NCBI GenBank assembly: GCA_958296055.1
Contig: CATQHS010000001.1
Span: 1,128,277 to 1,192,276 of the forward strand
Length of the DNA stretch: 64,000 nucleotides
Direction of reading: 5' to 3'
From: an uncultured Acidimicrobiales bacterium
GTDB lineage: Bacteria; Actinomycetota; Acidimicrobiia; Acidimicrobiales; Aldehydirespiratoraceae
The notes beneath the pieces are model-generated. The model made no database searches. It saw only the letters and a program-made list of their open reading frames with translations, and was not told the DNA's origin. Positions 1 through 64,000 of this stretch are shown here, in pieces; within the stretch, counting starts at the first letter, position 1, and each line of letters opens with the position of its first letter. Both the position numbers and the translations under genes were made by a program.

Positions 1-130
1 CGGCGAAGACGGCGTCGACCGACGCGTCGGGAACCAACGGCAGGATCTCCAGGCAGTCGGCCTGGTAGAGCCGCCCCAAATCCGTCGAGAGAGACGGGCT
101 GATGCCGATGGCGAAGCCGGGAAACTCCAT
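1..130 (-). CDS. Site-specific DNA-methyltransferase, N-terminal fragment
   Basis: Forty-three codons are visible before the window edge. After about 20 variable residues comes LYQADCLEILPLVPDASVD followed by AVFA. This is the entry to N6-adenine/N4-cytosine methyltransferases, where a GD/AD-C-x-E-x-L segment is followed by an aspartate and then DPPY; the DPPY box would lie beyond the edge. The ATG at 130 is the first methionine, but the frame is open upstream as far as a CTG that overlaps the rsmI stop codon, so a longer N-terminus is possible. It lies downstream of rsmI on the same strand. Whether it belongs to a restriction system cannot be seen from here. Confidence 0.6.
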   Translation of the reverse strand, partial: MEFPGFAIGISPSLSTDLGRLYQADCLEILPLVPDASVDAVFA

Positions 131-222
131 GGCGGCGACGATAGCCAGGGGGTGTGACGGCCTCGGGGACCCCGCCGGGCGGAGGCGGCTGGGGCGGGGT
201 CGCCGGGGCGGCCGGGGCGGGG

Positions 223-1065
223 TCAGCCGCCGGCGGCGGACTTTAGAGCGACGGCCAGGGCGTAGGTCCGACGGCGGGGCACGCCGTAGGCGGCGGCCAC
301 CTCGGCCGCCGCGTCCCGGCGGCTGGCGCCGGAGGAGACGGCCGCCTCCAGGGCCGCGGCCAGCTCGCCGTCGTCGGGCTCGGGTTCGGGCCCGGCCCCC
401 TCGACCACCACCACCACCTCGCCTTTCACCGGGCCCTCGGCCCAGGCGGCCAGCTCGGCCAGCGTTCCCCTCGCCACCTCCTCGTGGAGCTTGGTGAGTT
501 CCCGGGCCACCGCGGCCCGGCGCTCGTCCCCGCAGGCGGCGGCCAAGTCCTCCAGGCAGCCCCGGAGCCGGTGGGGAGATTCGTACAACACCACGGTGCG
601 GCGCTCCCGGGCGATCTCGGCCAGCCGGTCGGCCCGGTCCCGGCCGGACCGGGGCAGGAACCCCTCGAACGCCCACCGGGCCACTGGCAGCCCGCTTATT
701 GCCAGCGCGGCCACCCCGGCCGACGGCCCCGGCACCACGGTGACGGCGTGGCCGGCCTCGACCGCCGCGGCCACCAGGCACCGGCCCGGGTCGCTGACGC
801 CGGGCATCCCCGAGTCGGTCACCACCGCCACGGTGGCACCGGAGTCGAGCAGCTCGCACACGTCGGCGGCGGCGGCCGTCTCGGTGTGCTCGTCGACCCG
901 CCTCAGCCGAGCCGCCCTCACCCCCGACCGCTCCAGCAGCAGGCCGGTCCGCCGGGTGTCCTCGCAGCAGATGAGGTCGGCCTCGGCCAGCGTCCGGGCA
1001 GCCCGGGGGCTCAAGTCCTCCAGGTTGCCGATCGGGGTGCCGACCAGCACCAAGGCCCCACTCAC
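223..1065 (-). CDS. rsmI: 16S rRNA (cytidine1402-2'-O)-methyltransferase RsmI
   Basis: This 280-residue protein has the family length and the full tetrapyrrole-methylase fold signature: VGTPIGNL at residues 8-15, CEDTRRT at 34-40, TDSGMPGVSDPG at 83-94 and VPGPSAGVAAL at 111-121. RsmI uses S-adenosylmethionine to 2'-O-methylate C1402 in the decoding centre of 16S rRNA. The start is GTG at 1065. It has no convincing Shine-Dalgarno sequence and is instead reached from the DUF192 gene by a chain of overlapping stop/start codons (see 1062-1095). The assignment is secure. Confidence 0.95.
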   Translation of the reverse strand: MSGALVLVGTPIGNLEDLSPRAARTLAEADLICCEDTRRTGLLLERSGVRAARLRRVDEHTETAAAADVCELLDSGATVAVVTDSGMPGVSDPGRCLVAAAVEAGHAVTVVPGPSAGVAALAISGLPVARWAFEGFLPRSGRDRADRLAEIARERRTVVLYESPHRLRGCLEDLAAACGDERRAAVARELTKLHEEVARGTLAELAAWAEGPVKGEVVVVVEGAGPEPEPDDGELAAALEAAVSSGASRRDAAAEVAAAYGVPRRRTYALAVALKSAAGG

Positions 1066-1095
1066 CGCCTCACCTCATCGCCTCAATCGCCTCAC
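1062..1095 (-). other. Micro-ORF relay between DUF192 gene and rsmI
   Basis: The TGA of the DUF192 gene (1094-1092) overlaps a GTG at 1095. That GTG opens VRRLRR-stop, ending at 1075. Its TGA overlaps ATG 1078 (MR-stop), whose TGA overlaps GTG 1073 (VRR-stop), whose TGA overlaps the GTG start of rsmI at 1065. The DNA is built from repeats of TGAGGCG, so it probably expanded by slippage. The chain is directly visible; use as a ribosome re-initiation relay is inference. Confidence 0.55.
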
Positions 1096-1445
1096 CGATT
1101 CGCCGCTCCTGCGCCTCCGCGCCGGATTTCGAGCTCGAGGCCGGGCGCCACCCCCCAGCGGTCGAAAGCCCCCGCCGCGGCCTCGATCACCGAGCGGGCC
1201 CTCCACACCGGCACCCCCACCCGGTGCGGGGCCATGGTGGTCACCCGCAGCACCCGCATCTCGGCGTCGCAGTGGGCCACGTCGATCGGGAACCGCATCC
1301 CCACCGTGTGCACCCACCGGGCCCGCTCCAACAGCAGGGCGCCATCGAACTCGTCGCGGCCCAGCAGTCCCCGGCGCCGGTCGCGGCGGGCGGCGGCCAC
1401 CTCCAGCGAGGCGATGACCCGGTCGCCGGCTACCAGCCAAGCCAT
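1092..1445 (-). CDS. DUF192 family protein
   Basis: This is a 117-residue protein from ATG 1445. It carries the DUF192 core: RRRGLLGRDEFDGALLL (residues 23-39), then WVHTVGMRFPIDV (44-56), then an ARSVIEAAAGAFDRWGVAPG segment near the C-terminus. DUF192 proteins are small beta-rich proteins of unknown biochemical role, often exported in other bacteria; no clear signal peptide is visible here. The frame is open upstream to a CTG overlapping the stop of the molybdenum hydroxylase gene, so a 22-codon extension is possible. It is translated just ahead of rsmI. Confidence 0.85.
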   Translation of the reverse strand: MAWLVAGDRVIASLEVAAARRDRRRGLLGRDEFDGALLLERARWVHTVGMRFPIDVAHCDAEMRVLRVTTMAPHRVGVPVWRARSVIEAAAGAFDRWGVAPGLELEIRRGGAGAANR

Positions 1446-1507
1446 GGCCGTGAATCTAGATTCCGAGAGAGCAGATCCGGCGACGGCCGGGGGCCGGAGG
1501 GCGCGGA

Positions 1508-3817
1508 TCAGGCCGGGCTCGGGGCGCTTTCGGTGATCGCCCTCCACACCTTCTCGGGCGTGTAGGGCATGTCGAGATGGCGGATCCCCAGGGGGGACAG
1601 GGCGTCGATGACCGCGCTCTGCACCGCGGGGAGCGACCCGATGGTCCCGGACTCGCCGATCCCCTTGGCCCCGAGCGGGTTGAGGGGCGTGGGGGTCTCG
1701 GTGTGGGCGGTTTCGTAGGCGGGCACCTCGGTGGGGCCGGGCAGGCAGTAGTCGGCGAAGTTGGCGGTGCGGGGATTGCCGTCTTCGTCGTAGAGCACCT
1801 GCTCGTAGAGGGCCTGCGCCGCGCCCTGGGTGATCCCGCCGTGGACCTGGCCCCTCACCAGCATGGGGTTGAGGATGCGACCGCAGTCGTCGACGGCGAC
1901 GTGACGGACCAGCCGGGCGTCGCCGGTTTCGGAGTCGACCTCCACCACGGCCACGTGGGCGCCGAAGGGGTAGGTGGCCGCCCCCTGGTCGAAGTCGATC
2001 TCGGCGGCCAGCTCGCCCGGCGCCATCCCGTCGGGCAGGTCGCCGCCGGTCGAGGCCGCGGCCAGCTCCGGCCACGACATGGCCCGGGCCGGCACCCCGG
2101 CCACGGTCAGACCCGAGCCGTCGTCGGCGGTGACGATGTCCTCGACGCTGGCCTCCAGCCGGTGGGCGGCGATGCGCCGGGCCCGCTCCAGTACCTCGTG
2201 GGCGGTCTTGAACACCGCGCTGCCCGCGATCTGAAGCGACCGCGAGGCGATGGTGCCGATGCCCCGGGGGACCTCGAAGGTGTCGCTGTGAACCACCCGC
2301 ACCCGGTCGGGCGGCACCCCCAGCACCTCGCCGACGAGCTGGGTGAAGGAGGTGGCGTGGCCCTGTCCGTGCGAGGAGGTGCCCGCCCGGGCCACCACCG
2401 TGCCGTCGGCGGTCACCTCGACCGAGCCGTACTCCTGGCTGAGGCCCCCGGTGACCTCAACGTAGACCGACACCCCGACGCCCATCAGCTTGGGGTCGCC
2501 GCGGAGGCGGCGGCGGCGCTGCTCGGCTCTCAGGTCGTCGTAGCCGGCCGTCTCCAGGGCCTGGTCCAAGGCTCGCTGGTAGTCGCCGCAGTCCATGACC
2601 GCGCCGGTGGGGGTTTCATAGGGGAACTGGTCGGGGCTGAGCAGGTTGCGCCGGCGCAACTCGACCGGGTCCATGTCCAGCTCGGCCGCGGCCAAATCGA
2701 CGATCCGCTCGATGGCGGCGGTGGCTTCGGGGCGGCCCGCGCCCCTGAAGGCTCCCAGCGGGGTGGTGGTGGTGACCGCGCCGGAGGCGTGGAAGTCCAC
2801 CGCCGGGATCTGGTAGGGGCCCGAGGCCATGCTCATGGTGAAGGAGGGCAGGAAGGCCCCTACGGCCGGGTAGGCACCGACATTGGCCGTGGCCCGGGCC
2901 CGCAGCCAGCGGAAGTCGCCGTCGCGGGTGAGGCCCAGCTCGTAGTACTGGACGTAGTCGCGGCCGTGAACCATGTTGACGAGGTTCTCGCTGCGGGTCT
3001 CGACCCATTTCACCGGGCGGCCGAGGCGGCGGGCCAGCCAGGCCGTCACCACGAACTCGGGGTAGGGGGCGGCCTTGGCCCCGAAGCCGCCCCCCACCGC
3101 GGGGGCGATGGCCCGGACCCGGCCGGGATCGAGGCCGAGGGCGGCGGCCACCGCGTCGCGGGCGCCGAACGGGGTCTGGGAGGTGCACCACACCGTCACC
3201 CCGCCGTCGTCGCCGCCCGCGCCGGGCTCGACCAGCACCGCCGTCGGCTCGATGGGGGCAGCGGCCACCCGCTGGTTGACGAAGCGGCCCGACACCACCA
3301 AGTCGTGGCCGCCGAGGGCGCCGGGCTCGGCCTTGGAGGAATACTCGGACGCCAGGTTCGACCCGTTGGCCGGGAACAGCAGCGGCGCACCGGGCTCGAG
3401 CGCGGCCTCGGGGTCAATGAGTGCGGGCCGGGGCTCGTAGTCCACCTCCACCAGCTCGGCCGCGTCGGCGGCCTGGGCCGGGGTCTCGGCCACCACCACG
3501 GCCAGCGGCTCGCCCACGAAGCGGACCACCTCGGCGGCCAGCGGCGGGCGGCCGAACACCGGGGGAATGATGTAGAAGAAGGGCTGGGGGTCCAGGCCGA
3601 GTCCCTCCGCGGTGAAGGCGCCGATCACCCCGGGCGCCTGCTCGGCCCCGCCGACGTCGATGCCGGCGATGGCGGCGTGGGCCATCGTCGACCTCACGAA
3701 GGCGGCGTGGGCCAGCCCGGGCGGGGCTAGGTCGGCGACGAAGCGGGCCGCCCCGGTGAGCAGATCCGGGTCTTCGAGCCGGGGGACGGCGTTGCCGAGT
3801 ATCGATCCGGAAGGCAA
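1508..3817 (-). CDS. Xanthine dehydrogenase family molybdopterin-binding (large) subunit
   Basis: This 769-residue CoxL/XdhB-type subunit binds the molybdenum-cytosine-dinucleotide cofactor and carries the hydroxylation site. It opens with ILGNAVPRLEDPDLLTG, typical of the family. VGGGFGAK (about residues 241-248) and GAFRGAGRPEA (about 353-363) are cofactor-contact loops, and GAKGIGES near residue 720 holds the catalytic glutamate. The active-site loop is not the AYRCSFR of form I CO dehydrogenase, so the substrate is probably an organic heterocycle or aldehyde. No small FeS or FAD subunit gene lies beside it; the nearest set is at 19.8-21.1 kb. The assigned start is TTG 3817, three bases after the FAH-family stop codon. 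Confidence 0.92.
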   Translation of the reverse strand: MPSGSILGNAVPRLEDPDLLTGAARFVADLAPPGLAHAAFVRSTMAHAAIAGIDVGGAEQAPGVIGAFTAEGLGLDPQPFFYIIPPVFGRPPLAAEVVRFVGEPLAVVVAETPAQAADAAELVEVDYEPRPALIDPEAALEPGAPLLFPANGSNLASEYSSKAEPGALGGHDLVVSGRFVNQRVAAAPIEPTAVLVEPGAGGDDGGVTVWCTSQTPFGARDAVAAALGLDPGRVRAIAPAVGGGFGAKAAPYPEFVVTAWLARRLGRPVKWVETRSENLVNMVHGRDYVQYYELGLTRDGDFRWLRARATANVGAYPAVGAFLPSFTMSMASGPYQIPAVDFHASGAVTTTTPLGAFRGAGRPEATAAIERIVDLAAAELDMDPVELRRRNLLSPDQFPYETPTGAVMDCGDYQRALDQALETAGYDDLRAEQRRRRLRGDPKLMGVGVSVYVEVTGGLSQEYGSVEVTADGTVVARAGTSSHGQGHATSFTQLVGEVLGVPPDRVRVVHSDTFEVPRGIGTIASRSLQIAGSAVFKTAHEVLERARRIAAHRLEASVEDIVTADDGSGLTVAGVPARAMSWPELAAASTGGDLPDGMAPGELAAEIDFDQGAATYPFGAHVAVVEVDSETGDARLVRHVAVDDCGRILNPMLVRGQVHGGITQGAAQALYEQVLYDEDGNPRTANFADYCLPGPTEVPAYETAHTETPTPLNPLGAKGIGESGTIGSLPAVQSAVIDALSPLGIRHLDMPYTPEKVWRAITESAPSPA

Positions 3818-3820
3818 GGC

Positions 3821-4672
3821 TCACGCCCCCCCGGCCATCACACACCGGTTGGTCATGTCCCCTATGCCCTCGATGGAGGTGGAGATCACGTCGCCGTCGG
3901 CCAGGTACTGGCCCTGGGGGCCGCCCACCCCGTGGGGGGTGCCGGTGAAGATCAGGTCCCCGGTCGCCAGGGTGGCGACCCCCGACAGGTAGGCGACCAG
4001 CTCGGCCACGGTGAAGATCATGTTGGCGGTGGTGTCGTCTTGGCGGATCTCGCCGTTGATGTGGGTGGACAGGCGCAGGTCGTTCGGGTCATCCAGGGTG
4101 TCGGGCGAGACCAGCACCGGGCCGGTGGGGCCGAAGGTGTCATAGGACTTGCCCAGGCTGAACTGGGGCGGGTCGGACTCGAACTGCAGGGCCCGGTCGG
4201 ATATGTCCTGGCCCGCGGTCAGCCCGGCCACGTGGTTCCAGGCGTCGGCGGCGGCGATGTCGCGGCCGCCGGGCCCGATGACCACCACCAGCTCCACCTC
4301 GTAGTCGCAGTGGCCGCTGCGCATCTCCACGTCGGCGGTCGGCCCGACCAGGCACGACGGGAACTTGGTGAAGACCAGCGGGTTGTCGGGGATGGGGTGA
4401 CCGGCTTCGAGGGCGTGGGTCCGGTAGTTGAGGCCGACGCCGAACACTTTGGAGGGCCGGGGCACCGGCGGGCCGAGGACGGCGCCGGCCAGCGGGCCGG
4501 TGGCCTGCGATTCGTCGAGGGCGGCGGCGATGGCCGACAGCCGGGCCGGGTCGGACAGGGCGGCCATGGGGTCGGGTCCCAGCTCGCCGCCGCTGGCCCC
4601 TTCCAAGTCGAAGTAGGCCTTCCCGGCGGTGAGCGCGGCCCGTCCGCCGATGTTCGCAAGTCGGAATCCCAA
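3821..4672 (-). CDS. Fumarylacetoacetate hydrolase family protein
   Basis: This 283-residue protein has the FAH fold: GVGLNYRTHALEAG near residue 77, the metal-binding DYEVELVVVIGPGG, GQDISDR, and the closing GDLIFTGTPHGVG. Relatives hydrolyse or decarboxylate acylpyruvates and 2-hydroxymuconate-type ring-fission products with Mg2+ or Mn2+. The start is TTG 4672, supported by AGGAGG seven bases upstream. It heads the operon running through the molybdenum hydroxylase, DUF192 and rsmI. The pairing with a CoxL-type hydroxylase suggests an aromatic or heterocycle catabolic step (inference). Confidence 0.9.
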   Translation of the reverse strand: MGFRLANIGGRAALTAGKAYFDLEGASGGELGPDPMAALSDPARLSAIAAALDESQATGPLAGAVLGPPVPRPSKVFGVGLNYRTHALEAGHPIPDNPLVFTKFPSCLVGPTADVEMRSGHCDYEVELVVVIGPGGRDIAAADAWNHVAGLTAGQDISDRALQFESDPPQFSLGKSYDTFGPTGPVLVSPDTLDDPNDLRLSTHINGEIRQDDTTANMIFTVAELVAYLSGVATLATGDLIFTGTPHGVGGPQGQYLADGDVISTSIEGIGDMTNRCVMAGGA

Positions 4673-4841
4673 CGTCTCGCCTCCTGGCTTATGTGCAGTC
4701 GGTCAGCAGCCCGTCAACTGTAAAGGTGATCGGTCGAAGATGTATTAGCGCAGCCTAAGTTCTCTCGGCCAGGGCTTGGAGCGCCCCGGCGCCGGTGCCG
4801 ACGGTGGCACCCCGCCGGGGGCCGCCGGGCGGTGCCGTACG

Positions 4842-4870
4842 CCAAGAGCTTGCACTCGAGCAGCTCTTGG
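4842..4870. terminator. Inverted repeat in the 303-bp gap after the SLH/RCC1 gene
   Basis: CCAAGAGCT and AGCTCTTGG form a perfect 9-bp stem around an 11-nt loop, about 105 bp downstream of the SLH/RCC1 stop. No T-tract follows, so it is a weak or Rho-independent-like terminator candidate only. The rest of 4673-4975 holds the FAH promoter region (a TTGACG box and the AGGAGG ribosome site) and no convincing gene. Confidence 0.35.
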
Positions 4871-4975
4871 AGCAGACCGGGCCGGCGGGGGCCCGCTCAG
4901 GGCCCCGATGAGAGCACTCCCGAACCCGTTGCCGTGCGCTTGGTCGAGCAACGCCTGAGATGCTCTACAAACGAA

Positions 4976-7327
4976 TCAACCCAAACGAACGGAGGAGAAG
5001 CCCCAGCAGGTGATGGTGCCGTCGGTGCGCAGCCCACACAAATGCCACGAGCCAGCGGCGACGGCGCTGAATCGCCCGCCGGGCGCGTCGGCTTGGCCGT
5101 CGCTGTTGTCGCCCCAGCAGGTGATGGCACCGTCAGTGCGCAGCCCACAAGAATACCACGAGCTAGCGGCGACGGCGCTGAATCGCCCGCCGGGCGCGTC
5201 GGCTTGGCCGTACCTGTTGTCGCCCCAGCAGGTGATGGCACCGTCGGTGCGCAGCCCACAAGAATGGAACCAGCCGGCAGAGACGGCGCTGAATCGCCCG
5301 CCGGGCGCGTCGGCTTGGCCGTCGCTGTTGTCGCCCCAGCAGGTGATGGCACCGTCGGTGCGCAGCCCACAAGAATACCACGAGTTGGCGGAGACAGCGC
5401 TGAATCGCCCGCCGGGCGCGTCGGCTTGGCCGTCGCTGTTGTCGCCCCAGCAGGTGATGGCACCGTCGGTGCGCAGCCCACAAGAATAGCTCAGGCTGGC
5501 GGAGACAGCGCTGAATCGCCCGCCGGGCGCGTCGGTTGCGCCGTACCTGTTGTCGCCCCAGCAGGTGATGGCACCGTCGGTGCGCAACCCACAAGAATGG
5601 GAGCTGCCAGCGGAGACGGCGCTGAATCGCCCTGAGGGCGCGTCGGTTGCGCCGTAGCTGTTGTCGCCCCAGCAGGTGATGGCACCGTCGGTGCGCAGCC
5701 CACAAGAATGGAACGAGCCAATGGTGATGGCGTTGTATTGTCCGGCGGGCGCGTCGGCTTGGCCGTCGTTGTTCCGGCCCCAGCAGGTGATGGCACCGTC
5801 GGTGCGCAGCCCACAAGAATGCCTCGCGCTGGCGGAGACAGCGCTGAATCGCCCGCCGGGTACGACGTTCTGGCCGTAGCTGTTCTCGCCCCAGCAGGTG
5901 ATGGCACCGTCGGTGCGCAACCCACAAGAATAGGAGCCGCCGGCGGAGACGGCGCTGAATCGCCCTGAGGGCGCGTCGGTTGCGCCGTAGCTGTTGTCGC
6001 CCCAGCAGGTGATGGCGCCGTCGGTGCGCAACCCACAAGAATGGGAGCCGCTGGCGGAGACGGCGCTGAATCGCCCGCCGGGCGCGTCGGTTGCGCCGTA
6101 GCTTGCGCCGTAGCTGTTCTCGCCCCAGCAGGTGATGGCACCGTCGGTGCGCAACCCACAAGAATGCCGCGAGCCAGCGGAGACGGCGCTGAATCGCCCG
6201 CCGGGCGCGTCGGTTGCGCCGTAGCTGTTCTCGCCCCAGCAGGTGATGGCACCGTCGGTGCGCAACCCACAAGAATGCCGCGAGCCAGCGGAGACGGCGC
6301 TGAATCGCCCGCCGGGCGCGTCGGTTTGGCCGTCGCTGTTGTCGCCCCAGCAGGTGATGGCACCGTCGGTGCGCAACCCACAAGAATGCCTCGCGCTGGC
6401 GGAGACGGCGCTGAATCGCCCGCCGGGCGCGTCGGCTTGGCCGTAGTAGTTGGAGCCCCAGCAGGTGATGGCACCGTCGGTGCGCAACCCACAAGAATAC
6501 CACGCGCCAATGGTGATGGCGCTGAATTGCCCGCCGGGCGCGTCGGCTTGGCCGTAGTTGTTCCGGCCCCAGCAGGTGATGGTGCCGTCGGTGCGCAGCC
6601 CGCAAGAATGGAACCAGCCAGCGGCGACAGCGCTGTATTGTGGTGTTGTGGGTGGTGGTGGTGGCAGGGGGATTAGTTTGAGGGCGCGGGCCAAGAATGT
6701 GGCCATTTGGGCGCGGGTGACGGGCTGGTCGGGGCAATAGCGCAGCGGGTCAGTGGCGCAGCCTGCGGTTATGCCGGATGCGGCCAGGGCGTCGATGTTG
6801 TTTCGGTGCGTGTTGGCCGCGGTGTCGGTGAACCCGCCCGGGCCGGCCGCGTCGAGGCCGAAGGCCCGGACCAGGAATGTGGCCATCTGGGCGCGGGTGA
6901 CGGGCTGGTCGGGGCAATAGCGCAGCGGGTCGGCGGCGCAGCCTGCGGTTATCTCCAAGGAGAAAAGACGCTCGGCGAAAGCCGCCCGCCAGTCGGAGCG
7001 GTCGACGTCAGCGAACCGCGAAGCGCCGGTGGGGGCCGGGTCGTCGTCATCGACGGCGCGGGTCACCCATACGGCCATGGTCAAGCGATCTAGCGGCTGT
7101 TGCGGGCAGATCCGGCCGGTCGCGCATTCGGTGTCGGCCAGCACGCCCGCTTGGGCCAGCGCGTCAAGAGCGCCTTCATGGCTGCTGTCGTCGTCGCTGA
7201 AACTGCCCTGATCCCCGCCGCCAGTCGCCGCCGCCGGGCCCGGCGCCAAGACACCCGACAACGCGAAGACAACCGCCAACGCCGCCGCGGCGACGACAAC
7301 CCGCAGCACCCGCACATCTAACAGCAT
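4976..7327 (-). CDS. Secreted S-layer-homology protein with 15 RCC1-like repeats
   Basis: This 783-residue exported protein starts with a signal peptide: a basic stretch, then VVVAAAALAVVFALSGVLA, then a cut near AAATGG. Three SLH-like modules follow, with repeated CPDQPVTRAQMATFLVRAF motifs, which usually anchor proteins to the cell wall. From about residue 229 to the end there are 15 copies of a 37-residue unit centred on CGLRTDGAITCWG, ending at the stop with almost no tail. This is the RCC1/BLIP-II-like propeller family of secreted actinobacterial proteins. The start is ATG 7327, placed six bases after GGGAGGGG; an in-frame TTG lies two codons upstream. The two cysteines per unit could form disulfides outside the cell (inference). 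The role is unknown, plausibly adhesion or surface display. Confidence 0.85.
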   Translation of the reverse strand: MLLDVRVLRVVVAAAALAVVFALSGVLAPGPAAATGGGDQGSFSDDDSSHEGALDALAQAGVLADTECATGRICPQQPLDRLTMAVWVTRAVDDDDPAPTGASRFADVDRSDWRAAFAERLFSLEITAGCAADPLRYCPDQPVTRAQMATFLVRAFGLDAAGPGGFTDTAANTHRNNIDALAASGITAGCATDPLRYCPDQPVTRAQMATFLARALKLIPLPPPPPTTPQYSAVAAGWFHSCGLRTDGTITCWGRNNYGQADAPGGQFSAITIGAWYSCGLRTDGAITCWGSNYYGQADAPGGRFSAVSASARHSCGLRTDGAITCWGDNSDGQTDAPGGRFSAVSAGSRHSCGLRTDGAITCWGENSYGATDAPGGRFSAVSAGSRHSCGLRTDGAITCWGENSYGASYGATDAPGGRFSAVSASGSHSCGLRTDGAITCWGDNSYGATDAPSGRFSAVSAGGSYSCGLRTDGAITCWGENSYGQNVVPGGRFSAVSASARHSCGLRTDGAITCWGRNNDGQADAPAGQYNAITIGSFHSCGLRTDGAITCWGDNSYGATDAPSGRFSAVSAGSSHSCGLRTDGAITCWGDNRYGATDAPGGRFSAVSASLSYSCGLRTDGAITCWGDNSDGQADAPGGRFSAVSANSWYSCGLRTDGAITCWGDNSDGQADAPGGRFSAVSAGWFHSCGLRTDGAITCWGDNRYGQADAPGGRFSAVAASSWYSCGLRTDGAITCWGDNSDGQADAPGGRFSAVAAGSWHLCGLRTDGTITCWGFSSVRLG
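4985..6640 (-). repeat. Fifteen tandem 111-bp coding repeats
   Basis: The 111-bp period encodes the RCC1-like units. The units differ mainly at the residues before CGLRTDG and after CWG (DNSDG, ENSYG, RNNDG and similar). One copy, near 6090-6115, carries a 12-bp internal duplication that gives NSYGASYGA. The near-identity of many units indicates recent homogenisation or expansion. Confidence 0.9.
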
Positions 7328-7360
7328 CGCCAACCCCTCCCGAGTAGTAAGCCTTCGACT

Positions 7361-7591
7361 CTAGGCGGACCCGCGCGGGCCGGGCCGTCGGGGCGCTCCG
7401 GCCTTCAGTTCCCGGGTGGCCGACAGGCTGACGTTGCCCAGGCCGGGCATGGGCCGGTCCAACTCGGACAAGCGGGCCAGCAAGAACCGAGCGGCCGCGT
7501 GGCGGTAGGGCTCGTCGAGCGCTACTCCCGCCAGCCTCTCAGCCTGAACACCTCCGAGCGGATGATCGTGGCGGTCACGACATCCTGCCAT
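7361..7591 (-). CDS. Possible small ORF, doubtful
   Basis: A 76-codon frame lies divergent to the next gene. The part from LAGVALDEPYRHAAARFLLA to VSLSATRELKAG looks protein-like in composition. The N-terminal part does not, and a different frame just upstream reads TATIIRSEV, so a one-base shift may have joined two halves of a small gene. No family is recognised and no ribosome site is visible. It may be a decayed gene or a shadow. Confidence 0.22.
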   Translation of the reverse strand: MAGCRDRHDHPLGGVQAERLAGVALDEPYRHAAARFLLARLSELDRPMPGLGNVSLSATRELKAGAPRRPGPRGSA

Positions 7592-7647
7592 GAAGGGGGG
7601 CGTACAAGGCAGTCTCTTCCAACGCTGTGTAAGCTTTGAGGCAACGA

Positions 7648-8070
7648 GTGACCCAGCTCGTCGACGACGGGCTCCTCGGGGCCCTGCTCAGAGGCGCGGC
7701 CCCGCCAAACCCCGGTGAATCGGTGCACACCACCGGCTACTGGTACGTGCGGCTGTGCCAAGCCGTCCTGGGCCGGGCCAGCCGCCCCGGCCTGCTCTCG
7801 ATGCCCTTCGCCGACTTGCCCCGCCCGGCCCGTGAACGGGCGCTGCTGGCGTTGCTGGAGCTGCCCGACTGGATCGGACTGGAGAGCCTTCGAAGCCTGG
7901 CTCCGCTGATCGGGCATTTGCGGCGCCGCCACCAGCTCAACGCCCTGGGGATGGAGGTGCTCGCCGCCGCCGTCCATCTGGGAGCCGACGTCTACCTGTC
8001 GGCACCGTCGCCCCGACTCGAAGAAGCCCTGCGCGCGGAGAACCGCCGCGTCGCAATGAAAGGGCTTTGA
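7648..8070 (+). CDS. Small conserved hypothetical protein, possibly PIN-like
   Basis: This is a 140-residue protein from GTG 7648, with an alternative TTG four codons upstream. It begins TQLVDDGLLGALL and ends in an alpha/beta segment, LNALGMEVLAAAVHLGADVYL followed by SAPSPRLEEALR. An early Asp-Asp strand, a helical middle and a late strand before LSAPSP resemble PIN-like folds, but the four acidic PIN residues are not all obvious. No antitoxin gene is visible beside it. It ends 30 bp before the HNH gene's ATG, and the DNA-damage-type promoter of that gene begins immediately after its stop codon. Function unassigned. Confidence 0.55.
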   Translation: MTQLVDDGLLGALLRGAAPPNPGESVHTTGYWYVRLCQAVLGRASRPGLLSMPFADLPRPARERALLALLELPDWIGLESLRSLAPLIGHLRRRHQLNALGMEVLAAAVHLGADVYLSAPSPRLEEALRAENRRVAMKGL

Positions 8071-8093
8071 CTGTCACACCCCTCATTTACAGT
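8071..8093 (+). promoter_or_regulatory. RecA-NDp/PafBC-like promoter, leaderless, for HNH gene
   Basis: CTGTCACAC, an 8-nt spacer and TACAGT match the mycobacterial damage promoter layout TTGTCRGTG-N8-TAnnnT. The -10 box ends 7 nt before ATG 8101, so transcription would start at or next to the start codon. No Shine-Dalgarno sequence is present. The same layout precedes the second HNH gene and two other genes in this window. Confidence 0.62.
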
Positions 8094-8100
8094 GGTTGTC

Positions 8101-9525
8101 ATGAATGAACATCCGTTTTGTGATGCCGGGTCGGGGCCGGTGACCGACGGGGATCGGGGCCGGGCGGTGGTGGGGCTGCTCGACGCCCTGTCGCCGACGG
8201 GCTGCTCGGTGCCGGAGCTGCGGGACCTGGCTTCGGTCCTGGGGCGGGCCCGGGCCAAGATCGACTCGCTCATGTGCCAGATCGCAGCCGAAGTAGAGCG
8301 GGCTGGGGCCGGGGCGGCCTCGGTGTTGCAGGGCAGCGGGCGGCTGTCGGGCCGGGAGGCCCGCCGGGTCGCCAAAGTGGCCGGACGACTGGGCGAGATG
8401 CCCAACACGGCCGAGCGGCTGGCGGCTGGGGACATCACCATGGATCATGCGTCGGCTCTGGTGACCGCCGCCGAGCAATGCGGCACCGCCGCCGTCGACG
8501 GCGATCTCGATCTGCTGGAACAAGCGGGGAGGGCGTCGTCGGAGTCCTTCGCCCGCCAGGCCCGTCGGTTCGCGGGAGCCAAGTCGCCGGACCGAGGAAA
8601 GGCCTTGCTGGAACGCCAGCGCCGGGCCCGCGCCGCGTCGGCCTTCGCAGACCCCGACACCGGCATGGGCAGAATCTTCGGTGCCTTCGACCCCATCAGC
8701 TTCAACCTCATCGAACAGGCCTTCGACAACCACACCGACGCCCTATGGCGGGCCGACGGCGGACGGGACGGCCAGCCCGAGGAGGTCCGCACCAGCCAAC
8801 AGCGCCGAGCCGACGCGCTGTTCGAACTCATCACCGGCCGGGACTCCAGCACCCGCCAGGCGCTGGAATCCGATGCCGCTGGCGGCGGCGTCAGGGCCAA
8901 GGCGTCCGCCCAGTTGGTGGTGGTGGCCGACATCGGAGTGATCGACGGCGCCGATCCCCACGGGCGCTGCGAGATCATCGGCACCGGCCCCGTGCCACCA
9001 GGCATCCTCGCCGAACTCTCGCCCGACACCCGCCTCACCGGCATGATCTTCGCCGGCCAAGGCCGGCCCCTGTGGATGGGGCGCAGCCTCCGGCTGGCCA
9101 ACCCCCACCAACACCTAGCCGTAGCCGTGCGAGACCGAGGCTGCACGGTCTGCGCCGCCCCCATGCACCGCTGCGAAATCCACCACAACCAAGAATGGGA
9201 AAACGGCGGCGCCACCGACATCGACAACCTCACCGCCCTGTGCGGCCCCCACCACCGAGCCCACCACAACCACCAATACTCCGACGGCGCCCGGAACGAG
9301 AACCGCCGACGATCCGACGGCACCCGGAACGAGAACCGCCGACCGGCCACAGCCCCGAGCCGAAACCACCCACAAACCAACGGCGCCCGGAACGAGAACC
9401 ACCCACAAACCGACGGCGCCCGGAACGAGAACCGCCGGCGATCCGACGGCGCTCGGAACGAGAACCGCCGACCGGCCGGGCGGCGGCGGCAGAACCGAAC
9501 CCGAGACGGGCCCGGGCGGGGGTAG
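8101..9525 (+). CDS. DUF222/13E12-type HNH endonuclease (copy 1)
   Basis: This 474-residue protein has an N-terminal helical DUF222 region (about residues 15-290), then the HNH zinc nuclease: CTVCAAPMHRCEIHHNQEW, then TDIDNLTALCGPHHRAHH. These multicopy actinobacterial genes (REP13E12 in mycobacteria) are often damage-induced; their targets are unknown. ATG 8101 is chosen over GTG 8092 because the latter overlaps the -10 box. After the HNH core comes an unusual low-complexity basic tail of RNENRR repeats, absent from the second copy at 28.7 kb. Confidence 0.9.
   Translation: MNEHPFCDAGSGPVTDGDRGRAVVGLLDALSPTGCSVPELRDLASVLGRARAKIDSLMCQIAAEVERAGAGAASVLQGSGRLSGREARRVAKVAGRLGEMPNTAERLAAGDITMDHASALVTAAEQCGTAAVDGDLDLLEQAGRASSESFARQARRFAGAKSPDRGKALLERQRRARAASAFADPDTGMGRIFGAFDPISFNLIEQAFDNHTDALWRADGGRDGQPEEVRTSQQRRADALFELITGRDSSTRQALESDAAGGGVRAKASAQLVVVADIGVIDGADPHGRCEIIGTGPVPPGILAELSPDTRLTGMIFAGQGRPLWMGRSLRLANPHQHLAVAVRDRGCTVCAAPMHRCEIHHNQEWENGGATDIDNLTALCGPHHRAHHNHQYSDGARNENRRRSDGTRNENRRPATAPSRNHPQTNGARNENHPQTDGARNENRRRSDGARNENRRPAGRRRQNRTRDGPGRG
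9283..9477 (+). repeat. 33-bp coding repeats in the HNH protein tail
   Basis: Five recognisable copies of an 11-codon unit, DGARNENRRRS with variants DGTRNENRRPA and NGARNENHPQT, are interrupted by one degenerate unit. The tail is very rich in Arg and Asn. It could be a nonspecific nucleic-acid-binding extension (inference). Confidence 0.75.
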
Positions 9526-9744
9526 GGGGACGGGCTGGCGGACGTCGCGGGTCCCGCCGCCAGCCCGCCCCCGCTCCCCCGGGCTCCCATCCCCTCCGCT
9601 GGAAGCCCGGGAGATCTCCCTCCGGCTAGAACCGAGCCTTCAGCCGGGGCTCGGCCCTCGGCCAGAACTCGGCCTCAGCCGGGGCTCAGCCTTCGACCAG
9701 GGCTCGGCTTCAGCCGGAGGTCAGCCCTCGGCTAGGGCTCGGCC
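9526..9744. repeat. Convergent intergenic region of degenerate repeats
   Basis: The 219 bp between the HNH and VWA stop codons contain no gene. From about 9625 to 9755 a degenerate unit of about 22-30 bp is repeated five or six times with the core GGCTCGGCCTCAGCCGG or close variants. Its GGCC-rich halves can fold on both strands, so it may serve as a bidirectional terminator (inference). Confidence 0.5.
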
Positions 9745-11529
9745 TTAGCCGGCCCAGATCTCGTCGCCGCCGATCTGGCGGGCGGCGAGGATCAGGTCGA
9801 GCAGCTCCTCGGTGTCGGAGTCCTCCGGCAGGGACTCCGCCACCGAGATGGCCGCCTTGGCCAGATCGAGCAGGCCGGTGGTGGCGAAGGGGCTGCCGCC
9901 GAGGGTCTCGGCCAGCTCGGCGGCCACCGCGGCCAACCGGAAGTGCGGGTCGGCCGACTCGAAGGCGGGCGCGATGTCGGCCACCGAGAGCTTCGCCGTC
10001 ACCTCGTTGACGGTTCCGCTCCTCGGCCTTTGGTAGCGCAGGGTCGCGGTGACCACCGGATCGGCCGGTCGCAACCCGAACCCGTCGCCGGCCAGCGCCA
10101 CCTCGTAGAGGGCGGTGGAACTCTGGCCCAGGCCGACCTCGCCAGCGTCGCGGGTGTCGTCACGGAACTCCTCGTCTTCAAGGGCCCGGTTCTCGAAGCC
10201 GAGCAGCCGGTAGGACCGGACGGTCTCGGGGTTGAAGGCCACCTGGATGCGGGCGTCGCGGGCGGCCAGGGACAGCAGGCTCGCCAAGTCGTCCACGAAG
10301 ATGCGCCGGGCCTCGTCGGGGCTGTCGATGTAGTGGTAGGTGCCGTCGGCCCGGTTGGCCAACTGCTCCATGAGCACGTCGTTGAACGGCCCCAGGCCCA
10401 CGCCGACGGTGGACAACCCGATGTCGGAGCGCTCGCCTATCTCCTCGAGGATGTCGTCGGTGCCGGTGGCGCCCACGTTGGCCACGCCGTCGGAGAGCAG
10501 CAGGACCAGAACCGAACGGTCTCGGTCGGCCTCGCGCCGGGCCATCTCGTAGCCGCGCGTCAGCCCCGCCTCGGCGTTGGTGCTGCCCCCGGGCACTACC
10601 CGCCAGCGGATCTCCCCCATGATCTCATCCCGGTTGCCCCCGACTTCGGTCGGCTCGAGGATCGTGTCGGCGTTGCTGCTGTAGGCGACGACGCCCACCC
10701 GGGCCCGGTCGGGCAGCCCCGACATCAAGAAGTCAACGGCCCGATGGGCCAGGGCCATCCTCTCGATGGGCTCGGCATCGGGCCCCGCCGTCTCGCCCAT
10801 CGACCCGGACCGGTCCATCACCAGGATCACGGTTTGGGGGATCACCACATCGGACAAGGCGTCGGGGGCTCGAACCCCCACCCGCACCAGCACCTGCTCG
10901 GCACCAGAGAAGGGGGAGGGGGCCGCGTCGATGTCCACGACGAGCTGGTCCAGCACCGGCTTATACCCGCCGTTGAAGTAGTTGACGAACTCCTCGACCC
11001 GGACCGCTTCGGGGGGCGGCAGCCTGCCGCCCTCGAGATGGTTGCGGGCCACGACGTAGGACGCCGTGTCCACGTCTAGGGCGAAGGTGGAAAACGGGTC
11101 CTCGAAGGCGTCCACCACCGGGTTGTCGCCGTAGTCCAAGAAGATGTCGGGCCCACAGCCCGAGCACGCTCCAGCCGGAGCCGGGGCCGAGAAGCCGCTC
11201 CCGTCGGCGGCGTCGCCCGTGCTCACCATGGTCGTCGCCGGCGCCCCGGCCGGTTCCGAGAGGGCCTCGTTCGAAGGGGACTCGGCCGCCGCGGCGCTCG
11301 GCTCGCCCACCGCGCCAGCCAGCTCGCCGGCCGCCGTCAGCGCGTCGCCGGCTCCATCGTCGGAACCGCGGCATGACAGCGCCACCAGGCTCATCAAGCT
11401 GATGACAGCCGCCGCGCAGACAGCCCGGCGGCGGCCCAGCGCCCCATACCGCCGTCCCGGTCGGCACCCGCCCGAGGACCCGGGTCCGGGCCGATTCGCG
11501 TTCGCGGTTTGCACGGTCGTCGCTTGCAT
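9745..11529 (-). CDS. VWA-domain lipoprotein (YfbK-like)
   Basis: This 594-residue protein has an unusual 38-residue N-terminal arm before the hydrophobic signal segment, then a lipobox LVALSC with Cys53 as the lipid anchor. A YfbK-type N-terminal domain follows (FEDPFSTFALDVDTASY, then VRVEEFVNYFNGGY). A von Willebrand A domain has an intact MIDAS motif, VMDRSGSMG, near residue 240. The C-terminal part (YQRPRSGTVNEV to the stop) fits the YfbK-associated C-terminal domain. It is probably a surface metal-dependent protein-binding lipoprotein. ATG 11529 follows GGGGAGAGAGACG. It lies 182 bp downstream of the oxidoreductase gene and is probably a separate unit. Confidence 0.88.
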   Translation of the reverse strand: MQATTVQTANANRPGPGSSGGCRPGRRYGALGRRRAVCAAAVISLMSLVALSCRGSDDGAGDALTAAGELAGAVGEPSAAAAESPSNEALSEPAGAPATTMVSTGDAADGSGFSAPAPAGACSGCGPDIFLDYGDNPVVDAFEDPFSTFALDVDTASYVVARNHLEGGRLPPPEAVRVEEFVNYFNGGYKPVLDQLVVDIDAAPSPFSGAEQVLVRVGVRAPDALSDVVIPQTVILVMDRSGSMGETAGPDAEPIERMALAHRAVDFLMSGLPDRARVGVVAYSSNADTILEPTEVGGNRDEIMGEIRWRVVPGGSTNAEAGLTRGYEMARREADRDRSVLVLLLSDGVANVGATGTDDILEEIGERSDIGLSTVGVGLGPFNDVLMEQLANRADGTYHYIDSPDEARRIFVDDLASLLSLAARDARIQVAFNPETVRSYRLLGFENRALEDEEFRDDTRDAGEVGLGQSSTALYEVALAGDGFGLRPADPVVTATLRYQRPRSGTVNEVTAKLSVADIAPAFESADPHFRLAAVAAELAETLGGSPFATTGLLDLAKAAISVAESLPEDSDTEELLDLILAARQIGGDEIWAG

Positions 11530-11670
11530 CGTCTCTCTCCCCCTTGACTTCGACCCTGTTCGTCGGAGTCGGTCGGTTGAGGGGTTGGACGATTCGAACG
11601 GCGCGTCGGTTCCCGGGCCGGGCCCTGGTTCCGGGCAGGGCCCCGGGCTGAGATGACTTCGGCCGCAATC

Positions 11671-11694
11671 CCCGGCCCGGGACCCCCGGCCGGG
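11671..11694. terminator. GC hairpin after the oxidoreductase gene
   Basis: CCCGGCC and GGCCGGG pair across about 10 nt, directly downstream of the 11712 stop on the minus strand. There is no T-tract, so this is only a candidate. Confidence 0.3.
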
Positions 11695-11711
11695 CGTTGC
11701 CCCTGCCGCCC

Positions 11712-13631
11712 CTACCAGTACTCCTCGTAGTGGATGTTGCCGGGGCGGTCCCGGCGGTCCAGGGAGAAGCCCATGCGCTCCAAGACGGCCACCACCCCCT
11801 CGGGCTCGGGGTAGGCGAGCCCGTCGGGGGTCTCGGTCGGCAGGCCGATCATGGCCGGGTTGCCGCAGCAGAAGACATGGGTCGTCTGCGGGTCGAGGAC
11901 GACGCCGAACTCAGAGGAAAGCTCCCCGCTGCGCAGCACGTCCTGCAGATAGCGCTTACCCACACTCGGCTCCCGGGTGGGCAGGGGCAGGTAATGATAG
12001 TTCGGGTAGCGGGACTCAAGGGTCCGGTGTCGCTCCAGATAGCCGAGGTCGGCCCACTGCCGCACCGAGACCGCCGACACCACCGAGCCCATGTGCCCCT
12101 TGCGCAGCAGCTCCACGATCATGGAGTTGTGGGGGGCCTCGCCGGTGCCGGTGCCCAAGAACACGACGGTGGCGGCGGGGTCGGTCACCGCGGCCAGGGT
12201 GTAGCGGCCCGCCACCTTGGGGCCCAGATAGAGGCGGTCGCCGGGCCGTTTCAGGGCCAGCCGGGGGGTGAGGGCAGACACGTTGGCCCCGTCGGGCCGG
12301 ACCAAGACGATGTAGAACTCGAGCTCGTCGCTGCGGTGGGCGTCGGCCAGGTACCCGTGCTCGTCGAGGATCCGGCTCGATATCGAGTAGGACCGGCGGA
12401 TCAGCCGGTCCCAGCGGGCGTCGAGGTCGCGGTCCTCGGCATCGTCGGACCTGGGCTCCCAGAACCCCAGGCCCAGCGAGGCGTACTGGCCGGCCAAGTA
12501 GTCGGTGTCGCCCCGGTCGGGGCGGACCCGCAGCACCCACAGGTCGGAGTGGGCCGGCTCGAAGTGGGTGATGACGGCGTTGTAGTGCTCGGCCCGCAGC
12601 TCGGCGATGGCCCCCCGGTGGCGGACCCGGCGCACGATGGACGGCGCGGGCGGGACCAGGTTCAGCTCGGGGAAGCAGTGCTCGGCGATGGCCACCCCGA
12701 TCCGGTGGCCCGGCGCGGTGGGAACCGGTCCCGGATCAGTCCCGAGCGTCTTCCCCCCCAACGGTCCGGCCTCAGAACTCTCAGCCGCCCCGGCCACCCC
12801 GGGCGGCCCCGAGGCTTCGGGCTCGCCCAGGAACCAGACCCGGCCGGTGGCCAGAGCCTCGGGGGTGCAGCCAACCTCGGCCGGAGTGAGGGTCCGGCGC
12901 AGGGAGGCGAAGATCACGTGGTCGAACTGCAGGTCGGGGGTCCGGCGGTCGCCGAAGTAGGCCATCGGGTATCCGCCCACGTCGCCGATGTGCTCGGGCA
13001 CGGCCCGGTACAGCAGCGTGGCCCGGCGCTCGCGCTCCAGGCGGCGGAGCATGTTGTCGCCCGCGGGCGACAGCTTGGTCGGGTCCATCCCCCCGGCGGC
13101 CAGCACCACCCTGGCCCCGGCCGCGCAGGCGGTGGCGGTGTACTCCACCGCGTGGTCGGTGTAGCCCACGATCATCACGTCGTCCTCGGGGCCCACCGGC
13201 ACCTCGTCCACGTGAACCCGGTCGGTCACCTCCACCGGGATGGGCGGCCGCCAGTCTTCGGCGGTGCGGCGGTCGGCGATCAAACAGACCCGGGTCCGGT
13301 AGCTCGATTTGGAGGTGTTCACCACCACCAGGTCCTCGGGGCCGTCGCCCCGGGGGCCGTCGACCTGGGACCTGTCTCCGGACCCGTCCCCCTGGGACCC
13401 GTCCCCCTGGGACCCGTCGCCGGGGCCAGCACCGCCGAGGGCCTCCACCGAGACCACCGGCTCGCCGTAGCCGATGTCCAGCTCGGACTCCCCCACCAGC
13501 TCGGGGAACACCACCGCGTGGCCGGACTCAACGATGCGGATCCGGCCCAGCCCGGAGCGCAGCGACGACACCGCCACCGACAGCCCCCCGGCGGTGCCGC
13601 CCACGATCACGATGTCATAGACGCCGATCAA
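11712..13631 (-). CDS. FAD/NAD(P)-binding oxidoreductase with C-terminal ferredoxin-reductase module
   Basis: This 639-residue protein has two parts. The N-terminal half starts with a dinucleotide-binding strand, YDIVIVGGTAGGLSVAV (residues 5-21), and resembles pyridine-nucleotide-disulfide or lysine-oxygenase-like flavoproteins. The C-terminal third is a ferredoxin-NADP+ reductase: RSYSISSRI for FAD near residue 418, FLGTGTGEAPHNSM near 494, and VFCCGNPAMIG near 589. The fusion suggests NAD(P)H-driven electron delivery to an unknown acceptor. About 35 residues between the halves (near residue 85) are low-complexity GDGSQGD repeats. The assigned start is TTG 13631, the end point of a stop/start chain from copA. 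I do not recognise a named enzyme. Confidence 0.78.
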   Translation of the reverse strand: MIGVYDIVIVGGTAGGLSVAVSSLRSGLGRIRIVESGHAVVFPELVGESELDIGYGEPVVSVEALGGAGPGDGSQGDGSQGDGSGDRSQVDGPRGDGPEDLVVVNTSKSSYRTRVCLIADRRTAEDWRPPIPVEVTDRVHVDEVPVGPEDDVMIVGYTDHAVEYTATACAAGARVVLAAGGMDPTKLSPAGDNMLRRLERERRATLLYRAVPEHIGDVGGYPMAYFGDRRTPDLQFDHVIFASLRRTLTPAEVGCTPEALATGRVWFLGEPEASGPPGVAGAAESSEAGPLGGKTLGTDPGPVPTAPGHRIGVAIAEHCFPELNLVPPAPSIVRRVRHRGAIAELRAEHYNAVITHFEPAHSDLWVLRVRPDRGDTDYLAGQYASLGLGFWEPRSDDAEDRDLDARWDRLIRRSYSISSRILDEHGYLADAHRSDELEFYIVLVRPDGANVSALTPRLALKRPGDRLYLGPKVAGRYTLAAVTDPAATVVFLGTGTGEAPHNSMIVELLRKGHMGSVVSAVSVRQWADLGYLERHRTLESRYPNYHYLPLPTREPSVGKRYLQDVLRSGELSSEFGVVLDPQTTHVFCCGNPAMIGLPTETPDGLAYPEPEGVVAVLERMGFSLDRRDRPGNIHYEEYW

Positions 13632-13688
13632 GCTGAAGTCATCCCCGGATCACCCCCGGTCGGCTTGGCGGATCACCAACTGGATCAC
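13628..13688 (-). other. Three-step micro-ORF relay between copA and the oxidoreductase
   Basis: The copA TGA (13687-13685) overlaps GTG 13688, which reads [12 protein letters not shown]-stop. That TGA overlaps GTG 13653 (VIRG-stop), whose TGA overlaps ATG 13642 (MTSA-stop), whose TGA overlaps TTG 13631, the oxidoreductase start. The element TGATCC recurs three times, suggesting slippage. Every overlap is 4 nt. Confidence 0.55.
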
Positions 13689-15943
13689 GGGGCCGCGGCC
13701 CGGCCCCGGCATCCCCGGAAGCGGCGCAGCCGGAGGCTGTTGGACACCACGAACAGCGACGACAGGCCCATGGCCGCGGCCGCCACCATGGGGTCGAGGG
13801 CCCCGGCCGCGGCCAGCGGGATGGCGGCGGCGTTGTAGGCGAAGGCCCAGACCAGGTTGACCTTGATGGTGGCCAGGGTCCGCCGGGCCAAGTCGATGGC
13901 GTCGACCACGGCCCTCAGGTCGGCGCCCACCACGGTCAGATCCGACGCCTCGATGGCCACGTCGGCCCCGGCGCCCAGTGCGATGCCCAGATCGGCCCGG
14001 GCCAGGGCGGGGGCGTCGTTGACGCCGTCGCCGACCACGGCCACCCGCCGGCCTTGGGCCTGGAGCTCAGCCACCACCGCCTCCTTGTCGGCCGGAAGAA
14101 CTTCGGCGATCACCTCGGCGATCCCCACTTCGGCCCCGACCGCGGCGGCCGTGGCCCGGTTGTCGCCGGTGAGCAGGGTCAACTCGAAGCCCCGGTCGCG
14201 CAGAGCGGCCACCGCCTCGGCCGAGGTCGGCTTCACCGCGTCGGCCAGCGCCACCACCGCCTCCGCGGCGGCCCCCCGGCCCACCAGCACCGCGGTGCGC
14301 CCAGTCTTCTCGGCCGCGGCCGCGGCGGAGGCAACCTCGGCGGGCACGGTGTCGAACAGCTCCCGGCGCCCGACCCGCACCCCGGTCCCGTCCACCCGGC
14401 CCACCACTCCCAGGCCGGGCCGGTCCTCGAACTCCTCGACGGTCCCCGCCGCCGGCCACCGGCGGGCGACGGCCTGGCCGACGGGGTGCCCGGACCGGGA
14501 CTCCAGGGCGGCGGCCAGCGCCCCCAGGTCGTCCAAGTCATGGTCGTCCAAGTCGTCGTCGGCGCCGGGGCGGACGGCGCCGACGACCTCGAGGCGGCCC
14601 TCGGTGACGGTGCCGGTCTTGTCCAAGACGACGGCGTCGATCCGCCCGGAGCTCTCCAGCGCTTCGGCTCCCTTGACGATCACGCCGAGCTGGGCCCCCC
14701 GGCCGGTGCCCACCATGACGGCCAGCGGGGTGGCCAGGCCCAGCGCGCACGGGCAGGAGATGATCAGCACCGCCACCGCGGCGGTGAACGCCTCGTCAGG
14801 CGAGCCCCCCAGCACCAGCCATCCGGCCATGGTGACGGCGGCGATGCCGATCACGACCGGCACGAAAACGGCTGCCACCCGGTCGGCCAGCCGCTGCACC
14901 GCGGCCCGGCCCCCCTGGGCCTCGGCCACCAGCCGCACGATCTGGGCCAGAGCGGTGTCGGCGCCCACCCGGGTGGCCTCGACCACCAGCGAGCCGCTGG
15001 CGTTGACTGTGGCCCCGATCACCTCGTCGCCCTCGGCCACGTCCACCGGGACGGGCTCCCCGGTGATCATGGAGCAGTCCACGGCCGAGGCGCCGCTCAC
15101 CACCCGGCCGTCGGTGGCGATCCTCTCCCCCGGCCGCACCACGAACCGCATGCCGACGGCCAAGTCGGCCGCATCCACATCGCGCCCGTCCACCAGGCGG
15201 GCCTGGGCGATCCCCAGGCCGGCCAGAGCCCGCACCGCGTCGCCCGAGCGGCGGGTGGCCCGAGCCTCGAGCCACTTGCCGGCCAGGACCAGGGTCACGA
15301 TCATCGCCCCGGTCTCGAAGTAGACGGGCCCGCCGGCCGTACCGCCGACCAGCACGACCGCCGACCACAGCCAGGCCGCCGTCGTGCCCAGCGACACCAG
15401 GGTGTCCATGGTGGCGGGGCGGCGGAGGTGGCGGAGGGCGGCCAGGTGGAACGACCGGCCCGCCCCGAAGATCACCAGGCCGGCGGCGGCGGCCGCGAAC
15501 CATCGCCAGCCCTCGAACCGCAGCGGCGGGACCATGGAGACGGCCGCCACCGGCAGAGTCAGGGCCAGGGCGGCGACGAACCGGCGGTGCAGCTCGGCCG
15601 TCCGGCGCTGCTGGAGCTCCTCGGCGTCGGCCTCGTCGGGGGCTTCGTATCCGGCCCCGGCGACCGCGGTCCGCAGGTCGGCGACGGCGACGGCCGGGTG
15701 GTGCCAGACGACGGCCCGGCCTGCGGCGAAGTTCACCCTGGTCTCGTCCACCCCGTCCAGGGCGGTCAGCGCCTCGGCCACCCGGCCCGCGCAGGCCCCG
15801 CACGACATGCCCGCCACCGCCAAGTCGCTGCGAACGACCCCGCCGGTCGCGGCCGGGCCGGGCGCGGCGGCAGTCCCATCGCCCTTCCCATCGCCCCCTT
15901 GGCCATCGCGGTCGACAGCCGTTTTGCCGGACGCGTTTCTCAC
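13685..15943 (-). CDS. copA: Copper-translocating P-type ATPase CopA
   Basis: This 752-residue P1B-type ATPase exports Cu+ across the cytoplasmic membrane. One N-terminal heavy-metal domain has [10 protein letters not shown] (Cys48 and Cys51). The membrane CPC metal site lies in [12 protein letters not shown] near residue 396, the phosphorylated Asp in DKTGTVTEG near 441, the SGHPVG nucleotide motif near 486, and the [16 protein letters not shown] hinge toward the C-terminus. The start is GTG 15943 with no Shine-Dalgarno sequence; a TAGGCT box lies six bases upstream, so the message is probably leaderless. It is divergent from hisC across only 22 bp. No CopZ or CsoR gene is adjacent. Confidence 0.95.
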
Positions 15944-15949
15944 CGTCTC

Positions 15950-15959
15950 AGCCTAGTGT
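15950..15959. promoter_or_regulatory. Overlapping divergent -10 boxes of copA and hisC
   Basis: The whole copA-hisC gap is 22 bp. TAGGCT (minus, 15955-15950) ends six bases before the copA GTG. TAGTGT (plus, 15954-15959) ends six bases before the hisC ATG. The two hexamers share the TA at 15954-15955. Both genes would be leaderless, with their -35 regions inside the neighbouring coding sequence, and could not be initiated at the same time. Confidence 0.5.
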
Positions 15960-15965
15960 TGGGCC

Positions 15966-17081
15966 ATGGCACCCGAAGGCCGCGAAGGTCGAGTCCGGCC
16001 CTCGCCCCGGCTGGCCATAGGGGCCCTGCCCGCCTACCGGCCGGGGCGGTCGGCCATCCAGGCCAACCGGGACCACAAGCTCACCGACTCCATCAAGCTG
16101 GCCTCCAACGAGAACCCGTACCCGCCGGTGCCGGCCGTGGCGGAGGCGGTCAGCCAGGCGATCGGGTCGGCCAACCGCTACCGCGACCACCGGGCCGTGG
16201 ATCTGCGGGAGGCCATCGCCGGTTGGACGGGCGTGGACGCGGACCGGGTGACGGTGGGGGCCGGGTCGGTCGCGCTCATGTACCAGCTCGCCGTGGCCTA
16301 CCTGGATCCGGGCGACGAGGTGGTCACCCCGTGGATCTCCTTCGAGGCCTACCCCATCATGGCCCAGATCATGGCCGCGGCCCTGGTGAGGGTCCCGCTC
16401 GCCGACCACGCCTTCGACCTCGACGCGGTGGCCGACTCGGTGAGCGAGCGAACCAAGATGGTGGCCCTGGCCACCCCTAACAACCCCACCGGCACGGCCC
16501 TTTCCACCGGCCAGATCCGCCGCCTGCTGGCTCGGGTCCCCGACGACGTGGTGGTGCTGGTGGACGAGGCCTACCGGGAGTTCGCCGACCCGGCCCTGGG
16601 CGACCCGGTAGCCGACCTGCTCGGCGACCACGCCAACGTCATCGTGACCCGGACCTTCTCCAAGGCCTACTCGCTGGCCGGGGCCAGGGTCGGCTACGCC
16701 ATCGCCGACCCCGAGATCATCGCCGCCGTGGACCACTGCCTGTTCCCGTTCAACGTCAACGGCCTGGGCCAGGCCGCGGCCCTGGCCGCGCTGGGGGCCC
16801 TCGATGAGACCCAGGACCGGGTGGCGGGCCTGGTGGTCGAGCGGGACCGGGTGGCCGCCGCGCTGAGAGACCGAGGGTGGGCGCCGCCCGACTCCCAGGC
16901 CAACTTCGTGTTCCTGCCCGCCGGGGACCGAGCCGACGACGTCTACGCAGGCTTGGAGCGCAAAGGGGTGGTGACCCGCCCGTTCACGGGGTGGGGCATA
17001 CGGGTCACCACCGGAACCCCGGCCGAGAACGACCGGTTCCTGGCCGCCCTAGACGAGGTGGCCCCCGAGCCCCCGGGCTGA
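15966..17081 (+). CDS. hisC: Histidinol-phosphate aminotransferase
   Basis: This 371-residue fold-type I PLP enzyme has SIKLASNENPYPPVP at its N-terminus, NNPTGTALS for the PLP-contacting Asn, VDEAYREF for the Asp-x-x-Tyr pair, and TRTFSKAYSLAGARVGYA with the Schiff-base lysine near residue 232. HisC transaminates imidazole-acetol phosphate with glutamate in histidine synthesis. Close relatives act on phenylalanine or other aromatic keto acids, and no other his gene is nearby, so an aromatic-amino-acid role is possible. ATG 15966 is probably leaderless. Confidence 0.9.
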   Translation: MAPEGREGRVRPSPRLAIGALPAYRPGRSAIQANRDHKLTDSIKLASNENPYPPVPAVAEAVSQAIGSANRYRDHRAVDLREAIAGWTGVDADRVTVGAGSVALMYQLAVAYLDPGDEVVTPWISFEAYPIMAQIMAAALVRVPLADHAFDLDAVADSVSERTKMVALATPNNPTGTALSTGQIRRLLARVPDDVVVLVDEAYREFADPALGDPVADLLGDHANVIVTRTFSKAYSLAGARVGYAIADPEIIAAVDHCLFPFNVNGLGQAAALAALGALDETQDRVAGLVVERDRVAAALRDRGWAPPDSQANFVFLPAGDRADDVYAGLERKGVVTRPFTGWGIRVTTGTPAENDRFLAALDEVAPEPPG

Positions 17082-17104
17082 GCCCCGCCCGCCGCCGGGC
17101 CCCT

Positions 17105-17166
17105 CGGCCCGGTCTCAGCCGCCGCTGGGGGCCATCCCGACGGCCCGGGTCTCAGCCGCCGCTGGG
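17105..17166 (-). repeat. Duplicated 3' end of the MoaD-like gene
   Basis: A 25-26-bp block occurs at 17105-17129 and 17141-17166 with one inserted base. It contains the last codons (PSGG) and stop of the MoaD-like gene; the outer copy repeats PSGG-stop in the 70-bp convergent gap after hisC. Confidence 0.65.
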
Positions 17167-17406
17167 CTGGTGGATGAAGTAGACCTCGGACCCGTCGGCG
17201 ACGGGCTCGTAGTCGGGGTGGGCGATCACCTCGCCGTCGAGCATCACCGCGGTGCCGGCGCTCAGGCGCTCCCCCAGCCCCGGGAAGCGCCCGTCGAGGT
17301 TGGCGACGAGCGCTTTGACGGTGGCCCCGGGATCGGCGACCTCGACCTCGGTCAGCCCGCCGGTGAGGCGCCGCAGATCCGAGCTGAAGTGGACCCTGAC
17401 CGTCAC
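17152..17406 (-). CDS. MoaD/ThiS-family ubiquitin-like protein
   Basis: This 84-residue beta-grasp protein has a C-terminal Gly-Gly (HQPSGG) that in the family is adenylated and thiocarboxylated to carry sulfur. MoaD supplies sulfur for molybdopterin. Its position directly after the molybdenum hydroxylase genes fits a cofactor-supply role. GTG 17406 is reached from the upstream stop by a single 18-codon micro-ORF. No MoaE or MoeB gene is adjacent. Confidence 0.85.
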   Translation of the reverse strand: MTVRVHFSSDLRRLTGGLTEVEVADPGATVKALVANLDGRFPGLGERLSAGTAVMLDGEVIAHPDYEPVADGSEVYFIHQPSGG

Positions 17407-17459
17407 CCCGGCAACCCGATCCGGCCGGCCCCGTCCCGAACCCCGACCGCCGCCGTCAC
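17403..17459 (-). other. 18-codon micro-ORF bridging the large hydroxylase subunit and MoaD
   Basis: The TGA at 17458-17456 overlaps GTG 17459, which reads VTAAVGVRDGAGRIGLPG and stops at 17403. That stop overlaps the MoaD GTG at 17406. Both ends carry GGGTGACGG, the mark of a duplicated junction. Confidence 0.55.
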
Positions 17460-19762
17460 CCGTTGGAACTCGAGGAGTCCGTCGAGTCCGAGCCGCTGTT
17501 GACGATGGCGTCTAGCACCCGCACCGGCGACATGGGCAGGTCCCGGATCCGGCGGCCGGTGGCGGCGGCCACCGCGTTGGCCACCGCGGCCAGGGGCGGG
17601 ATGATGCTGGTCTCGCCCACGCCCCGCACCCCGTAGGGGTGGTTGGGGTTGGGCACCTCGACGATGACTGCGTCGATCATGGGCAGGTCCGACGCCACCG
17701 GCACCCGGTAGTCGAGGAAGCCCGGGTTCTCCATGACCCCGTCGCCGTCGTAGATGTACTCCTCGTTGAGGGCCCAGCCGATCCCCTGGGCGGCCCCGCC
17801 CTGGATCTGGCCCTCCACGTAGCTGGGGTGAATGGCCGTGCCCGCGTCTTGGGCCGCGGTGTAGCGCACCACCTGCACCACCCCGGTCTCGGGGTCCACC
17901 TCCACGTCGCAGAGGTGCACCGCGAACGAGGGGCCGACCCCCTTGGCGTCCAGCGAGCCGGTGACGGTGATGGGGCCGCCCGTCTTCTTGGCCTCGGCGG
18001 TGATGGCGGCCAGCGGCAGCGGGTCGTGCTCGCCGCCGGCGTGCACGGCCGAGCCGTCGGCCCAGTCGACCTCGGAGACGTCGACGCCCATCATCTTGGC
18101 CGCCCGGCCCCGCAGGTCGGCCACCACCCGCCGGCACGCCTCCACCACCGCCATGCCGGTGGCGAAGGTGGCCCGGCTGCCCTCGGTGATGTCGGTGAAC
18201 CCGACCGACTCGGTGTCGCCCACCACCGGGGTGATGTCGTACACGTCGATGCCCAACTCCTCGGCCGCCATCAGGGCCATCGAGGCCCGGCTGCCCCCGA
18301 TGTCGGGGCTGCCGGTCACCACCGTGGCCGTGCCGTCCTCGTTGAGGTTGACGGTGGCGCTGGACGACTCGCCGATGTTGAACCAGTGGCCCGCGGCCAC
18401 CCCCCGCCCCTGGTTGGGGCCCAGCGGGGCGCCGTAGTGGGGATGGTCTCTGATCGCCTCCAGGCACTCGGTGAACCCGACCCGGGGGAACGGGGCTCCC
18501 AGCGTGTTGATGGCGCCCTCGGAGACGGCGTTGCGCAGCCGCATCTCGATGGGGTCGATGCCCAAAGCCTGGGCCAGTTCGTCCACGACGGTCTCGGTGG
18601 CCAGGGCCGACATGGGCGCGGACGGGGCCCGGTAGGCGGCCGAGCGGGGCGTGTTGAGCACCACGTTGCGGGCTTCGACCTCGAAGTCGGCGATGTCGTA
18701 GGACTCGAAGACGGTCCAAGCCCCGAGGAAGGCGGCGTAGCTGGGGAAGACGCCCGACGAGTAGGCCATCTGGGCCTTCCCGGCGGTCAGCGTGCCGTCG
18801 GAGCGGGCCCCCAGCTTCACCCGGAACTTGGAGCCGGGGGCGGGGCCGGTGGCTCGGAACACCTCGCTGCGGGTCATGACCATCTTGACCGGCCGGCCCG
18901 CCTTGGCCGAGAGCAGCACGGCCAGCGGCTCCAGGTAGATGGTGGTCTTGCCCCCGAACCCGCCGCCGATCTCGGCCGGGACCACCTTGATCCGGGCCGT
19001 CTCCCACCCCAGCATGGCCGCGGTCTGGGCCCGGACATTGAAGTGGCCCTGCGACGAGCACCACACGGTGGCCTTGCCGTCTTGGCTGGCGTCGGCGGTG
19101 ACGGCGTGGGGCTCGATGTAGCCCTGGTGCACCGGCTGGGTGGTGAACTCCCGCTCGATGACGACGTCGGCGGCGGCGAACCCGGCCTCTGTGTCGCCCC
19201 GGGCGAAGTTGGTGAGCTGACTGACGTTGGACGGCTCGGTGGGGGCCGGGTCGGCGCCGGAGGTGAACATGTGGGCGTGTATGGCCCCAACGGCCGGGTC
19301 GAGGGCGGCGTCGATGGTGAGCACGGGCGGCAGGGGCTCGTACTCCACCCTCACCGCGGCGGCCGCGGCTCGGGCTTGGTCGGTGGTGAGAGCGGCCACC
19401 GCGGCCACGGCGTGGCCCTCATACAGCACCCGGTCCCGGGCCATGAGGTTGACGCCCATGTCGTAGTTGGGATCGCCGGGGGCGACGGCCGGGAAGTCGC
19501 CGCCGCTGATCACCGCCTTGACCCCGGGCATGGCCTCGGCCTCGCCGGTGTCGATGGAGATGATCCGGGCGTGGGCGTGGGGCGAGCGGACCACACAGCC
19601 GGCGAGCTGGCCGGGCAGGTCGCAGTCGGCCGCGAACCGGGCCCGGCCCGTCACCTTGTCCAGGCCGTCGTGGCGGACCGGCCGGGTGCCGACGAAGCGG
19701 TACCGCGGGCGGGCGGCGGGGGGCTCGGAGGAAGATTCGGGGCGGGATTCGGTGACGGTCAC
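17456..19762 (-). CDS. Molybdenum hydroxylase large subunit (CoxL-like)
   Basis: This 768-residue catalytic subunit starts at GTG 19762, overlapping the CoxS-like stop by 4 nt. FVGTRPVRHDGLDKVTG opens the domain. IGGGFGGK (about residue 264) and AYRAPSAPMS (about 374) line the cofactor, and GVRGVGETSIIP near 720 contains the catalytic glutamate. The AYRAPS loop is not that of CO dehydrogenase, so the complex probably hydroxylates an N-heterocycle, purine-like compound or aldehyde. It forms a complex with the FeS and FAD subunits encoded immediately upstream. Confidence 0.93.
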   Translation of the reverse strand: MTVTESRPESSSEPPAARPRYRFVGTRPVRHDGLDKVTGRARFAADCDLPGQLAGCVVRSPHAHARIISIDTGEAEAMPGVKAVISGGDFPAVAPGDPNYDMGVNLMARDRVLYEGHAVAAVAALTTDQARAAAAAVRVEYEPLPPVLTIDAALDPAVGAIHAHMFTSGADPAPTEPSNVSQLTNFARGDTEAGFAAADVVIEREFTTQPVHQGYIEPHAVTADASQDGKATVWCSSQGHFNVRAQTAAMLGWETARIKVVPAEIGGGFGGKTTIYLEPLAVLLSAKAGRPVKMVMTRSEVFRATGPAPGSKFRVKLGARSDGTLTAGKAQMAYSSGVFPSYAAFLGAWTVFESYDIADFEVEARNVVLNTPRSAAYRAPSAPMSALATETVVDELAQALGIDPIEMRLRNAVSEGAINTLGAPFPRVGFTECLEAIRDHPHYGAPLGPNQGRGVAAGHWFNIGESSSATVNLNEDGTATVVTGSPDIGGSRASMALMAAEELGIDVYDITPVVGDTESVGFTDITEGSRATFATGMAVVEACRRVVADLRGRAAKMMGVDVSEVDWADGSAVHAGGEHDPLPLAAITAEAKKTGGPITVTGSLDAKGVGPSFAVHLCDVEVDPETGVVQVVRYTAAQDAGTAIHPSYVEGQIQGGAAQGIGWALNEEYIYDGDGVMENPGFLDYRVPVASDLPMIDAVIVEVPNPNHPYGVRGVGETSIIPPLAAVANAVAAATGRRIRDLPMSPVRVLDAIVNSGSDSTDSSSSNG

Positions 19763-20265
19763 GCGGTCTCCTCGGTGTTCGTCCTTTGGCTGGTTGTCCT
19801 TTGGCTGTCCGCGGCGGCCAGCACCGACCGGACGATCTTGTCGTAGCCGGTGCAGCGGCACAGGTTGCCGGCCAACCCGTAGCGGACCTCGGTCTCTGTG
19901 GGGTCGGGGTTGCGGTCTAACAGCGCCGCCGCCGCCATCAAGATCCCCGGCGTGCACACCCCGCACTGCAGGGCCGCGCCCTCCAGGAAGCTCTGCTGGA
20001 GGGGGTGGAGGTCGTCGCCTGAGGCCAGGCCCTCGACGGTGAGGACGGCCGCGCCCTGGGCTTCGGGGGCCAGCACCAGACACGAGCAGGTGAGACGGCC
20101 GTCGATGATCACTGAGCACGACCCGCAGTCGCCGGTGCCGCAGCCCTCTTTGGCCCCGGTGAGGCCGAGCTCGTCCCTCAGGGCGTTCAGCAGGGTCTGG
20201 CCCCCGTCGCACAGGAACTCGGTCTCGTCGCCGTTGACGGTGCAGGTGACGTGGACCCGGCTCAT
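19759..20265 (-). CDS. Molybdenum hydroxylase (2Fe-2S) small subunit
   Basis: This 168-residue CoxS-type subunit has a plant-type [2Fe-2S] site with Cys42, Cys47, Cys50 and Cys62 (EGCGTGDCGSC). A second, helical [2Fe-2S] site uses LQCGVCTPG and NLCRCTGY. It relays electrons from the molybdenum centre to FAD. ATG 20265 overlaps the preceding stop by 4 nt and its own stop overlaps the next start by 4 nt, so the three subunits are translationally coupled. Confidence 0.95.
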   Translation of the reverse strand: MSRVHVTCTVNGDETEFLCDGGQTLLNALRDELGLTGAKEGCGTGDCGSCSVIIDGRLTCSCLVLAPEAQGAAVLTVEGLASGDDLHPLQQSFLEGAALQCGVCTPGILMAAAALLDRNPDPTETEVRYGLAGNLCRCTGYDKIVRSVLAAADSQRTTSQRTNTEETA

Positions 20266-21149
20266 GACGAGGCTCCTCTCTGATCGGCGGCGGCCCGGTC
20301 GGCCGCGATGGCCACGGCCCGGCGGGCCAGCACGCCGGCCACTCGGCGGCGATAGGCGACGGTGCCCCGCTTGTCGTCGATGGGGCGGCAGGCCGCCGAC
20401 GCGGCCTGCGCCACCGCCTCGAGCGCATCGTCGGTGAGCGGGCCGCCGATCAGGGCGGCCTCGGCGTCGGGCACCCGGACCACGGTGGGCGCCACCGCTC
20501 CCAGGGCCACGGCCGCGGCCGTCACCGCCCCGTCGGGGGCGAGGGTGACCCGGGCCGCGGCCCCCACCACGGCGATGTCCATCTCGGTGCGAGGTATGAG
20601 CCGCAGGTAGGCATCCGCGGTGCGGGGCGGGGGCGAGGCCAGGGTGAACTCGACGATGATCTCGTCAGCGCCCAGGCAGGTGGCCCCGGGGCCGGTCGCC
20701 ACCTCGGCGGCGGCCACGGTGCGCTCGCCGCCGGCTGAGGCGATCACCGCTTTGGCGTCGTTGACGATCAGGGCGGGGGGGGTGTCGGCCGCGGGCGAGG
20801 CGTTGACCAGGTTGCCGCCCCAGGTGCAGCGGTTCTGGATCTGGTCGGAGCCGATCAGCCCGCTGGCCTCGGCCAGGCCGGGGAACTCGGCGGCGAAGCC
20901 GGCGTGGGCCACGATGTCGGCGGTGGGGGTGGCCGCGCCGATGGTCCAAGTCGAGCCGGCCCGGGCGATGCCGGAGAGCCGGTCGATCCGCTTGAGGTCG
21001 ATCATCATGCTGGGCTCGGGCCGGCCGGCCCGGATCTGGGGGATCAAGTCGGTGGCGCCGGCGAAAACCCGGGCGCCGCCGTCGGCGGCCAGCAAGGCCC
21101 GGGCCTCCTCGACCGTCGCGGGGGCGGCGTATTTCATGGGTGCGAGCAT
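20262..21149 (-). CDS. Molybdenum hydroxylase FAD-binding medium subunit
   Basis: This protein is 295 residues from ATG 21149, or 291 from ATG 21137 (MKYAAPATVEEA), which matches the usual family start better. AGATDLIPQIRAG and CTWGGNLVNASPAADT are the two FAD pyrophosphate loops of CoxM-type subunits. It passes electrons from the FeS clusters to the final acceptor. The frame is open upstream to the amidohydrolase stop, which overlaps a CTG. Confidence 0.92.
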   Translation of the reverse strand: MLAPMKYAAPATVEEARALLAADGGARVFAGATDLIPQIRAGRPEPSMMIDLKRIDRLSGIARAGSTWTIGAATPTADIVAHAGFAAEFPGLAEASGLIGSDQIQNRCTWGGNLVNASPAADTPPALIVNDAKAVIASAGGERTVAAAEVATGPGATCLGADEIIVEFTLASPPPRTADAYLRLIPRTEMDIAVVGAAARVTLAPDGAVTAAAVALGAVAPTVVRVPDAEAALIGGPLTDDALEAVAQAASAACRPIDDKRGTVAYRRRVAGVLARRAVAIAADRAAADQRGASS

Positions 21150-21226
21150 AGGGGCCGCCGATCGCCGGGCCGCGGGCCGCCCGCCCCGCCCCCGCCGATC
21201 GCCGGCCCCCGCGGATGGCGAGGCGC

Positions 21227-22888
21227 TCAGGAGGCCGGGGGCGCGGGCAGCAGGATCCGGCCGTCGAAGGGGGGGTCGGGCGAGAAGAAGGCGCCGTCGG
21301 CGTGGACGAGGCGGCCGTGGACCCACACCGCCTCGATCCCCGACGGCGGGATGAGCGGGTTGATGAAGTTGTTGCGCTCGGTCACGTTGTCCCAGTCGAC
21401 GAGGGTGAGCGAGGCGTCGGCGCCGGGCCGCAGCACCGGGCTCTCCAGCCCCAGGAACCGGCACGGGAGCGTGCTCAGCCGGTAGACGATCTCCTGGGCC
21501 GGGATCTGCATCTGGCGGGCCATGCGCAGGGCCTTGGGGAAGGCGCCCAGACAGCGGGGGTGGGGCTTGCGGCCGGCGGCGGGGACCAGCCCGTCGGTGC
21601 AGATGGCCATGGTGGGCCGGCGGAAGAACCGCTCCATGGTCGCCTCGTTGCCGTAGTGGGTGATGATGCCCACGTCGCCCCGGTTGATGAGGACGAAGTC
21701 GAAGACCGCCTCGTAGGCCTCGAACGAGTCCATGTCGTAGCAGCCGAAGGCCCGGGCCACGTCGCCGAGCCTCTCGCCCAGGAAGTCGTCGCCGATGCCG
21801 GGCAGCACCTCGGCGATCCGGATGCCGTCGAGGCCGCCGCAGAACTCCACGAAGTTGTCCCAGGTGGTGGTGTCGGTCCGCATCTTGTCGTAGGCGGCCT
21901 GGCGGCAGTCGGGGTCGAGCAGGCGGTCCAGGAACTCCTCGCGGCTGCCGGCCCGGATCTCGGGGGGGAAGATGACGTCGCCGGTGGTGGACCCCGACGG
22001 CCACGGGTACATGTTCTCCATGGTGGGGATGACGCCGGAGGCGTCGTCGATCTTGGCCTCCACCGCCTCGAACTTGTCCCAGTTGCGGCGGCCGGCGATC
22101 TTGGAGTGCTCGTTGCAGTAGCCGCCGCCGCCGTCCACCGCCGCGGTGATCACCTCGTCGAGCGCGGTGAGTATCCGGTCGCTCTCGGACCGTATGTGGG
22201 GGTACAGCGCGGCCGGGCGGACCTGGTTGAAGGCCCGGACCAGCTCGGTGAGCTCGCGCTGGTCGGAGTAGACGGCCGGGTTGTAGATCAGCCCGGTGGA
22301 CAGCCCCAGGGTCCAGGGGGCCTCGCGGCGCACCACCTCGGCCATGGCCCGGAGCTGCTCGCGGTTGGCCTCGGCGGCCAGGTTGCCCATGACCAGGCGG
22401 CGTACCGCGCTGTGGCCCAAGTGCAGGCCCATGTCGGTGATGGAGCGGCCCCGGTGCCAGCGGTAGAACTCCTCCACCGTCGACCAGGGCCACTCGCCGT
22501 CGATGGCGCCGTCGACGGCGCCGTCGAGGGGTTCAAGCTGGGCCGCGTACTCTTGGCGCTGCTCGGGGGCCACCGGGGCCGGGGACAGGCCGTCCACCCC
22601 GCAGATGCGCTTGGTGACCCCGCCCCGCAGGGCCAGCTCGCAGGCCACGGGGACGCCGTGGTCGCCGATGCAGGTTCCGGCCAGGGCGCCGTGGTTGTGG
22701 GTGTCGACGAAGCCGGGGCACAGCATCCTCTGGCGGCCGTCGAGGGTGGTGTCGGCGGTGCGGGACTCCGACGGCGGCACCGAGCCCAGGTGGGCGATCC
22801 GGTCGCCGTCGATAAGCGCGTCGCCCTCGTAGGGCTCGGTGAGCCCGTCGCCGTTGACGATCACCGCGCCTTTGACCAACTGCCGCAT
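21227..22888 (-). CDS. Amidohydrolase, D-aminoacylase-like
   Basis: This 553-residue metal-dependent hydrolase carries PGFVDTHNHGALAGT, the metal-binding HxH after beta-strand 1, and other metal ligands around TGLIYNPAVYSD and YPHIRSESD. The C-terminal urease-like beta domain ends GADASLTLVDWDNVTERN, then FINPLIPPSGIEAVWV. This matches N-acyl-D-amino-acid deacylases and related enzymes; the substrate is unknown. It leads the molybdenum hydroxylase operon, so a shared catabolic route for a nitrogen compound is plausible. The annotated ATG 22888 is a duplicate of an ATG at 22927 that sits at the apparent leaderless transcription start. Confidence 0.83.
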   Translation of the reverse strand: MRQLVKGAVIVNGDGLTEPYEGDALIDGDRIAHLGSVPPSESRTADTTLDGRQRMLCPGFVDTHNHGALAGTCIGDHGVPVACELALRGGVTKRICGVDGLSPAPVAPEQRQEYAAQLEPLDGAVDGAIDGEWPWSTVEEFYRWHRGRSITDMGLHLGHSAVRRLVMGNLAAEANREQLRAMAEVVRREAPWTLGLSTGLIYNPAVYSDQRELTELVRAFNQVRPAALYPHIRSESDRILTALDEVITAAVDGGGGYCNEHSKIAGRRNWDKFEAVEAKIDDASGVIPTMENMYPWPSGSTTGDVIFPPEIRAGSREEFLDRLLDPDCRQAAYDKMRTDTTTWDNFVEFCGGLDGIRIAEVLPGIGDDFLGERLGDVARAFGCYDMDSFEAYEAVFDFVLINRGDVGIITHYGNEATMERFFRRPTMAICTDGLVPAAGRKPHPRCLGAFPKALRMARQMQIPAQEIVYRLSTLPCRFLGLESPVLRPGADASLTLVDWDNVTERNNFINPLIPPSGIEAVWVHGRLVHADGAFFSPDPPFDGRILLPAPPAS

Positions 22889-22939
22889 CGGGATTCAGGC
22901 CCCCGCGTCGTGGATCAACTGCCGCATCGGGTCACCCTA
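22889..22939 (-). promoter_or_regulatory. Leaderless promoter and decoy leader ORF of the amidohydrolase
   Basis: CAACTGCCGCATCGGG occurs at 22877-22892 and 22916-22931, a 39-bp duplication of the start region. TAGGGT (22939-22934) lies six bases upstream of the outer ATG 22927. This opens MRQLIHDAGA-stop and is followed after six bases by the real start, MRQLVKG. Translation of the enzyme would therefore need re-initiation or a second, leadered initiation. Confidence 0.55.
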
Positions 22940-22964
22940 GGGCCGCTGGCCGCGCCTTCAGTCC

Positions 22965-22970
22965 TAGCCT
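22965..22970 (+). promoter_or_regulatory. Leaderless -10 box of the MFS gene
   Basis: TAGCCT ends six bases before GTG 22977. No Shine-Dalgarno sequence with normal spacing is present. Confidence 0.4.
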
Positions 22971-22976
22971 GCTGAG

Positions 22977-24230
22977 GTGAGCACAGCCCCGGTCCGGTCC
23001 CGGCGGTTGCCGGGCCGGAGCGGCATGGGCGAGCGCGAGTTCGTGTTCTGCATGGCGCTGATGACGGCCATGGCCGCCTTGGGCATAGATCTGATCCTGC
23101 CCGCCTTCGCGTCGATGCGGCCCGCCTTCGGGCTGGCCGACGACTCGACCCGGCTGTCGCTGGCCGTCACCTTTTTCTTCTTCGGCTCCGGCATGGGGAA
23201 CCTGATCTTCGGCCCCTTGGCCGACGCCCTGGGCCGCAAGCCGGTGCTGTTGGGGAGCCTGGCCCTGTACGCGGCCTCGGCCCTGTCGGCTGCCCTGTCG
23301 ACGTCGCTGGCCATGCTGTTGGCCAGCCGGTTCATGTGGGGGCTGGCCGCGGCCGGGCCCCGGTCGCTGGCCCAGGCCATCGTGCGCGACCGCTTCGCCG
23401 GGAACGCCATGGCCCGGGTGATGGCCCTCATCCAGGCTGTGTTCTTCCTGACCCCGGTGGCCGCCCCGCTGATCGGCAAGGTCTTGGTGGAGGTCGGGTC
23501 GTGGCGCTGGGTCATGGGCTTCGGGGTGTGCACGGCCACCGCGGCGGCGCTGTGGTCGGTCAGGCTGCCGGAGACCCTGCCCCCCGACCGGCGGCGCTCC
23601 CTGCGGCCAGCGACGATCCTGGGCGGGTTCCGGTCGGTGATGGCCAACCGGGTCACGCTGGGCTACGCCCTGACCCTCACCTTCGGCTTCGGCGCCTTCC
23701 TGCCCTTCTTGGGCAGCACGGAGCTGGTGTTCGAGACCGTGTTCGACCGGGCGGACTGGTTCGTCCCCTACTTCATGGTCATGGGGCTGATGCTGGTGGT
23801 GGCCACCCTGGGGGCCAGCCGCATCCTGCGCACGGTGTCGGCCGACCGGTTCGCTTTGTTCATGGGCTCGGCCATGGTGGCCGGCGCCGGGCTGATGCTG
23901 GCGGTGGCCGCGGCCGGGGGCGGGCGGCCCCCGATCGGGCTGTGGCTGGTCGCCTTCTCGCTAACCGTGGGCTGCCACGGCGCCTACTTCCCGATCTGCT
24001 ACAGCCTGGCCCTAGAGCCGATGGGCGACATGGCCGGCACCGCGGCGGCCACCATCGGCTTCTTCAACATGATGGTGGGGGCCACGCTGGCCTCGTTCGT
24101 GGACCGGGCCATCGACGACACCATCACCCCGATAGCGGTCGGCTACCTCGGCTACGGATCGATCGCCCTGTTGTGCCTGCTCTGGGCCCGGTCCGGCCGG
24201 GCCGCGGCGCCGGTGGGCCCGGCGGTTTGA
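22977..24230 (+). CDS. MFS transporter, Bcr/CflA drug-exporter family
   Basis: This 417-residue inner-membrane protein has about 12 hydrophobic segments. Transmembrane segment 1 is followed by GIDLILPAFASMRPAF, and the MFS loop-2 motif appears as FGPLADALGRKPVLLG. GLAAAGPRSLAQAIVRDRF is typical of the Bcr/CflA group, which exports bicyclomycin, sulfonamides and chloramphenicol by proton antiport. Here the substrate is unknown. It is divergent from the amidohydrolase operon. Confidence 0.88.
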   Translation: MSTAPVRSRRLPGRSGMGEREFVFCMALMTAMAALGIDLILPAFASMRPAFGLADDSTRLSLAVTFFFFGSGMGNLIFGPLADALGRKPVLLGSLALYAASALSAALSTSLAMLLASRFMWGLAAAGPRSLAQAIVRDRFAGNAMARVMALIQAVFFLTPVAAPLIGKVLVEVGSWRWVMGFGVCTATAAALWSVRLPETLPPDRRRSLRPATILGGFRSVMANRVTLGYALTLTFGFGAFLPFLGSTELVFETVFDRADWFVPYFMVMGLMLVVATLGASRILRTVSADRFALFMGSAMVAGAGLMLAVAAAGGGRPPIGLWLVAFSLTVGCHGAYFPICYSLALEPMGDMAGTAAATIGFFNMMVGATLASFVDRAIDDTITPIAVGYLGYGSIALLCLLWARSGRAAAPVGPAV

Positions 24231-24256
24231 CCTGCATTCGAGGTCAGGATTAGAGG

Positions 24257-24922
24257 TCAGGTCACGCCGTTGGCGCGCAGAAAGTCCAGGGTGCGCTGCT
24301 GGGCCAGATCGGCCGAAGCCGGGTGGTAGGAGGCCCGGGCGTCGCAGTTGAACCCGTGGTCGGCGCCCTCGTAGACGTGCACGGCCACGCCGGGGTGGGC
24401 GGCGGCCACTTCGTCCACGTCAGAGAGCGGGATCATGGGGTCGGCGGCGCCGAAGTGCAGCATGGCGGGCGCGGCCGGGGCCCGGTCGATGAACTGATGT
24501 ACCTGCCCGCCGTAGTAGCCGACGGCGGCGGCCACCGGCAGGGAATGAGCGGCCAGCCAGGCCAGGCTGCCGCCGTAGCAGTAGCCGACCACCGCCACCG
24601 GGCCGGTGGCCGAGCAGCGCTCGACCGCGGCTCCGATGTCGAGCACCGAGTCGTCCCAGTCCAGATCGTCCCGCAGGGCCCGGCCCCGCTGCATCCCCTC
24701 GGGGGTGTAGTCGAGCTCGATGCCCGGGGAGGCCCGGTCGAACACAGCCGGGGCCACCGCCCGATAGCCGAGCCCGGCGAACCGGTCCACCACCGACCGG
24801 ATGTGGGCGTTCACCCCGAACACTTCCTGCAGCACCACCACCGAGGCCCGGGCCTCGTCGGGATGCACCTCATAGCCGGTGAGGACGTGCCCGTCACCCG
24901 CTCGCATCTCTACTGTTGTCAT
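24257..24922 (-). CDS. Dienelactone hydrolase family protein
   Basis: This 221-residue alpha/beta hydrolase has the cysteine nucleophile motif GYCYGGSLAW near residue 117, an acid in FGAADPMIP, and a histidine in YEGADHGFNCDARASYHP. Family members open dienelactones in chlorocatechol breakdown, though many have other ester substrates. ATG 24922 has no Shine-Dalgarno sequence and is preceded by TACCAT six bases upstream. Confidence 0.9.
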   Translation of the reverse strand: MTTVEMRAGDGHVLTGYEVHPDEARASVVVLQEVFGVNAHIRSVVDRFAGLGYRAVAPAVFDRASPGIELDYTPEGMQRGRALRDDLDWDDSVLDIGAAVERCSATGPVAVVGYCYGGSLAWLAAHSLPVAAAVGYYGGQVHQFIDRAPAAPAMLHFGAADPMIPLSDVDEVAAAHPGVAVHVYEGADHGFNCDARASYHPASADLAQQRTLDFLRANGVT

Positions 24923-24928
24923 AGCGAC

Positions 24929-24934
24929 ATGGTA
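24929..24934 (-). promoter_or_regulatory. Leaderless -10 box of the dienelactone hydrolase gene
   Basis: TACCAT on the minus strand ends six bases before ATG 24922, in the 62-bp divergent gap with the nucleotidase gene. Confidence 0.42.
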
Positions 24935-24984
24935 GAGCTTCGGTGCAGGACTTCATTCAGCCGAGCGACCGGGGAGGAACCCGA

Positions 24985-26997
24985 ATGGGAGTGAATCGGA
25001 CGGGTCGGACGGGGATGACCCAACCGGCGGTGCTGGCCGGACTGGCCCTGCTCGCCGGGGTGGTGGCCGCCGTCCCCCCGGCGGCCGAAGCGCAAGACAT
25101 CCAAGGCGGCGAGGCCACCGCTAGCGCCTTCACCCTCACCGTTTTGCACAACAACGACGGGGAGTCGAAGCTCTTGCCCGACTCCGAGGCCGGGTTCCCG
25201 GGCGTGGCCCGGTTCGCGGCCCTGATGAAGAAGCTGCAGGCCGAGGCGGCCGGGGTCACCGACGGCGTCGTCACCCTCACCTCGGGCGACAACTTCTTGG
25301 CCTCCAAGGAGCTGGGGGCCTCGCTGGACCGGGCCGGGCCCCTCTACGACTCTGCGGCCCTGAGCGGCCTGTACGACGCCATGGGTCTGGGCAACCACGA
25401 TTTCGACCTGGGGCCGGAGGTGACGGCCCGCTTCATCGAGGGGTTCGACCCGCCGGTGCCGTTCCTGGGCGCCAACCTGGACTTCTCCGCCGAGCCGGCC
25501 CTGCAGGCCCTGGTGGACGGCGGCAGGCTGGCGGCCAGCGCCGTCGTCGAGACCGGCGGACAGCCGATAGGCGTAATCGGGGCGGTCACCCCTCAGCTTC
25601 CCAACCTCTCCTCCCCCCGCCGGGTCGCCGTGTCCGAGGTGCTTCCGGCGGTGACGGCCGAGGTCTCGTCCCTGACCGCCCGGGGCGTCGACAAGATCAT
25701 CCTGGTCAGCCACCTCCAGGACGTGGCCGCCGAGATGGCCCTGGTCCCCCGGCTGGCCGGCGTGGACGTGGTGATCGCCGGGGGCGGCGACGACCTGCTG
25801 CGCAACCCCGGCGACACCTGCATGCCCGACGGCGAGGCGGCCGGCGGGTACCCGCTCATGGTCGCCGACTCCGAGGGTGTCGAGGTCCCCCTGGTCACCG
25901 CGCCCGGGGGCTACCGGTGCATCGGCGCGCTCACCGTCGTCTTCGACGCCGACGGACGGGTGACGGAGGCGACCGGCCGGTCGGTCGGCGTGGGGGCCGA
26001 CATCGCCCCCGATCCCGGGGTGCAGGCCGCCGTGGTCGAGCCCCTCACCGAGGCGGTGGCCGCGACCGACTCTCAGGTGATCGGGGTCGCTCAGGTGGAT
26101 CTGGACGGTCGCCGGGCCATGGTCCGCACCGCCGCCACCAACCAGGGCAACCTGTACGCCGACGCCTTGCGGGCCGTGGCCGCCGACCTGTCCCTCGCCG
26201 TCGGGACTCCCGGGCCCGACGTAGCCGTGCAGAACGGCGGCGGCATCCGCAACGACGCCGTGCTGCGGGCCGGGCCGGTGACCGTGGGCGACACCTGGGA
26301 CATCGCCCCGTTCGGCAACGTGGTGGTAGTCGGCGAGGTCCCGAGGGAGACCTTCCGAGCGCTGCTGGAGCAGGCAGTGGACCGAGCGCCGCGGGCCGCG
26401 GGCCACTTCGCCCAAGTCTCGGGGTTCACCTTCGCTTACGACCCGGCCGGGATGGCCCGAGAGATCGACCGGGCCGGCGACTGCTCGGTGTCAGGCCACC
26501 CCGGCGGGCGGGTCCGCGACGTGGTCCTCGACGACGGGACGGTCATCGTGGCCGACGGCGCGGTGATGCCCGGGGGCCCGGTGGTGTTGGCCACCGTCGA
26601 CTTCCTGGCCGCCGGGGGCGACTGCTACCCGCTGGCCGGCATCCCGTTCACCAAGCTGGGGATCACCGACCAGCAGGCCCTAGCCCGCTACGTGTCCACC
26701 CACTTGGGCGGCGTGATCACCGCCGACCGCTACCCGGTCGGAGGCGGAGGCCGGATCAAGGCGCTGGAGAGCGGGCCGGGGAATGCCGAGCCGTCGGAGA
26801 CCGAGGAGGCCGCCCGGCGGGTGACGGTGGCACCCGGCGACAGCCTGTGGCGCATCGCCGCCGCCAACCTGGGGGCCGGGACCCGCTGGCGACAGATCTT
26901 CCTTTTGAACAAGGGCCGGGTCCAAGGCGACGGCCGGACCCTGGCCGACCCGAACCTGATCCTGGTCGGCTGGGTGCTGGAACTCCCGTCCAACTGA
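24985..26997 (+). CDS. Secreted 5'-nucleotidase/metallophosphatase with C-terminal LysM
   Basis: This 670-residue exported enzyme starts at ATG 24985 behind GGGGAGGA at ideal spacing. A signal peptide (VLAGLALLAGVVAAV) ends near AEAQD. The metallophosphatase domain has LHNNDGESKL near residue 54, SGDNF near 100, GLGNHDFDLG near 134, and VSHLQDVAAE. The 5'-nucleotidase C-terminal domain follows, with NGGGIRND near 416. A LysM module (VAPGDSLWRIAAANLG) fills the last 60 residues and should bind peptidoglycan. The protein probably releases nucleosides and phosphate from extracellular nucleotides while held in the wall. It is the first gene of the DsbB/thioredoxin unit. Confidence 0.88.
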   Translation: MGVNRTGRTGMTQPAVLAGLALLAGVVAAVPPAAEAQDIQGGEATASAFTLTVLHNNDGESKLLPDSEAGFPGVARFAALMKKLQAEAAGVTDGVVTLTSGDNFLASKELGASLDRAGPLYDSAALSGLYDAMGLGNHDFDLGPEVTARFIEGFDPPVPFLGANLDFSAEPALQALVDGGRLAASAVVETGGQPIGVIGAVTPQLPNLSSPRRVAVSEVLPAVTAEVSSLTARGVDKIILVSHLQDVAAEMALVPRLAGVDVVIAGGGDDLLRNPGDTCMPDGEAAGGYPLMVADSEGVEVPLVTAPGGYRCIGALTVVFDADGRVTEATGRSVGVGADIAPDPGVQAAVVEPLTEAVAATDSQVIGVAQVDLDGRRAMVRTAATNQGNLYADALRAVAADLSLAVGTPGPDVAVQNGGGIRNDAVLRAGPVTVGDTWDIAPFGNVVVVGEVPRETFRALLEQAVDRAPRAAGHFAQVSGFTFAYDPAGMAREIDRAGDCSVSGHPGGRVRDVVLDDGTVIVADGAVMPGGPVVLATVDFLAAGGDCYPLAGIPFTKLGITDQQALARYVSTHLGGVITADRYPVGGGGRIKALESGPGNAEPSETEEAARRVTVAPGDSLWRIAAANLGAGTRWRQIFLLNKGRVQGDGRTLADPNLILVGWVLELPSN

Positions 26998-27096
26998 CCA
27001 GCGGCGCGCCCTGATCGCCGCCGCCTCGGGCAGGCTGGTGACGTGAGCACGCCGCACCCTCGACCCGCCGCCGCCTCGGGCAGGCTGGTGACGTGA
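26994..27096 (+). repeat. 33-bp duplication with micro-ORF relay before dsbB
   Basis: The same 33 bp occur at 27016-27048 and 27066-27098, offset by 50 bp; each copy ends in the GTG start context. The nucleotidase stop overlaps CTG 26994 (LTSGAP-stop). That overlaps CTG 27011 (LIAAASGRLVT-stop), which overlaps GTG 27043 (VSTPHPRPAAASGRLVT-stop). Its TGA overlaps the real start, GTG 27093. The duplication is certain; a relay function is inferred. Confidence 0.6.
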
Positions 27097-27611
27097 GCGT
27101 CGATCAAGTCTCGATCTTCCTGGCGCTGCTGGCCCTAGTGGCCCTGGCAGTGGGCGGGATCGCCCTGGCCGCCTGCTTCGCCGCCGGCCTGCGGGAGCGG
27201 CTGGCCGACTTCGGGCCTCTGCTGTTGCCGCTGGCTCTGGCGGTGGCGACGGTGGCGACGGCCGGGAGCCTCTACTACTCCGAGGTAGCCAGCTATCCGC
27301 CCTGCGAGCTGTGCTGGTACCAGCGGATCTGCATGTACCCGCTGGTCCCGGTGCTGGCGGTGGGGCTGTGGCGCCGTGTGCGGGGCGCGGGCTGGTACGC
27401 GCTGCCGCTGGCGGTGGCCGGCCTGGGCGTTTCGGCCTACCACTATCAGCTTCAGCTCTTCGGCGGCCAGAGCTCGTCGTGCGATCCCAGCGCGCCCTGC
27501 TCCTTTAGGTGGGTGGACGCCCTCGGGTTCGCGTCCATCCCCTTCATGGCCGGCTGCGGCTTCCTGGCCATCGCCGGCCTGGCCCTTCTTTCGATACGGT
27601 CAGACCCGTGA
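27093..27611 (+). CDS. DsbB-like disulfide bond formation membrane protein
   Basis: This 172-residue four-helix membrane protein has the quinone-side cysteine pair in PPCELCWYQR (Cys71 and Cys74) and the extracytoplasmic pair Cys130/Cys136 in SSSCDPSAPCSF. DsbB reoxidises a thiol oxidase and passes electrons to quinone. This fits the neighbouring CPHC protein and the cysteine-rich secreted repeats at 5-6.6 kb. Its stop overlaps the next start (GTGA). Confidence 0.88.
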   Translation: MSVDQVSIFLALLALVALAVGGIALAACFAAGLRERLADFGPLLLPLALAVATVATAGSLYYSEVASYPPCELCWYQRICMYPLVPVLAVGLWRRVRGAGWYALPLAVAGLGVSAYHYQLQLFGGQSSSCDPSAPCSFRWVDALGFASIPFMAGCGFLAIAGLALLSIRSDP

Positions 27612-28315
27612 GCAACCACCCCGGCCGTCAGTCCTCCGGTCGCCCGGCTCCCCAGACCGGCACCAACCGCCCCGCCAGGCTGAGCACCCCGATGAAGGCG
27701 GCAATCGTGGTGCTGGCCGGCTTGGCCGTGGTCGCGCTGGTAATCGCCGTCACCGTCGGCACCTCGAACCAAGACGACGCCGCCGACGCCGACATCGGCG
27801 TGGCCCAGACCGCGCCGGTGGAGGTCATCGGCGACTGGCTCCCGCGCTTTGAGGGTTCCCAGCCAGACCCGGCCGCGGGGGTCATGGCCCCGAGGGTCTT
27901 AGGCACCGGGTTCGACGGCGCCAAACATTCGGTTCGGCCCGGGGACGGCCGATCCAAGGTGATCGCCTTCTTCGCCCACTGGTGCCCGCACTGCCAGCGG
28001 GAACTGCCCCGGCTGACGGCCTGGCTGGCCGAAAACGATCTGCCAGCCGGGGTGGACTTGGTGGCGGTGAGCACCGTTGTGCGAGACGGGGAGTCGAAAT
28101 ACCCGCCCTCGGCCTGGTTCCGGGACGAGGGCTGGCCCCTGCCGGTGCTGCGCGACTCCCCCGACAACGAGATCGCCGACGGATACGGCCTGTACAGCTT
28201 CCCCTACATGGTGGTGCTGAACGGCGCAGGCGCGGTCGTCGTCCGAGTCAGCGGCGAACTCTCCACCACCCAGTGGGAGGCCCTCCTAGCCACCGCCGCA
28301 GCCACCACCGGCTGA
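27608..28315 (+). CDS. Membrane-anchored thioredoxin-like protein (TlpA/DsbA-type role)
   Basis: This is a 235-residue protein from GTG 27608. A basic N-terminus and one membrane segment (residues 30-50) are followed by a TlpA-like domain. AFFAHWCPHCQRELP contains the redox pair Cys126/Cys129, and SFPYMVVLNGAG provides the cis-proline strand. CPHC is the DsbA-type active site, so it probably oxidises secreted proteins and is recycled by the DsbB encoded just upstream, to which it is coupled by a 4-nt overlap. Confidence 0.82.
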   Translation: MSNHPGRQSSGRPAPQTGTNRPARLSTPMKAAIVVLAGLAVVALVIAVTVGTSNQDDAADADIGVAQTAPVEVIGDWLPRFEGSQPDPAAGVMAPRVLGTGFDGAKHSVRPGDGRSKVIAFFAHWCPHCQRELPRLTAWLAENDLPAGVDLVAVSTVVRDGESKYPPSAWFRDEGWPLPVLRDSPDNEIADGYGLYSFPYMVVLNGAGAVVVRVSGELSTTQWEALLATAAATTG

Positions 28316-28349
28316 CTGCGAAACGGCGGTCCACATCAAGCCTGAGCGG

Positions 28350-28640
28350 ATGGACGCTCATCCTGCGGTGACATTCCGAGACGGCCCCGCCGGTCGCAGA
28401 GCCGTTCTCATCGGCGGACCTGAGGTGGCCGACGTCATCGGCACCATGGTCGGCGGCGACGTGCCGGTCGATGCGCTGGCCCTGGAACCAGCGAGTGTTG
28501 CTCGCGAAGTGAAACAGCTTGAACGTGAATGGGGAGAGCGGCCCCCGAAGGAACGACTCTCCCCTGGTAGAAAGTGGACTCGAATCCTGCTGGACAGAGT
28601 AGCAGCGATACGAGCCACGCTAGGAGTTCTTGCCGGTTGA
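28350..28640 (+). CDS. Small hypothetical protein, possible orphan antitoxin
   Basis: This 96-residue protein opens VTFRDGPAGRRAVLIGGPEV, then ADVIGTMVGG, and ends in a helical, basic half. The RDGPAGRRAVLIGGPEV opening resembles DUF433-like antitoxins that accompany a PIN-type toxin. No toxin frame follows: the next 40 bp lead to the convergent HNH gene. The family call is tentative. Confidence 0.45.
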   Translation: MDAHPAVTFRDGPAGRRAVLIGGPEVADVIGTMVGGDVPVDALALEPASVAREVKQLEREWGERPPKERLSPGRKWTRILLDRVAAIRATLGVLAG

Positions 28641-28683
28641 CGGCGACGACCTCCCCGGCGATGACGGGTTGACAGGTTTCTGG

Positions 28684-30129
28684 TCAGGTTGCGAACAGGG
28701 CGGGCGCTCTTTGTCGGGGCGGTGCTTGGCGATTTGGGGCGCAGTCGGTTGGGGCCGGGGCCGGTCGGCGGGTGGCGCGGGCGTCTCGGGCGTCGTGGGG
28801 GTGTTGGCCGCCGGCGGGGTTGGGCGGAGCTAGGGGGTCGGGGGGTTCGAGGGCGGGTTTGCCCCGGCAGTGAGTGACCCGCCAATGGTGGTCGTGGATG
28901 TTGTGGTGGCAGCGCCAGCAGACGAGCACCAAGTTGTCGATGTCGGTGCGCCGGGACTGGGCGAAGGGCACGACGTGGTGGGCCTGGCAGCGGCTGGGTT
29001 CGGCACCGCAGCCGATGCAGCCGCCGTCGCGGGCGATGAGGGCCCGCCACTGGTCTTTGGTGGCGGTGCGCACTCTGGCCCCGTGGTGCAGCGGCTTGCC
29101 GTCAGCGAAGAGGATGCCGGTGAGGTGGGCGTCGCAGGCGATGCGCTGAAGCACCGCCGGGGGCACCGGCCCGGCGCCGGGGATCTCGCAGCGCCCGGAG
29201 GGATCATCGCCGGTGAGGACGCCGATGTCGGCCACCACGATCACCTCGGCCTTGGGCCGCCCGCCAGAGCCGTCGCGGCTCTTAGGCTCGGCCGTTCCTG
29301 AGGTGAGCAGATCCAAAGCGTCGGCTTGGAGCTGATCCCAGGAGCGTCGGCCCTCGCCGCGGTCAGGGCTATCTCCGACCGCAGATCCTGCGCCGACCGC
29401 GGGATCTGCGCCGAAGCGGGACGACCCGTCAGCGTTCGAGTCATCGGAGCCGGGCGCTCCGTCAGCGGAGGCGTCACCGGTGCGGGCTGATTGCTGGTCT
29501 TGGCGGCGGAGTTCTTCGGCGGTGCCTTGGAGGCGGCTGCAGATGCGGGTGCCGGTCTCGGGGTCCAACAAGCCGTCGAGGCGCACCATGCCGTCCTGTT
29601 GCTTCCAGGTCTTCAAGTATCGCCGCCGGCGCTTTTGCAGATAATCCTCATGTCCGTGGTCGATCTGGTGGCGCTGAGTCCAGGCGCCGGCCTCGCGGGC
29701 GAACCGGTCCGGCGGCAACTCCTTGGCCATTGCCAACAAGTCAGAGGCCGAGTCCACCGCCTCGGGAGCGGTGCGGCGGGCCGCGTCGGCCAGGCGCTCG
29801 GCGTTGGCCAAAGGCACCTCCCCGGCGTCAACCGCCGAGCGCAGCCCGGGCATCTCATCGAGAACCTCCGCCGCGCCCAGGCTGCGGCGGGCCTGGAACT
29901 TCGATTTGCCGGCCCGGTCGCGCAACACCGAGGCCCCGCCGTCGCCGTGGCGCTCTCGCGCCGCGATCAGCCGGGCCGAGTCGGTCTGCAACGCCGCCAC
30001 CTTGGCCTCCCAGGACCGGCTGGCCGCGATCAGGTCCTTGAGCCGGGCCACCGGCAGTTCCCCCGACCGGGCCGCGTCCAGCAGCCGGCTCAGGCCCTCG
30101 TCGACGCCTTCGACCGTTTCAGTGAACAT
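28684..30129 (-). CDS. DUF222/13E12-type HNH endonuclease (copy 2)
   Basis: This 481-residue protein has a DUF222 helical domain (about residues 1-310) with an acidic insert rich in Asp, Gly and Ser near 220-260. The HNH core is CIGCGAEPSRCQAHHVVP, then TDIDNLVLVCWRCHHNIHDHHW. Its tail is Pro/Ala-rich and lacks the RNENRR repeats of copy 1. ATG 30129 has no ribosome site and follows TAGAGT by six bases. Confidence 0.9.
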   Translation of the reverse strand: MFTETVEGVDEGLSRLLDAARSGELPVARLKDLIAASRSWEAKVAALQTDSARLIAARERHGDGGASVLRDRAGKSKFQARRSLGAAEVLDEMPGLRSAVDAGEVPLANAERLADAARRTAPEAVDSASDLLAMAKELPPDRFAREAGAWTQRHQIDHGHEDYLQKRRRRYLKTWKQQDGMVRLDGLLDPETGTRICSRLQGTAEELRRQDQQSARTGDASADGAPGSDDSNADGSSRFGADPAVGAGSAVGDSPDRGEGRRSWDQLQADALDLLTSGTAEPKSRDGSGGRPKAEVIVVADIGVLTGDDPSGRCEIPGAGPVPPAVLQRIACDAHLTGILFADGKPLHHGARVRTATKDQWRALIARDGGCIGCGAEPSRCQAHHVVPFAQSRRTDIDNLVLVCWRCHHNIHDHHWRVTHCRGKPALEPPDPLAPPNPAGGQHPHDARDARATRRPAPAPTDCAPNRQAPPRQRAPALFAT

Positions 30130-30135
30130 ATGATC

Positions 30136-30158
30136 ACTCTACAACAAGGGTGAGACAA
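30136..30158 (-). promoter_or_regulatory. RecA-NDp/PafBC-like promoter, leaderless, for HNH copy 2
   Basis: On the minus strand TTGTCTCAC, an 8-nt spacer and TAGAGT are followed by six bases and ATG. This is the best match in the window to TTGTCRGTG-N8-TAnnnT; only the second half of the upstream element differs (CAC instead of GTG). Confidence 0.68.
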
Positions 30159-30265
30159 TCACACCCCCTAACCCGAAATAACCCAGAAATAATCTAAAAA
30201 TATTTCAAGAGAAGTCAACAGTGGGCCGCGCCGAAGAGCCAGGCCGGGGGGTGGCACGGGGGTCA

Positions 30266-30290
30266 GGTTTTGCCGCCCCGCGGCAAAACC
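30266..30290. terminator. Perfect 11-bp hairpin between HNH copy 2 and the ImmA gene
   Basis: GGTTTTGCCGC and GCGGCAAAACC flank a CCC loop, 64 bp past the stop of the XRE-ImmA gene. The stem contains A/T and G/C blocks like a factor-independent terminator, but the T-run is inside the stem. The rest of 30159-30353 shows no gene. Confidence 0.5.
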
Positions 30291-30353
30291 GCGCCCGTGA
30301 CAGGACCCGCCAGCCGGAGAGAGCAAGCGCCCGAAAGGGAGCAAACGCTTCGG

Positions 30354-31403
30354 TCAGGATGACGGCACGATGTGCAGGCGCCGCCCGGGTTCTGAGAAGG
30401 GGTTGTCGGGCGCGGCAGCCGTGAACCCCGCGATCTGGGCGATCTCTTCGGCAGTGAGGCCGCGCCCGGCCAGTGCCCGGCCTATATCGGCGGCCAGCCG
30501 GGGCTGCTCGGGCGGAAGCTCGTCGCTCACCGGCTCCCGCCGCCGCCAGCCGAGATAGCTGAACTGCTTGTAGAAGCCGGTTCGACGGCCGGCGTCGATG
30601 GCTCCGAGCCGGTAGGCCCTCTCGACGAGCGCCTGCGCCGAAACACCCCACTGACGCTTCAGGTCCAAGAGCTTGCCGGTGCTCAGGTTGCGGAGCTGCG
30701 GGCGGATCAGAACCTCCGGCATCAGGAACTCGGCGGCGAAGTCGTTGGCGTCCTGCTCCATGTCGAGCATCGGCTCAAGGTTGTGGAGGCACAAATGGCC
30801 CAGCTCGTGGGCGAGGGTCAGGCGCCGCCTGTCGGTGGGCATTCGCTCGTTCACCAGGATCAGCGGATGGTCGCTGCTCCATTGAGAGAGGCCGTCGACC
30901 CGGGTCGTGGCGAAGTCGCGGTCGATGACCATGCATCCGGCCGATTCGAGCCAGCCGACGAGATCGCGCACCGGCCCCGACGGCATCCGCCACTGGGCCC
31001 GAACCATGCGGGCCGCATCGGCGGGCGGCGTCTCAATGGGATCAAACTGCGGAACCCGATGCACGGCTCGGACGGATATCTCCTCGCCGAGCAGCCTGGC
31101 GTGTAGGTCGTACATGTTGAGCTGCGCCTCAAGGCGGCGCCACACGGTGGCCTTGGCCGTGGCGCGCCGGCGCATGTGGACGTCGATGGCGACTGCGCCC
31201 TGCAGCCTGCTCGCACTCCGCAGCAGCCGCACGGTCACGCCGAGGCGCTCCGCAAGAGCGCCAAGAGCGGCCTCCGACGGCTCCCGCAGGCCGTTCTCAT
31301 ACCTCGAAAGCGCGGCCTGGGTGATGCCGGCCCGCTGGGCCAGCTCTTCCTGGGTGATCCCGCAGGCCCGACGGGCTGTCCTGATCGCGTCACCGATTCT
31401 CAC
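30354..31403 (-). CDS. XRE-family regulator fused to ImmA/IrrE metallopeptidase
   Basis: This 349-residue protein has an N-terminal helix-turn-helix (residues 8-63, GITQEELAQRAGITQAALSR), a linker, and an ImmA/IrrE zinc protease with LAHELGHLCLH near residue 195 and downstream acidic ligands in EQDANDFAAEFLMP. Such proteins repress an operon and cleave a partner after damage or phage signals. ATG 31403 lies 14 bp inside the end of the preceding gene, so the pair is coupled and shares the damage-type promoter at 32021-32043. Confidence 0.9.
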   Translation of the reverse strand: MRIGDAIRTARRACGITQEELAQRAGITQAALSRYENGLREPSEAALGALAERLGVTVRLLRSASRLQGAVAIDVHMRRRATAKATVWRRLEAQLNMYDLHARLLGEEISVRAVHRVPQFDPIETPPADAARMVRAQWRMPSGPVRDLVGWLESAGCMVIDRDFATTRVDGLSQWSSDHPLILVNERMPTDRRRLTLAHELGHLCLHNLEPMLDMEQDANDFAAEFLMPEVLIRPQLRNLSTGKLLDLKRQWGVSAQALVERAYRLGAIDAGRRTGFYKQFSYLGWRRREPVSDELPPEQPRLAADIGRALAGRGLTAEEIAQIAGFTAAAPDNPFSEPGRRLHIVPSS

Positions 31404-32013
31404 CGGAAGCCTCCGGGGCGGAAGTTACACCTCCCTGCGGTCCCACATCGATCACTGGACGCTGTGGCGATGCAGCAGACGGGACCATCGGCGGACCGAC
31501 CTCGGTGTGCTCATCCCCGAGAGAGACGAGCCATACAACATTGTCGATGCCGTCTCGCAGCGATAGCACGGTCCTTCCAATCTCGAAATGCTCCTTGTCC
31601 CACTCATAACCAACAATCAAGTGATGTTCGGTGAAGCCTTCGAGTGTGAACAGTTGTGGTTGTTCCATGAACTCAAGCGCGGCCCGCGTCGGGTAGCTGA
31701 CGACCGCACCCTTTCGACTGTGGCGCTTGACCCTGACGCGGTACCTGTCGTCTATGAAGACCTCTCGTGTGGGTCCACTGTCGAGGATCCTCACACGATC
31801 TTGTCCCTCCAGATCTGCAACCAGGTGACGCCAGAGGCGATCATGTATCCAGTTAGCGAGACCTCGCGGGCTGTGCTCAGCCACGAAATCAGGGTGCGAC
31901 TGACGGTAGCGGCGTAGATCAGCGCGAGCCGCTGCAACCGCTCCTACGATCGCCTCAAGAATCTTGTCTCCCAGCGTTTCCATCACGTCTTCGGAGAAAG
32001 GGTAAGTTTTCAT
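31390..32013 (-). CDS. Hypothetical 207-aa partner of the XRE-ImmA protein
   Basis: This 207-residue protein starts at ATG 32013. The N-terminal 60 residues are helical (MKTYPFSEDVMETLGDKILE). A middle with alternating charged strands follows (REVFIDDRYRVRVKRHSRKG, then AVVSYPTRAALEFM), and the tail is disordered and Pro/Ser-rich. No named domain is recognised. Position, overlap and a shared damage-type promoter suggest an effector or toxin controlled by the ImmA protein, as in RosmerTA-type pairs; I cannot confirm homology. Confidence 0.75.
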   Translation of the reverse strand: MKTYPFSEDVMETLGDKILEAIVGAVAAARADLRRYRQSHPDFVAEHSPRGLANWIHDRLWRHLVADLEGQDRVRILDSGPTREVFIDDRYRVRVKRHSRKGAVVSYPTRAALEFMEQPQLFTLEGFTEHHLIVGYEWDKEHFEIGRTVLSLRDGIDNVVWLVSLGDEHTEVGPPMVPSAASPQRPVIDVGPQGGVTSAPEASGENR

Positions 32014-32020
32014 ACCAGGA

Positions 32021-32043
32021 AATATACCACGGGTCTGAGACAA
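32021..32043 (-). promoter_or_regulatory. RecA-NDp/PafBC-like promoter, leaderless, for the ImmA operon
   Basis: TTGTCTCAG, an 8-nt spacer and TATATT on the minus strand end seven bases before ATG 32013. The layout is the same as at 8071 and 30158. Confidence 0.64.
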
Positions 32044-32118
32044 GCGCACACGCTCCCAAATCCGAACGGCCGCGGCCCGGTGTGTGGAGGCCCGGGCCGC
32101 CATGGGCACAGGGGTACC

Positions 32119-33660
32119 ATGGCCAGGGTGAGAGGCCTGCTCGACGGTTACCGGCCGGGGCCGTGGTTCGACGAGGCCTTCGACTCCAACGGCGCGGTGC
32201 GCGCCGCCTACCAGCGGGTGGCCGACCGGTTCGCCGAGATCGACAGCGACGAGCTGCGCCGGATCGAGCAGTTGGTGGCGGCCGAGTTCCGCCGCCAGGG
32301 CATCACCTTCACCGTGTACTCCGACGACGAGGGCACCGAGCGCACCTGGCCCATGGACCTGTTCCCCCGCATCATCGAGGCGTCCGAGTGGCGGGATCTG
32401 GAGGCGGGCCTGGCCCAGCGGATCGGGGCCCTGAACCGGTTCCTCGACGACCTCTACGCCGGTGAGCAGGCCGCCATCAACGACGGGATCGTGCCCCGGT
32501 GGCTGGTCACCTCCTCGGGGGGCTTCGAGCGCAACGCCTTCGGCATCGACGTCCCCTTCGGGGCCCGCTGCATGGTGGCGGGCATTGACATCGTGCGGGA
32601 CGCCGACGGGGCCTACGCCGTGCTGGAGGACAACCTGCGCAACCCCAGCGGCATCAGCTACGTCATCGAGAACCGCACCGCCATGGTCAAGGCTTTCCCC
32701 CGGCTGTTCAACGACCACACCGTGCGCCCCGTCGACCAGTACGGCCAGCTCCTACGGGCCACCCTCACCGACTCGGCCCCCCCGGCGGCGGGCGACGACC
32801 CCAGCATCGTCATCCTCACCCCCGGCATCCACAACAGCGCCTATTTCGAGCACGCCTTCCTGGCCCGGCTCATGGGCGTGGAGCTGGTGGAGGGCCGGGA
32901 CCTGATCGTGGACGACCAGGTGGTGTACGCCCGCACCGTCGGCGGCCTCTCCCCCGTCGACGTGATCTACCGGCGCATCGACGACGCCTTCTTGGACCCA
33001 GTGGCATTCCGGCCCGACTCCACCCTGGGGGTGTCGGGGCTTCTGGCCGCGGCCCGGGCCGGCACGGTCACCATTTGCAACGCTATCGGCAACGGGGTGG
33101 CCGACGACAAGGCCTTCTACCCCTATGTCCCCGACCTGATCCGCTACTACATGAGCGAGGAGCCGCGGCTGCCCAACGTGGCCACCTACGTGATGTGGGA
33201 CTCCGAGCAGCGGGCCGCCTGCCTGGACCGGCTCGGCGAGCTGGTGGTCAAGCCGGTGGGCGAGTCGGGCGGGTACGGCATCGTCATCGGCCCCCAAGCC
33301 GGCGAGGGCGAGTTGGAGGCGGCCCGGCAGTCCATCGAGGCCGACCCCCGGGGGTGGATCGTCCAGGAGACGGTGGGACTGTCCAGCCTCCCGGCCCAAG
33401 CCGGGGCCAGGCTGGCCCCCCGCCACCTCGACCTGCGGCCCTTCGTGCTGACCGGCGAGCGCACCCGGGTGTTCCCCGGCGGCCTGACCCGGGTGGCCAT
33501 GCGAGAGGGGTCGCTGATCGTGAACTCGTCCCAGGGCGGCGGCTCCAAGGACACCTGGGTGCTGGCCGACGACGGGCTCATCGCCGGCACCGCCGCCGAC
33601 GCCAGCCCTGCGGCCGCGGCCGGCGCCGGGCTCGGAGCGGCCCCGGGGGTGACAGCTTGA
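32119..33660 (+). CDS. Circularly permuted ATP-grasp type 2 protein
   Basis: This 513-residue protein starts at ATG 32119 behind CAGGGG. Family hallmarks are YSDDEGTERTWPMDLFPR, VLEDNLRNPSGISYVIENR, GNGVADDKAFYPYVPDLI, VVKPVGESGGYGIVIGP and NSSQGGGSKDTWVL. It has the DUF404/DUF407 arrangement of ATP-grasp ligases, predicted to form a peptide or amide bond using ATP. It is conserved together with the alpha-E and transglutaminase-like proteins that follow. Confidence 0.9.
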   Translation: MARVRGLLDGYRPGPWFDEAFDSNGAVRAAYQRVADRFAEIDSDELRRIEQLVAAEFRRQGITFTVYSDDEGTERTWPMDLFPRIIEASEWRDLEAGLAQRIGALNRFLDDLYAGEQAAINDGIVPRWLVTSSGGFERNAFGIDVPFGARCMVAGIDIVRDADGAYAVLEDNLRNPSGISYVIENRTAMVKAFPRLFNDHTVRPVDQYGQLLRATLTDSAPPAAGDDPSIVILTPGIHNSAYFEHAFLARLMGVELVEGRDLIVDDQVVYARTVGGLSPVDVIYRRIDDAFLDPVAFRPDSTLGVSGLLAAARAGTVTICNAIGNGVADDKAFYPYVPDLIRYYMSEEPRLPNVATYVMWDSEQRAACLDRLGELVVKPVGESGGYGIVIGPQAGEGELEAARQSIEADPRGWIVQETVGLSSLPAQAGARLAPRHLDLRPFVLTGERTRVFPGGLTRVAMREGSLIVNSSQGGGSKDTWVLADDGLIAGTAADASPAAAAGAGLGAAPGVTA

Positions 33661-34724
33661 TCCTGGCCCGCCACGCCGAAGCGCTGTACTGGGCCGGCCG
33701 CCAGCTCGAGCGCAGCGAGCACGCCACCCGGGCACTGGACGTGGTGGTCCGCAACACCATGCACTACCGCATGCCCCGGGCCCTGGCCGAGTGGAGGCTG
33801 CTGCTGGACGTGTTCGCCCTCGCCCACCGGTACCGGGACGGCGGCGGGAGCCTCGACCGGGAGCGGGTGGCCGACTTCTTGTTCGCCGACGTCGCCAACC
33901 CGGGCTCGGTGGTGTCGTCAGTGCGGCAGTTGCGGGAGAACATCCGGGCCGTGCGGGACCGGGTCCCGGTGGAGCTGTGGGAGGAGGCCAACCGACTGCA
34001 CCTCGACCTGGCCGCGGCCGACGCCGTCGGCTTGCTGCAAGAGGGCCCCTACCAGCTCTTCTCCTCGGTGCGCCGGGGATGCCAGACCATCTCCGGGGTG
34101 GTGGCCGAGGCCATGCCCCGCGACGACGGCTTCGTCTTCTTCGACTCGGGGCGCATGATCGAGCGGTCGATCACCACCTGCCGGGTCGTCCAGTTCGGTT
34201 TGATCGCCCCGGCCCATCACCGCGGCGGCGCCCTCGCCCCGGACGGCACCAGGTTTGAAGACGCCGCCGACATCGAGGGCACCGTGTTCGACCACTCCAT
34301 CCTGTTACGCCTGGTGACGTCGCTGCAGGCCTACCGCCGGATGGTCGGCTACGACGAAGACCCGTCGGCCCTGGCCGCCTTCCTGCTGCGGGCCGAGCCG
34401 GTGCCCCGGTCGGTGCTGTCGTGCCTGCGCCGGGTGGGCGGCCATCTCGACGGGCTCCAAGCCGCGGCGCCGGGCCTGGCCCCGGCTCGCCAGATCTGCG
34501 GCCGGGTCCGCTCCCTGCTGGAGTTCGGCGACGTGGATCAGTCGCTGGCCGACGACCCCGCCAACTACCTGACCGGGATCGAGGCCGGCGTGATCAGCCT
34601 CAGCGACTCCATCGCCCGGGCCTTCAACCCGGTCCACTCCACCGACCTGCACACCCAGTTCGTGCGACCGGGGGCCGAGGGCGGCGGCCAGCGGCCGCGG
34701 GCCTGGGAAGGCGCCGGGCCATGA
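33657..34724 (+). CDS. Alpha-E domain (DUF403) protein
   Basis: This is a 355-residue, nearly all-helical protein. ARHAEALYWAGRQLERSEHA is the family opening, and SILLRLVTSLQAYRRM with the closing AFNPVHSTDLHTQF are also typical. The start is TTG 33657, overlapping the ATP-grasp stop as TTGA. Its biochemical role is unknown; it always travels with this type of ATP-grasp protein. The last dozen residues (GAEGGGQRPRAWEGAGP) are low-complexity and run into the junction micro-ORF. Confidence 0.9.
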   Translation: MILARHAEALYWAGRQLERSEHATRALDVVVRNTMHYRMPRALAEWRLLLDVFALAHRYRDGGGSLDRERVADFLFADVANPGSVVSSVRQLRENIRAVRDRVPVELWEEANRLHLDLAAADAVGLLQEGPYQLFSSVRRGCQTISGVVAEAMPRDDGFVFFDSGRMIERSITTCRVVQFGLIAPAHHRGGALAPDGTRFEDAADIEGTVFDHSILLRLVTSLQAYRRMVGYDEDPSALAAFLLRAEPVPRSVLSCLRRVGGHLDGLQAAAPGLAPARQICGRVRSLLEFGDVDQSLADDPANYLTGIEAGVISLSDSIARAFNPVHSTDLHTQFVRPGAEGGGQRPRAWEGAGP

Positions 34725-34747
34725 GGCGTGGAGCCGGGCGCCCATGA
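34721..34747 (+). other. 8-codon micro-ORF linking the alpha-E and transglutaminase genes
   Basis: The stop of the alpha-E gene overlaps ATG 34721, which reads MRRGAGRP-stop. That stop overlaps ATG 34744, the transglutaminase start. GCCGGGCC-ATGAGG and GCCGGGCGCCC-ATGAGG are near copies 23 bp apart. Confidence 0.58.
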
Positions 34748-35721
34748 GGTTGGACATCCGCTACCGGATGTGGTTCCGCTACGACGGGATGGTGCGCGAG
34801 GCCCACAACGAGATCCGGGTCCGCCCCCGGGACCGGCCCGAGCAGCGGCTGCTCGACTACCGCCTCACCACCGTCCCGGCGGCCCGGGTGCTGTCGTTCA
34901 CCGACTACTGGGGCACCACCGTGGACTGTTTCGGGCACACCGCCGAGCACGACCAGCTCGAGATCGTGGCCGAGGCCTCGGTGGAGACCAGACCCCGGAC
35001 CCCGGTGGCCACCGCCCCGATGGAGGCCCTGCGGGACCCGGGCTTCGCCCTCGCCCACGCCGAGATGCTGGGGCCGTCCCCCCATGTGGAGTGGGACGCC
35101 CACATCGCCGCTCTGGCCGCGGAGGCGACAAGCGGCGCGGCCGACGTGGCTGACGCCGTGGCCGCCGCGGTGGCCGCGACCCGAGACCGGCTGGAGTACC
35201 GGCGGGGCTCGACCCGCATCGGCATCCCCCTGCCCGAGCTGGTGGCCGGAGGCGGCGGGGTGTGCCAGGACTTCACCCACCTCACCATCGGCCTGCTGAG
35301 GGCGGTCGGGATACCGGCTCGCTACGTGTCGGGCTACCTGTTCGCCGCCGACGAGACCGATGGCGGCGCCGGAGACGACGGTGCCGGAGAGGACGACGGC
35401 GACGACATCGTGGAGGTCCAGACCCACGCCTGGGTGGAGGCGGCTGTGCCCGGCGGGGGCTGGCAGCCGGTGGACCCCACCAACGACCGGCCGGTGGGCG
35501 AACGCCACGTGGTCATCGGCGCGGGCCGGGACTACGACGACGTAGCCCCGGTGAGGGGCGTGTACCAGGGCGACGCCCTGCCCTACGTGGTGACCACCGT
35601 GGAGATCCGGCGCATGGAGCCGGTGGAGCGCACCCTCACCGAGCGGCCCCGGCGCCGGGGCCTGGTCCAAGTCGCCGCCCCCGCCCCGCCCGACCCGGCA
35701 GTCGGCCACCAGCAGCAGTGA
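34744..35721 (+). CDS. Transglutaminase-like cysteine protease family protein
   Basis: This 325-residue protein has the bacterial transglutaminase N-terminal beta domain (residues 1-150) and a papain-like core. The catalytic Cys is in GGGVCQDFTHLTIG, His in VQTHAWVEA and Asp in PVDPTNDRPVGERH. A Gly/Asp-rich insert (EDDGDDIVE region) sits between Cys and His. Together with the ATP-grasp and alpha-E proteins it is predicted to process or cross-link a peptide product (established context; reaction unknown). Confidence 0.9.
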   Translation: MRLDIRYRMWFRYDGMVREAHNEIRVRPRDRPEQRLLDYRLTTVPAARVLSFTDYWGTTVDCFGHTAEHDQLEIVAEASVETRPRTPVATAPMEALRDPGFALAHAEMLGPSPHVEWDAHIAALAAEATSGAADVADAVAAAVAATRDRLEYRRGSTRIGIPLPELVAGGGGVCQDFTHLTIGLLRAVGIPARYVSGYLFAADETDGGAGDDGAGEDDGDDIVEVQTHAWVEAAVPGGGWQPVDPTNDRPVGERHVVIGAGRDYDDVAPVRGVYQGDALPYVVTTVEIRRMEPVERTLTERPRRRGLVQVAAPAPPDPAVGHQQQ

Positions 35722-35749
35722 TCCGCCCGGAGCCAGCCGCGCGGCCTCG

Positions 35750-35768
35750 CCGCCGGAAACCGCGGCGG
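35750..35768. terminator. Bidirectional hairpin between convergent genes
   Basis: CCGCCG and CGGCGG pair around a 7-nt loop containing GAAAC, inside the 55-bp convergent gap. Confidence 0.33.
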
Positions 35769-35776
35769 TGGCGGGG

Positions 35777-37015
35777 TCACACCTTGGCCGCGAGCACGAC
35801 CTCGCCGTCGCGTATCTGGAGGATGTACACGTCGGCGTCGGGAACCCCGTTGGTGCCGGCGTAGCCGAGGGTGCCGGTGATGGCCTCCACCCCGGAGAGG
35901 CCGGCGATAGCCGAGGCGATCTCTCCGGGATCGGTGGAACCGGCGTCGAGGAAGCCCCAGACGGCGACGGTCACCGCGTCCCCGGCCAGCGCCGCGAACT
36001 CGGGGGCGCTGCTGGGCTTGCCCGCGGCGGCCAGCGACGCGTTGAGCCGCTCGAAGCGGCTGCCGCTCTCGCCGAAGCCGTGACCGGTCCAGTAAACGCC
36101 CTCGTTGTTGGCGATCTCGGTGATGCCGCTGACGCCGATAGCGTCGGCCCCGATATAGCCGATCTCGACGCCCCGCTCCTCAATGGCGCCCCGCAGCGCG
36201 TCGAGCTGCGGCGAGATCATGGCGGTGTAGAGGATCTCGGAGCCGTCGGCGGTCTGAGCCACCTCGTTGGCCTGGGCGGCGAAGTCGAAGTCCTCGAAGG
36301 GAACATAGCTCTGGTCGAGCACCACCTCGCCGCCCAGCTCCTCGAACTTGGCCGCGAACTTCTCGGGGTTGTAGCCGAAGTACGGCCCTTCAGCGGAGAA
36401 GGTGATGGCCCGGGTGAAGCCCTGGTCGATGGCGAACTGAGCGGCCGCCTCGGCCTGGCTGGTGTCATCGAAGGTGATCAAGAACGAGTAGATCGACGGG
36501 TCGGGGAGCACCGGCTCGGTCGAGCTGACGAATATGACGGCCCGGCTGGCCCCGACGGTCTGCAGGACGGAGGCCCCCGTGTCGGCGAACGGCGGGCCCA
36601 GGATGACGTGGGCGCCGGCGTCGAGCAGGTCGGCGGTGGCCCTCAGGGCCACCTCGGGGTCGCCTTGGACGTCTTCGACCACCAACTCCACCGGGACGCC
36701 GTTGGCCCCTCCGGTGCAATTGATCAGGTCGATGTAGTGGGCCGCCGCCTCCGTGCCAGCGATGTCGGCGTAGCCGGCCACCTCGAAGAGATCGGCGGCG
36801 TAGCCGATGATGAGCGGGTCCCCGCGGGGCGGCTCGGCGCAGTCGTCGAGGTCGGCGGCCAGCACGGCATCCACGTCGAAGGTCCCGGCACCGGGGGCCG
36901 GTGCCTCGCCCTCGGCACCGCCCTCAGCGGAGTCGTCGCCGCCGCAAGCGGCCGCGGCCAAGACGAGAACGGCCAGCAGAGCGGTGATCGGCCTCTTTTT
37001 CCACCCAGCTCTCAC
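35777..37015 (-). CDS. ABC transporter substrate-binding lipoprotein (branched-chain amino-acid type)
   Basis: This 412-residue lipoprotein starts at GTG 37015, seven bases after AGGGGGA. The signal ends in LVLAAAAC (lipobox). The periplasmic-binding fold of the LivJ/amide type is seen in DPLIIGYAADL, TGGANGVPVELVVEDVQGD, VILGPPFADTGASV, and YAGTNGVPDADVYI near the C-terminus. It should bind amino acids, amides or short organic acids outside the membrane. No permease or ATPase gene lies beside it, so it is an orphan or serves a distant transporter. Confidence 0.85.
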   Translation of the reverse strand: MRAGWKKRPITALLAVLVLAAAACGGDDSAEGGAEGEAPAPGAGTFDVDAVLAADLDDCAEPPRGDPLIIGYAADLFEVAGYADIAGTEAAAHYIDLINCTGGANGVPVELVVEDVQGDPEVALRATADLLDAGAHVILGPPFADTGASVLQTVGASRAVIFVSSTEPVLPDPSIYSFLITFDDTSQAEAAAQFAIDQGFTRAITFSAEGPYFGYNPEKFAAKFEELGGEVVLDQSYVPFEDFDFAAQANEVAQTADGSEILYTAMISPQLDALRGAIEERGVEIGYIGADAIGVSGITEIANNEGVYWTGHGFGESGSRFERLNASLAAAGKPSSAPEFAALAGDAVTVAVWGFLDAGSTDPGEIASAIAGLSGVEAITGTLGYAGTNGVPDADVYILQIRDGEVVLAAKV

Positions 37016-37069
37016 GACACGTTCCCCCTGTATGCCTGGACTATAACCAGCCATTTTGCGGTGGCCGGG

Positions 37070-37227
37070 ACGGGACAGGCCCACATCTGGTTCGATCCGT
37101 GAGCATTCGAGCGCTCACGGGGCGAGACTGGAGCCGAGGCTCGGGCATTGCCCGGGCGGGAACCACGGACGGGCTTTGATCGTCCAACCCGGTATCCGCA
37201 CCGAACTAAAGGGGCATGGGCCGGCGA
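37070..37227 (+). promoter_or_regulatory. Upstream region of beta-propeller gene 1, duplicated at 41047
   Basis: About 160 bp shared with 41047-41212 at high identity. It contains the inverted repeat GTGAGC-N8-GCTCAC at 37099-37118 and a later conserved ATCCGCACCGAAC block. Conservation of noncoding DNA suggests a promoter with an operator-like dyad. Confidence 0.5.
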
Positions 37228-39621
37228 ATGGACAAGACAGTCGCAATAACAAGGATCTCCGTGTTCGCGGTGTCGGTGTCGCTGTTGGCCGCGGCGTGCG
37301 GCGGCTCGTCGGACCCTCCGGGCGGCGTCACCGGGCCGGGCTCGGGCACCGACAACAGCGAGGCATCCGGGGAGGACGGCACCGGCTCGGGCTCAGATGC
37401 CAACGCGGGCTCGAGTTCGGGCTCGGGCTCGAGTTCGGGCTCGGATTCAAGCTCGGGTTCGGGGACTGAAACCGGCGCCGGCGGCGAGACGGTGATCGAC
37501 CTAGGCGACGACGAGATCGTGCTCACCGCCGCGCTGAGCACGTTCGACGAGTGCGACAGCCTGCTGGGCCATCTGCGCTCGGAGTACGCCGAGCGGGTCG
37601 GCCCCTGGGGCTTCGAAGACGGGGGCTGGTACGGGCCTGGGATCCCTGAGTTGGCCCAAGAGGAAACGGCCCTGGTCGACGCCCTCGCCGAGGCGGCCGG
37701 CGGCCCCGTCATAGGGGTCGACGGCCCCGTCGAAGGGGTCGACTACTCCGGCACGAACGTTCAGGAGGCCGGGGTGGACGAGGCCGATCTGGTCAAGACC
37801 GACGGCCGCCGGATCTTCGCTGTGTCCAACGGCCTGCTGTTGGTGGTCGACGCCGCCTCACGGCAGATCGAGGGGTCGGCCCAACTCGGCGCGGGGTACG
37901 CCGCCGAACTGTTGCTCGACGGCGACGACCTGCTGGTGATCCTGGACAGCTACCCGCCGACGGCCGGGTTGTACGACGGGCCGGTCACCGTCGTCCAGCG
38001 GGTCCGGGTAGACGGCAACACCCCCAGGGTGGTCGAGACGCTGCGGATGGACGGCGCCTACGTCAGCGCCCGCAGCATCGATGGGGTGGCCCGGGTGGTG
38101 ACCGGCCACGACCCGTCGTGGTCGTTCCCGTTCGTGTACCCCCAAGGAGGCAGCGACAGCGAAGAAGCGGCCGAGGAAGCCAACCGGGCCGCGGTCCTGG
38201 CCAGTGAGCTGGAGGACTGGCTGCCCTCCTACGCCGTCGTCGGTGGCACCGGCGCGTCCGACCCGGGGCTGCTGCCGGCCTGCGGGGATGTGTATGTGCC
38301 CTCGGAGTTCGCCGGGTTCGGGGTGACCACCGTGATGAGCCTGCCGGTGAGCGGGCCCCTAGGCGGCGAAGGCGCGGTCTCGGTGATGGCGCCCGGCGAC
38401 ACCATCTACGCCTCCCCCCGGTCGCTGTACGTGGCCACCTCGGCCTGGATCGTCCCGGAAATCCTCGAAGACGAGGCCGCCCGCCGGCAAGTGGCCGAGG
38501 ACTGGCAGGCCGCCGTCCACCGCTTCGACCTCACCGACCCGACCCGGGCCGCCTACACCGCCTCGGGAAGCGTCCCGGGCCGGATCCACAACCAGTTCTC
38601 GCTGTCCGAGCACGACGGCCACCTACGAGTGGTCACCACCACCGGCGACCTCTGGTGGGACCAGGACGACGGCCAAGACGGCGTAGAGCCATCGAGCCAG
38701 GTCCGGGTGCTACGAGAAGCCGACGGCCGCCTGGTGGAGGTGGGCACGGTGGGCGACATCGGCCAAGGCGAGCAGGTCCAGTCGGTGCGCTTCGCCGGCG
38801 ACGTCGGCTACGTCGTCACCTTCCGCCAAGTCGACCCCTTCTACACCCTCGACCTAGCCGACCCCGAGAACCCCGCCATCGTCGGCGAGCTCAAAATCCC
38901 CGGCTTCTCCAGCTACCTGCACCCCATCGGCGACGACCTCGTGCTCGGCGTCGGCTTCGACGCCGACGAATCCACCGGCGCCACCACCGGCAGCAAAGTC
39001 TCCCTCTTCGACGTAAGCGACCTGGCCAACCCCCAAGAACTGGCCGTGTGGATCGCCCCCGACGCTTGGAACGACACCGGCTGGGACCACCGGGCCTTCC
39101 TGTGGTGGGAACCGGCCCGGCTAGCCGTGTTCGGCATCTCCTCTTGGACCGACCAGACCGCGGAAGCGGTGGCGCTGCGGGTCGAGGGGGGCTCGATCTC
39201 CGAGATCGGCCGGATCGACCACACCGATCCGAGCGAAGACATCGGCTCGACCGACTGCCGGAAGCTCGACCCGAACACGGCGGCCACCGTGGAGCAGGAA
39301 TCCGATCTGTGGTACACGCTCACCTACTCCGACGCCATCGCCTGCGAGCCGGGCGAGAGCTCCGCCATGGTCGGCTTCGACTGCTGGCCGGTGGACTGGG
39401 TGCAAGACGAGGCCAGGTCCTCGGGCGTGGCCACCGGCAACGAGACGCTGTTCTCCTGCCAGCCCGGCAGCCTGGACATCATCGTGCGCAGCATGGTGAT
39501 CGGCGACGAACTGTGGACCCTCAGCTACAGCAACGGCAACACCTGGGAATCCACGGCCGGCAAACTGGCGGCCAGCGACCTCGCCACCCTGGAGCGGATC
39601 GCCCTGATCGAGCTGTTCTGA
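37228..39621 (+). CDS. Secreted beta-propeller domain lipoprotein (copy 1)
   Basis: This is a 797-residue protein. ATG 37228 is chosen by comparison with the second copy; an in-frame ATG lies at 37216. A signal peptide with lipobox SLLAAAC is followed by a Ser/Gly-rich flexible linker of about 50 residues found only in this copy. The Beta_propel family signature follows: TNVQEAGVDEADLVKTDGRR, then IFAVSNGLLLVVDA. Repeated blades include LSEHDGHLRVVTTTGDLW and KIPGFSSYLHPIGDDLVLGV. It is probably a cell-surface protein; ligand unknown. Confidence 0.86.
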   Translation: MDKTVAITRISVFAVSVSLLAAACGGSSDPPGGVTGPGSGTDNSEASGEDGTGSGSDANAGSSSGSGSSSGSDSSSGSGTETGAGGETVIDLGDDEIVLTAALSTFDECDSLLGHLRSEYAERVGPWGFEDGGWYGPGIPELAQEETALVDALAEAAGGPVIGVDGPVEGVDYSGTNVQEAGVDEADLVKTDGRRIFAVSNGLLLVVDAASRQIEGSAQLGAGYAAELLLDGDDLLVILDSYPPTAGLYDGPVTVVQRVRVDGNTPRVVETLRMDGAYVSARSIDGVARVVTGHDPSWSFPFVYPQGGSDSEEAAEEANRAAVLASELEDWLPSYAVVGGTGASDPGLLPACGDVYVPSEFAGFGVTTVMSLPVSGPLGGEGAVSVMAPGDTIYASPRSLYVATSAWIVPEILEDEAARRQVAEDWQAAVHRFDLTDPTRAAYTASGSVPGRIHNQFSLSEHDGHLRVVTTTGDLWWDQDDGQDGVEPSSQVRVLREADGRLVEVGTVGDIGQGEQVQSVRFAGDVGYVVTFRQVDPFYTLDLADPENPAIVGELKIPGFSSYLHPIGDDLVLGVGFDADESTGATTGSKVSLFDVSDLANPQELAVWIAPDAWNDTGWDHRAFLWWEPARLAVFGISSWTDQTAEAVALRVEGGSISEIGRIDHTDPSEDIGSTDCRKLDPNTAATVEQESDLWYTLTYSDAIACEPGESSAMVGFDCWPVDWVQDEARSSGVATGNETLFSCQPGSLDIIVRSMVIGDELWTLSYSNGNTWESTAGKLAASDLATLERIALIELF

Positions 39622-41011
39622 GTGAGACCCACGAAGGCAAGGCCGACACGATCACAGTCACCGGGACCGGCCGCCGCAACGTCCAGTTGCGAGCCACCCG
39701 CCATCACAACATCGGAGGATTCGGCACCCCCGCCACCGCGTCGACGGGGCCTCCGGCGGCACCGTCGGGGTTCACGACCCCGGGGGGCCCGACTACGCAG
39801 GAGGGCGGTTATAAGAGATTGAAGCCAGCGGCTAGTTCGCCGAAGGGTTCAGTGGTTGTGAACTGGTCTAATCCTAGCGATGACTCGATCGTCAAGTATC
39901 AGTATCAGACAAGGGTTGCCCGGCCCACTACCGTTTTTTACAGCCAGTGGATAGACATTCCCGGCAGCGGGGCTTCCACTACCAGCCACGAGTTCGTTTT
40001 TCCCGCGCCTGAGGAATACCGCATTAAATTGCGGGCCGTGAACAATGCCGGTTCGGCGACTGGGATGACGGTCAATGTGAGGCCGTCTTGGCCTGCTCTG
40101 GCCGCGCCGTCGGGGCTGAGAGCGGTGCTGAGCGGCAATTCGGTTTCTTTGAGCTGGGACAATCCCTTCGACGGCGCCATAGAGGGCTACCAGTACCGGA
40201 TCAAAACAACAGGCACCGGGAGCGCCTACAGCCGTGGACCGACATCACCGACAGCGACTCGACCACCACCAGCCACACGATCGCAATCACCGGGACCGGG
40301 CGCCGCAATGTCCAGTTGCGAGCCACCCGGTGGTATAACGACGGCGCAGTCCCGGGTGCCTCCGCCACCGCGTCGACCACGGCCCCGCCCGCCACGCCGA
40401 CGCCGACGCCTTTGCTGGCTCCAGATCCGCCGTCAGGGATGAAAGCCTCAGGCGGCAACGGCGTGATTGATCTGTTCTGGTCTAATCCCGCCAACGCGTC
40501 GATCACCGGCTACCAGTACCAGACAAAGACTTACCACTTTCGAGGGACTACTGACCCCTACACCCAATGGCAGTCGATTTCCGGTGCCGGGGCCTCTACG
40601 GTTAGCTTCACGATTCCGAGTTTGGTCACCAACAAGACTTATAGCATTCGTTTTCGAGCCGGAAACGCCGCGGGCTGGAGTGGGTATCAAACTATCCGCG
40701 CCCACACGTGGCCGACGTATTCGCCGACCGGGCTGGCCGCGACACCCGGCGACGGCAGCTTCACCCTTACTTGGGACGCGCCACTGGCCAGATACGGGAT
40801 CACCGGATACCAGTTCAGGCATGTTCGGCCGGGGGTGCCGCACTCGTGGTCGAGTTGGATGAGCCTGCCGGGATCAGCTCGCAGCCACACGGTCACAGGC
40901 CTGGTCAACGGAGCTCAATATCATATATGGCTAAAGGCGGTGAGCGCCGCGGGAGAAAGCCACCCGGTCGGAACCCATGTGACTCCAACGGCCGCCACAC
41001 CTAGCGGATAA
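39622..41011 (+). pseudogene. Fibronectin type III repeat protein, truncated and frameshifted
   Basis: The frame has no start. It emerges just after the stop of beta-propeller gene 1, in a different frame and in the middle of an Fn3 domain (ITVTGTGRRNVQLRATRHHN). Four further Fn3-like domains follow, each with W-x-NP...YQYQ strands and RxRAxNxAG ends. Near 40230 the frame shifts: GSAYSRGPT is nonsense, but adding one base gives AYQPWTDITDSDS and continues in the frame to 41011, matching the upstream copy of the same motif. The base composition and short codons differ from the flanking lipoprotein genes. It is a remnant cut by the duplication of the neighbouring gene (inference). Confidence 0.78.
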
Positions 41012-41046
41012 GCACCAGCAGTAGGGCATCGCCGCCAAAACCGCGT

Positions 41047-41212
41047 ACGGGACAGACCCACATCTGGTTCGATTGGTTTGATCTGTGAGCATTCGAGCGC
41101 TCACGGGGCAAGACTCGGGCCGAGGCTCGGGCATCGCCCGGGCGGGAACCACGGACGGACTTTGGTCGTCCAACCCGGTATCCGCACCGAACCTGAAGGG
41201 CAGGGCTGGCAA
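41047..41212 (+). promoter_or_regulatory. Upstream region of beta-propeller gene 2, duplicate of 37070-37227
   Basis: It carries the same GTGAGC-N8-GCTCAC dyad at 41085-41104, with a short GATTGGTTT insertion just before it relative to copy 1. Confidence 0.5.
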
Positions 41213-43492
41213 ATGGGCAAGACAGTCACAATGACAAGGATCGCCGTGATCGTCATCGCGGTGTCGCTGGTGGCCGCGGCGTGCGGCGGCTCGTCGGACC
41301 CTCCGGGCGGCGGCGGCGAGGCGGTGATCGACCTCGGCGACGACGAGATCGTGCTCACCGCCGCGCTGAGCACGTTCGACGAGTGTGACAGCCTGCTGGG
41401 CCATCTGCGCTCGGAGTACGCCGAGCGAGTCGGCCCCTGGGGCTTCGAGAGCGGGGGCTGGTACGGACCCGGGATACCCATGGTGGAGGCCATGGACGAT
41501 GCCGGCGCCGGCGGCCCGGATCCGGGCAGCGCCGAAGCGGCGGGGGCCAGCCTGGTCGAGGGGGTCGACTACTCCGGCACGAACGTTCAGGAGGCCGGGG
41601 TGGACGAGGCCGATCTGGTCAAGACCGACGGCCGCCGGATCTTCGCGGTGTCCAACGGCCTGCTGTTGGTGGTCGACGCCGCCTCTCGGCAGATCGAGGG
41701 GTCGGCCCGGCTCGGCGCGGGGTACGCCGCCGAGCTGTTGCTCAACGGCGACAACCTGCTGGTGATCATGAACGAAAACTCGCCCCCGGTCAGGATCGCG
41801 CTCGAATCCGCCGCGGGCTCGGCCGCCGCCGACCAGCCCGCGGGATACGACGGGCCGGTCACCGTCGTCCAGCGGGTCCGGGTGGACGGCTACACCCCCA
41901 GGGTGGTCGAGACGCTGCGGATGGACGGCGCCTACGTCAGCACCCGCAGCGTCGACGGGGTGGCCCGGGTGGTAACTCGCCACGACCCGTCGTGGTCGTT
42001 CCCGTTCGTGTACCCCCAAGGAGGCAGCGGCAGCGAAGAAGCGGCCGAGGAAGCCAACCGGGCCGCGGTCCTGGCCAGTGAGCTGGAGGACTGGCTGCCC
42101 TCCTACACCGTCGTCGGCGGCGCCGGCTTCGACCCCCCATCCGAGGGAGGGCTGCTGCCGGCCTGCGGAAACGTGTATGTGCCCTCGGAGTTCGCCGGGT
42201 TCGGGGTGACCACCGTGATGAGCCTGCCGGTGAGCGGGCTCCTAGGCGGCGACGGCGCGGTGTCGGTGATGGCGCCCGGCGACACCGTCTACGCCTCGCC
42301 CCGGTCGCTGTACGTGGCCACCTCGGCCTGGATCGCCCCAGAAATCCTCGAGGACGAGGCCGCCCGCCGGCAGGTGGCCGAGGACTGGCAGACCGCCGTC
42401 CACCGCTTCGACCTCACCGACCCCGCCCGGGCCGCCTACACCGCCTCGGGGAGCGTCCCGGGCCGGATCCACAACCAGTTCTCGCTGTCCGAGCACGACG
42501 GCCACCTACGAGTGGTCACCACCACCGGCGACCTCTGGTGGGGCCAAGACGGCGTAGAGCCATCGAGCCAGGTCCGGGTGCTGCGCGAGACCGACGGCCG
42601 CCTGGTGGAGGTGGGCGCGGTGGGCGACATCGGCCAAGGCGAGCAGGTCCAGTCGGTGCGCTTCGCCGGCACCGTCGGCTACGTCGTCACCTTCCGCCAA
42701 GTCGACCCCTTCTACACCCTCGACCTAGCCGACCCCGAGAACCCCGCCATCGTCGGCGAGCTCAAAATCCCCGGCTTCTCCAGCTACCTGCACCCCATCG
42801 GCGACGACCTCGTGCTCGGCGTCGGCTTCGACGCCGACGAATCCACCGGCGCCACCACCGGCAGCAAAGTCTCCCTCTTCGACGTAAGCGACCTGGCCAA
42901 CCCCCAAGAACTGGCCGTGTGGATCGCCCCCGACGCTTGGAACGACACCGGCTGGGACCACCGGGCCTTCCTGTGGTGGGAACCGGCCCGAATAGCCGTA
43001 TTCGGCATCGCGAACTGGGCCTACCGGTGGGCGGAAGCGGTGGCGCTGCGGGTCGAGGGGGGCTCGATCTCCGAGATCGGCCGGATCGACCACACCGATC
43101 CGAGCGAAGACTACGGCTCGACCGACTGCCGGAAGCTCGACCCGAACACGGCGGCCACCGTGGAGCAGGAATCCGATCTGTGGTACGCGCTCACCGCCCT
43201 CAACGTCATCGCCTGCGAGCCGGGCGAGAGCCCCGCCATGGTCGGCTTCGAATGCTGGCCGATGGACTGGGTGCAAGACGAGGCCAGGTCCTCGGGCGTG
43301 GCCACCGGCAACGAGACGCTGTTCCCCTGCCGGCCCGGCAGCCTGGACATCATCGTGCGCAGCATGGTGATCGGCGACGAACTGTGGACCCTCAGCTACA
43401 GCAACGGCAACACCTGGGAATCCACGGCCGGCAAACTGGCGGCCAGCGACCTCGCCACCCTGGAGCGGATCGCCCTGATCGAGCTGTTCTGA
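41213..43492 (+). CDS. Secreted beta-propeller domain lipoprotein (copy 2)
   Basis: This 759-residue paralogue of the gene at 37228 has lipobox SLVAAAC and the same GVDEADLVKTDGRRIFAVSN core, and lacks the long Ser/Gly linker. The two genes are nearly identical at the DNA level over the last two thirds, but the segments around residues 85-110 and 190-215 differ in sequence and length. That mosaic pattern fits gene conversion after tandem duplication. Homology ends exactly at the stop codons. Confidence 0.87.
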   Translation: MGKTVTMTRIAVIVIAVSLVAAACGGSSDPPGGGGEAVIDLGDDEIVLTAALSTFDECDSLLGHLRSEYAERVGPWGFESGGWYGPGIPMVEAMDDAGAGGPDPGSAEAAGASLVEGVDYSGTNVQEAGVDEADLVKTDGRRIFAVSNGLLLVVDAASRQIEGSARLGAGYAAELLLNGDNLLVIMNENSPPVRIALESAAGSAAADQPAGYDGPVTVVQRVRVDGYTPRVVETLRMDGAYVSTRSVDGVARVVTRHDPSWSFPFVYPQGGSGSEEAAEEANRAAVLASELEDWLPSYTVVGGAGFDPPSEGGLLPACGNVYVPSEFAGFGVTTVMSLPVSGLLGGDGAVSVMAPGDTVYASPRSLYVATSAWIAPEILEDEAARRQVAEDWQTAVHRFDLTDPARAAYTASGSVPGRIHNQFSLSEHDGHLRVVTTTGDLWWGQDGVEPSSQVRVLRETDGRLVEVGAVGDIGQGEQVQSVRFAGTVGYVVTFRQVDPFYTLDLADPENPAIVGELKIPGFSSYLHPIGDDLVLGVGFDADESTGATTGSKVSLFDVSDLANPQELAVWIAPDAWNDTGWDHRAFLWWEPARIAVFGIANWAYRWAEAVALRVEGGSISEIGRIDHTDPSEDYGSTDCRKLDPNTAATVEQESDLWYALTALNVIACEPGESPAMVGFECWPMDWVQDEARSSGVATGNETLFPCRPGSLDIIVRSMVIGDELWTLSYSNGNTWESTAGKLAASDLATLERIALIELF

Positions 43493-43552
43493 ACCCGTCC
43501 GCCCGAGCGCAGGCGGGCCTGGTTGCTCGGGCGCCACCACCGGCGGCCGAGG

Positions 43553-44836
43553 TCACTCGGGGCGGAGGCCGAACCGGTCGGCGTAGAACTGCAGGGTCCG
43601 ACGCCGCTCGTCGGGGTCGCAACCGAGGGCGGCGAGGTCATAGCGCACCCGGCCGTGCTTGCCCCGGGGGTGCTCGGCCATGAAGGCGTCCATCCTGGCC
43701 TTCACGCCGGGGGTGAAGGGCTGGTCGGCCAGCTCGTAGATCCGGGCCACCATGGCCACGTCGTCGGCCATGAACTCGTCGAAGCGCACGTCCATCGACT
43801 GGTTGGCGCCGACCAGATCGCGGCCCGCGGCGAAGGCCCTAAACATCTGCTCGATCCGGTCTACCCAGTAGCGGGCCACGGCGCCGAGGCACTCGGGCCG
43901 GATGGACACCCGGGCCGTGTAGGCCAGCATGGTGGCCACCGACTGGGTGACCGACACCGGGTCCCGGTGGGTGCACACCACGGCGGCGTCGGGGAAGGCG
44001 GCCATGAGCGGGCCGAGTTGTTCGACGTGCTGAGGTGACTTGAGCACCCAGCGCTCCCCGCCGCCGAGATGGGTGCACACCCGCAGCACGGTGGCCAGCC
44101 ACTCGTACCAGGGGGTCTGGTCGGTTGACAGGTACCAGTCCCGGAAGCGCTCGTCGTGGAGGCTGGTTTCCCACAGCATCCCGCCGAAGGCCGGCATCTG
44201 AAGCTGGATCTCCTCGTGCACGTGGGCCGGGTACATGTCGTGCATCCGCTTGAAGTGGGGCAGGGCGTAGTTGAGCCCGGCCAGGGCGGCCTCGGTCCGG
44301 CGGTAGCGGGGGTCGGTGTCGTGAGCGGCGGCGCGGGCGGCGCCCTGCTCGTCCAGGGGCGGCACCGGTTCCAGCGCCTCCCAGTACTGAAGGGAGCGCA
44401 GGGCCGGGTCGGCGGCCAGCAGGTTGTGGAGATGGGTGGTGCCGGTGCGGGCCTGGCCGGCAATCACGATGGGCCGGGTGATCTGGATGTCGTGGGCCTC
44501 AGGGTGGCGGCGGAGGTAGTCGACGATCAGCAGCCGCTGGGAGGCGTTGGCCACCAGGGAGTCGAACAGCGACACCAGGCCCGCGCCCCGGCGCATCTCG
44601 TTGTCGGCCCCGATGCGCACCAACAGGCCGAGGGGCTCGTCGATGAGCTCGTCGCCGAAGTCGTCGAGCCCGGTGGCGTTGCGGGCGGCTTGGCGAACTG
44701 CGTCGACCGACCAGTCGAGGTCGTCGGCCTGGGCGTCTCTCTGGGCCAGCGCCTCGGCCACCCCCGGGGGGAAGACGGGGTCGGTCAAGTCGTCGATCCA
44801 CACGTCGGCGGGCCGGTCGGGCCGCTCGGCGCTCAC
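43553..44836 (-). CDS. Sulfotransferase family protein
   Basis: This 427-residue protein has the PAPS-binding P-loop IAGQARTGTTHLHNLL (residues 125-140), then GERWVLKSPQHVEQL and VVCTHRDPVSVTQS, the 3'-phosphate-binding segment. Actinobacterial members of this long type are usually annotated from sequence only; sulfate acceptors may be lipids, sterols or glycans. GTG 44836 is reached from the DUF1214 stop by a 16-codon micro-ORF. Confidence 0.88.
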   Translation of the reverse strand: MSAERPDRPADVWIDDLTDPVFPPGVAEALAQRDAQADDLDWSVDAVRQAARNATGLDDFGDELIDEPLGLLVRIGADNEMRRGAGLVSLFDSLVANASQRLLIVDYLRRHPEAHDIQITRPIVIAGQARTGTTHLHNLLAADPALRSLQYWEALEPVPPLDEQGAARAAAHDTDPRYRRTEAALAGLNYALPHFKRMHDMYPAHVHEEIQLQMPAFGGMLWETSLHDERFRDWYLSTDQTPWYEWLATVLRVCTHLGGGERWVLKSPQHVEQLGPLMAAFPDAAVVCTHRDPVSVTQSVATMLAYTARVSIRPECLGAVARYWVDRIEQMFRAFAAGRDLVGANQSMDVRFDEFMADDVAMVARIYELADQPFTPGVKARMDAFMAEHPRGKHGRVRYDLAALGCDPDERRRTLQFYADRFGLRPE

Positions 44837-44883
44837 GGCCGGGCCCTGGTCGAGCGGGTGCGGCCGAAGCGGCCTGCGCTCAC
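44833..44883 (-). other. 16-codon micro-ORF between DUF1214 and sulfotransferase genes
   Basis: The DUF1214 stop overlaps GTG 44883, which reads VSAGRFGRTRSTRARP-stop. That stop overlaps GTG 44836, the sulfotransferase start. GGGCCCGGCCGTGAGCGC precedes and includes both GTG codons, a 47-bp duplication. Confidence 0.6.
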
Positions 44884-46004
44884 GGCCGGGCCCCGGTCAG
44901 GTCGGCGAGCTTCACCACCTCGGCCTGGGGCGTGTCGATCTCGCCCTCGGCCAGCACGAAGCGCCAGAACACCATGCCGAAGGCCCGGCCCTCGGTGTCG
45001 ATCCAGTTGGGCGTGCCGGGGTCCCGGTGGGTCAGCACGATCCGGAAGGTGCCGTCGGGTTCGAGCCGGGTCTGGGCCCGGTTGAGCCCGACGGTGCGGT
45101 GGGCGTAGTCGTAGGTCTGGGTCCAGCGGTTCCACAGCACCACGTGGCCGGTGCGGCACTCCGGCCACCGGCCGGTCATCACCAGGGCTTCGTCGGGGCC
45201 GATGAGGTAGGGGGCCATGGAGTAATGGGCGTCGGCGAACGACAGGGCCAGGTCGCCGGGGGTGACCGGCGGCGGGAACACGTTGGGGACCCGGCTCACG
45301 AAAGCCTGCTGGGGGCGCTGGGCGGGCGGCCCCATTCCCAGCGTGCGGGATCGCACGAAGTTGGCCACCCGGCGGATGCCGGCCGCGACGCTCTCGTTGT
45401 CGGGGGGCGGGGGCGGGCCGGCGGGCGGGTCGAGGGGCTCGATGGTCAGCCGGACCGGGACATGCGGGTCGGCGGCCACCGCCCGGGGCTCCTCGAAGTA
45501 GTGGCGGGTGGTGAGGCTGCGGGCGTCGTCGGCCAGGCCGATCCAGTTGCGGGGCCGCTCGGGGCCGCCCGCGGTCACCTCGAAGCTCCCGTTGGCATCC
45601 ACGTCGAACTGGTCGGAGCTGATGGCCCCGGCGGTTCGGTAGGCGCCGAAGTCGCCCCCGTCCGGCCCGGCCTCGACGGTGACGGTGGCGTACACGGCGC
45701 CGGCCATGTTGCCCCGCACCCGGTAGGCCATCCCGGCCGCGACCGGCGCTTCGTAGTAGAGGGCGTCGGGGTTGTCGCCGGTGAACTTGCGGGTGGGCGA
45801 CACGATCCGCCGGAACACCGGCCGGGCCGGGTCCTCTTCGAAGTGCCCGTAGAGCCCACCCTCCAGCAGGTGCATGACGGCCCGATGGGCGCCGGCGATG
45901 TCGTCGGGCGATTCGACCATCCACTCCGGCCCGGCGAATCGCTCGTCGATCTCGACCAGCAGGTCGATCAGCTCCCTCAACGCCCTGCGGCTCTCAGCCA
46001 CCAC
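44880..46004 (-). CDS. DUF1214 domain protein
   Basis: This 374-residue protein belongs by pattern to the DUF1214/DUF1254 group: SPTRKFTGDNPDALYYEAPV, MAGAVYATVTVEAGPDGGDF, and a C-terminal domain ending WRFVLAEGEIDTPQAEVVKL. The function is unknown. It appears next to sulfotransferases and lipid-modifying genes in actinobacteria, which suggests a joint pathway (inference). The gene before it ends in TAG and this start has a GAGGAG close by, so no stop/start relay exists at that side. Confidence 0.72.
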   Translation of the reverse strand: MVAESRRALRELIDLLVEIDERFAGPEWMVESPDDIAGAHRAVMHLLEGGLYGHFEEDPARPVFRRIVSPTRKFTGDNPDALYYEAPVAAGMAYRVRGNMAGAVYATVTVEAGPDGGDFGAYRTAGAISSDQFDVDANGSFEVTAGGPERPRNWIGLADDARSLTTRHYFEEPRAVAADPHVPVRLTIEPLDPPAGPPPPPDNESVAAGIRRVANFVRSRTLGMGPPAQRPQQAFVSRVPNVFPPPVTPGDLALSFADAHYSMAPYLIGPDEALVMTGRWPECRTGHVVLWNRWTQTYDYAHRTVGLNRAQTRLEPDGTFRIVLTHRDPGTPNWIDTEGRAFGMVFWRFVLAEGEIDTPQAEVVKLADLTGARP

Positions 46005-46015
46005 TCCTCGCGAAG

Positions 46016-46930
46016 CTACTTCCTTGAACGGATGAAGTCACCGAGCGGGCCGAGATCGTGGGCCCAAAAGATGGTCAGCCCGGCGTCCTGAGCTTGCCGG
46101 AGGTTGTTCTTCTTGAAGACGCCTGAAAGCACCGCGCTCGGAACAGTTTGGCCTCGGCCGAAGTAGTCGATCCAGGCAACGGCTTTGGCGGCCGCGTCGT
46201 TGTTCAGCCGCTTCACGGAGTTGATGGCCGAGTTGGACACCTTGCATTCGATGGGCATGAGGCTGCCGTCGTGGAGTTGCACGACGATGTCGGCCTTGCG
46301 ATGACCGAAGAGGCACTCCCCGCAGAATGAGCCTGGCGCGGGAGCTTCACCGTGAGTGTTGATCTCTCGCGGCTCCGCCTCGGTGAGGCCGATGTCAGCC
46401 AAGTAGGCCTTGACCGCCTCCTCTTGGTCGGTCTTGGCCTGATTTCTCCTATTGGTCTGAACCCGCTGAGTGGCCATGAGGCTGGCCGAGGCCATCGCCG
46501 CCGCGCTCAACTCGTGATCGCGAGGAGGGCGCCCCTCGGCCACCCACGGGAACCGCTTGGTGTCGAGGCTGGCGAGAATGGTGTCGATGACCCGGGCGGC
46601 CATTTTCAGGTCTTCGCGTAGCTTGTTGGGTGCCAGCGAGGCATCGGCCAGGGTCTTGAGGTCGTCAGCGGAGATAGGCGGTCCAGCCAGGTATCGGAGG
46701 GCTTCCAGCAGGTCCGGGTCGGTGAGCGTTTCCAGAGAGGCGTCGGTGAGCCGCGACAGGTTGTCCGTCTCCGACAGCAGGCTTCTGACGTTGGCGGCGT
46801 AGTCGTCGAAGACTTCGAGATACTGCTCCACCGGCTCTCTGAGACGCTCTTCGCGGAAGGCTTCCAGGGCTTTGGCCAGTTGTTCGTCTAACTGCTCATC
46901 GGTCCAGCGGGGCGGACCGGTCCGGCTCAT
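46016..46930 (-). CDS. XamI-type restriction endonuclease
   Basis: This is a 304-residue protein from ATG 46930; ATG 46954 would add eight residues and overlap the methylase. HRKADIVVQLHDGSLMPIECK holds the PD-(D/E)XK-like catalytic Asp (near residue 212) and Glu-Cys-Lys (near 226), followed by VSNSAINSVKRLNNDAAAK, the signature of the XamI family. Family members cut a 6-bp palindrome (GTCGAC for XamI itself, from memory). FCGECLFGH suggests a partial metal site. It is coupled to the methylase gene upstream. Confidence 0.8.
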   Translation of the reverse strand: MSRTGPPRWTDEQLDEQLAKALEAFREERLREPVEQYLEVFDDYAANVRSLLSETDNLSRLTDASLETLTDPDLLEALRYLAGPPISADDLKTLADASLAPNKLREDLKMAARVIDTILASLDTKRFPWVAEGRPPRDHELSAAAMASASLMATQRVQTNRRNQAKTDQEEAVKAYLADIGLTEAEPREINTHGEAPAPGSFCGECLFGHRKADIVVQLHDGSLMPIECKVSNSAINSVKRLNNDAAAKAVAWIDYFGRGQTVPSAVLSGVFKKNNLRQAQDAGLTIFWAHDLGPLGDFIRSRK

Positions 46931-46941
46931 CGCCCGCTCAT
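46927..46941 (-). other. 4-codon micro-ORF between XamI-type methylase and endonuclease genes
   Basis: The methylase TGA overlaps ATG 46941 (MSGR-stop), whose TGA overlaps ATG 46930 of the endonuclease. ATGAGCGGG and ATGAGCCGG are near repeats 11 bp apart. Such coupling would delay or lower endonuclease production relative to the methylase. Confidence 0.5.
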
Positions 46942-48605
46942 GATGCGGCCGCATCCAGTACCGCAGGGGACGGTACGGGGATGCGGGACATCTCTGACGG
47001 CTCGAACTTGACGAGGCCGCCGGCGTAGGTGCGGCCTACCGCGGTTGGGGCCGCGGCCCGCAGGGAGGCGGCCAGGGCGTCGAGGGCGGCGGGCGTCATG
47101 GGCTCTCGGGGATAGATGCCGTGGGCGACGTTCACGTTGCGGACCCCGGCCAGGTTGCGGACGAAAGCGGGCGGGCGGCGGGCCATGTAAGTGGCGAGGA
47201 TCGGCGCGGGAGGGCGCAGGCCCACCGACCACCACGGGTTGCGGTTGCGGGCTATGTAGCCAGCGTGGGCACCTCTGCGCTCGGCGGCGCGCAGGAACCG
47301 GCTGATCCGGGCTCGGTCGGCTTCGTCAAACTCGTCTAGGTCAGCGGGCAGATCGACTACGGCCCGCAGACCACCGCTACCGCGGAGCACGCCGTCGGTC
47401 AGGTCAAAAAGCTCTCGTGCTCTTGTAATCGAGGCGCACAGCACGTCGGGTGGCAGCGCCGGGTCGGCGGCGTCGGTGATCCAGGTCGAGTTGGCGCCGG
47501 TCACCGCTCCCCGATGCACCCGGCACAGCTCACCCAGCTCCACCCAGCCCTCGGGCGGCTTCGGCGCGCCGTTGCCGTTCAACAAAGACGACCACCTCGG
47601 CGCGGCCCGCAGGCGCTCGCGGCTGAACTCCTCGCCGCCGCTGAGCGCCCCAAGTTGCGACGATCTCTCAACTCGCCTCATGCGGACGGCAGGCGCAGCC
47701 GTGCCCACCTCGAAGCAGATAACGGCCGCAGTGGTGGCCGTACCGTCGAACGGAGTGGCCTCGGGGTCGATCACGTGGATCGACACACCGCCCAGCTCAC
47801 CCGCCACCAGCTCCCTGAGCAGGCGGCCGTAGTTCACTTCGAGCCACTCCGCCGAGGTGACGAACGCGCCCACATCACCCAGTCGGGAATGCAGGGCAGT
47901 AGCCAGCAGGAAGTGGACGTGCAACCCGGCCAGGCCGCTGGCCTTCAGACCCAAGTCGGCGGCTCGCCGGGCCAGCCAGGCCTTGCCCGACGGTTCGATC
48001 TGGTGATGACGGACGTAGGGAGGGTTCCCGAGGTAGGCGGTAGTGCCCTCGCATTGGCCGAGGTCGACGGTCCGGTAGTCGTGAACGACGATCCGGGAGC
48101 GGTCATCGAAGCCGGCGGCGGTGAGGTTGGCCCGGGCCAGCAGCGCGGCCAACGGGTCAACCTCCACCCCGACCAGGGACGCCTCCGGCAAAGCCCGGCC
48201 TGCCGCGGTCAAGAACCGGGCCGAGCCGGTCCCCGGATCGACGACCCGGGCAGGCACCCGACCCGCCGCCCAGGCCACCATTGAGGAGACGATCTCAGCA
48301 GGCGTGTAGGTGGCGCCCAGCGCTCGGCGTCGGTCCGGGGGCCGGAGCCGCATGAGGGTCTCGCCCAGCGGATCGCCCCCGGCCCGGATCGAAGAGACCA
48401 GCCTGCCGATGTCTCTGCCGCGGCCAAGCGGCCCGAGCGGGCCCACGAGAGCGGCCTCAGGTTCCGAAAGCCCCGCCAGGGCCCCCTCCCGGGCAATGGC
48501 CCAGGCCGCGGCGGCCAAGCTCTGCTCGCTGGACAGCTCCTGCCCGTCAGCGTCCTTCGCGGCTGGCGCGTCGGCGATCAGCGTCATCTGAACCGAGTCT
48601 GACAT
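46938..48605 (-). CDS. XamI-type DNA adenine methyltransferase
   Basis: This 555-residue N6-adenine methylase has the S-adenosylmethionine loop VVDPGTGSARFLTAAGRAL near residue 118, an acidic VGVEVDPLAALLARANL, and catalytic motif IV AYLGNPPYVRHHQ near 190. The C-terminal half should recognise the target sequence. It protects host DNA from the endonuclease encoded directly downstream. GC content is like the chromosome, unlike the AT-rich operon that starts 190 bp away on the other strand. Confidence 0.86.
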   Translation of the reverse strand: MSDSVQMTLIADAPAAKDADGQELSSEQSLAAAAWAIAREGALAGLSEPEAALVGPLGPLGRGRDIGRLVSSIRAGGDPLGETLMRLRPPDRRRALGATYTPAEIVSSMVAWAAGRVPARVVDPGTGSARFLTAAGRALPEASLVGVEVDPLAALLARANLTAAGFDDRSRIVVHDYRTVDLGQCEGTTAYLGNPPYVRHHQIEPSGKAWLARRAADLGLKASGLAGLHVHFLLATALHSRLGDVGAFVTSAEWLEVNYGRLLRELVAGELGGVSIHVIDPEATPFDGTATTAAVICFEVGTAAPAVRMRRVERSSQLGALSGGEEFSRERLRAAPRWSSLLNGNGAPKPPEGWVELGELCRVHRGAVTGANSTWITDAADPALPPDVLCASITRARELFDLTDGVLRGSGGLRAVVDLPADLDEFDEADRARISRFLRAAERRGAHAGYIARNRNPWWSVGLRPPAPILATYMARRPPAFVRNLAGVRNVNVAHGIYPREPMTPAALDALAASLRAAAPTAVGRTYAGGLVKFEPSEMSRIPVPSPAVLDAAAS

Positions 48606-48711
48606 CGGACCACCCCAGGTGCGTGGATGTTGTGAGCGTACGCATGTTGGTCCAAGAGTGTGACAGGCTGCCTCCCTTATCTGTCGTCATTCACCGAACT
48701 AGCGTATGCTA

Positions 48712-48740
48712 TTGCATCTAAAGGCGTGCTAAGCTATACT
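48712..48740 (+). promoter_or_regulatory. Promoter of the AT-rich four-gene operon
   Basis: TTGCAT, a 17-bp spacer and TATACT form a clear housekeeping-type promoter 53 bp before ATG 48794, which has AGAGGCGG as ribosome site. Two related dyads, AGCGTACGCAT (48635) and AGCGTATGCTA (48701), lie in the same 188-bp divergent gap and could be operators (inference). Confidence 0.6.
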
Positions 48741-48793
48741 CGTGAGTGGCGCAGGTATTTCTTATGTCGGTTGCATAGCTAGAGAGGCGGAAC

Positions 48794-50755
48794 ATGGATA
48801 CCAGCGATCGTGAAACGAAGCTGACACTGCTAGAAACAAGCTTTCCAGCGCTCACTGTTTCACTCGTAGCTGAAGCTGATCGACGGGGTAAAGATCCGGC
48901 CTACGCAGCCCACCGTTGGTGGGCTCGCCGCCCACCAACCATCATGCGCGCTCTTCTCTTGGCAGCAATACTGGAAGCCGATACTAGCGAGGAAGAATTC
49001 TGGACGCTCTACGCGAGCAGCGAGAGATCCTTAACAGGCATACAAGTACATGACCCATTCATGGGCGGCGGGTCAACTTTGATAGAGGCATCGAGACTTG
49101 GAGCTAAAGTCAGTGGAACTGATGTTGATCCGATAGCACGGACAATTGTTGCCCATGGTCTCCAACCTGCTAGCCAATCCGAAGTAAGTGAGGCCGGTGA
49201 AGCACTCATGTCTTTCCTGCGTACTCACTTCTCAGTACTATACCCTGGTCAAGGTGGGGAACCTCTGCACTGGTTTTGGATATCTCTTGTCACATGTCCT
49301 AGATGCCAAGAGACCGGTCCTCTATACCGGTCTCACCTTTTAGCTCGTGACTGTGGGAAGCTAGGTGCCGTTGTACGTGATCAAACTGCCACCGTTTTTG
49401 ACCCTAATACATTTGAACTCCATTACCTAGAATCACCTAAATGTGAATCTTTTAAAGATTCAATAGGGGGAAAAATATACATCAACCATGGGACATTTAG
49501 GGATCGCAAATACCATTGCCCAAAGTGCGGAGAAAAATCCAATCACCGTGAACTCCAAACAGGTTCAGCACCACAAAAAATGATTGCTGTTGAACGAACT
49601 TCAACTAAATCTAGGCGTAAACTATACGAACCTCAGACCGAAGATCTAGCGGCAATCGATACGGCTAATGCGATGCTTGATGAGCCACCCGTGCGGTTGC
49701 ATCTGCCTACAGATGATTTTAAAGCCAATCGATGCGATCCTCGTCCGCGTAGTTTCGGTATGACAGCCGTAAAAGATCTATTTACATCTAGGCAATTGCT
49801 CGTCTTGGGTGCTGCGCATGCTTGGGTCCAAGACAAAAATCTTTCACCTTCAACTAATCTGGCTATTAGACTAATACTTTCTAATGCACTCGCAAATAAT
49901 AATCGGCTTTGCTCATACGCTACGGATTATGGTCGTCTCTCTGCTCTTTTTAGCATCAGAGGATACTCTCTCCCAGCTTTAGCTGTTGAGTTGAACCCGC
50001 TTCATAGTGATGGTGGTCGCGGAACACTCCAGCAATGCCTCAACCGCGTGACTCGCTCTGCTGCAACTAAAGTGCGCCGATCAACCTGGGAAACTAAAAC
50101 TCAAAAAACTGCATTTAAACAGTTCAACTTCATTCGAGAGCAGATATCAGTTGATATACAATGTTCATCTGCTGCAGACGCAAGGGTGAAACCTGGTGTT
50201 GATCTCCTTGTTTTCGACCCACCATATTACGATTATATCCTATATGAAGAGTTAGCAGAACTATTTAGAGCGTGGAATACAGATCTTGCATATAGCGGAC
50301 AAACATTGCAATCATCGATATCTGAAGATGAAAGTGACTTCGGTGTGGCTCTTGCAGATTGCCTTCGTCCATCAATTCTAGCTAGAAACTCTCGCTATCC
50401 AATTGTATTCACATATCATTCATCCAGAGAAGCGGCTTGGAAAGCGATCGGAGTAGCCCTTGATGAAGCTAAACTTAGAGTGACAAGTATATGGCCGATA
50501 CGTAGCGATGGACACATGGGTCACCACAGTTATCCTGGAAACTGTGAGTGGGACGTAGTGGTAGTTTGTCGGCCTCTTGATGAGACAACTACTGCCAAGT
50601 CACCCGACTTGTCTCATCTGTGGAATACCTGTCTAGGAGATTTCAACGTGAACGTTGCTGATAGAAGAAATTTCTTATACGCTCATCAAATGGCATCACC
50701 CAGATTCGGCCATATCAGTAGCTACACAAAGAGCTACACAAAGCAGGAGACCTAA
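48794..50755 (+). CDS. DUF1156-type DNA methyltransferase with zinc-ribbon insert
   Basis: This 653-residue protein opens LETSFPALTVSLVAEADRRG and AHRWWARRPP, the DUF1156 signature. The AdoMet loop is VHDPFMGGGSTLIEA (about residue 86), and motif IV is LVFDPPYYDYILYEEL (about 473), whose DPPY predicts N6-adenine or N4-cytosine methylation. Between them, CPRC (about 168) and CPKCGEK (about 241) form a zinc ribbon that could be part of target recognition. It is the first gene of the operon, followed with zero spacing by the ParB-like gene. Codon use is AT-rich, pointing to transfer. Confidence 0.85.
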   Translation: MDTSDRETKLTLLETSFPALTVSLVAEADRRGKDPAYAAHRWWARRPPTIMRALLLAAILEADTSEEEFWTLYASSERSLTGIQVHDPFMGGGSTLIEASRLGAKVSGTDVDPIARTIVAHGLQPASQSEVSEAGEALMSFLRTHFSVLYPGQGGEPLHWFWISLVTCPRCQETGPLYRSHLLARDCGKLGAVVRDQTATVFDPNTFELHYLESPKCESFKDSIGGKIYINHGTFRDRKYHCPKCGEKSNHRELQTGSAPQKMIAVERTSTKSRRKLYEPQTEDLAAIDTANAMLDEPPVRLHLPTDDFKANRCDPRPRSFGMTAVKDLFTSRQLLVLGAAHAWVQDKNLSPSTNLAIRLILSNALANNNRLCSYATDYGRLSALFSIRGYSLPALAVELNPLHSDGGRGTLQQCLNRVTRSAATKVRRSTWETKTQKTAFKQFNFIREQISVDIQCSSAADARVKPGVDLLVFDPPYYDYILYEELAELFRAWNTDLAYSGQTLQSSISEDESDFGVALADCLRPSILARNSRYPIVFTYHSSREAAWKAIGVALDEAKLRVTSIWPIRSDGHMGHHSYPGNCEWDVVVVCRPLDETTTAKSPDLSHLWNTCLGDFNVNVADRRNFLYAHQMASPRFGHISSYTKSYTKQET

Positions 50756-52078
50756 ATGGATATTGAAGAACGGACTACTCACATAGCTAACGCACCCGAA
50801 GCCGGAAAAGAGCGACTATGGGCACTAGGTGAGTGGAAGAATGTACCTGTAAAGCGCGTTCATAGCGACGCTCTAATTTTAAACATTAATAACAGACGTT
50901 TTGCAGCGGAGCGAAAGCTATATGAAAAGCAATTAGGTCACTCACTGGACTCAGAAAATAGTTATACAGATGCACTAAGCCTTGAAGCTATTCTCCTTGA
51001 TCGAGACCTTCATGTAGTCGGCGACCAAGTAGTTGGCAAACCTAATAAAGACCATTTGGCGCTCCGTCAAGACTGGCAAAACCGGAAGCAAGAATCGCCT
51101 TTCTGGATACGTCCCGATGGAACGGTTCGCAATGGTAATCGTCGGCTAGCAATGCTCCGACGCCTCCAACGTGAAAAGGGTTCAGAAGGCAACGAATACG
51201 TAGATGCAGTCGTCCTTGTTCCGACTGAAATAAATGAGATAGCAATGTTTGAGATGGAGCAACGCGAACAATTAACCGAAGACTATAAGGTTCGTTATAC
51301 AGATATAAACCTTCTTCTAGCCATAAAAGATGCCGCCGATGACAAAAGAGTAGACTGGCACGATGATGACAATATTGTCAAAGTAGCCGGTGAACTCCAG
51401 CATGTCATGCGTAACAATCCTAATTACGCAATCGTCCAACTTTATGCCATAAAATATATGGATGAGTACCTCTCTGATCTTGGTGAGGAAGGTAGCTATG
51501 ACAAACTGATAGGTCAGATTGAACGCTTCCGTGACGTAGGCCGGATTATGCGCCAAATTAGGCTGGACAACTCAAATCGTGAACCCACGATGCTTAATGT
51601 TTTATTTGCCGCCATTAATGCTGGACTGACACACCTTGAAATCCGTAAAGTCCGTACCTTGTTCAATGATGATCACGACGCTTTCGATCGTCTTGCAGCC
51701 GACATTGCTGACGCAGAGGGTGAATGGGATATACAGATTGAAGAAGGAACGTTAGGAGATCCTGAAGTGGTCGGTATCGAAAGCACCGATCCTGAAGGGG
51801 ACGGTAACCAACCTGAACTTCCTGGCCCGGTTGTGACTAACTATCCAAAGAATGATGTCAAAGCGGCTTTCGAAGATGCTATAGATAGGCATCAGGCATC
51901 TCAAACAAATGATATTTTAAAGACAGTTAAAGAGATTAATAATCGTCTCGAAGTTCTTGCTAATTCAACCACAAATACCTTGGCTAATGAACTATCAGAT
52001 AACAGTACATCTGAACTTCGCAATGCAGTCAACTCAATGCTTGAATGGTTCACAGAGTATCAATCATCACTGAGGTGA
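50756..52078 (+). CDS. ParB/Srx-fold protein
   Basis: This 440-residue protein has the ParB-like nucleotide-binding segment VRNGNRRLAMLRRLQREKG near residue 123 (G-x-R-R pattern), preceded by VPVKRVHSDALILNINNRRF. An acidic linker (DPEGDGNQPELPGPV, about 340-360) and a coiled-coil-like C-terminus (NDILKTVKEINNRLEVLANS) follow. ParB-fold proteins use CTP or ATP; here the role may be DNA loading, switching or regulation. No ParA partner is present, so plasmid partition is unlikely. The start follows the previous stop without a gap, and the end overlaps the helicase start. Confidence 0.76.
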   Translation: MDIEERTTHIANAPEAGKERLWALGEWKNVPVKRVHSDALILNINNRRFAAERKLYEKQLGHSLDSENSYTDALSLEAILLDRDLHVVGDQVVGKPNKDHLALRQDWQNRKQESPFWIRPDGTVRNGNRRLAMLRRLQREKGSEGNEYVDAVVLVPTEINEIAMFEMEQREQLTEDYKVRYTDINLLLAIKDAADDKRVDWHDDDNIVKVAGELQHVMRNNPNYAIVQLYAIKYMDEYLSDLGEEGSYDKLIGQIERFRDVGRIMRQIRLDNSNREPTMLNVLFAAINAGLTHLEIRKVRTLFNDDHDAFDRLAADIADAEGEWDIQIEEGTLGDPEVVGIESTDPEGDGNQPELPGPVVTNYPKNDVKAAFEDAIDRHQASQTNDILKTVKEINNRLEVLANSTTNTLANELSDNSTSELRNAVNSMLEWFTEYQSSLR

Positions 52079-54021
52079 GTACAGCTAACGCCTACCTTGA
52101 TGTTGAAGGCTCAGACATCATAGTCACAGGGTCAACTCAACTCCATAAACGATCAACCCGCCGGTTCTTCCGCATAATCCTCGGAGCCCACCTAACGGAC
52201 AACGGATGGCAGGTGCCGGTTCGCGGCAACCGACCACAAGATGTTGTAGTTCGCATTAACAATTTTCTGATATCTGAAGGTTTTGAGACTACACGAAGCG
52301 AGATAGCTGAGCGTAGTGTGATACTTGCCTTTGAGCGCCAGCGCAGCATTGAGCGAGCAAGAACCGCATCGTCCGCGTGGAAAAATGGTCATTCGACGAT
52401 TGATGACAACCAAGTATCAGCTCAACTAGACAACCTCGGCTGGCAACCAGAACGACGGCTCTACCCCCATCAGCTTCGCAACGTTGGACATGCACTTGTA
52501 GCAGTCAACCAAGCGAACTTCTCGGTCCCAGGAGCAGGTAAAACCGCCACAGCCCTTGCCGTCGCGCTAATTCGTTTCAAAGCGGCGATAATTGACACTG
52601 TTGTAGTAGTTGGTCCTCTTGCATCTTTCAAACCGTGGGAGTCGGAAACACGTGCCGCAATAGAATCTCAATTGATTACTCGTCGAGTAATCGGGCAGGC
52701 ACATCATCGCCGTAATTCTTACCGAAACGTCACTCGAGGAGAACTCCTTCTCCTGAGTTATGCAACAGCAGCCAGCGACCGGTCTGTCATTATTGAAATG
52801 TGCAAGCGGCTCAATGTTATGTTGATTATTGATGAATCACACCGCATAAAACGTTTCAAGGGAGGAGTGTGGGCACCAGCACTCATGGAAATCGCGGAAT
52901 TCGCACGTGTTCGTATGATTCTATCTGGAACTCCCATGCCCAACAGTGTACTAGATTTGTACAGTCAATTGAATGTACTTTGGCCAGGCGGTCTCCTCAC
53001 AGGTAGTCGGACTGACTTTGCTAATCGCGCTGAGCGATCATTCACTAGTCTTATGCCAAAGATTTTGCCGTTCACTATACGCACAGCTAAATCTGAACTT
53101 GGTTTGAATCCATACTCTATTAAGTATCATAATGCACCAATGACCGGTACTCAAGCTGATATATATCACCTTATCGCTCGCCGTTTGCGAGATTATATTG
53201 AAGATGCTAACACTTGGGAGGATAAGATAGATGCATTACGCAGAGCCAAGCCAATGCGGCTCCTTCAAGCAGCCACAAACCCAGATCTTCTCAATCATAA
53301 AGATGATAATTTAAATTTACCTCGTATCACAAATGCTAGTCCAACACTTATGGAACGACTAGTCCGCTTCGTCGAAACTAGCCAGCCAGCCAAATCATTA
53401 GTAGCACTTGATATAATCGAAGATCTCACGGCGGCTGGCAATAAAGTAGTGTGTTGGAGCAACTTTCTACGAAATCTCGATTATTTTAGTTATCTCGTAC
53501 ATGAGGAACTTGGACTCATGGTGTTCCAAGTAGATGGACGAGTTCCGACTGGAGATGATCCGCGCTACGACCGAGCAGAGGCTGCTGTTGCTGAAGACGA
53601 CACTCGTGAGCGTCGCATTGAGAAATTTTTGCAGTTTGATGGACCAGCCATTCTTGTAACTAATCCAGCTACTTGTTCAGAATCTATCTCACTGCATCAA
53701 GCGTGTCATCATGCTGTCTATCTTGATCGAACTTATGATGCTGCATTATTTCTCCAGTCAATAGATCGCATCCACCGTCTCGGCCTTAGTCCTAAAACAG
53801 ATGTTATAATCCATATTATCCAAGCTTCTATTGGCAGTGAAGATACTATAGATCACTTGGTCGACGTTTCTCTTCTAGGCAAACAAGACAACATGGAGCA
53901 GCTATTGACCGGTGCCGAAATTAATCCACTTCACCAAGACGTGTCTGATACGGAAGGTACACGGCATGATTTGGAAGAATTATTGAGATACTTAGTTGGT
54001 GAAGATATGGAAGATGTCTGA
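52075..54021 (+). CDS. SNF2-family helicase/translocase
   Basis: This protein is 648 residues from GTG 52075, which overlaps the previous stop as GTGA; ATG 52045 would add ten residues. After an unassigned 140-residue N-terminus come Walker A SVPGAGKTATALA (about 149), VVVGPLASFKPW, the DESH box LIIDESHRIKRFKGG (about 250), motif III LSGTPMPNSVLDLYSQL, and in the second RecA domain VTNPATCSESISLHQ and QSIDRIHRLG (about 560). It is related in general type to DISARM DrmD-like helicases. Expected activity is ATP-driven movement on duplex DNA. Confidence 0.86.
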   Translation: MSTANAYLDVEGSDIIVTGSTQLHKRSTRRFFRIILGAHLTDNGWQVPVRGNRPQDVVVRINNFLISEGFETTRSEIAERSVILAFERQRSIERARTASSAWKNGHSTIDDNQVSAQLDNLGWQPERRLYPHQLRNVGHALVAVNQANFSVPGAGKTATALAVALIRFKAAIIDTVVVVGPLASFKPWESETRAAIESQLITRRVIGQAHHRRNSYRNVTRGELLLLSYATAASDRSVIIEMCKRLNVMLIIDESHRIKRFKGGVWAPALMEIAEFARVRMILSGTPMPNSVLDLYSQLNVLWPGGLLTGSRTDFANRAERSFTSLMPKILPFTIRTAKSELGLNPYSIKYHNAPMTGTQADIYHLIARRLRDYIEDANTWEDKIDALRRAKPMRLLQAATNPDLLNHKDDNLNLPRITNASPTLMERLVRFVETSQPAKSLVALDIIEDLTAAGNKVVCWSNFLRNLDYFSYLVHEELGLMVFQVDGRVPTGDDPRYDRAEAAVAEDDTRERRIEKFLQFDGPAILVTNPATCSESISLHQACHHAVYLDRTYDAALFLQSIDRIHRLGLSPKTDVIIHIIQASIGSEDTIDHLVDVSLLGKQDNMEQLLTGAEINPLHQDVSDTEGTRHDLEELLRYLVGEDMEDV

Positions 54022-54983
54022 TGAACTTCACACCGGATTGGTTCATAGCTGATCGTGTCCGTCGATTGAATAAGCTGATAAGATTTTTACCTAGAATTTC
54101 ACAAGGTATTGGACGTAATCGACTCCTGTTAGATCTTAAGTACTATCTTGACGGTCCACGACACGAACTACCGCAATTGATTGATTTACTCGGAACACTT
54201 GGCATACTCAGTATTCATAACACCCGTGTACGGCTTAGCCGGAAAGGACAACGCTTTGCTACCCTAAATGATGCTAATGCACGACAAGAACTTGCAGAGC
54301 TGATTATCCAGTCAGGCTTTCTACACACACAAGTAAGGTTTTTACATACTCAGGTACAGGTTTCTACTATCAACGATTATATACGAATCCCTCTTAGTCC
54401 TCTGCGTCGTTCCGCTCCTCAACTTTTAGGTCTCTTTCATGCCTGGCCAGGTATAGTTGGAACTTCATTTGTTGAGCTACCACAATCATTATATCTAACA
54501 CTTGAGACTCCATGGAGTCTAACCCCACTTCCCACTTCTGATGGTGGCACAAGGAAAGCCGTAGGATCACGAGGTGAGGCATATAGTTACCATTATTTGA
54601 GACTGCAATCAACCAGCCCAACTGCAATCAATTGGGTAGCTCTTGACGACGATGGTCTAGGCTATGATATTGAAGACCGTAGTATAGGATTCGTACGTAT
54701 AGAAGTGAAGGCAAGTCAACAGGCTGTGGTTAGGTTTTTCTTCTCCGAGAATGAATACAAAGTAGCAAATCACAATCCTAACACTTATCAAGTGCATTTC
54801 TGGGGAGGAGTAAATCTCAACCGCGATCCTAATAGCGAGTTCGCTATACTACGAGACCAAGGTTTCCCCATCATATTCACCGATATGGCCGCTCATTTAG
54901 AAGACGGAAGACTTAAGGCAGTACCTAACGGGTATAGAGTGACTCTCGGGGATACATATTTTTGCGCTGATCTGACGCCTTAG
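54021..54983 (+). CDS. DUF3883 nuclease-like protein
   Basis: This 320-residue protein has an N-terminal winged-helix-like part (LPQLIDLLGTLGILSIHNTR, about 45-75). The C-terminal DUF3883 domain has GEAYSYHYLRLQS near 183, GLGYDIEDRSIGFVRIEVKA (Asp near 214 and Glu-Val-Lys near 228), and FFSENEYKVANHNPNTYQVH. The D...EVK arrangement is that of a PD-(D/E)XK nuclease. ATG 54021 shares its A with the helicase stop. It is the last gene of the operon and the likely effector nuclease (inference). Confidence 0.8.
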   Translation: MNFTPDWFIADRVRRLNKLIRFLPRISQGIGRNRLLLDLKYYLDGPRHELPQLIDLLGTLGILSIHNTRVRLSRKGQRFATLNDANARQELAELIIQSGFLHTQVRFLHTQVQVSTINDYIRIPLSPLRRSAPQLLGLFHAWPGIVGTSFVELPQSLYLTLETPWSLTPLPTSDGGTRKAVGSRGEAYSYHYLRLQSTSPTAINWVALDDDGLGYDIEDRSIGFVRIEVKASQQAVVRFFFSENEYKVANHNPNTYQVHFWGGVNLNRDPNSEFAILRDQGFPIIFTDMAAHLEDGRLKAVPNGYRVTLGDTYFCADLTP

Positions 54984-54999
54984 ATTCCAGATGGCTTTA

Positions 55000-57894
55000 C
55001 TACGCTTCCGAATCCATCAGGTACGCCTGGGCGGTGGGTTTTAGGGGGCGGGGGTACCACAGGGGGCGGCGGAGGCCGCCGGGGCCGGGGGCGGGGCGGG
55101 TCTTGGCCAGCCACTCCAAGTAGGCCCGGCGGGACTCTTCGGTGTCCACCACCACGTCGCCGTAGCGGTCGTCGGGGCCGGCCGGGGTCACCCGCACCCG
55201 CTGGTGCCAGCACTGCATCCCCGACACCGGGTCGGGCTGCACCGCGAAGGTCAGGTTCTGGTGAACGCCGGTGTCGGTCCACCACACCCGCTCGGTGTCG
55301 GGGTCGTCCGACTCCCAGCCCTCGATCCCGCTGGCGCGCCGCATCCTCCACTTTGAGCCCTCGGAGGCGATCTCGGCCTGGCCCGCGGCCCAGTTGCGGG
55401 CTTGGTCCCCGTCGAGGCGCCAGCGGCCCATGTGGTGCGAGGCGGCCACCACCCCGGGCCGGATCCCCTCGGTGCGCCAGGCCCGGATCACGAAGTGGCC
55501 GATGCGGGTGGTCACCCGCACCAGCCCGTTCTCGGCGATGCCGAGCGCCTCGGCGTCGTCGGGGTGGACCCACAGCGGGTGCCGGTGCGAGATCTCGTTG
55601 AGCCACTTGCTGCCGGCCGAGCGGGTGTGAATGAGGGTCGGTATCCGGAACGTCGGCAACAGGATGCGCTCGTCGCCGGCCAGGTCCAGGTCCTCCCAGT
55701 GCACGTGGGAGGGGATCCACCCCGGGGTGGCGCAGGACCGCCAGCCCCAGTCGGCCAGGGTGGTGCTGAACAGCTCCAGCTTCTTGGACGGGGTCGGGAA
55801 CCCGGCTTTGATCTCGCCGTCCACCTCCACCGCGGGCGAGCCGTCGCCGGAGGGGTCGAGGCGCACCTCGGCCAGGGCGGCGGGGTCGCCGTCCCAGGCC
55901 CCGGCCGTGCCCGGCCTGCGGTACACCCCTCCCCCATCTCGGGCACAACCGGCCACCTCGGAAGCGGCCACCGCCTGCTCGTAGGGGGCGTAGCCGCCGG
56001 AGTCGATCTCGAACGCGCCCCGGTCGCGCATGTACTCCAGCGGGCTCTGCCCGGCGGCGGCCGCGGCCTCGGCCAGGCCGGGCACCGACTCGGCGAACAT
56101 GGCCCCGTAGTACTCGTCCACCCCGATGGGGGTTCCGGGCCGTTCGGGGCTCTCGAACCACCGCCGGATGCCGAGGGACCCGTCGGGGTCGATCCGCCAG
56201 GACAGGTCGATCCAGAACTCGTTCTCCTCCCACACCTCCCCGGGGTTGAACTCATGAGTCCGGGAATCGGCGGTGACCGCCCCGGCACCCCCGGTCTCGC
56301 CTCCGGCCCTCGATTCCGCCCCGGCCTCCGAGCCCCCGGCCCCTGAACCGCCCCGGAGTTCGGCGTAGCGGCGCAGCACGGGCTGGCGGAGGCCGATCCA
56401 GCGGCCCCGGTGGGTCTCGTAGCTGACCACGTCGTGGCGCTCGGCCCCTACGCCCATGGGCAGCACGTAGTCGGCGAACCAGGCCGTCTCCGACCAGGTG
56501 GGGGTGAGGGCCACGTGACATCCGACCAAGGACGGGTCCCGCAGCGCCTCCAGCCAGGTGAAGCCGTCGGGGTTGGTCCACACCGGGTTGTAGACCCGGC
56601 TGAAGTAGACGTCGACCCGGCCCCGGCCCTCCTTGAGGAAGTGGGGCAAGAGGAACGACATCTCGTGGTGGGCCAGCGGGTACTCCCGGGGCCATTCCAG
56701 CTCGTTCCAGCGGGCCAGCGGCGGGGCGCCCAGGGGGGCGGCGGGCTTGAACTTGTCCCAGCCGTTGCCGCCGGTGCCGCCCTCGGTGGCCACCGATCCG
56801 GTCATCACCGCGATGAAGAACAGGCAGCGGGCCACCTGCCAGCCGCCCAGGTTGCCCGCCCCGGCCGCCCGCCAGTTGTGGGAGGCGAACCTCCCGGGGT
56901 GCTGGCCGATGATGCGGGCGATCTCGCGTATCTCCGAGGCGGCCACGCCGCAGACGTGCTCGGCCCGCTCGGGCGTGTAGTCGGCGTAGTGGTGCTTGAG
57001 GGCGGGCTCCACCGACTCCCACTCGACGGGCCGGTCGGGGTGCTCCTCGGCCAGGAAGGTCTCCCAGTTGACCCAGCGGCGGAAGAAGTCCCGCTCCCAG
57101 GTCCCCAGCTCCAGCAGCTCTCGCACGATGGCCAGCAGCAGGAACGGCTCGGTGCCCGGCCAGGTCGGCAGCCAGTGGTCGGCCTTGGCCCCGGTGTTGG
57201 ACAGGCGGGGGTCGCAGACGATGACGGTCGCCCCCTTGGCCTTGGCCTCCATGATCCGCTGGGCGTGGGGGTTGAAGTAGTGGCCCGACTCCAGGTGCGA
57301 CGAGATCAAGAAGATGACCTCGGCGTTGGCGTAGTCGGCCGACGGGCGGTCGTGGCCCATCCAGGTCTGGTAGCCGAGGCGGGCGCTGGACGAGCAGATG
57401 TTGGTGTGGCTGTTGTGGCCGTCCACCCCCCAGGCTTTGAGCACCCGGTCGGTGTAGCCCTCTTCGCCGGGCCGGCCGACGTGGTACATGATCTCGTCGT
57501 GGCGCCCCTCGGCGAGGGCTTGGCGCAGCCGGGCCGATATGTCGTCGAGGGCTTGATCCCAGGTGACTCGCTCCCAGCGGCCCTCGCCCCGCTCCCCGGC
57601 TCGCTTGAGCGGGTGCAGGATCCGCTCGGGGTCGTGAACCTGGTTGACGGTGGCCGGGCCCTTGGCGCAGTTGCGGCCCCGGCTGGCCGGATGGTCGGGG
57701 TTGCCCTCGAACCGGTCGATTTGGCCCGTCTGGTGGTTGACGTAGGCCACCAGCCCGCACCCGGCCTCGCAGTTGAAGCAGGTGGTGGGGATCAGGGTGT
57801 AGCGCTTCTCCACCCGGTCGGGCCAAGCCTTGGCGTCGAACTCGGTCCAGTCGTGCCAGCGCTCCCGGGGCGGGTAGTCCCGCAGCCCGGTCAT
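55000..57894 (-). CDS. Molybdopterin oxidoreductase catalytic subunit
   Basis: This 964-residue DMSO-reductase-superfamily enzyme has a [4Fe-4S] site with Cys39, Cys42, Cys46 and Cys76 (CFNCEAGCGLV ... GRNCAKGP). The bis-MGD domains include GHNSHTNICSSSARLGYQTW near 165, VIVCDPRLSNTGAKADHWLP, and a C-terminal cofactor domain (HPLWVHPDDAEALGIAENG). No twin-arginine signal is visible at the N-terminus, so it may face the cytoplasm or depend on the partner for export. With the fused FeS/NrfD protein it forms a complex iron-sulfur molybdoenzyme linked to quinone. The substrate is unknown; polysulfide, thiosulfate or similar compounds are candidates. Confidence 0.9.
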   Translation of the reverse strand: MTGLRDYPPRERWHDWTEFDAKAWPDRVEKRYTLIPTTCFNCEAGCGLVAYVNHQTGQIDRFEGNPDHPASRGRNCAKGPATVNQVHDPERILHPLKRAGERGEGRWERVTWDQALDDISARLRQALAEGRHDEIMYHVGRPGEEGYTDRVLKAWGVDGHNSHTNICSSSARLGYQTWMGHDRPSADYANAEVIFLISSHLESGHYFNPHAQRIMEAKAKGATVIVCDPRLSNTGAKADHWLPTWPGTEPFLLLAIVRELLELGTWERDFFRRWVNWETFLAEEHPDRPVEWESVEPALKHHYADYTPERAEHVCGVAASEIREIARIIGQHPGRFASHNWRAAGAGNLGGWQVARCLFFIAVMTGSVATEGGTGGNGWDKFKPAAPLGAPPLARWNELEWPREYPLAHHEMSFLLPHFLKEGRGRVDVYFSRVYNPVWTNPDGFTWLEALRDPSLVGCHVALTPTWSETAWFADYVLPMGVGAERHDVVSYETHRGRWIGLRQPVLRRYAELRGGSGAGGSEAGAESRAGGETGGAGAVTADSRTHEFNPGEVWEENEFWIDLSWRIDPDGSLGIRRWFESPERPGTPIGVDEYYGAMFAESVPGLAEAAAAAGQSPLEYMRDRGAFEIDSGGYAPYEQAVAASEVAGCARDGGGVYRRPGTAGAWDGDPAALAEVRLDPSGDGSPAVEVDGEIKAGFPTPSKKLELFSTTLADWGWRSCATPGWIPSHVHWEDLDLAGDERILLPTFRIPTLIHTRSAGSKWLNEISHRHPLWVHPDDAEALGIAENGLVRVTTRIGHFVIRAWRTEGIRPGVVAASHHMGRWRLDGDQARNWAAGQAEIASEGSKWRMRRASGIEGWESDDPDTERVWWTDTGVHQNLTFAVQPDPVSGMQCWHQRVRVTPAGPDDRYGDVVVDTEESRRAYLEWLAKTRPAPGPGGLRRPLWYPRPLKPTAQAYLMDSEA

Positions 57895-57964
57895 GACAGC
57901 GGCGCCGAGCAGCCGGCGGCAGCGGTCATGACAGCGGCGCCGAGCAGCCGGCGGCAGCGGTCAT
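57891..57964 (-). repeat. 35-bp duplications making two 12-codon micro-ORFs
   Basis: Starts at 57964, 57929 and 57894 are exactly 35 bp apart in near-identical DNA. From the NrfD-fusion stop, ATG 57964 reads MTAAAGCSAPLS-stop, whose TGA overlaps ATG 57929 with the identical peptide. That TGA overlaps ATG 57894, the oxidoreductase start. The fusion protein itself ends SAPLS-stop. The ancestral junction was almost certainly a direct ATGA overlap, since copied twice. Confidence 0.72.
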
Positions 57965-59502
57965 GACAGCGGCGCCGACTGGCCGGCCCGCACGAAGGCG
58001 TCCTCGTAGACGAACATGCCGGCCAGGGCCAGGACCCCGGCGGCGGCGGGCAGGGCGGGGCCTTCGATCTCGGCGGCCACGGCGTAGAGCACCATCCCGG
58101 CCGGGGCGACCAGGCCAGCCATCACCCCGCCCAGCCAGAACCTGAGGGCGTAGCGGCCCCTGGTCAGGGCGGCCATGGCCAGCTTGGCGTTGCGGCTGCG
58201 ATCGGGGTCGGGGATGAGCTCGGCGGCGGTCAGCGCCGCGGTGAGGATCAGCCCGGTCGCCATCACCCAGCGCACCACCACCGGCGCGGGCCCCTCCATG
58301 AACAGGTCGAGCACGGCGAAGGCGGCCCCGCCCGCGGTGGCGGTCTGGGCCAGCAGCACCGGCAGCAGCAGCGGGGTCTGCCACAGGTCCCGGCCCTCGC
58401 ACTGGGCGAACAAGAAGGCGGTGTAGCCGGCGGTGCCGGCCGCCCCCAGTACGGCCGGAATGATCAGCGCCCGCAGCAGCCCTTCGGTTCCGGTCGCCCC
58501 GGCGATCAGCCACAGGGCGCACACGGCGGAGAAGGCCATGAGCACGTAGGCCCCCTTGACCAGCCACGACGACCGGTTGGCCCGGGTGAGCAGGTAGTGG
58601 AACCGCCGGGGCTGGCGCAGGTCGCCCACCAGCAGCGCCCCGGTGACGGCCAGAAACCCGCCGGCCACCAGGGGCGGGGCCACCCCCACCGCGGCCCGGG
58701 CGTCGCCGTGGCCGAGCACCACCAGCAGCGCGGCCATGGCCATCACCCCGGCGGCCACCGCCTTGGTGACCAGATATGCCGACACCTTCTCCTTCCATGC
58801 CATGGGGTGGGCGGTGGTGTAGGCGGTCCGGGCCGCCACCCCGGCCTCATCGGCGGGGGCCCGGCCCGCCCGGAGTGGGGCGGTGGGGTGGTCGGGGCCG
58901 GCGTCGGCCCAGATCAGGCCGTCGTTGGCGATAGCGGTGGCAGTGGGGTCGAGCAGGCCCGGATCGATGCCCCGGTAGTACACCTTGGGCCGGGTGTTCT
59001 GCTCGGGGGACCGCACCGGCAGTCCTTCAGCGGCGGCTCGGCTGATCTCGGACTCGGGGTCGTCGAGGTCGCCGATCCTGATGGCCTCGGTGGGGCACAC
59101 GATCTGGCACGACGGCTCCAGCCCCACCTCAATCCGGTGGTTGCACATGTTGCACTTGTGGGCGGTGCCGGTGTCGGGGTTTATGTACAGGGCGTCGTAG
59201 GGGCAGGCGTTCATGCACGCCTTGCAGCCGATGCAGTTGCCGTCGTCGAAGTCCACCACCCCGTTGGGGGCCCGGTACAGCGCCGAGGTGGGGCAGATGG
59301 ACATGCAGGGGGCGTCGTCGCACTGGTTGCAGCGCATCACGGTGAACTGGCGGGTGACGTCGGGGAAGGCGCCGGTCTCGATGTACTTCACCCAGGTGCG
59401 GTTGACGCCCAGGGGCACGTCGTGCTCGCTCTTGCAGGCCACCGTGCAGGCGTGGCAGCCGATGCAGCTTCCGCTGTCGAGCAGGAACCCCAGCCGCGTC
59501 AT
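57961..59502 (-). CDS. 4Fe-4S ferredoxin fused to NrfD/PsrC-type membrane subunit
   Basis: This 513-residue protein has two parts. Residues 1-165 carry four [4Fe-4S] motifs: CIGCHACTVAC, CNQCDDAPCMSIC, CIGCKACMNAC, and CNMC with CQIVC. This is the DmsB/NrfC type. From about residue 240 there are eight or so membrane segments of NrfD/PsrC type, which bind quinone. In most bacteria these are two genes; here they are one chain joined by a linker rich in Pro and Ala. ATG 59502 has TAGGCT nine bases upstream, so the leader is very short. Confidence 0.9.
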   Translation of the reverse strand: MTRLGFLLDSGSCIGCHACTVACKSEHDVPLGVNRTWVKYIETGAFPDVTRQFTVMRCNQCDDAPCMSICPTSALYRAPNGVVDFDDGNCIGCKACMNACPYDALYINPDTGTAHKCNMCNHRIEVGLEPSCQIVCPTEAIRIGDLDDPESEISRAAAEGLPVRSPEQNTRPKVYYRGIDPGLLDPTATAIANDGLIWADAGPDHPTAPLRAGRAPADEAGVAARTAYTTAHPMAWKEKVSAYLVTKAVAAGVMAMAALLVVLGHGDARAAVGVAPPLVAGGFLAVTGALLVGDLRQPRRFHYLLTRANRSSWLVKGAYVLMAFSAVCALWLIAGATGTEGLLRALIIPAVLGAAGTAGYTAFLFAQCEGRDLWQTPLLLPVLLAQTATAGGAAFAVLDLFMEGPAPVVVRWVMATGLILTAALTAAELIPDPDRSRNAKLAMAALTRGRYALRFWLGGVMAGLVAPAGMVLYAVAAEIEGPALPAAAGVLALAGMFVYEDAFVRAGQSAPLS

Positions 59503-59608
59503 TACGGGGTGAGCCTACGGCTACGATCCCGGTTGCCGCGGCGCCTTTGCGGGGCGGCGGGGGGAGCCTCCGGGGCGAGGGCCGGAGGCGGGGACTCTGG
59601 AGGCGGAC

Positions 59609-60598
59609 ATGGCCGGTCTGACCGACGAGCAGCTCCACCGGTTCGCCGAGGACGGCTACCTGGTGGTCGAGGACCTGCTGACCGAGGCCGACCTGGTCGG
59701 GGTGGAGGCCGAGTACCGCCGGATCTTGGACCGGGCTGCGGCTGGCCTGGTCGCCCAGGGGAGGCTGGAGCCCCTGCGGGGGGCCACCTTCTCGGACCGC
59801 TACGTCGAGGCCGTGGAACAGATCGACGACATGTACGCGCTGTACCAGCACCTCGACATCTCCCTGCCGATGGTGGCCGACCTCGACTGGTCCCACACCC
59901 TCCACACCGGACCGGAGGTGTTCGGGCTGCTCACCCACCCCCGGCTGCTCGACGTGGTGGAGTCGGTGATAGGTCCTGAGATCTTCGCCAACCCGGTGCA
60001 GCACGCCCGGATCAAGCCGCCCCGCCGGCACCTGCCTGACATCGCCACCGACGCCAACATCGCCGCCACCATGTGGCATCAGGACTCAGCGGTGACCAAC
60101 CCCGAGGCCGACGAGACCGACATGCTGACGGTGTGGCTGGCCGTGACCGACGCCACCGTCGAGAACGGGTGCCTGGTCGCAGAGCCGGGCAGCCACCGCG
60201 ACGATCTGGTGCTGCACTGCCCGGGCCAGCACTTCAGCGGCGAGATCTACATACCGGAGTCGCTGGTCGACATGGACCGGGTGGTGCCGTTGGAGGTTCG
60301 GGCCGGCTCGGCGGTGCTGCTGCACAAGCTGACCAGCCACGGCTCGCTCGACAACGACAGCGACGCCATCCGCTGGAGCTTCGACCTGCGGTACCAGCCC
60401 GTCGGCCAGCCCACCGGGCGCTCGCTGTTCCCCGGCTTCGTGGCCCGCAGCGCCGCGTACCCCGAACTGGAGGTGACCGACGCGGCCGAGTGGACCCGGC
60501 TGTGGAGGCAGGCTCAGGCCCGGATCGTGAACGGCGAGGTGGAGGCCAAGTTCAACGCCCGCTGGGACTCCTACGCCGCCCACGCCCTGTGCGCCTGA
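59609..60598 (+). CDS. Phytanoyl-CoA dioxygenase family protein
   Basis: This 329-residue Fe(II)/2-oxoglutarate oxygenase has MWHQDSAVTNP (His157 and Asp159), the distal His244 in LTSHGSLDN, and an Arg in DAIRWSFDLRYQP for 2-oxoglutarate. The NGCLVAEPGSHRDD segment is typical of PhyH proteins, which hydroxylate diverse small molecules. ATG 59609 follows GGAGGCGG. The substrate cannot be told from the sequence. Confidence 0.88.
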   Translation: MAGLTDEQLHRFAEDGYLVVEDLLTEADLVGVEAEYRRILDRAAAGLVAQGRLEPLRGATFSDRYVEAVEQIDDMYALYQHLDISLPMVADLDWSHTLHTGPEVFGLLTHPRLLDVVESVIGPEIFANPVQHARIKPPRRHLPDIATDANIAATMWHQDSAVTNPEADETDMLTVWLAVTDATVENGCLVAEPGSHRDDLVLHCPGQHFSGEIYIPESLVDMDRVVPLEVRAGSAVLLHKLTSHGSLDNDSDAIRWSFDLRYQPVGQPTGRSLFPGFVARSAAYPELEVTDAAEWTRLWRQAQARIVNGEVEAKFNARWDSYAAHALCA

Positions 60599-60636
60599 CA
60601 GGCCAGCAGGTTCTCGGGGTGCAAGACTTGCGGTGA
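60595..60636 (+). other. 13-codon CTG-initiated micro-ORF before DUF488 gene
   Basis: The PhyH stop overlaps CTG 60595, whose frame LTGQQVLGVQDLR ends at a TGA overlapping GTG 60633 (and adjoining ATG 60636). CTG is a poor start codon, so this link is weaker than the others. Confidence 0.35.
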
Positions 60637-61085
60637 TGGCGGATCCGTCCGGCCCTTCGGCCGTCGTCTCAATCGGCTACGAGCAACGCACCGTTGAGGA
60701 CTTGGTCACGCTCCTGCAGCGCCACGGGGTGGCCGTGCTCGTGGACGTCCGCCTCAACCCGATCTCGCGCAAGAAGGGCTTCTCAAAGAAGGCGCTGGCC
60801 CTGGCCCTGGCCGATGCCAGCATTGAGTATCGCCACGAACGCGATTTGGGGAACCCCAAGGACAACCGCGATCCCTTCCGGAGGGGCCTGCGGTCGGCCC
60901 GAGACCGCTATACCAACCATCTCCTTAACGGTGCCTCGGCCGCCTACGCCGACATCGTGAGACTCGCGCGCTCCACCCGGGTTGCCCTGCTCTGTTATGA
61001 GCGCAACCACCGCTCCTGCCACCGCTCCTGCATTCTCGAATCGGCCCAGAGCGAGCATCCCGATCTCAGCATCCTGGAACTCTGA
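60633..61085 (+). CDS. DUF488 family protein
   Basis: This is a 150-residue protein from GTG 60633 or ATG 60636. It has the DUF488 signature: VSIGYEQRTVEDLVTLLQ, VLVDVRLNPISRKKGFSK, then YRHERDLGNP, and LLCYERNHRSCHRS with conserved Cys and His. DUF488 proteins are of unknown function and often accompany DNA-modification or mobile genes. It is followed after one base by an AT-rich gene of unknown type. Confidence 0.85.
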   Translation: MMADPSGPSAVVSIGYEQRTVEDLVTLLQRHGVAVLVDVRLNPISRKKGFSKKALALALADASIEYRHERDLGNPKDNRDPFRRGLRSARDRYTNHLLNGASAAYADIVRLARSTRVALLCYERNHRSCHRSCILESAQSEHPDLSILEL

Positions 61086-61086
61086 A

Positions 61087-61914
61087 ATGCCTCCGACCGT
61101 GGAACTATCGGTGATGATTCTGGTCAAGGCCGCGCCGGTCCTAACCTCTGAACTCAAAGAGAACATGTGTGTTGCAGCGATGCGACTCGGACCTGACCCT
61201 GAATGGATACGTCTTCACCCGATTCCCTTCCGAGATCTCGAAGATGATTCCAAGTTCCAGAAATATCAAGAGATAAAAGTTCAGATAATAAAGCCTAAAA
61301 CAGATCGCAGACCCGAATCATGGACTCCTATCGAAGGGACAATCCAATTGGGTCAACGGATCGGAACTGATAAAGATTGGGCGATTCGACGCGCGCGTAT
61401 TACCAGCTTAGGAGAAAGAACCATGTGTGACTTGATTGAACGCAATCGATCAAGAGCCAGTCCCGATACTCCATCGCTTTCAGTAGTTCGAACCGCAGAT
61501 ACGCCTGAACTGGTCATTACGAGACGAGAACAAGAAAAGATTGATCTATGGAATAATCGAGCAGCAGCTATGGCAGCGCGATCATCACTATTTGATAATT
61601 TAGATAATAGAAGAAATGTATATAAGATGTGTCCATGGAGATTTCGCTATCGCTATCAATGTCTAAAGGATAACTGTCCAGGACACTTTCAAACTATAAT
61701 CGACTGGGAAGTCGTCGCTTTATGGCGCAATATTAATCATTTTGATAATTGGCAAGAGCGGATGAGACAGAAGCTTGTTAACACACTCTGGGCAACAAAT
61801 AGAGATACCATGTTGTTCGTAGGTAATATGGAACAACACCCCCAAAGCTTTCTCATTCTTGGCATATTCTGGCCGCCAAAAACTTCTTACGTGCATCAAG
61901 CTTTTGATGTCTAG
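61087..61914 (+). CDS. Hypothetical AT-rich gene coupled to DUF488
   Basis: This 275-residue protein starts at ATG 61087. The first 30 codons are GC-rich like DUF488; the rest is clearly AT-rich. LSVMILVKAAPVLTSELKENM is followed by RLGPDPEWIRLHPIPFRDLE, KVQIIKPKTDRRPESWTPIE, MCPWRFRYRYQCLKDNCPGH (two or three Cys, perhaps metal-binding) and LFVGNMEQHPQSFLILGIFW. I do not recognise a Pfam family. The pairing with DUF488 suggests a two-gene module acquired by transfer. Confidence 0.66.
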   Translation: MPPTVELSVMILVKAAPVLTSELKENMCVAAMRLGPDPEWIRLHPIPFRDLEDDSKFQKYQEIKVQIIKPKTDRRPESWTPIEGTIQLGQRIGTDKDWAIRRARITSLGERTMCDLIERNRSRASPDTPSLSVVRTADTPELVITRREQEKIDLWNNRAAAMAARSSLFDNLDNRRNVYKMCPWRFRYRYQCLKDNCPGHFQTIIDWEVVALWRNINHFDNWQERMRQKLVNTLWATNRDTMLFVGNMEQHPQSFLILGIFWPPKTSYVHQAFDV

Positions 61915-62526
61915 TTATAAGTTCGCGTGAGGTTGTTAGCGCGTGATGCGGGCGGGTCGCCGACTGCGGTGTGGTGTCGGTGGCAGTTGTAGTCACAGAT
62001 CCAGCGTTTGAGGCGGATGCGCCGGTCGGTTTCGGATCGGAAGCGCCGGTTGTAGAGGAATTCGTCGCTGAGGGTGCGGTTGAAGCGCTCGGCTTTGCCG
62101 TCAGTCGGGGCCGGTAGGGGCGGGTGCGCAGATGGGCGATGCGTCGCTGGGCGAGCAGCTCCGCGAAGAGCCCGGAGCAGAAGTTGGCCCCGTTGTCGGC
62201 CATCACCGCGTCCACCGCCATGTCGTTAGACCAGAACCAGTCCTGGGCCCTGGTCCAGAACCCGGCCAGGGTGGCGGCGGTCTCGTCGTCGCAGGCCTCG
62301 ACATAGGCGACCCGGGAGTAGTCGTCGACGGCGACGTGCAGATAGGTGTACCCGCCCCCGGCGCCGACCTCTCATAGCGGCGGATCACCCGCCCGGTCGG
62401 GCGGTCGATGACATCGAGCCGGTTCAGCCCGTGGCGGCGAAGGACCCGCCACACCGTCGAGGCCGCCACCCCGTTGGTACACCACCACACTCGCACAGGG
62501 GGCTCACCCCATCGCGCTGCTACCAA
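61911..62526 (-). pseudogene. IS481-type transposase remnant
   Basis: Read with two frame changes it gives an IS481 integrase core: STVWRVLRRHGLNRLDVIDR; after a shift near 62370, GYTYLHVAVDDYSRVAYVEA and VMADNGANFCSGLFAELLAQ; after a second shift near 62112, TDGKAERFNRTLSDEFLYNR and WICDYNCHRHHTAVG to the stop. All three DDE residues remain, but in three frames, and the N-terminal helix-turn-helix is missing. Its TAG stop shares the CTAG palindrome with the stop of the convergent gene. No intact terminal repeats were identified. Confidence 0.76.
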
Positions 62527-62692
62527 CCTCTATGCCCAGAACACCTAGCGGTGGACCCCCCGGCGGCTACCCCAAAGCCCACCACTCAGCGGGACACTGC
62601 CCAACCCGATGATCCGGGACCGGCCCGCCGAGGCGGCACCCCGGCGGGCCGATTCCGGCAATGGCTCTAGAGGGTCTAGAGGACGGAGTGGG

Positions 62693-63175
62693 TTAGGTGT
62701 CGCACGGGCGGCCGTCGCGGTCCCTGTCTCGGGCTCCCCAGTCGTAGCCGGCCGGTGCCGAGCGGGCGATGGCCCGGTCCGCGGCGGTCCAGTCGCCACA
62801 CGGCGTCGCCCGGACCCGGTTCAACTCCCCGGCCGTCGGCGAGGTGGGCCGCCTGAACGCCTCAGACACCCGGATTGCGGCTAGGCGGTTGGTTCCGCCC
62901 CGCAGGAACGTAGCCAGGTCGGCTCTGGTAGAGCCGGCCGGGAAGGCCCGGCTCAGCACCTTGGCGATCTGGCTTTGGGTGATGGCCCTATCGGGTTTGA
63001 ACGTGCCGTCGTCGTACCCTTGGAACCATCCCTGCGACACCGCGTATTCGATGTCGTCTCGTCGAGGGTGGTCGTCGGCCAGATCACTGAACGACGACGC
63101 GGCCAGCGCCACACCGGTGGTGGCCATCAGCGTGGCGGCCGCGGCGACCACGAGCCATTTCCATGGCTTTCTCAT
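62693..63175 (-). CDS. Small secreted SLH protein with Excalibur-like tail
   Basis: This is a 160-residue protein. A signal peptide (WLVVAAAATLMATTGVALA) is followed by one SLH module (SDLADDHPRRDDIEYAVSQG, then DRAITQSQIAKVLSRAF). The C-terminus, DWGARDRDRDGRPCDT, is an Excalibur-type calcium-binding end (DxDxDGxxCD). ATG 63175 follows GGAGGAAG. The SLH part resembles that of the large RCC1-repeat protein at 5-7 kb. It probably sits in the cell wall. Confidence 0.76.
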   Translation of the reverse strand: MRKPWKWLVVAAAATLMATTGVALAASSFSDLADDHPRRDDIEYAVSQGWFQGYDDGTFKPDRAITQSQIAKVLSRAFPAGSTRADLATFLRGGTNRLAAIRVSEAFRRPTSPTAGELNRVRATPCGDWTAADRAIARSAPAGYDWGARDRDRDGRPCDT

Positions 63176-63437
63176 TGTCTTCCTCCGTCTTTGGCACCCT
63201 GGCCCGCAACGCCGGAGGCGAAGGCCAGGATGAAGATGAGGTCGACCCCTTATGCCAGCCCGGCCGGATCGGCGGATCCTTCAGATCAGCTCATCGGCAG
63301 GCGGCGAAGGGCCGACCCTACCCCCAACCGACGGCAGCGACAACGGCGGGTAGCCCTTCTCCGGGGAGTCGAAGGGCAGGCCAGCGGCGGCCGGATCGGG
63401 CAGGCCAGCGGCGCGGCCCGCGGCCCACCCCGTGAGG

Positions 63438-63460
63438 CTGTCACACCGGTTCTATAGGGT
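63438..63460 (+). promoter_or_regulatory. RecA-NDp/PafBC-like promoter upstream of the terminal gene
   Basis: CTGTCACAC (the same 9-mer as at 8071), an 8-nt spacer and TAGGGT. Here an 87-nt leader separates it from ATG 63548, unlike the three leaderless examples. The rest of 63176-63547 contains no convincing gene, only short direct repeats (GGGCAGGCCAGCGGC twice near 63380-63410). Confidence 0.48.
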
Positions 63461-63547
63461 GGCTTGCGATCCAGGAGGCGTTGTCCGCCGAAACCGCGGG
63501 CTGCGCCTCTCGGGGTGACGAGGCCGCCATCACGGGAGTCGGACCAC

Positions 63548-64000
63548 ATGGCCAAATGCCACTACTGCGGCGAGTCGGCCGGGTTCCTGCGGTCAGTGCA
63601 CAAGGAGTGCAAGGAACGCGACAAGCAGGCCAAGCAGCAAAAAGAGAACGCCCAGCAGCAGATGCGTGAGATGTGCAAGGACGCAGCCCGCAGCGGGATC
63701 GGCTTGGACGACCTCCCCGACCGGATGCGCGCCGCCGCCGCCCGCGCCGGATTCTCGCTGGACAGCGAACAGCTCTACACCTACATGTCAGACGGGTGGG
63801 GCCAAGCGCTGGAGGAGGGACTGGCCGACAGCTACCTCTCCGCGGCCGAGATCTCCAAGCTCAACCGGTTCCGCACACATCTGGGGATCCCCGAAGAGTG
63901 GCTCAACCGCTCCGGGGACTTCGACAAGTTCCGACTGTCCATCTCATTGGGCTACCTGAAGGACGGCGTCATTCCCCGGTTCGACATGCCGCGGTCCCAG
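63548..64000 (+). CDS. Zinc-ribbon protein, N-terminal part
   Basis: This frame is open to the window edge (151 codons). MAKCHYCGESAGFLRSVHKE begins with a CxxC ribbon, with two further Cys in KECKERD and EMCKDA. A helical region with an internal LADSYLSAAEISKLNRFRTH follows, then GYLKDGVIPRF. This layout resembles small bacterial stress proteins in which a ribbon precedes a TerB-like helical domain, but I am not certain. GGGAG lies ten bases before the ATG. A 62-codon frame at 63481 overlaps in another frame and is rejected. Confidence 0.64.
   Translation, partial: MAKCHYCGESAGFLRSVHKECKERDKQAKQQKENAQQQMREMCKDAARSGIGLDDLPDRMRAAAARAGFSLDSEQLYTYMSDGWGQALEEGLADSYLSAAEISKLNRFRTHLGIPEEWLNRSGDFDKFRLSISLGYLKDGVIPRFDMPRSQ

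Follow-up and report, generated by a model that had tools for sequence, protein, structure and literature searches.

A candidate bidirectional promoter for two putatively leaderless mRNAs in the 22-bp gap between copA and hisC of an uncultured Acidimicrobiales bacterium

The divergent copA and hisC genes and the gap between them

The window analysed here (the whole stretch of 64,000 nucleotides from an uncultured Acidimicrobiales bacterium) contains two divergent genes that lie almost back to back. On the minus strand, copA (13685..15943) encodes a copper-translocating P-type ATPase whose N-terminus carries a single HMA domain; it is recognised by the Pfam HMA, E1-E2 and HAD families and by TIGR01511 (537 bits, cut-off 397). 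On the plus strand, hisC (15966..17081) encodes histidinol-phosphate aminotransferase, for which both NF002878 and TIGR01141 score above cut-off (294 bits against 277 for the latter). The copA ORF opens with GTG at 15943 and the hisC ORF with ATG at 15966; an in-frame TAG at 15954-15956 makes this ATG the first possible start of the hisC ORF. Between the two genes lies an unstranded intergenic gap of 22 bp (15944..15965), a proposed bidirectional promoter whose geometry recurs across the family (see below).

Read directly, positions 15941-15968 are CACCGTCTCAGCCTAGTGTTGGGCCATG, which confirms the 22-bp divergent gap with overlapping -10 boxes described in the initial annotation. The copA box, TAGGCT (15950..15955, minus strand), stands six bases before GTG, and the hisC box, TAGTGT (15954..15959, plus strand), six bases before ATG; the TA base pairs at 15954..15955 are common to both, each box opening with these two bases on its own strand. 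The shared bases and the six-base spacers had been given exactly. Opposite-strand -10 elements that share base pairs are the mark of a bidirectional promoter, and TANNNT about six to seven bases before a start codon is that of a leaderless gene; both are present here, the latter with a spacer of six at copA and at hisC alike. The centre of the gap is a palindromic core, ANNNTANNNT, of which the actual copy is AGCCTAGTGT. Inspection by eye found no GGAGG-like stretch within the 22 bp. The mRNAs of both copA and hisC probably lack a 5′ leader, and if both transcripts begin at their start codons, the start sites are 23 bp apart.

The upstream contacts of each promoter would have to fall inside the opposite gene, as had also been proposed. 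Counting a 17-bp spacer, the -35 place for hisC would be ACGCGT within copA (15931..15936, plus strand) and that for copA would be CTTCGG within hisC (15973..15978, minus strand); neither hexamer resembles TTGACA. We rejected a sigma-70 promoter whose -35 element could be recognised, a sigma-70 scan having returned no match.

Other features of the window were recorded alongside this locus. By eye, positions 13360-13420 within an oxidoreductase-like ORF (11712-13631) hold short tandem repeats resembling GGGACCCGTCCCCCT. GC content falls from about 0.70 to 0.43-0.49 over 6 kb at 49000-54999, a block that is probably acquired DNA, and a second dip, to 0.47, occurs at 61000-61999.

Leaderless-type boxes in the same genome and in relatives

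We assessed how often TANNNT precedes start codons in 464 kb of the window's genome, made up of the window itself and twenty 20-kb stretches, in which 359 genes were called and 347 best starts inspected. The motif occurs at spacers of 6, 7, 8 and 9 bases before 18, 17, 5 and 5 of the 347 starts, respectively, and in 15 cases summed over the twenty spacers from 10 to 29, giving a background of about 0.75 per position. Spacers 6-7, which account for 35 of the 347 starts, are thus sharply enriched, and a box exactly six bases before the start is found at about 24 times background (18 vs 0.75). By this excess, roughly 96% of TANNNT boxes at a spacer of six would be leaderless promoters.

For the same gene pair in other genomes, HisC was searched for in 100 genomes (this one and 99 relatives), all of which gave some match, and 49 orthologous loci (L007-L055) were examined beside the window's own. 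At 12 of the 49, all in the sister genus g5, copA is divergent from hisC and adjoins it; L018 was excluded from box measurement, its copA-hisC interval being 852 bp long with two inserted genes (L018:786-1450; a nucleotidyltransferase/HepT-like pair, toxin-antitoxin-like by Pfam names). Every one of the remaining 11 has TANNNT seven bases ahead of the ATG of copA and CAGACT 6-7 bases ahead of the start of hisC, and in several g3 genomes hisC also has [CT]ANNNT at a leaderless-type distance. Conservation of the 22-bp gap, which the initial annotation had put forward as a check, was not found: the 22-bp form is absent from all 11 relatives measured, in which the gap spans 100-124 bp and the -10 boxes are separated by 75-98 bp. 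The overlap of the boxes was seen in one genome, the single member of its genus among those searched, and because the relatives carry leaderless-type boxes on both genes but keep them 75-98 bp apart, the overlap is, by sequence comparison, peculiar to the window's lineage.

The window's gap was also considered as a shortened, alignable version of the relatives' intergenic DNA, and this was rejected, as local alignment, made for 6 of the 11 relatives, scored no better than shuffled sequences. Upstream of copA in g5 (L007-L011, L013-L017 and L020), a CGGGAATATC-like block is kept about 17-18 bp before the -10 box; lying at the -35 position, it is possibly a -35 element or an operator. No such block was seen in the window.

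These results bear on whether copA as well as hisC uses the gap. It is possible, though we think it unlikely, that the gap serves as a leaderless promoter for hisC only and that the copA box arises incidentally from symmetry, copA being either transcribed from inside hisC or translated from TTG at codon 41, from GTG at codon 43 or after an assembly frameshift. In its favour, the 36 codons of copA that form an N-terminal extension ahead of the HMA domain are less coding-like than the rest (GC3 of 0.78 for codons 1-36 vs 0.96 for codons 38-300), a gene caller using codon scores preferred codon 43 to GTG 15943 as the start, and the copA of relatives begins about nine codons before the conserved segment, as opposed to 36 in the window. 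Against it, GTG 15943 is the sole in-frame ATG, GTG or TTG before codon 41, and the next candidates, at codons 41 and 43, stand at the very beginning of the HMA domain (Pfam 41-100), which favours GTG 15943 as the likely true start of copA; the strong enrichment of TANNNT at exactly six bases and the leaderless-type copA box in 11 of 11 relatives measured likewise speak for a promoter on the copA side. The extension itself (15836-15943) contains repeated GGCGATGGG-like units and is far longer than the N-termini of relatives; it may be former intergenic DNA taken into the ORF.

Recurrence of the 22-bp geometry in the family

We searched 51 family genomes for the full geometry (CAYN6-ANNNTANNNT-N6RTG), using the reversed pattern as a control. 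With spacers of 6/6 there are 177 sites vs 67 in the control, and with spacers of 7/6 the core occurs 264 times vs 141, totals that include chance sites and are not independent across related genomes; the control suggests that roughly two fifths of the 177 are chance. In the same 51 genomes, neither the core with spacers of 9/9 (33 vs 38 control) nor an 18-bp register, CAYN5-TANNNTA-N5RTG (54 vs 76 control), is enriched; single conserved sites of the 18-bp register do occur. Two non-overlapping boxes two bases apart, a 26-bp geometry, are rare (13 vs 4 control), and a phylum-wide scan of 119 genomes gave a weaker excess than the family (234 vs 164 control).

To place these sites with respect to genes, 80 of the 177 were fetched, 4 near contig ends were dropped and the remaining 76 were classified by their flanking ORFs: coding-like ORFs flank 33 of them on both sides and 24 on one, and 19 on neither. 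For the 9/9 control, of which 31 of 33 sites were fetched, the corresponding numbers are 8, 12 and 11, and seven of the eight both-sided sites are, by eye, copies of two conserved g5 sites, the eighth being from the window's own genome. The 33 both-sided 22-bp sites form 15 groups by eye, and Pfam was run on one representative from each of ten of them. The flanking genes are functionally unrelated pairs: TauD and an ABC ATPase; leucyl/phenylalanyl-tRNA transferase and a weak methyltransferase match; a methyltransferase and peptide deformylase; a luciferase-like enzyme and a lysine-decarboxylase-like protein; PNPOx and CrcB, at a site common to two genera; a metallo-beta-lactamase fold and a GHMP kinase; an aminotransferase and an amidase; a P450 and a glutamine amidotransferase; and other pairs besides. 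Across five recurrent groups (25 sequences, some from close relatives), the six core positions left free by the pattern are invariant in 27 of 30 cases and spacer positions in 33 of 60. Within the family, the 22-bp geometry is found again at orthologous positions, flanked by unrelated genes.

Related arrangements were noted in passing. A 17-bp CAY...RTG gap with a TANNNTA core stands ahead of an Mrp/NUBPL-like P-loop NTPase gene in one g5 and one g8 genome (L302 and L303), with look-alikes in many g5 and some g8 genomes; its partner is an HTH protein in g8 and a very short ORF in g5. A 26-bp double-box gap with TAGCTA in the middle (L308, L309) recurs in several genera of the family; at L308 its neighbours are an endonuclease III-like gene and an acetyltransferase.

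The recurrence between unrelated genes bears on a further proposal of the initial annotation, that initiation at one gene excludes initiation at the other and so couples copper export to HisC. Read in this way the overlap is a regulatory switch, in which initiation at one gene shuts off the other and the two are expressed in opposition, and we regard it as quite improbable. Copper induction is expected to act through CsoR or CueR; the genome gave no CsoR match, as compared with matches in 6 of 14 control genomes, and its two CueR-like matches both fall far below cut-off. Nor do relatives that retain the gene pair share a coupled geometry: with -10 boxes 75-98 bp apart in all 11 relatives measured, it is not conserved, and the other 22-bp sites lie between unrelated genes. 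On these grounds we reject a functional copA-hisC coupling as the cause of the geometry. The exclusion itself is sterically sound and to be expected for start sites 23 bp apart, and a study of bidirectional promoters in E. coli (PMC12825309) reports that a strongly activated promoter can repress its divergent partner. The same study, however, places repression only under such strong activation and describes the basal activity of five promoters as too low for competition; between copA and hisC, competition would probably not arise at basal activity, and the coupling drawn from the exclusion is not supported.

Within the window's own genome, support is thinner. Among 613 CAY-N22-RTG pairs in the 464-kb sample, ANNNTANNNT is central in one, that of copA/hisC, and the full 22-bp pattern occurs twice in the whole genome vs four times for the reversed control, giving no enrichment; support consequently rests on the position of the boxes before real gene starts and on related genomes. 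In this sample 41 divergent pairs were called, the smallest called gap measuring 38 bp; the copA/hisC gap was itself called wrongly as 148 in this census because the caller misplaced the copA start. Three further candidates with coding-like ORFs on both sides were found in the genome: a 17-bp gap with a TACGGTA core between AllG-like and AIRS-related ORFs (L300, G000:C1:980846-980868), a 23-bp gap between cupin and PhyH genes (L297) and a 28-bp gap between redoxin and acyl-ACP thioesterase genes (L243). That neither the copA nor the hisC box is a promoter would fit the own-genome count, which is not above control, and the 0.19 such gaps expected by chance in the 464 kb, but is scarcely credible when both boxes stand at the enriched spacer before two real genes and the family-wide excess appears at 6/6 with none at 9/9.

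A shared -10 core and its relation to known promoters

The explanation we favour, and hold to be probable from sequence evidence, is that the 22-bp gap acts as a bidirectional promoter, belongs to the class with start sites 23 bp apart and gives rise to two leaderless mRNAs. The single palindromic core would provide the -10 element for either gene, the common TA pair giving the first two -10 bases of either promoter on opposite strands. RNA polymerase would bind in either of two orientations, with its spacer and -35 contacts within the coding sequence of the opposite gene, and transcription would begin at the first base of GTG (copA) or of ATG (hisC), each mRNA being translated without a leader. 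The two orientations should be mutually exclusive physically; at ordinary activity, copA and hisC would probably be expressed independently and at modest levels. The observations that carry this reading are the geometry of the sequence, the enrichment of TANNNT at the right distance, the separate leaderless-type boxes of the relatives and the family-wide enrichment of the geometry.

On the same reading, the overlap would have been derived in the window's lineage from two separate leaderless promoters, and the arrangement would represent compaction, not a regulatory link. Comparable switches separate other, unrelated gene pairs of the family, so the 22-bp switch looks more like a compact design in general use than like a dedicated tie of copper export to amino-acid synthesis. 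For the wider proposition we see even chances: that double-leaderless bidirectional promoters are a recurrent class in this family of Acidimicrobiia, in which the ANNNTANNNT core sets start codons 22-23 bp apart and is kept at orthologous places, the 23-bp register prevails over the 18-bp register, and separate promoters of the copA/hisC type have collapsed onto this geometry by compaction.

If the favoured explanation is correct, promoter symmetry alone can fix the spacing between two coding sequences, and a whole regulatory region can amount to one polymerase footprint, with all upstream contacts in the neighbour's codons. It would also offer a simple sequence signature by which divergent double-leaderless promoters could be recognised in any leaderless-rich genome, a means of correcting start-codon annotation and, in the gaps of 100-124 bp in relatives and 22 bp here, a natural series for testing promoters that have been pushed together.

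Bidirectional promoters and leaderless genes are each already known separately. In the open-access literature searched, no paper was found to describe a shared -10 element that holds the two start codons at a distance of 22 bp; an earlier paper introducing bidirectional promoters lay outside this search and might mention cases. Warman, Grainger and colleagues have described bidirectional promoters in E. coli and further prokaryotes (PMC12825309, PMC10268837). These resemble the copA/hisC gap in lying between divergent genes and in sharing -10 elements by symmetry. Start-site separation in E. coli is most commonly 18 bp, with 10 and 23 bp also common (PMC12825309), and the 23 bp expected for copA/hisC if both mRNAs are leaderless matches one of these three values. 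Unlike its E. coli counterparts, the copA/hisC core has the minimal TANNNT form, and both mRNAs would be leaderless, which would fix the start codons 22 bp apart; in addition, start codons in the Acidimicrobiia family show no enrichment of the 18-bp register that is commonest in E. coli.

Divergent promoters with overlapping RNA polymerase sites are also reported for the EcoRV restriction-modification system (PMC5333194), which differs in that a dedicated C protein controls it and binds to its intergenic region. A further likeness is to the leaderless genes of Actinobacteria, in which TANNNT stands upstream of the start codon (PMC3160421, PMC3898074); the copA/hisC boxes agree with these in their leaderless distance and in the lack of a -35 consensus. 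For M. tuberculosis, the published work reports TANNNT upstream of 73% of primary start sites, gives no -35 consensus as found, and calls closely juxtaposed divergent promoters common (PMC3898074). In that species, prpD/Rv1129c is a divergent pair with both mRNAs mapped as leaderless (PMC3898074), but its start sites (1254630 and 1254510) are 120 bp apart by the table coordinates and its promoters do not overlap, whereas the copA and hisC boxes do. An ordinary actinobacterial leaderless gene has one TANNNT promoter; the copA/hisC gap would hold two, interlocked.
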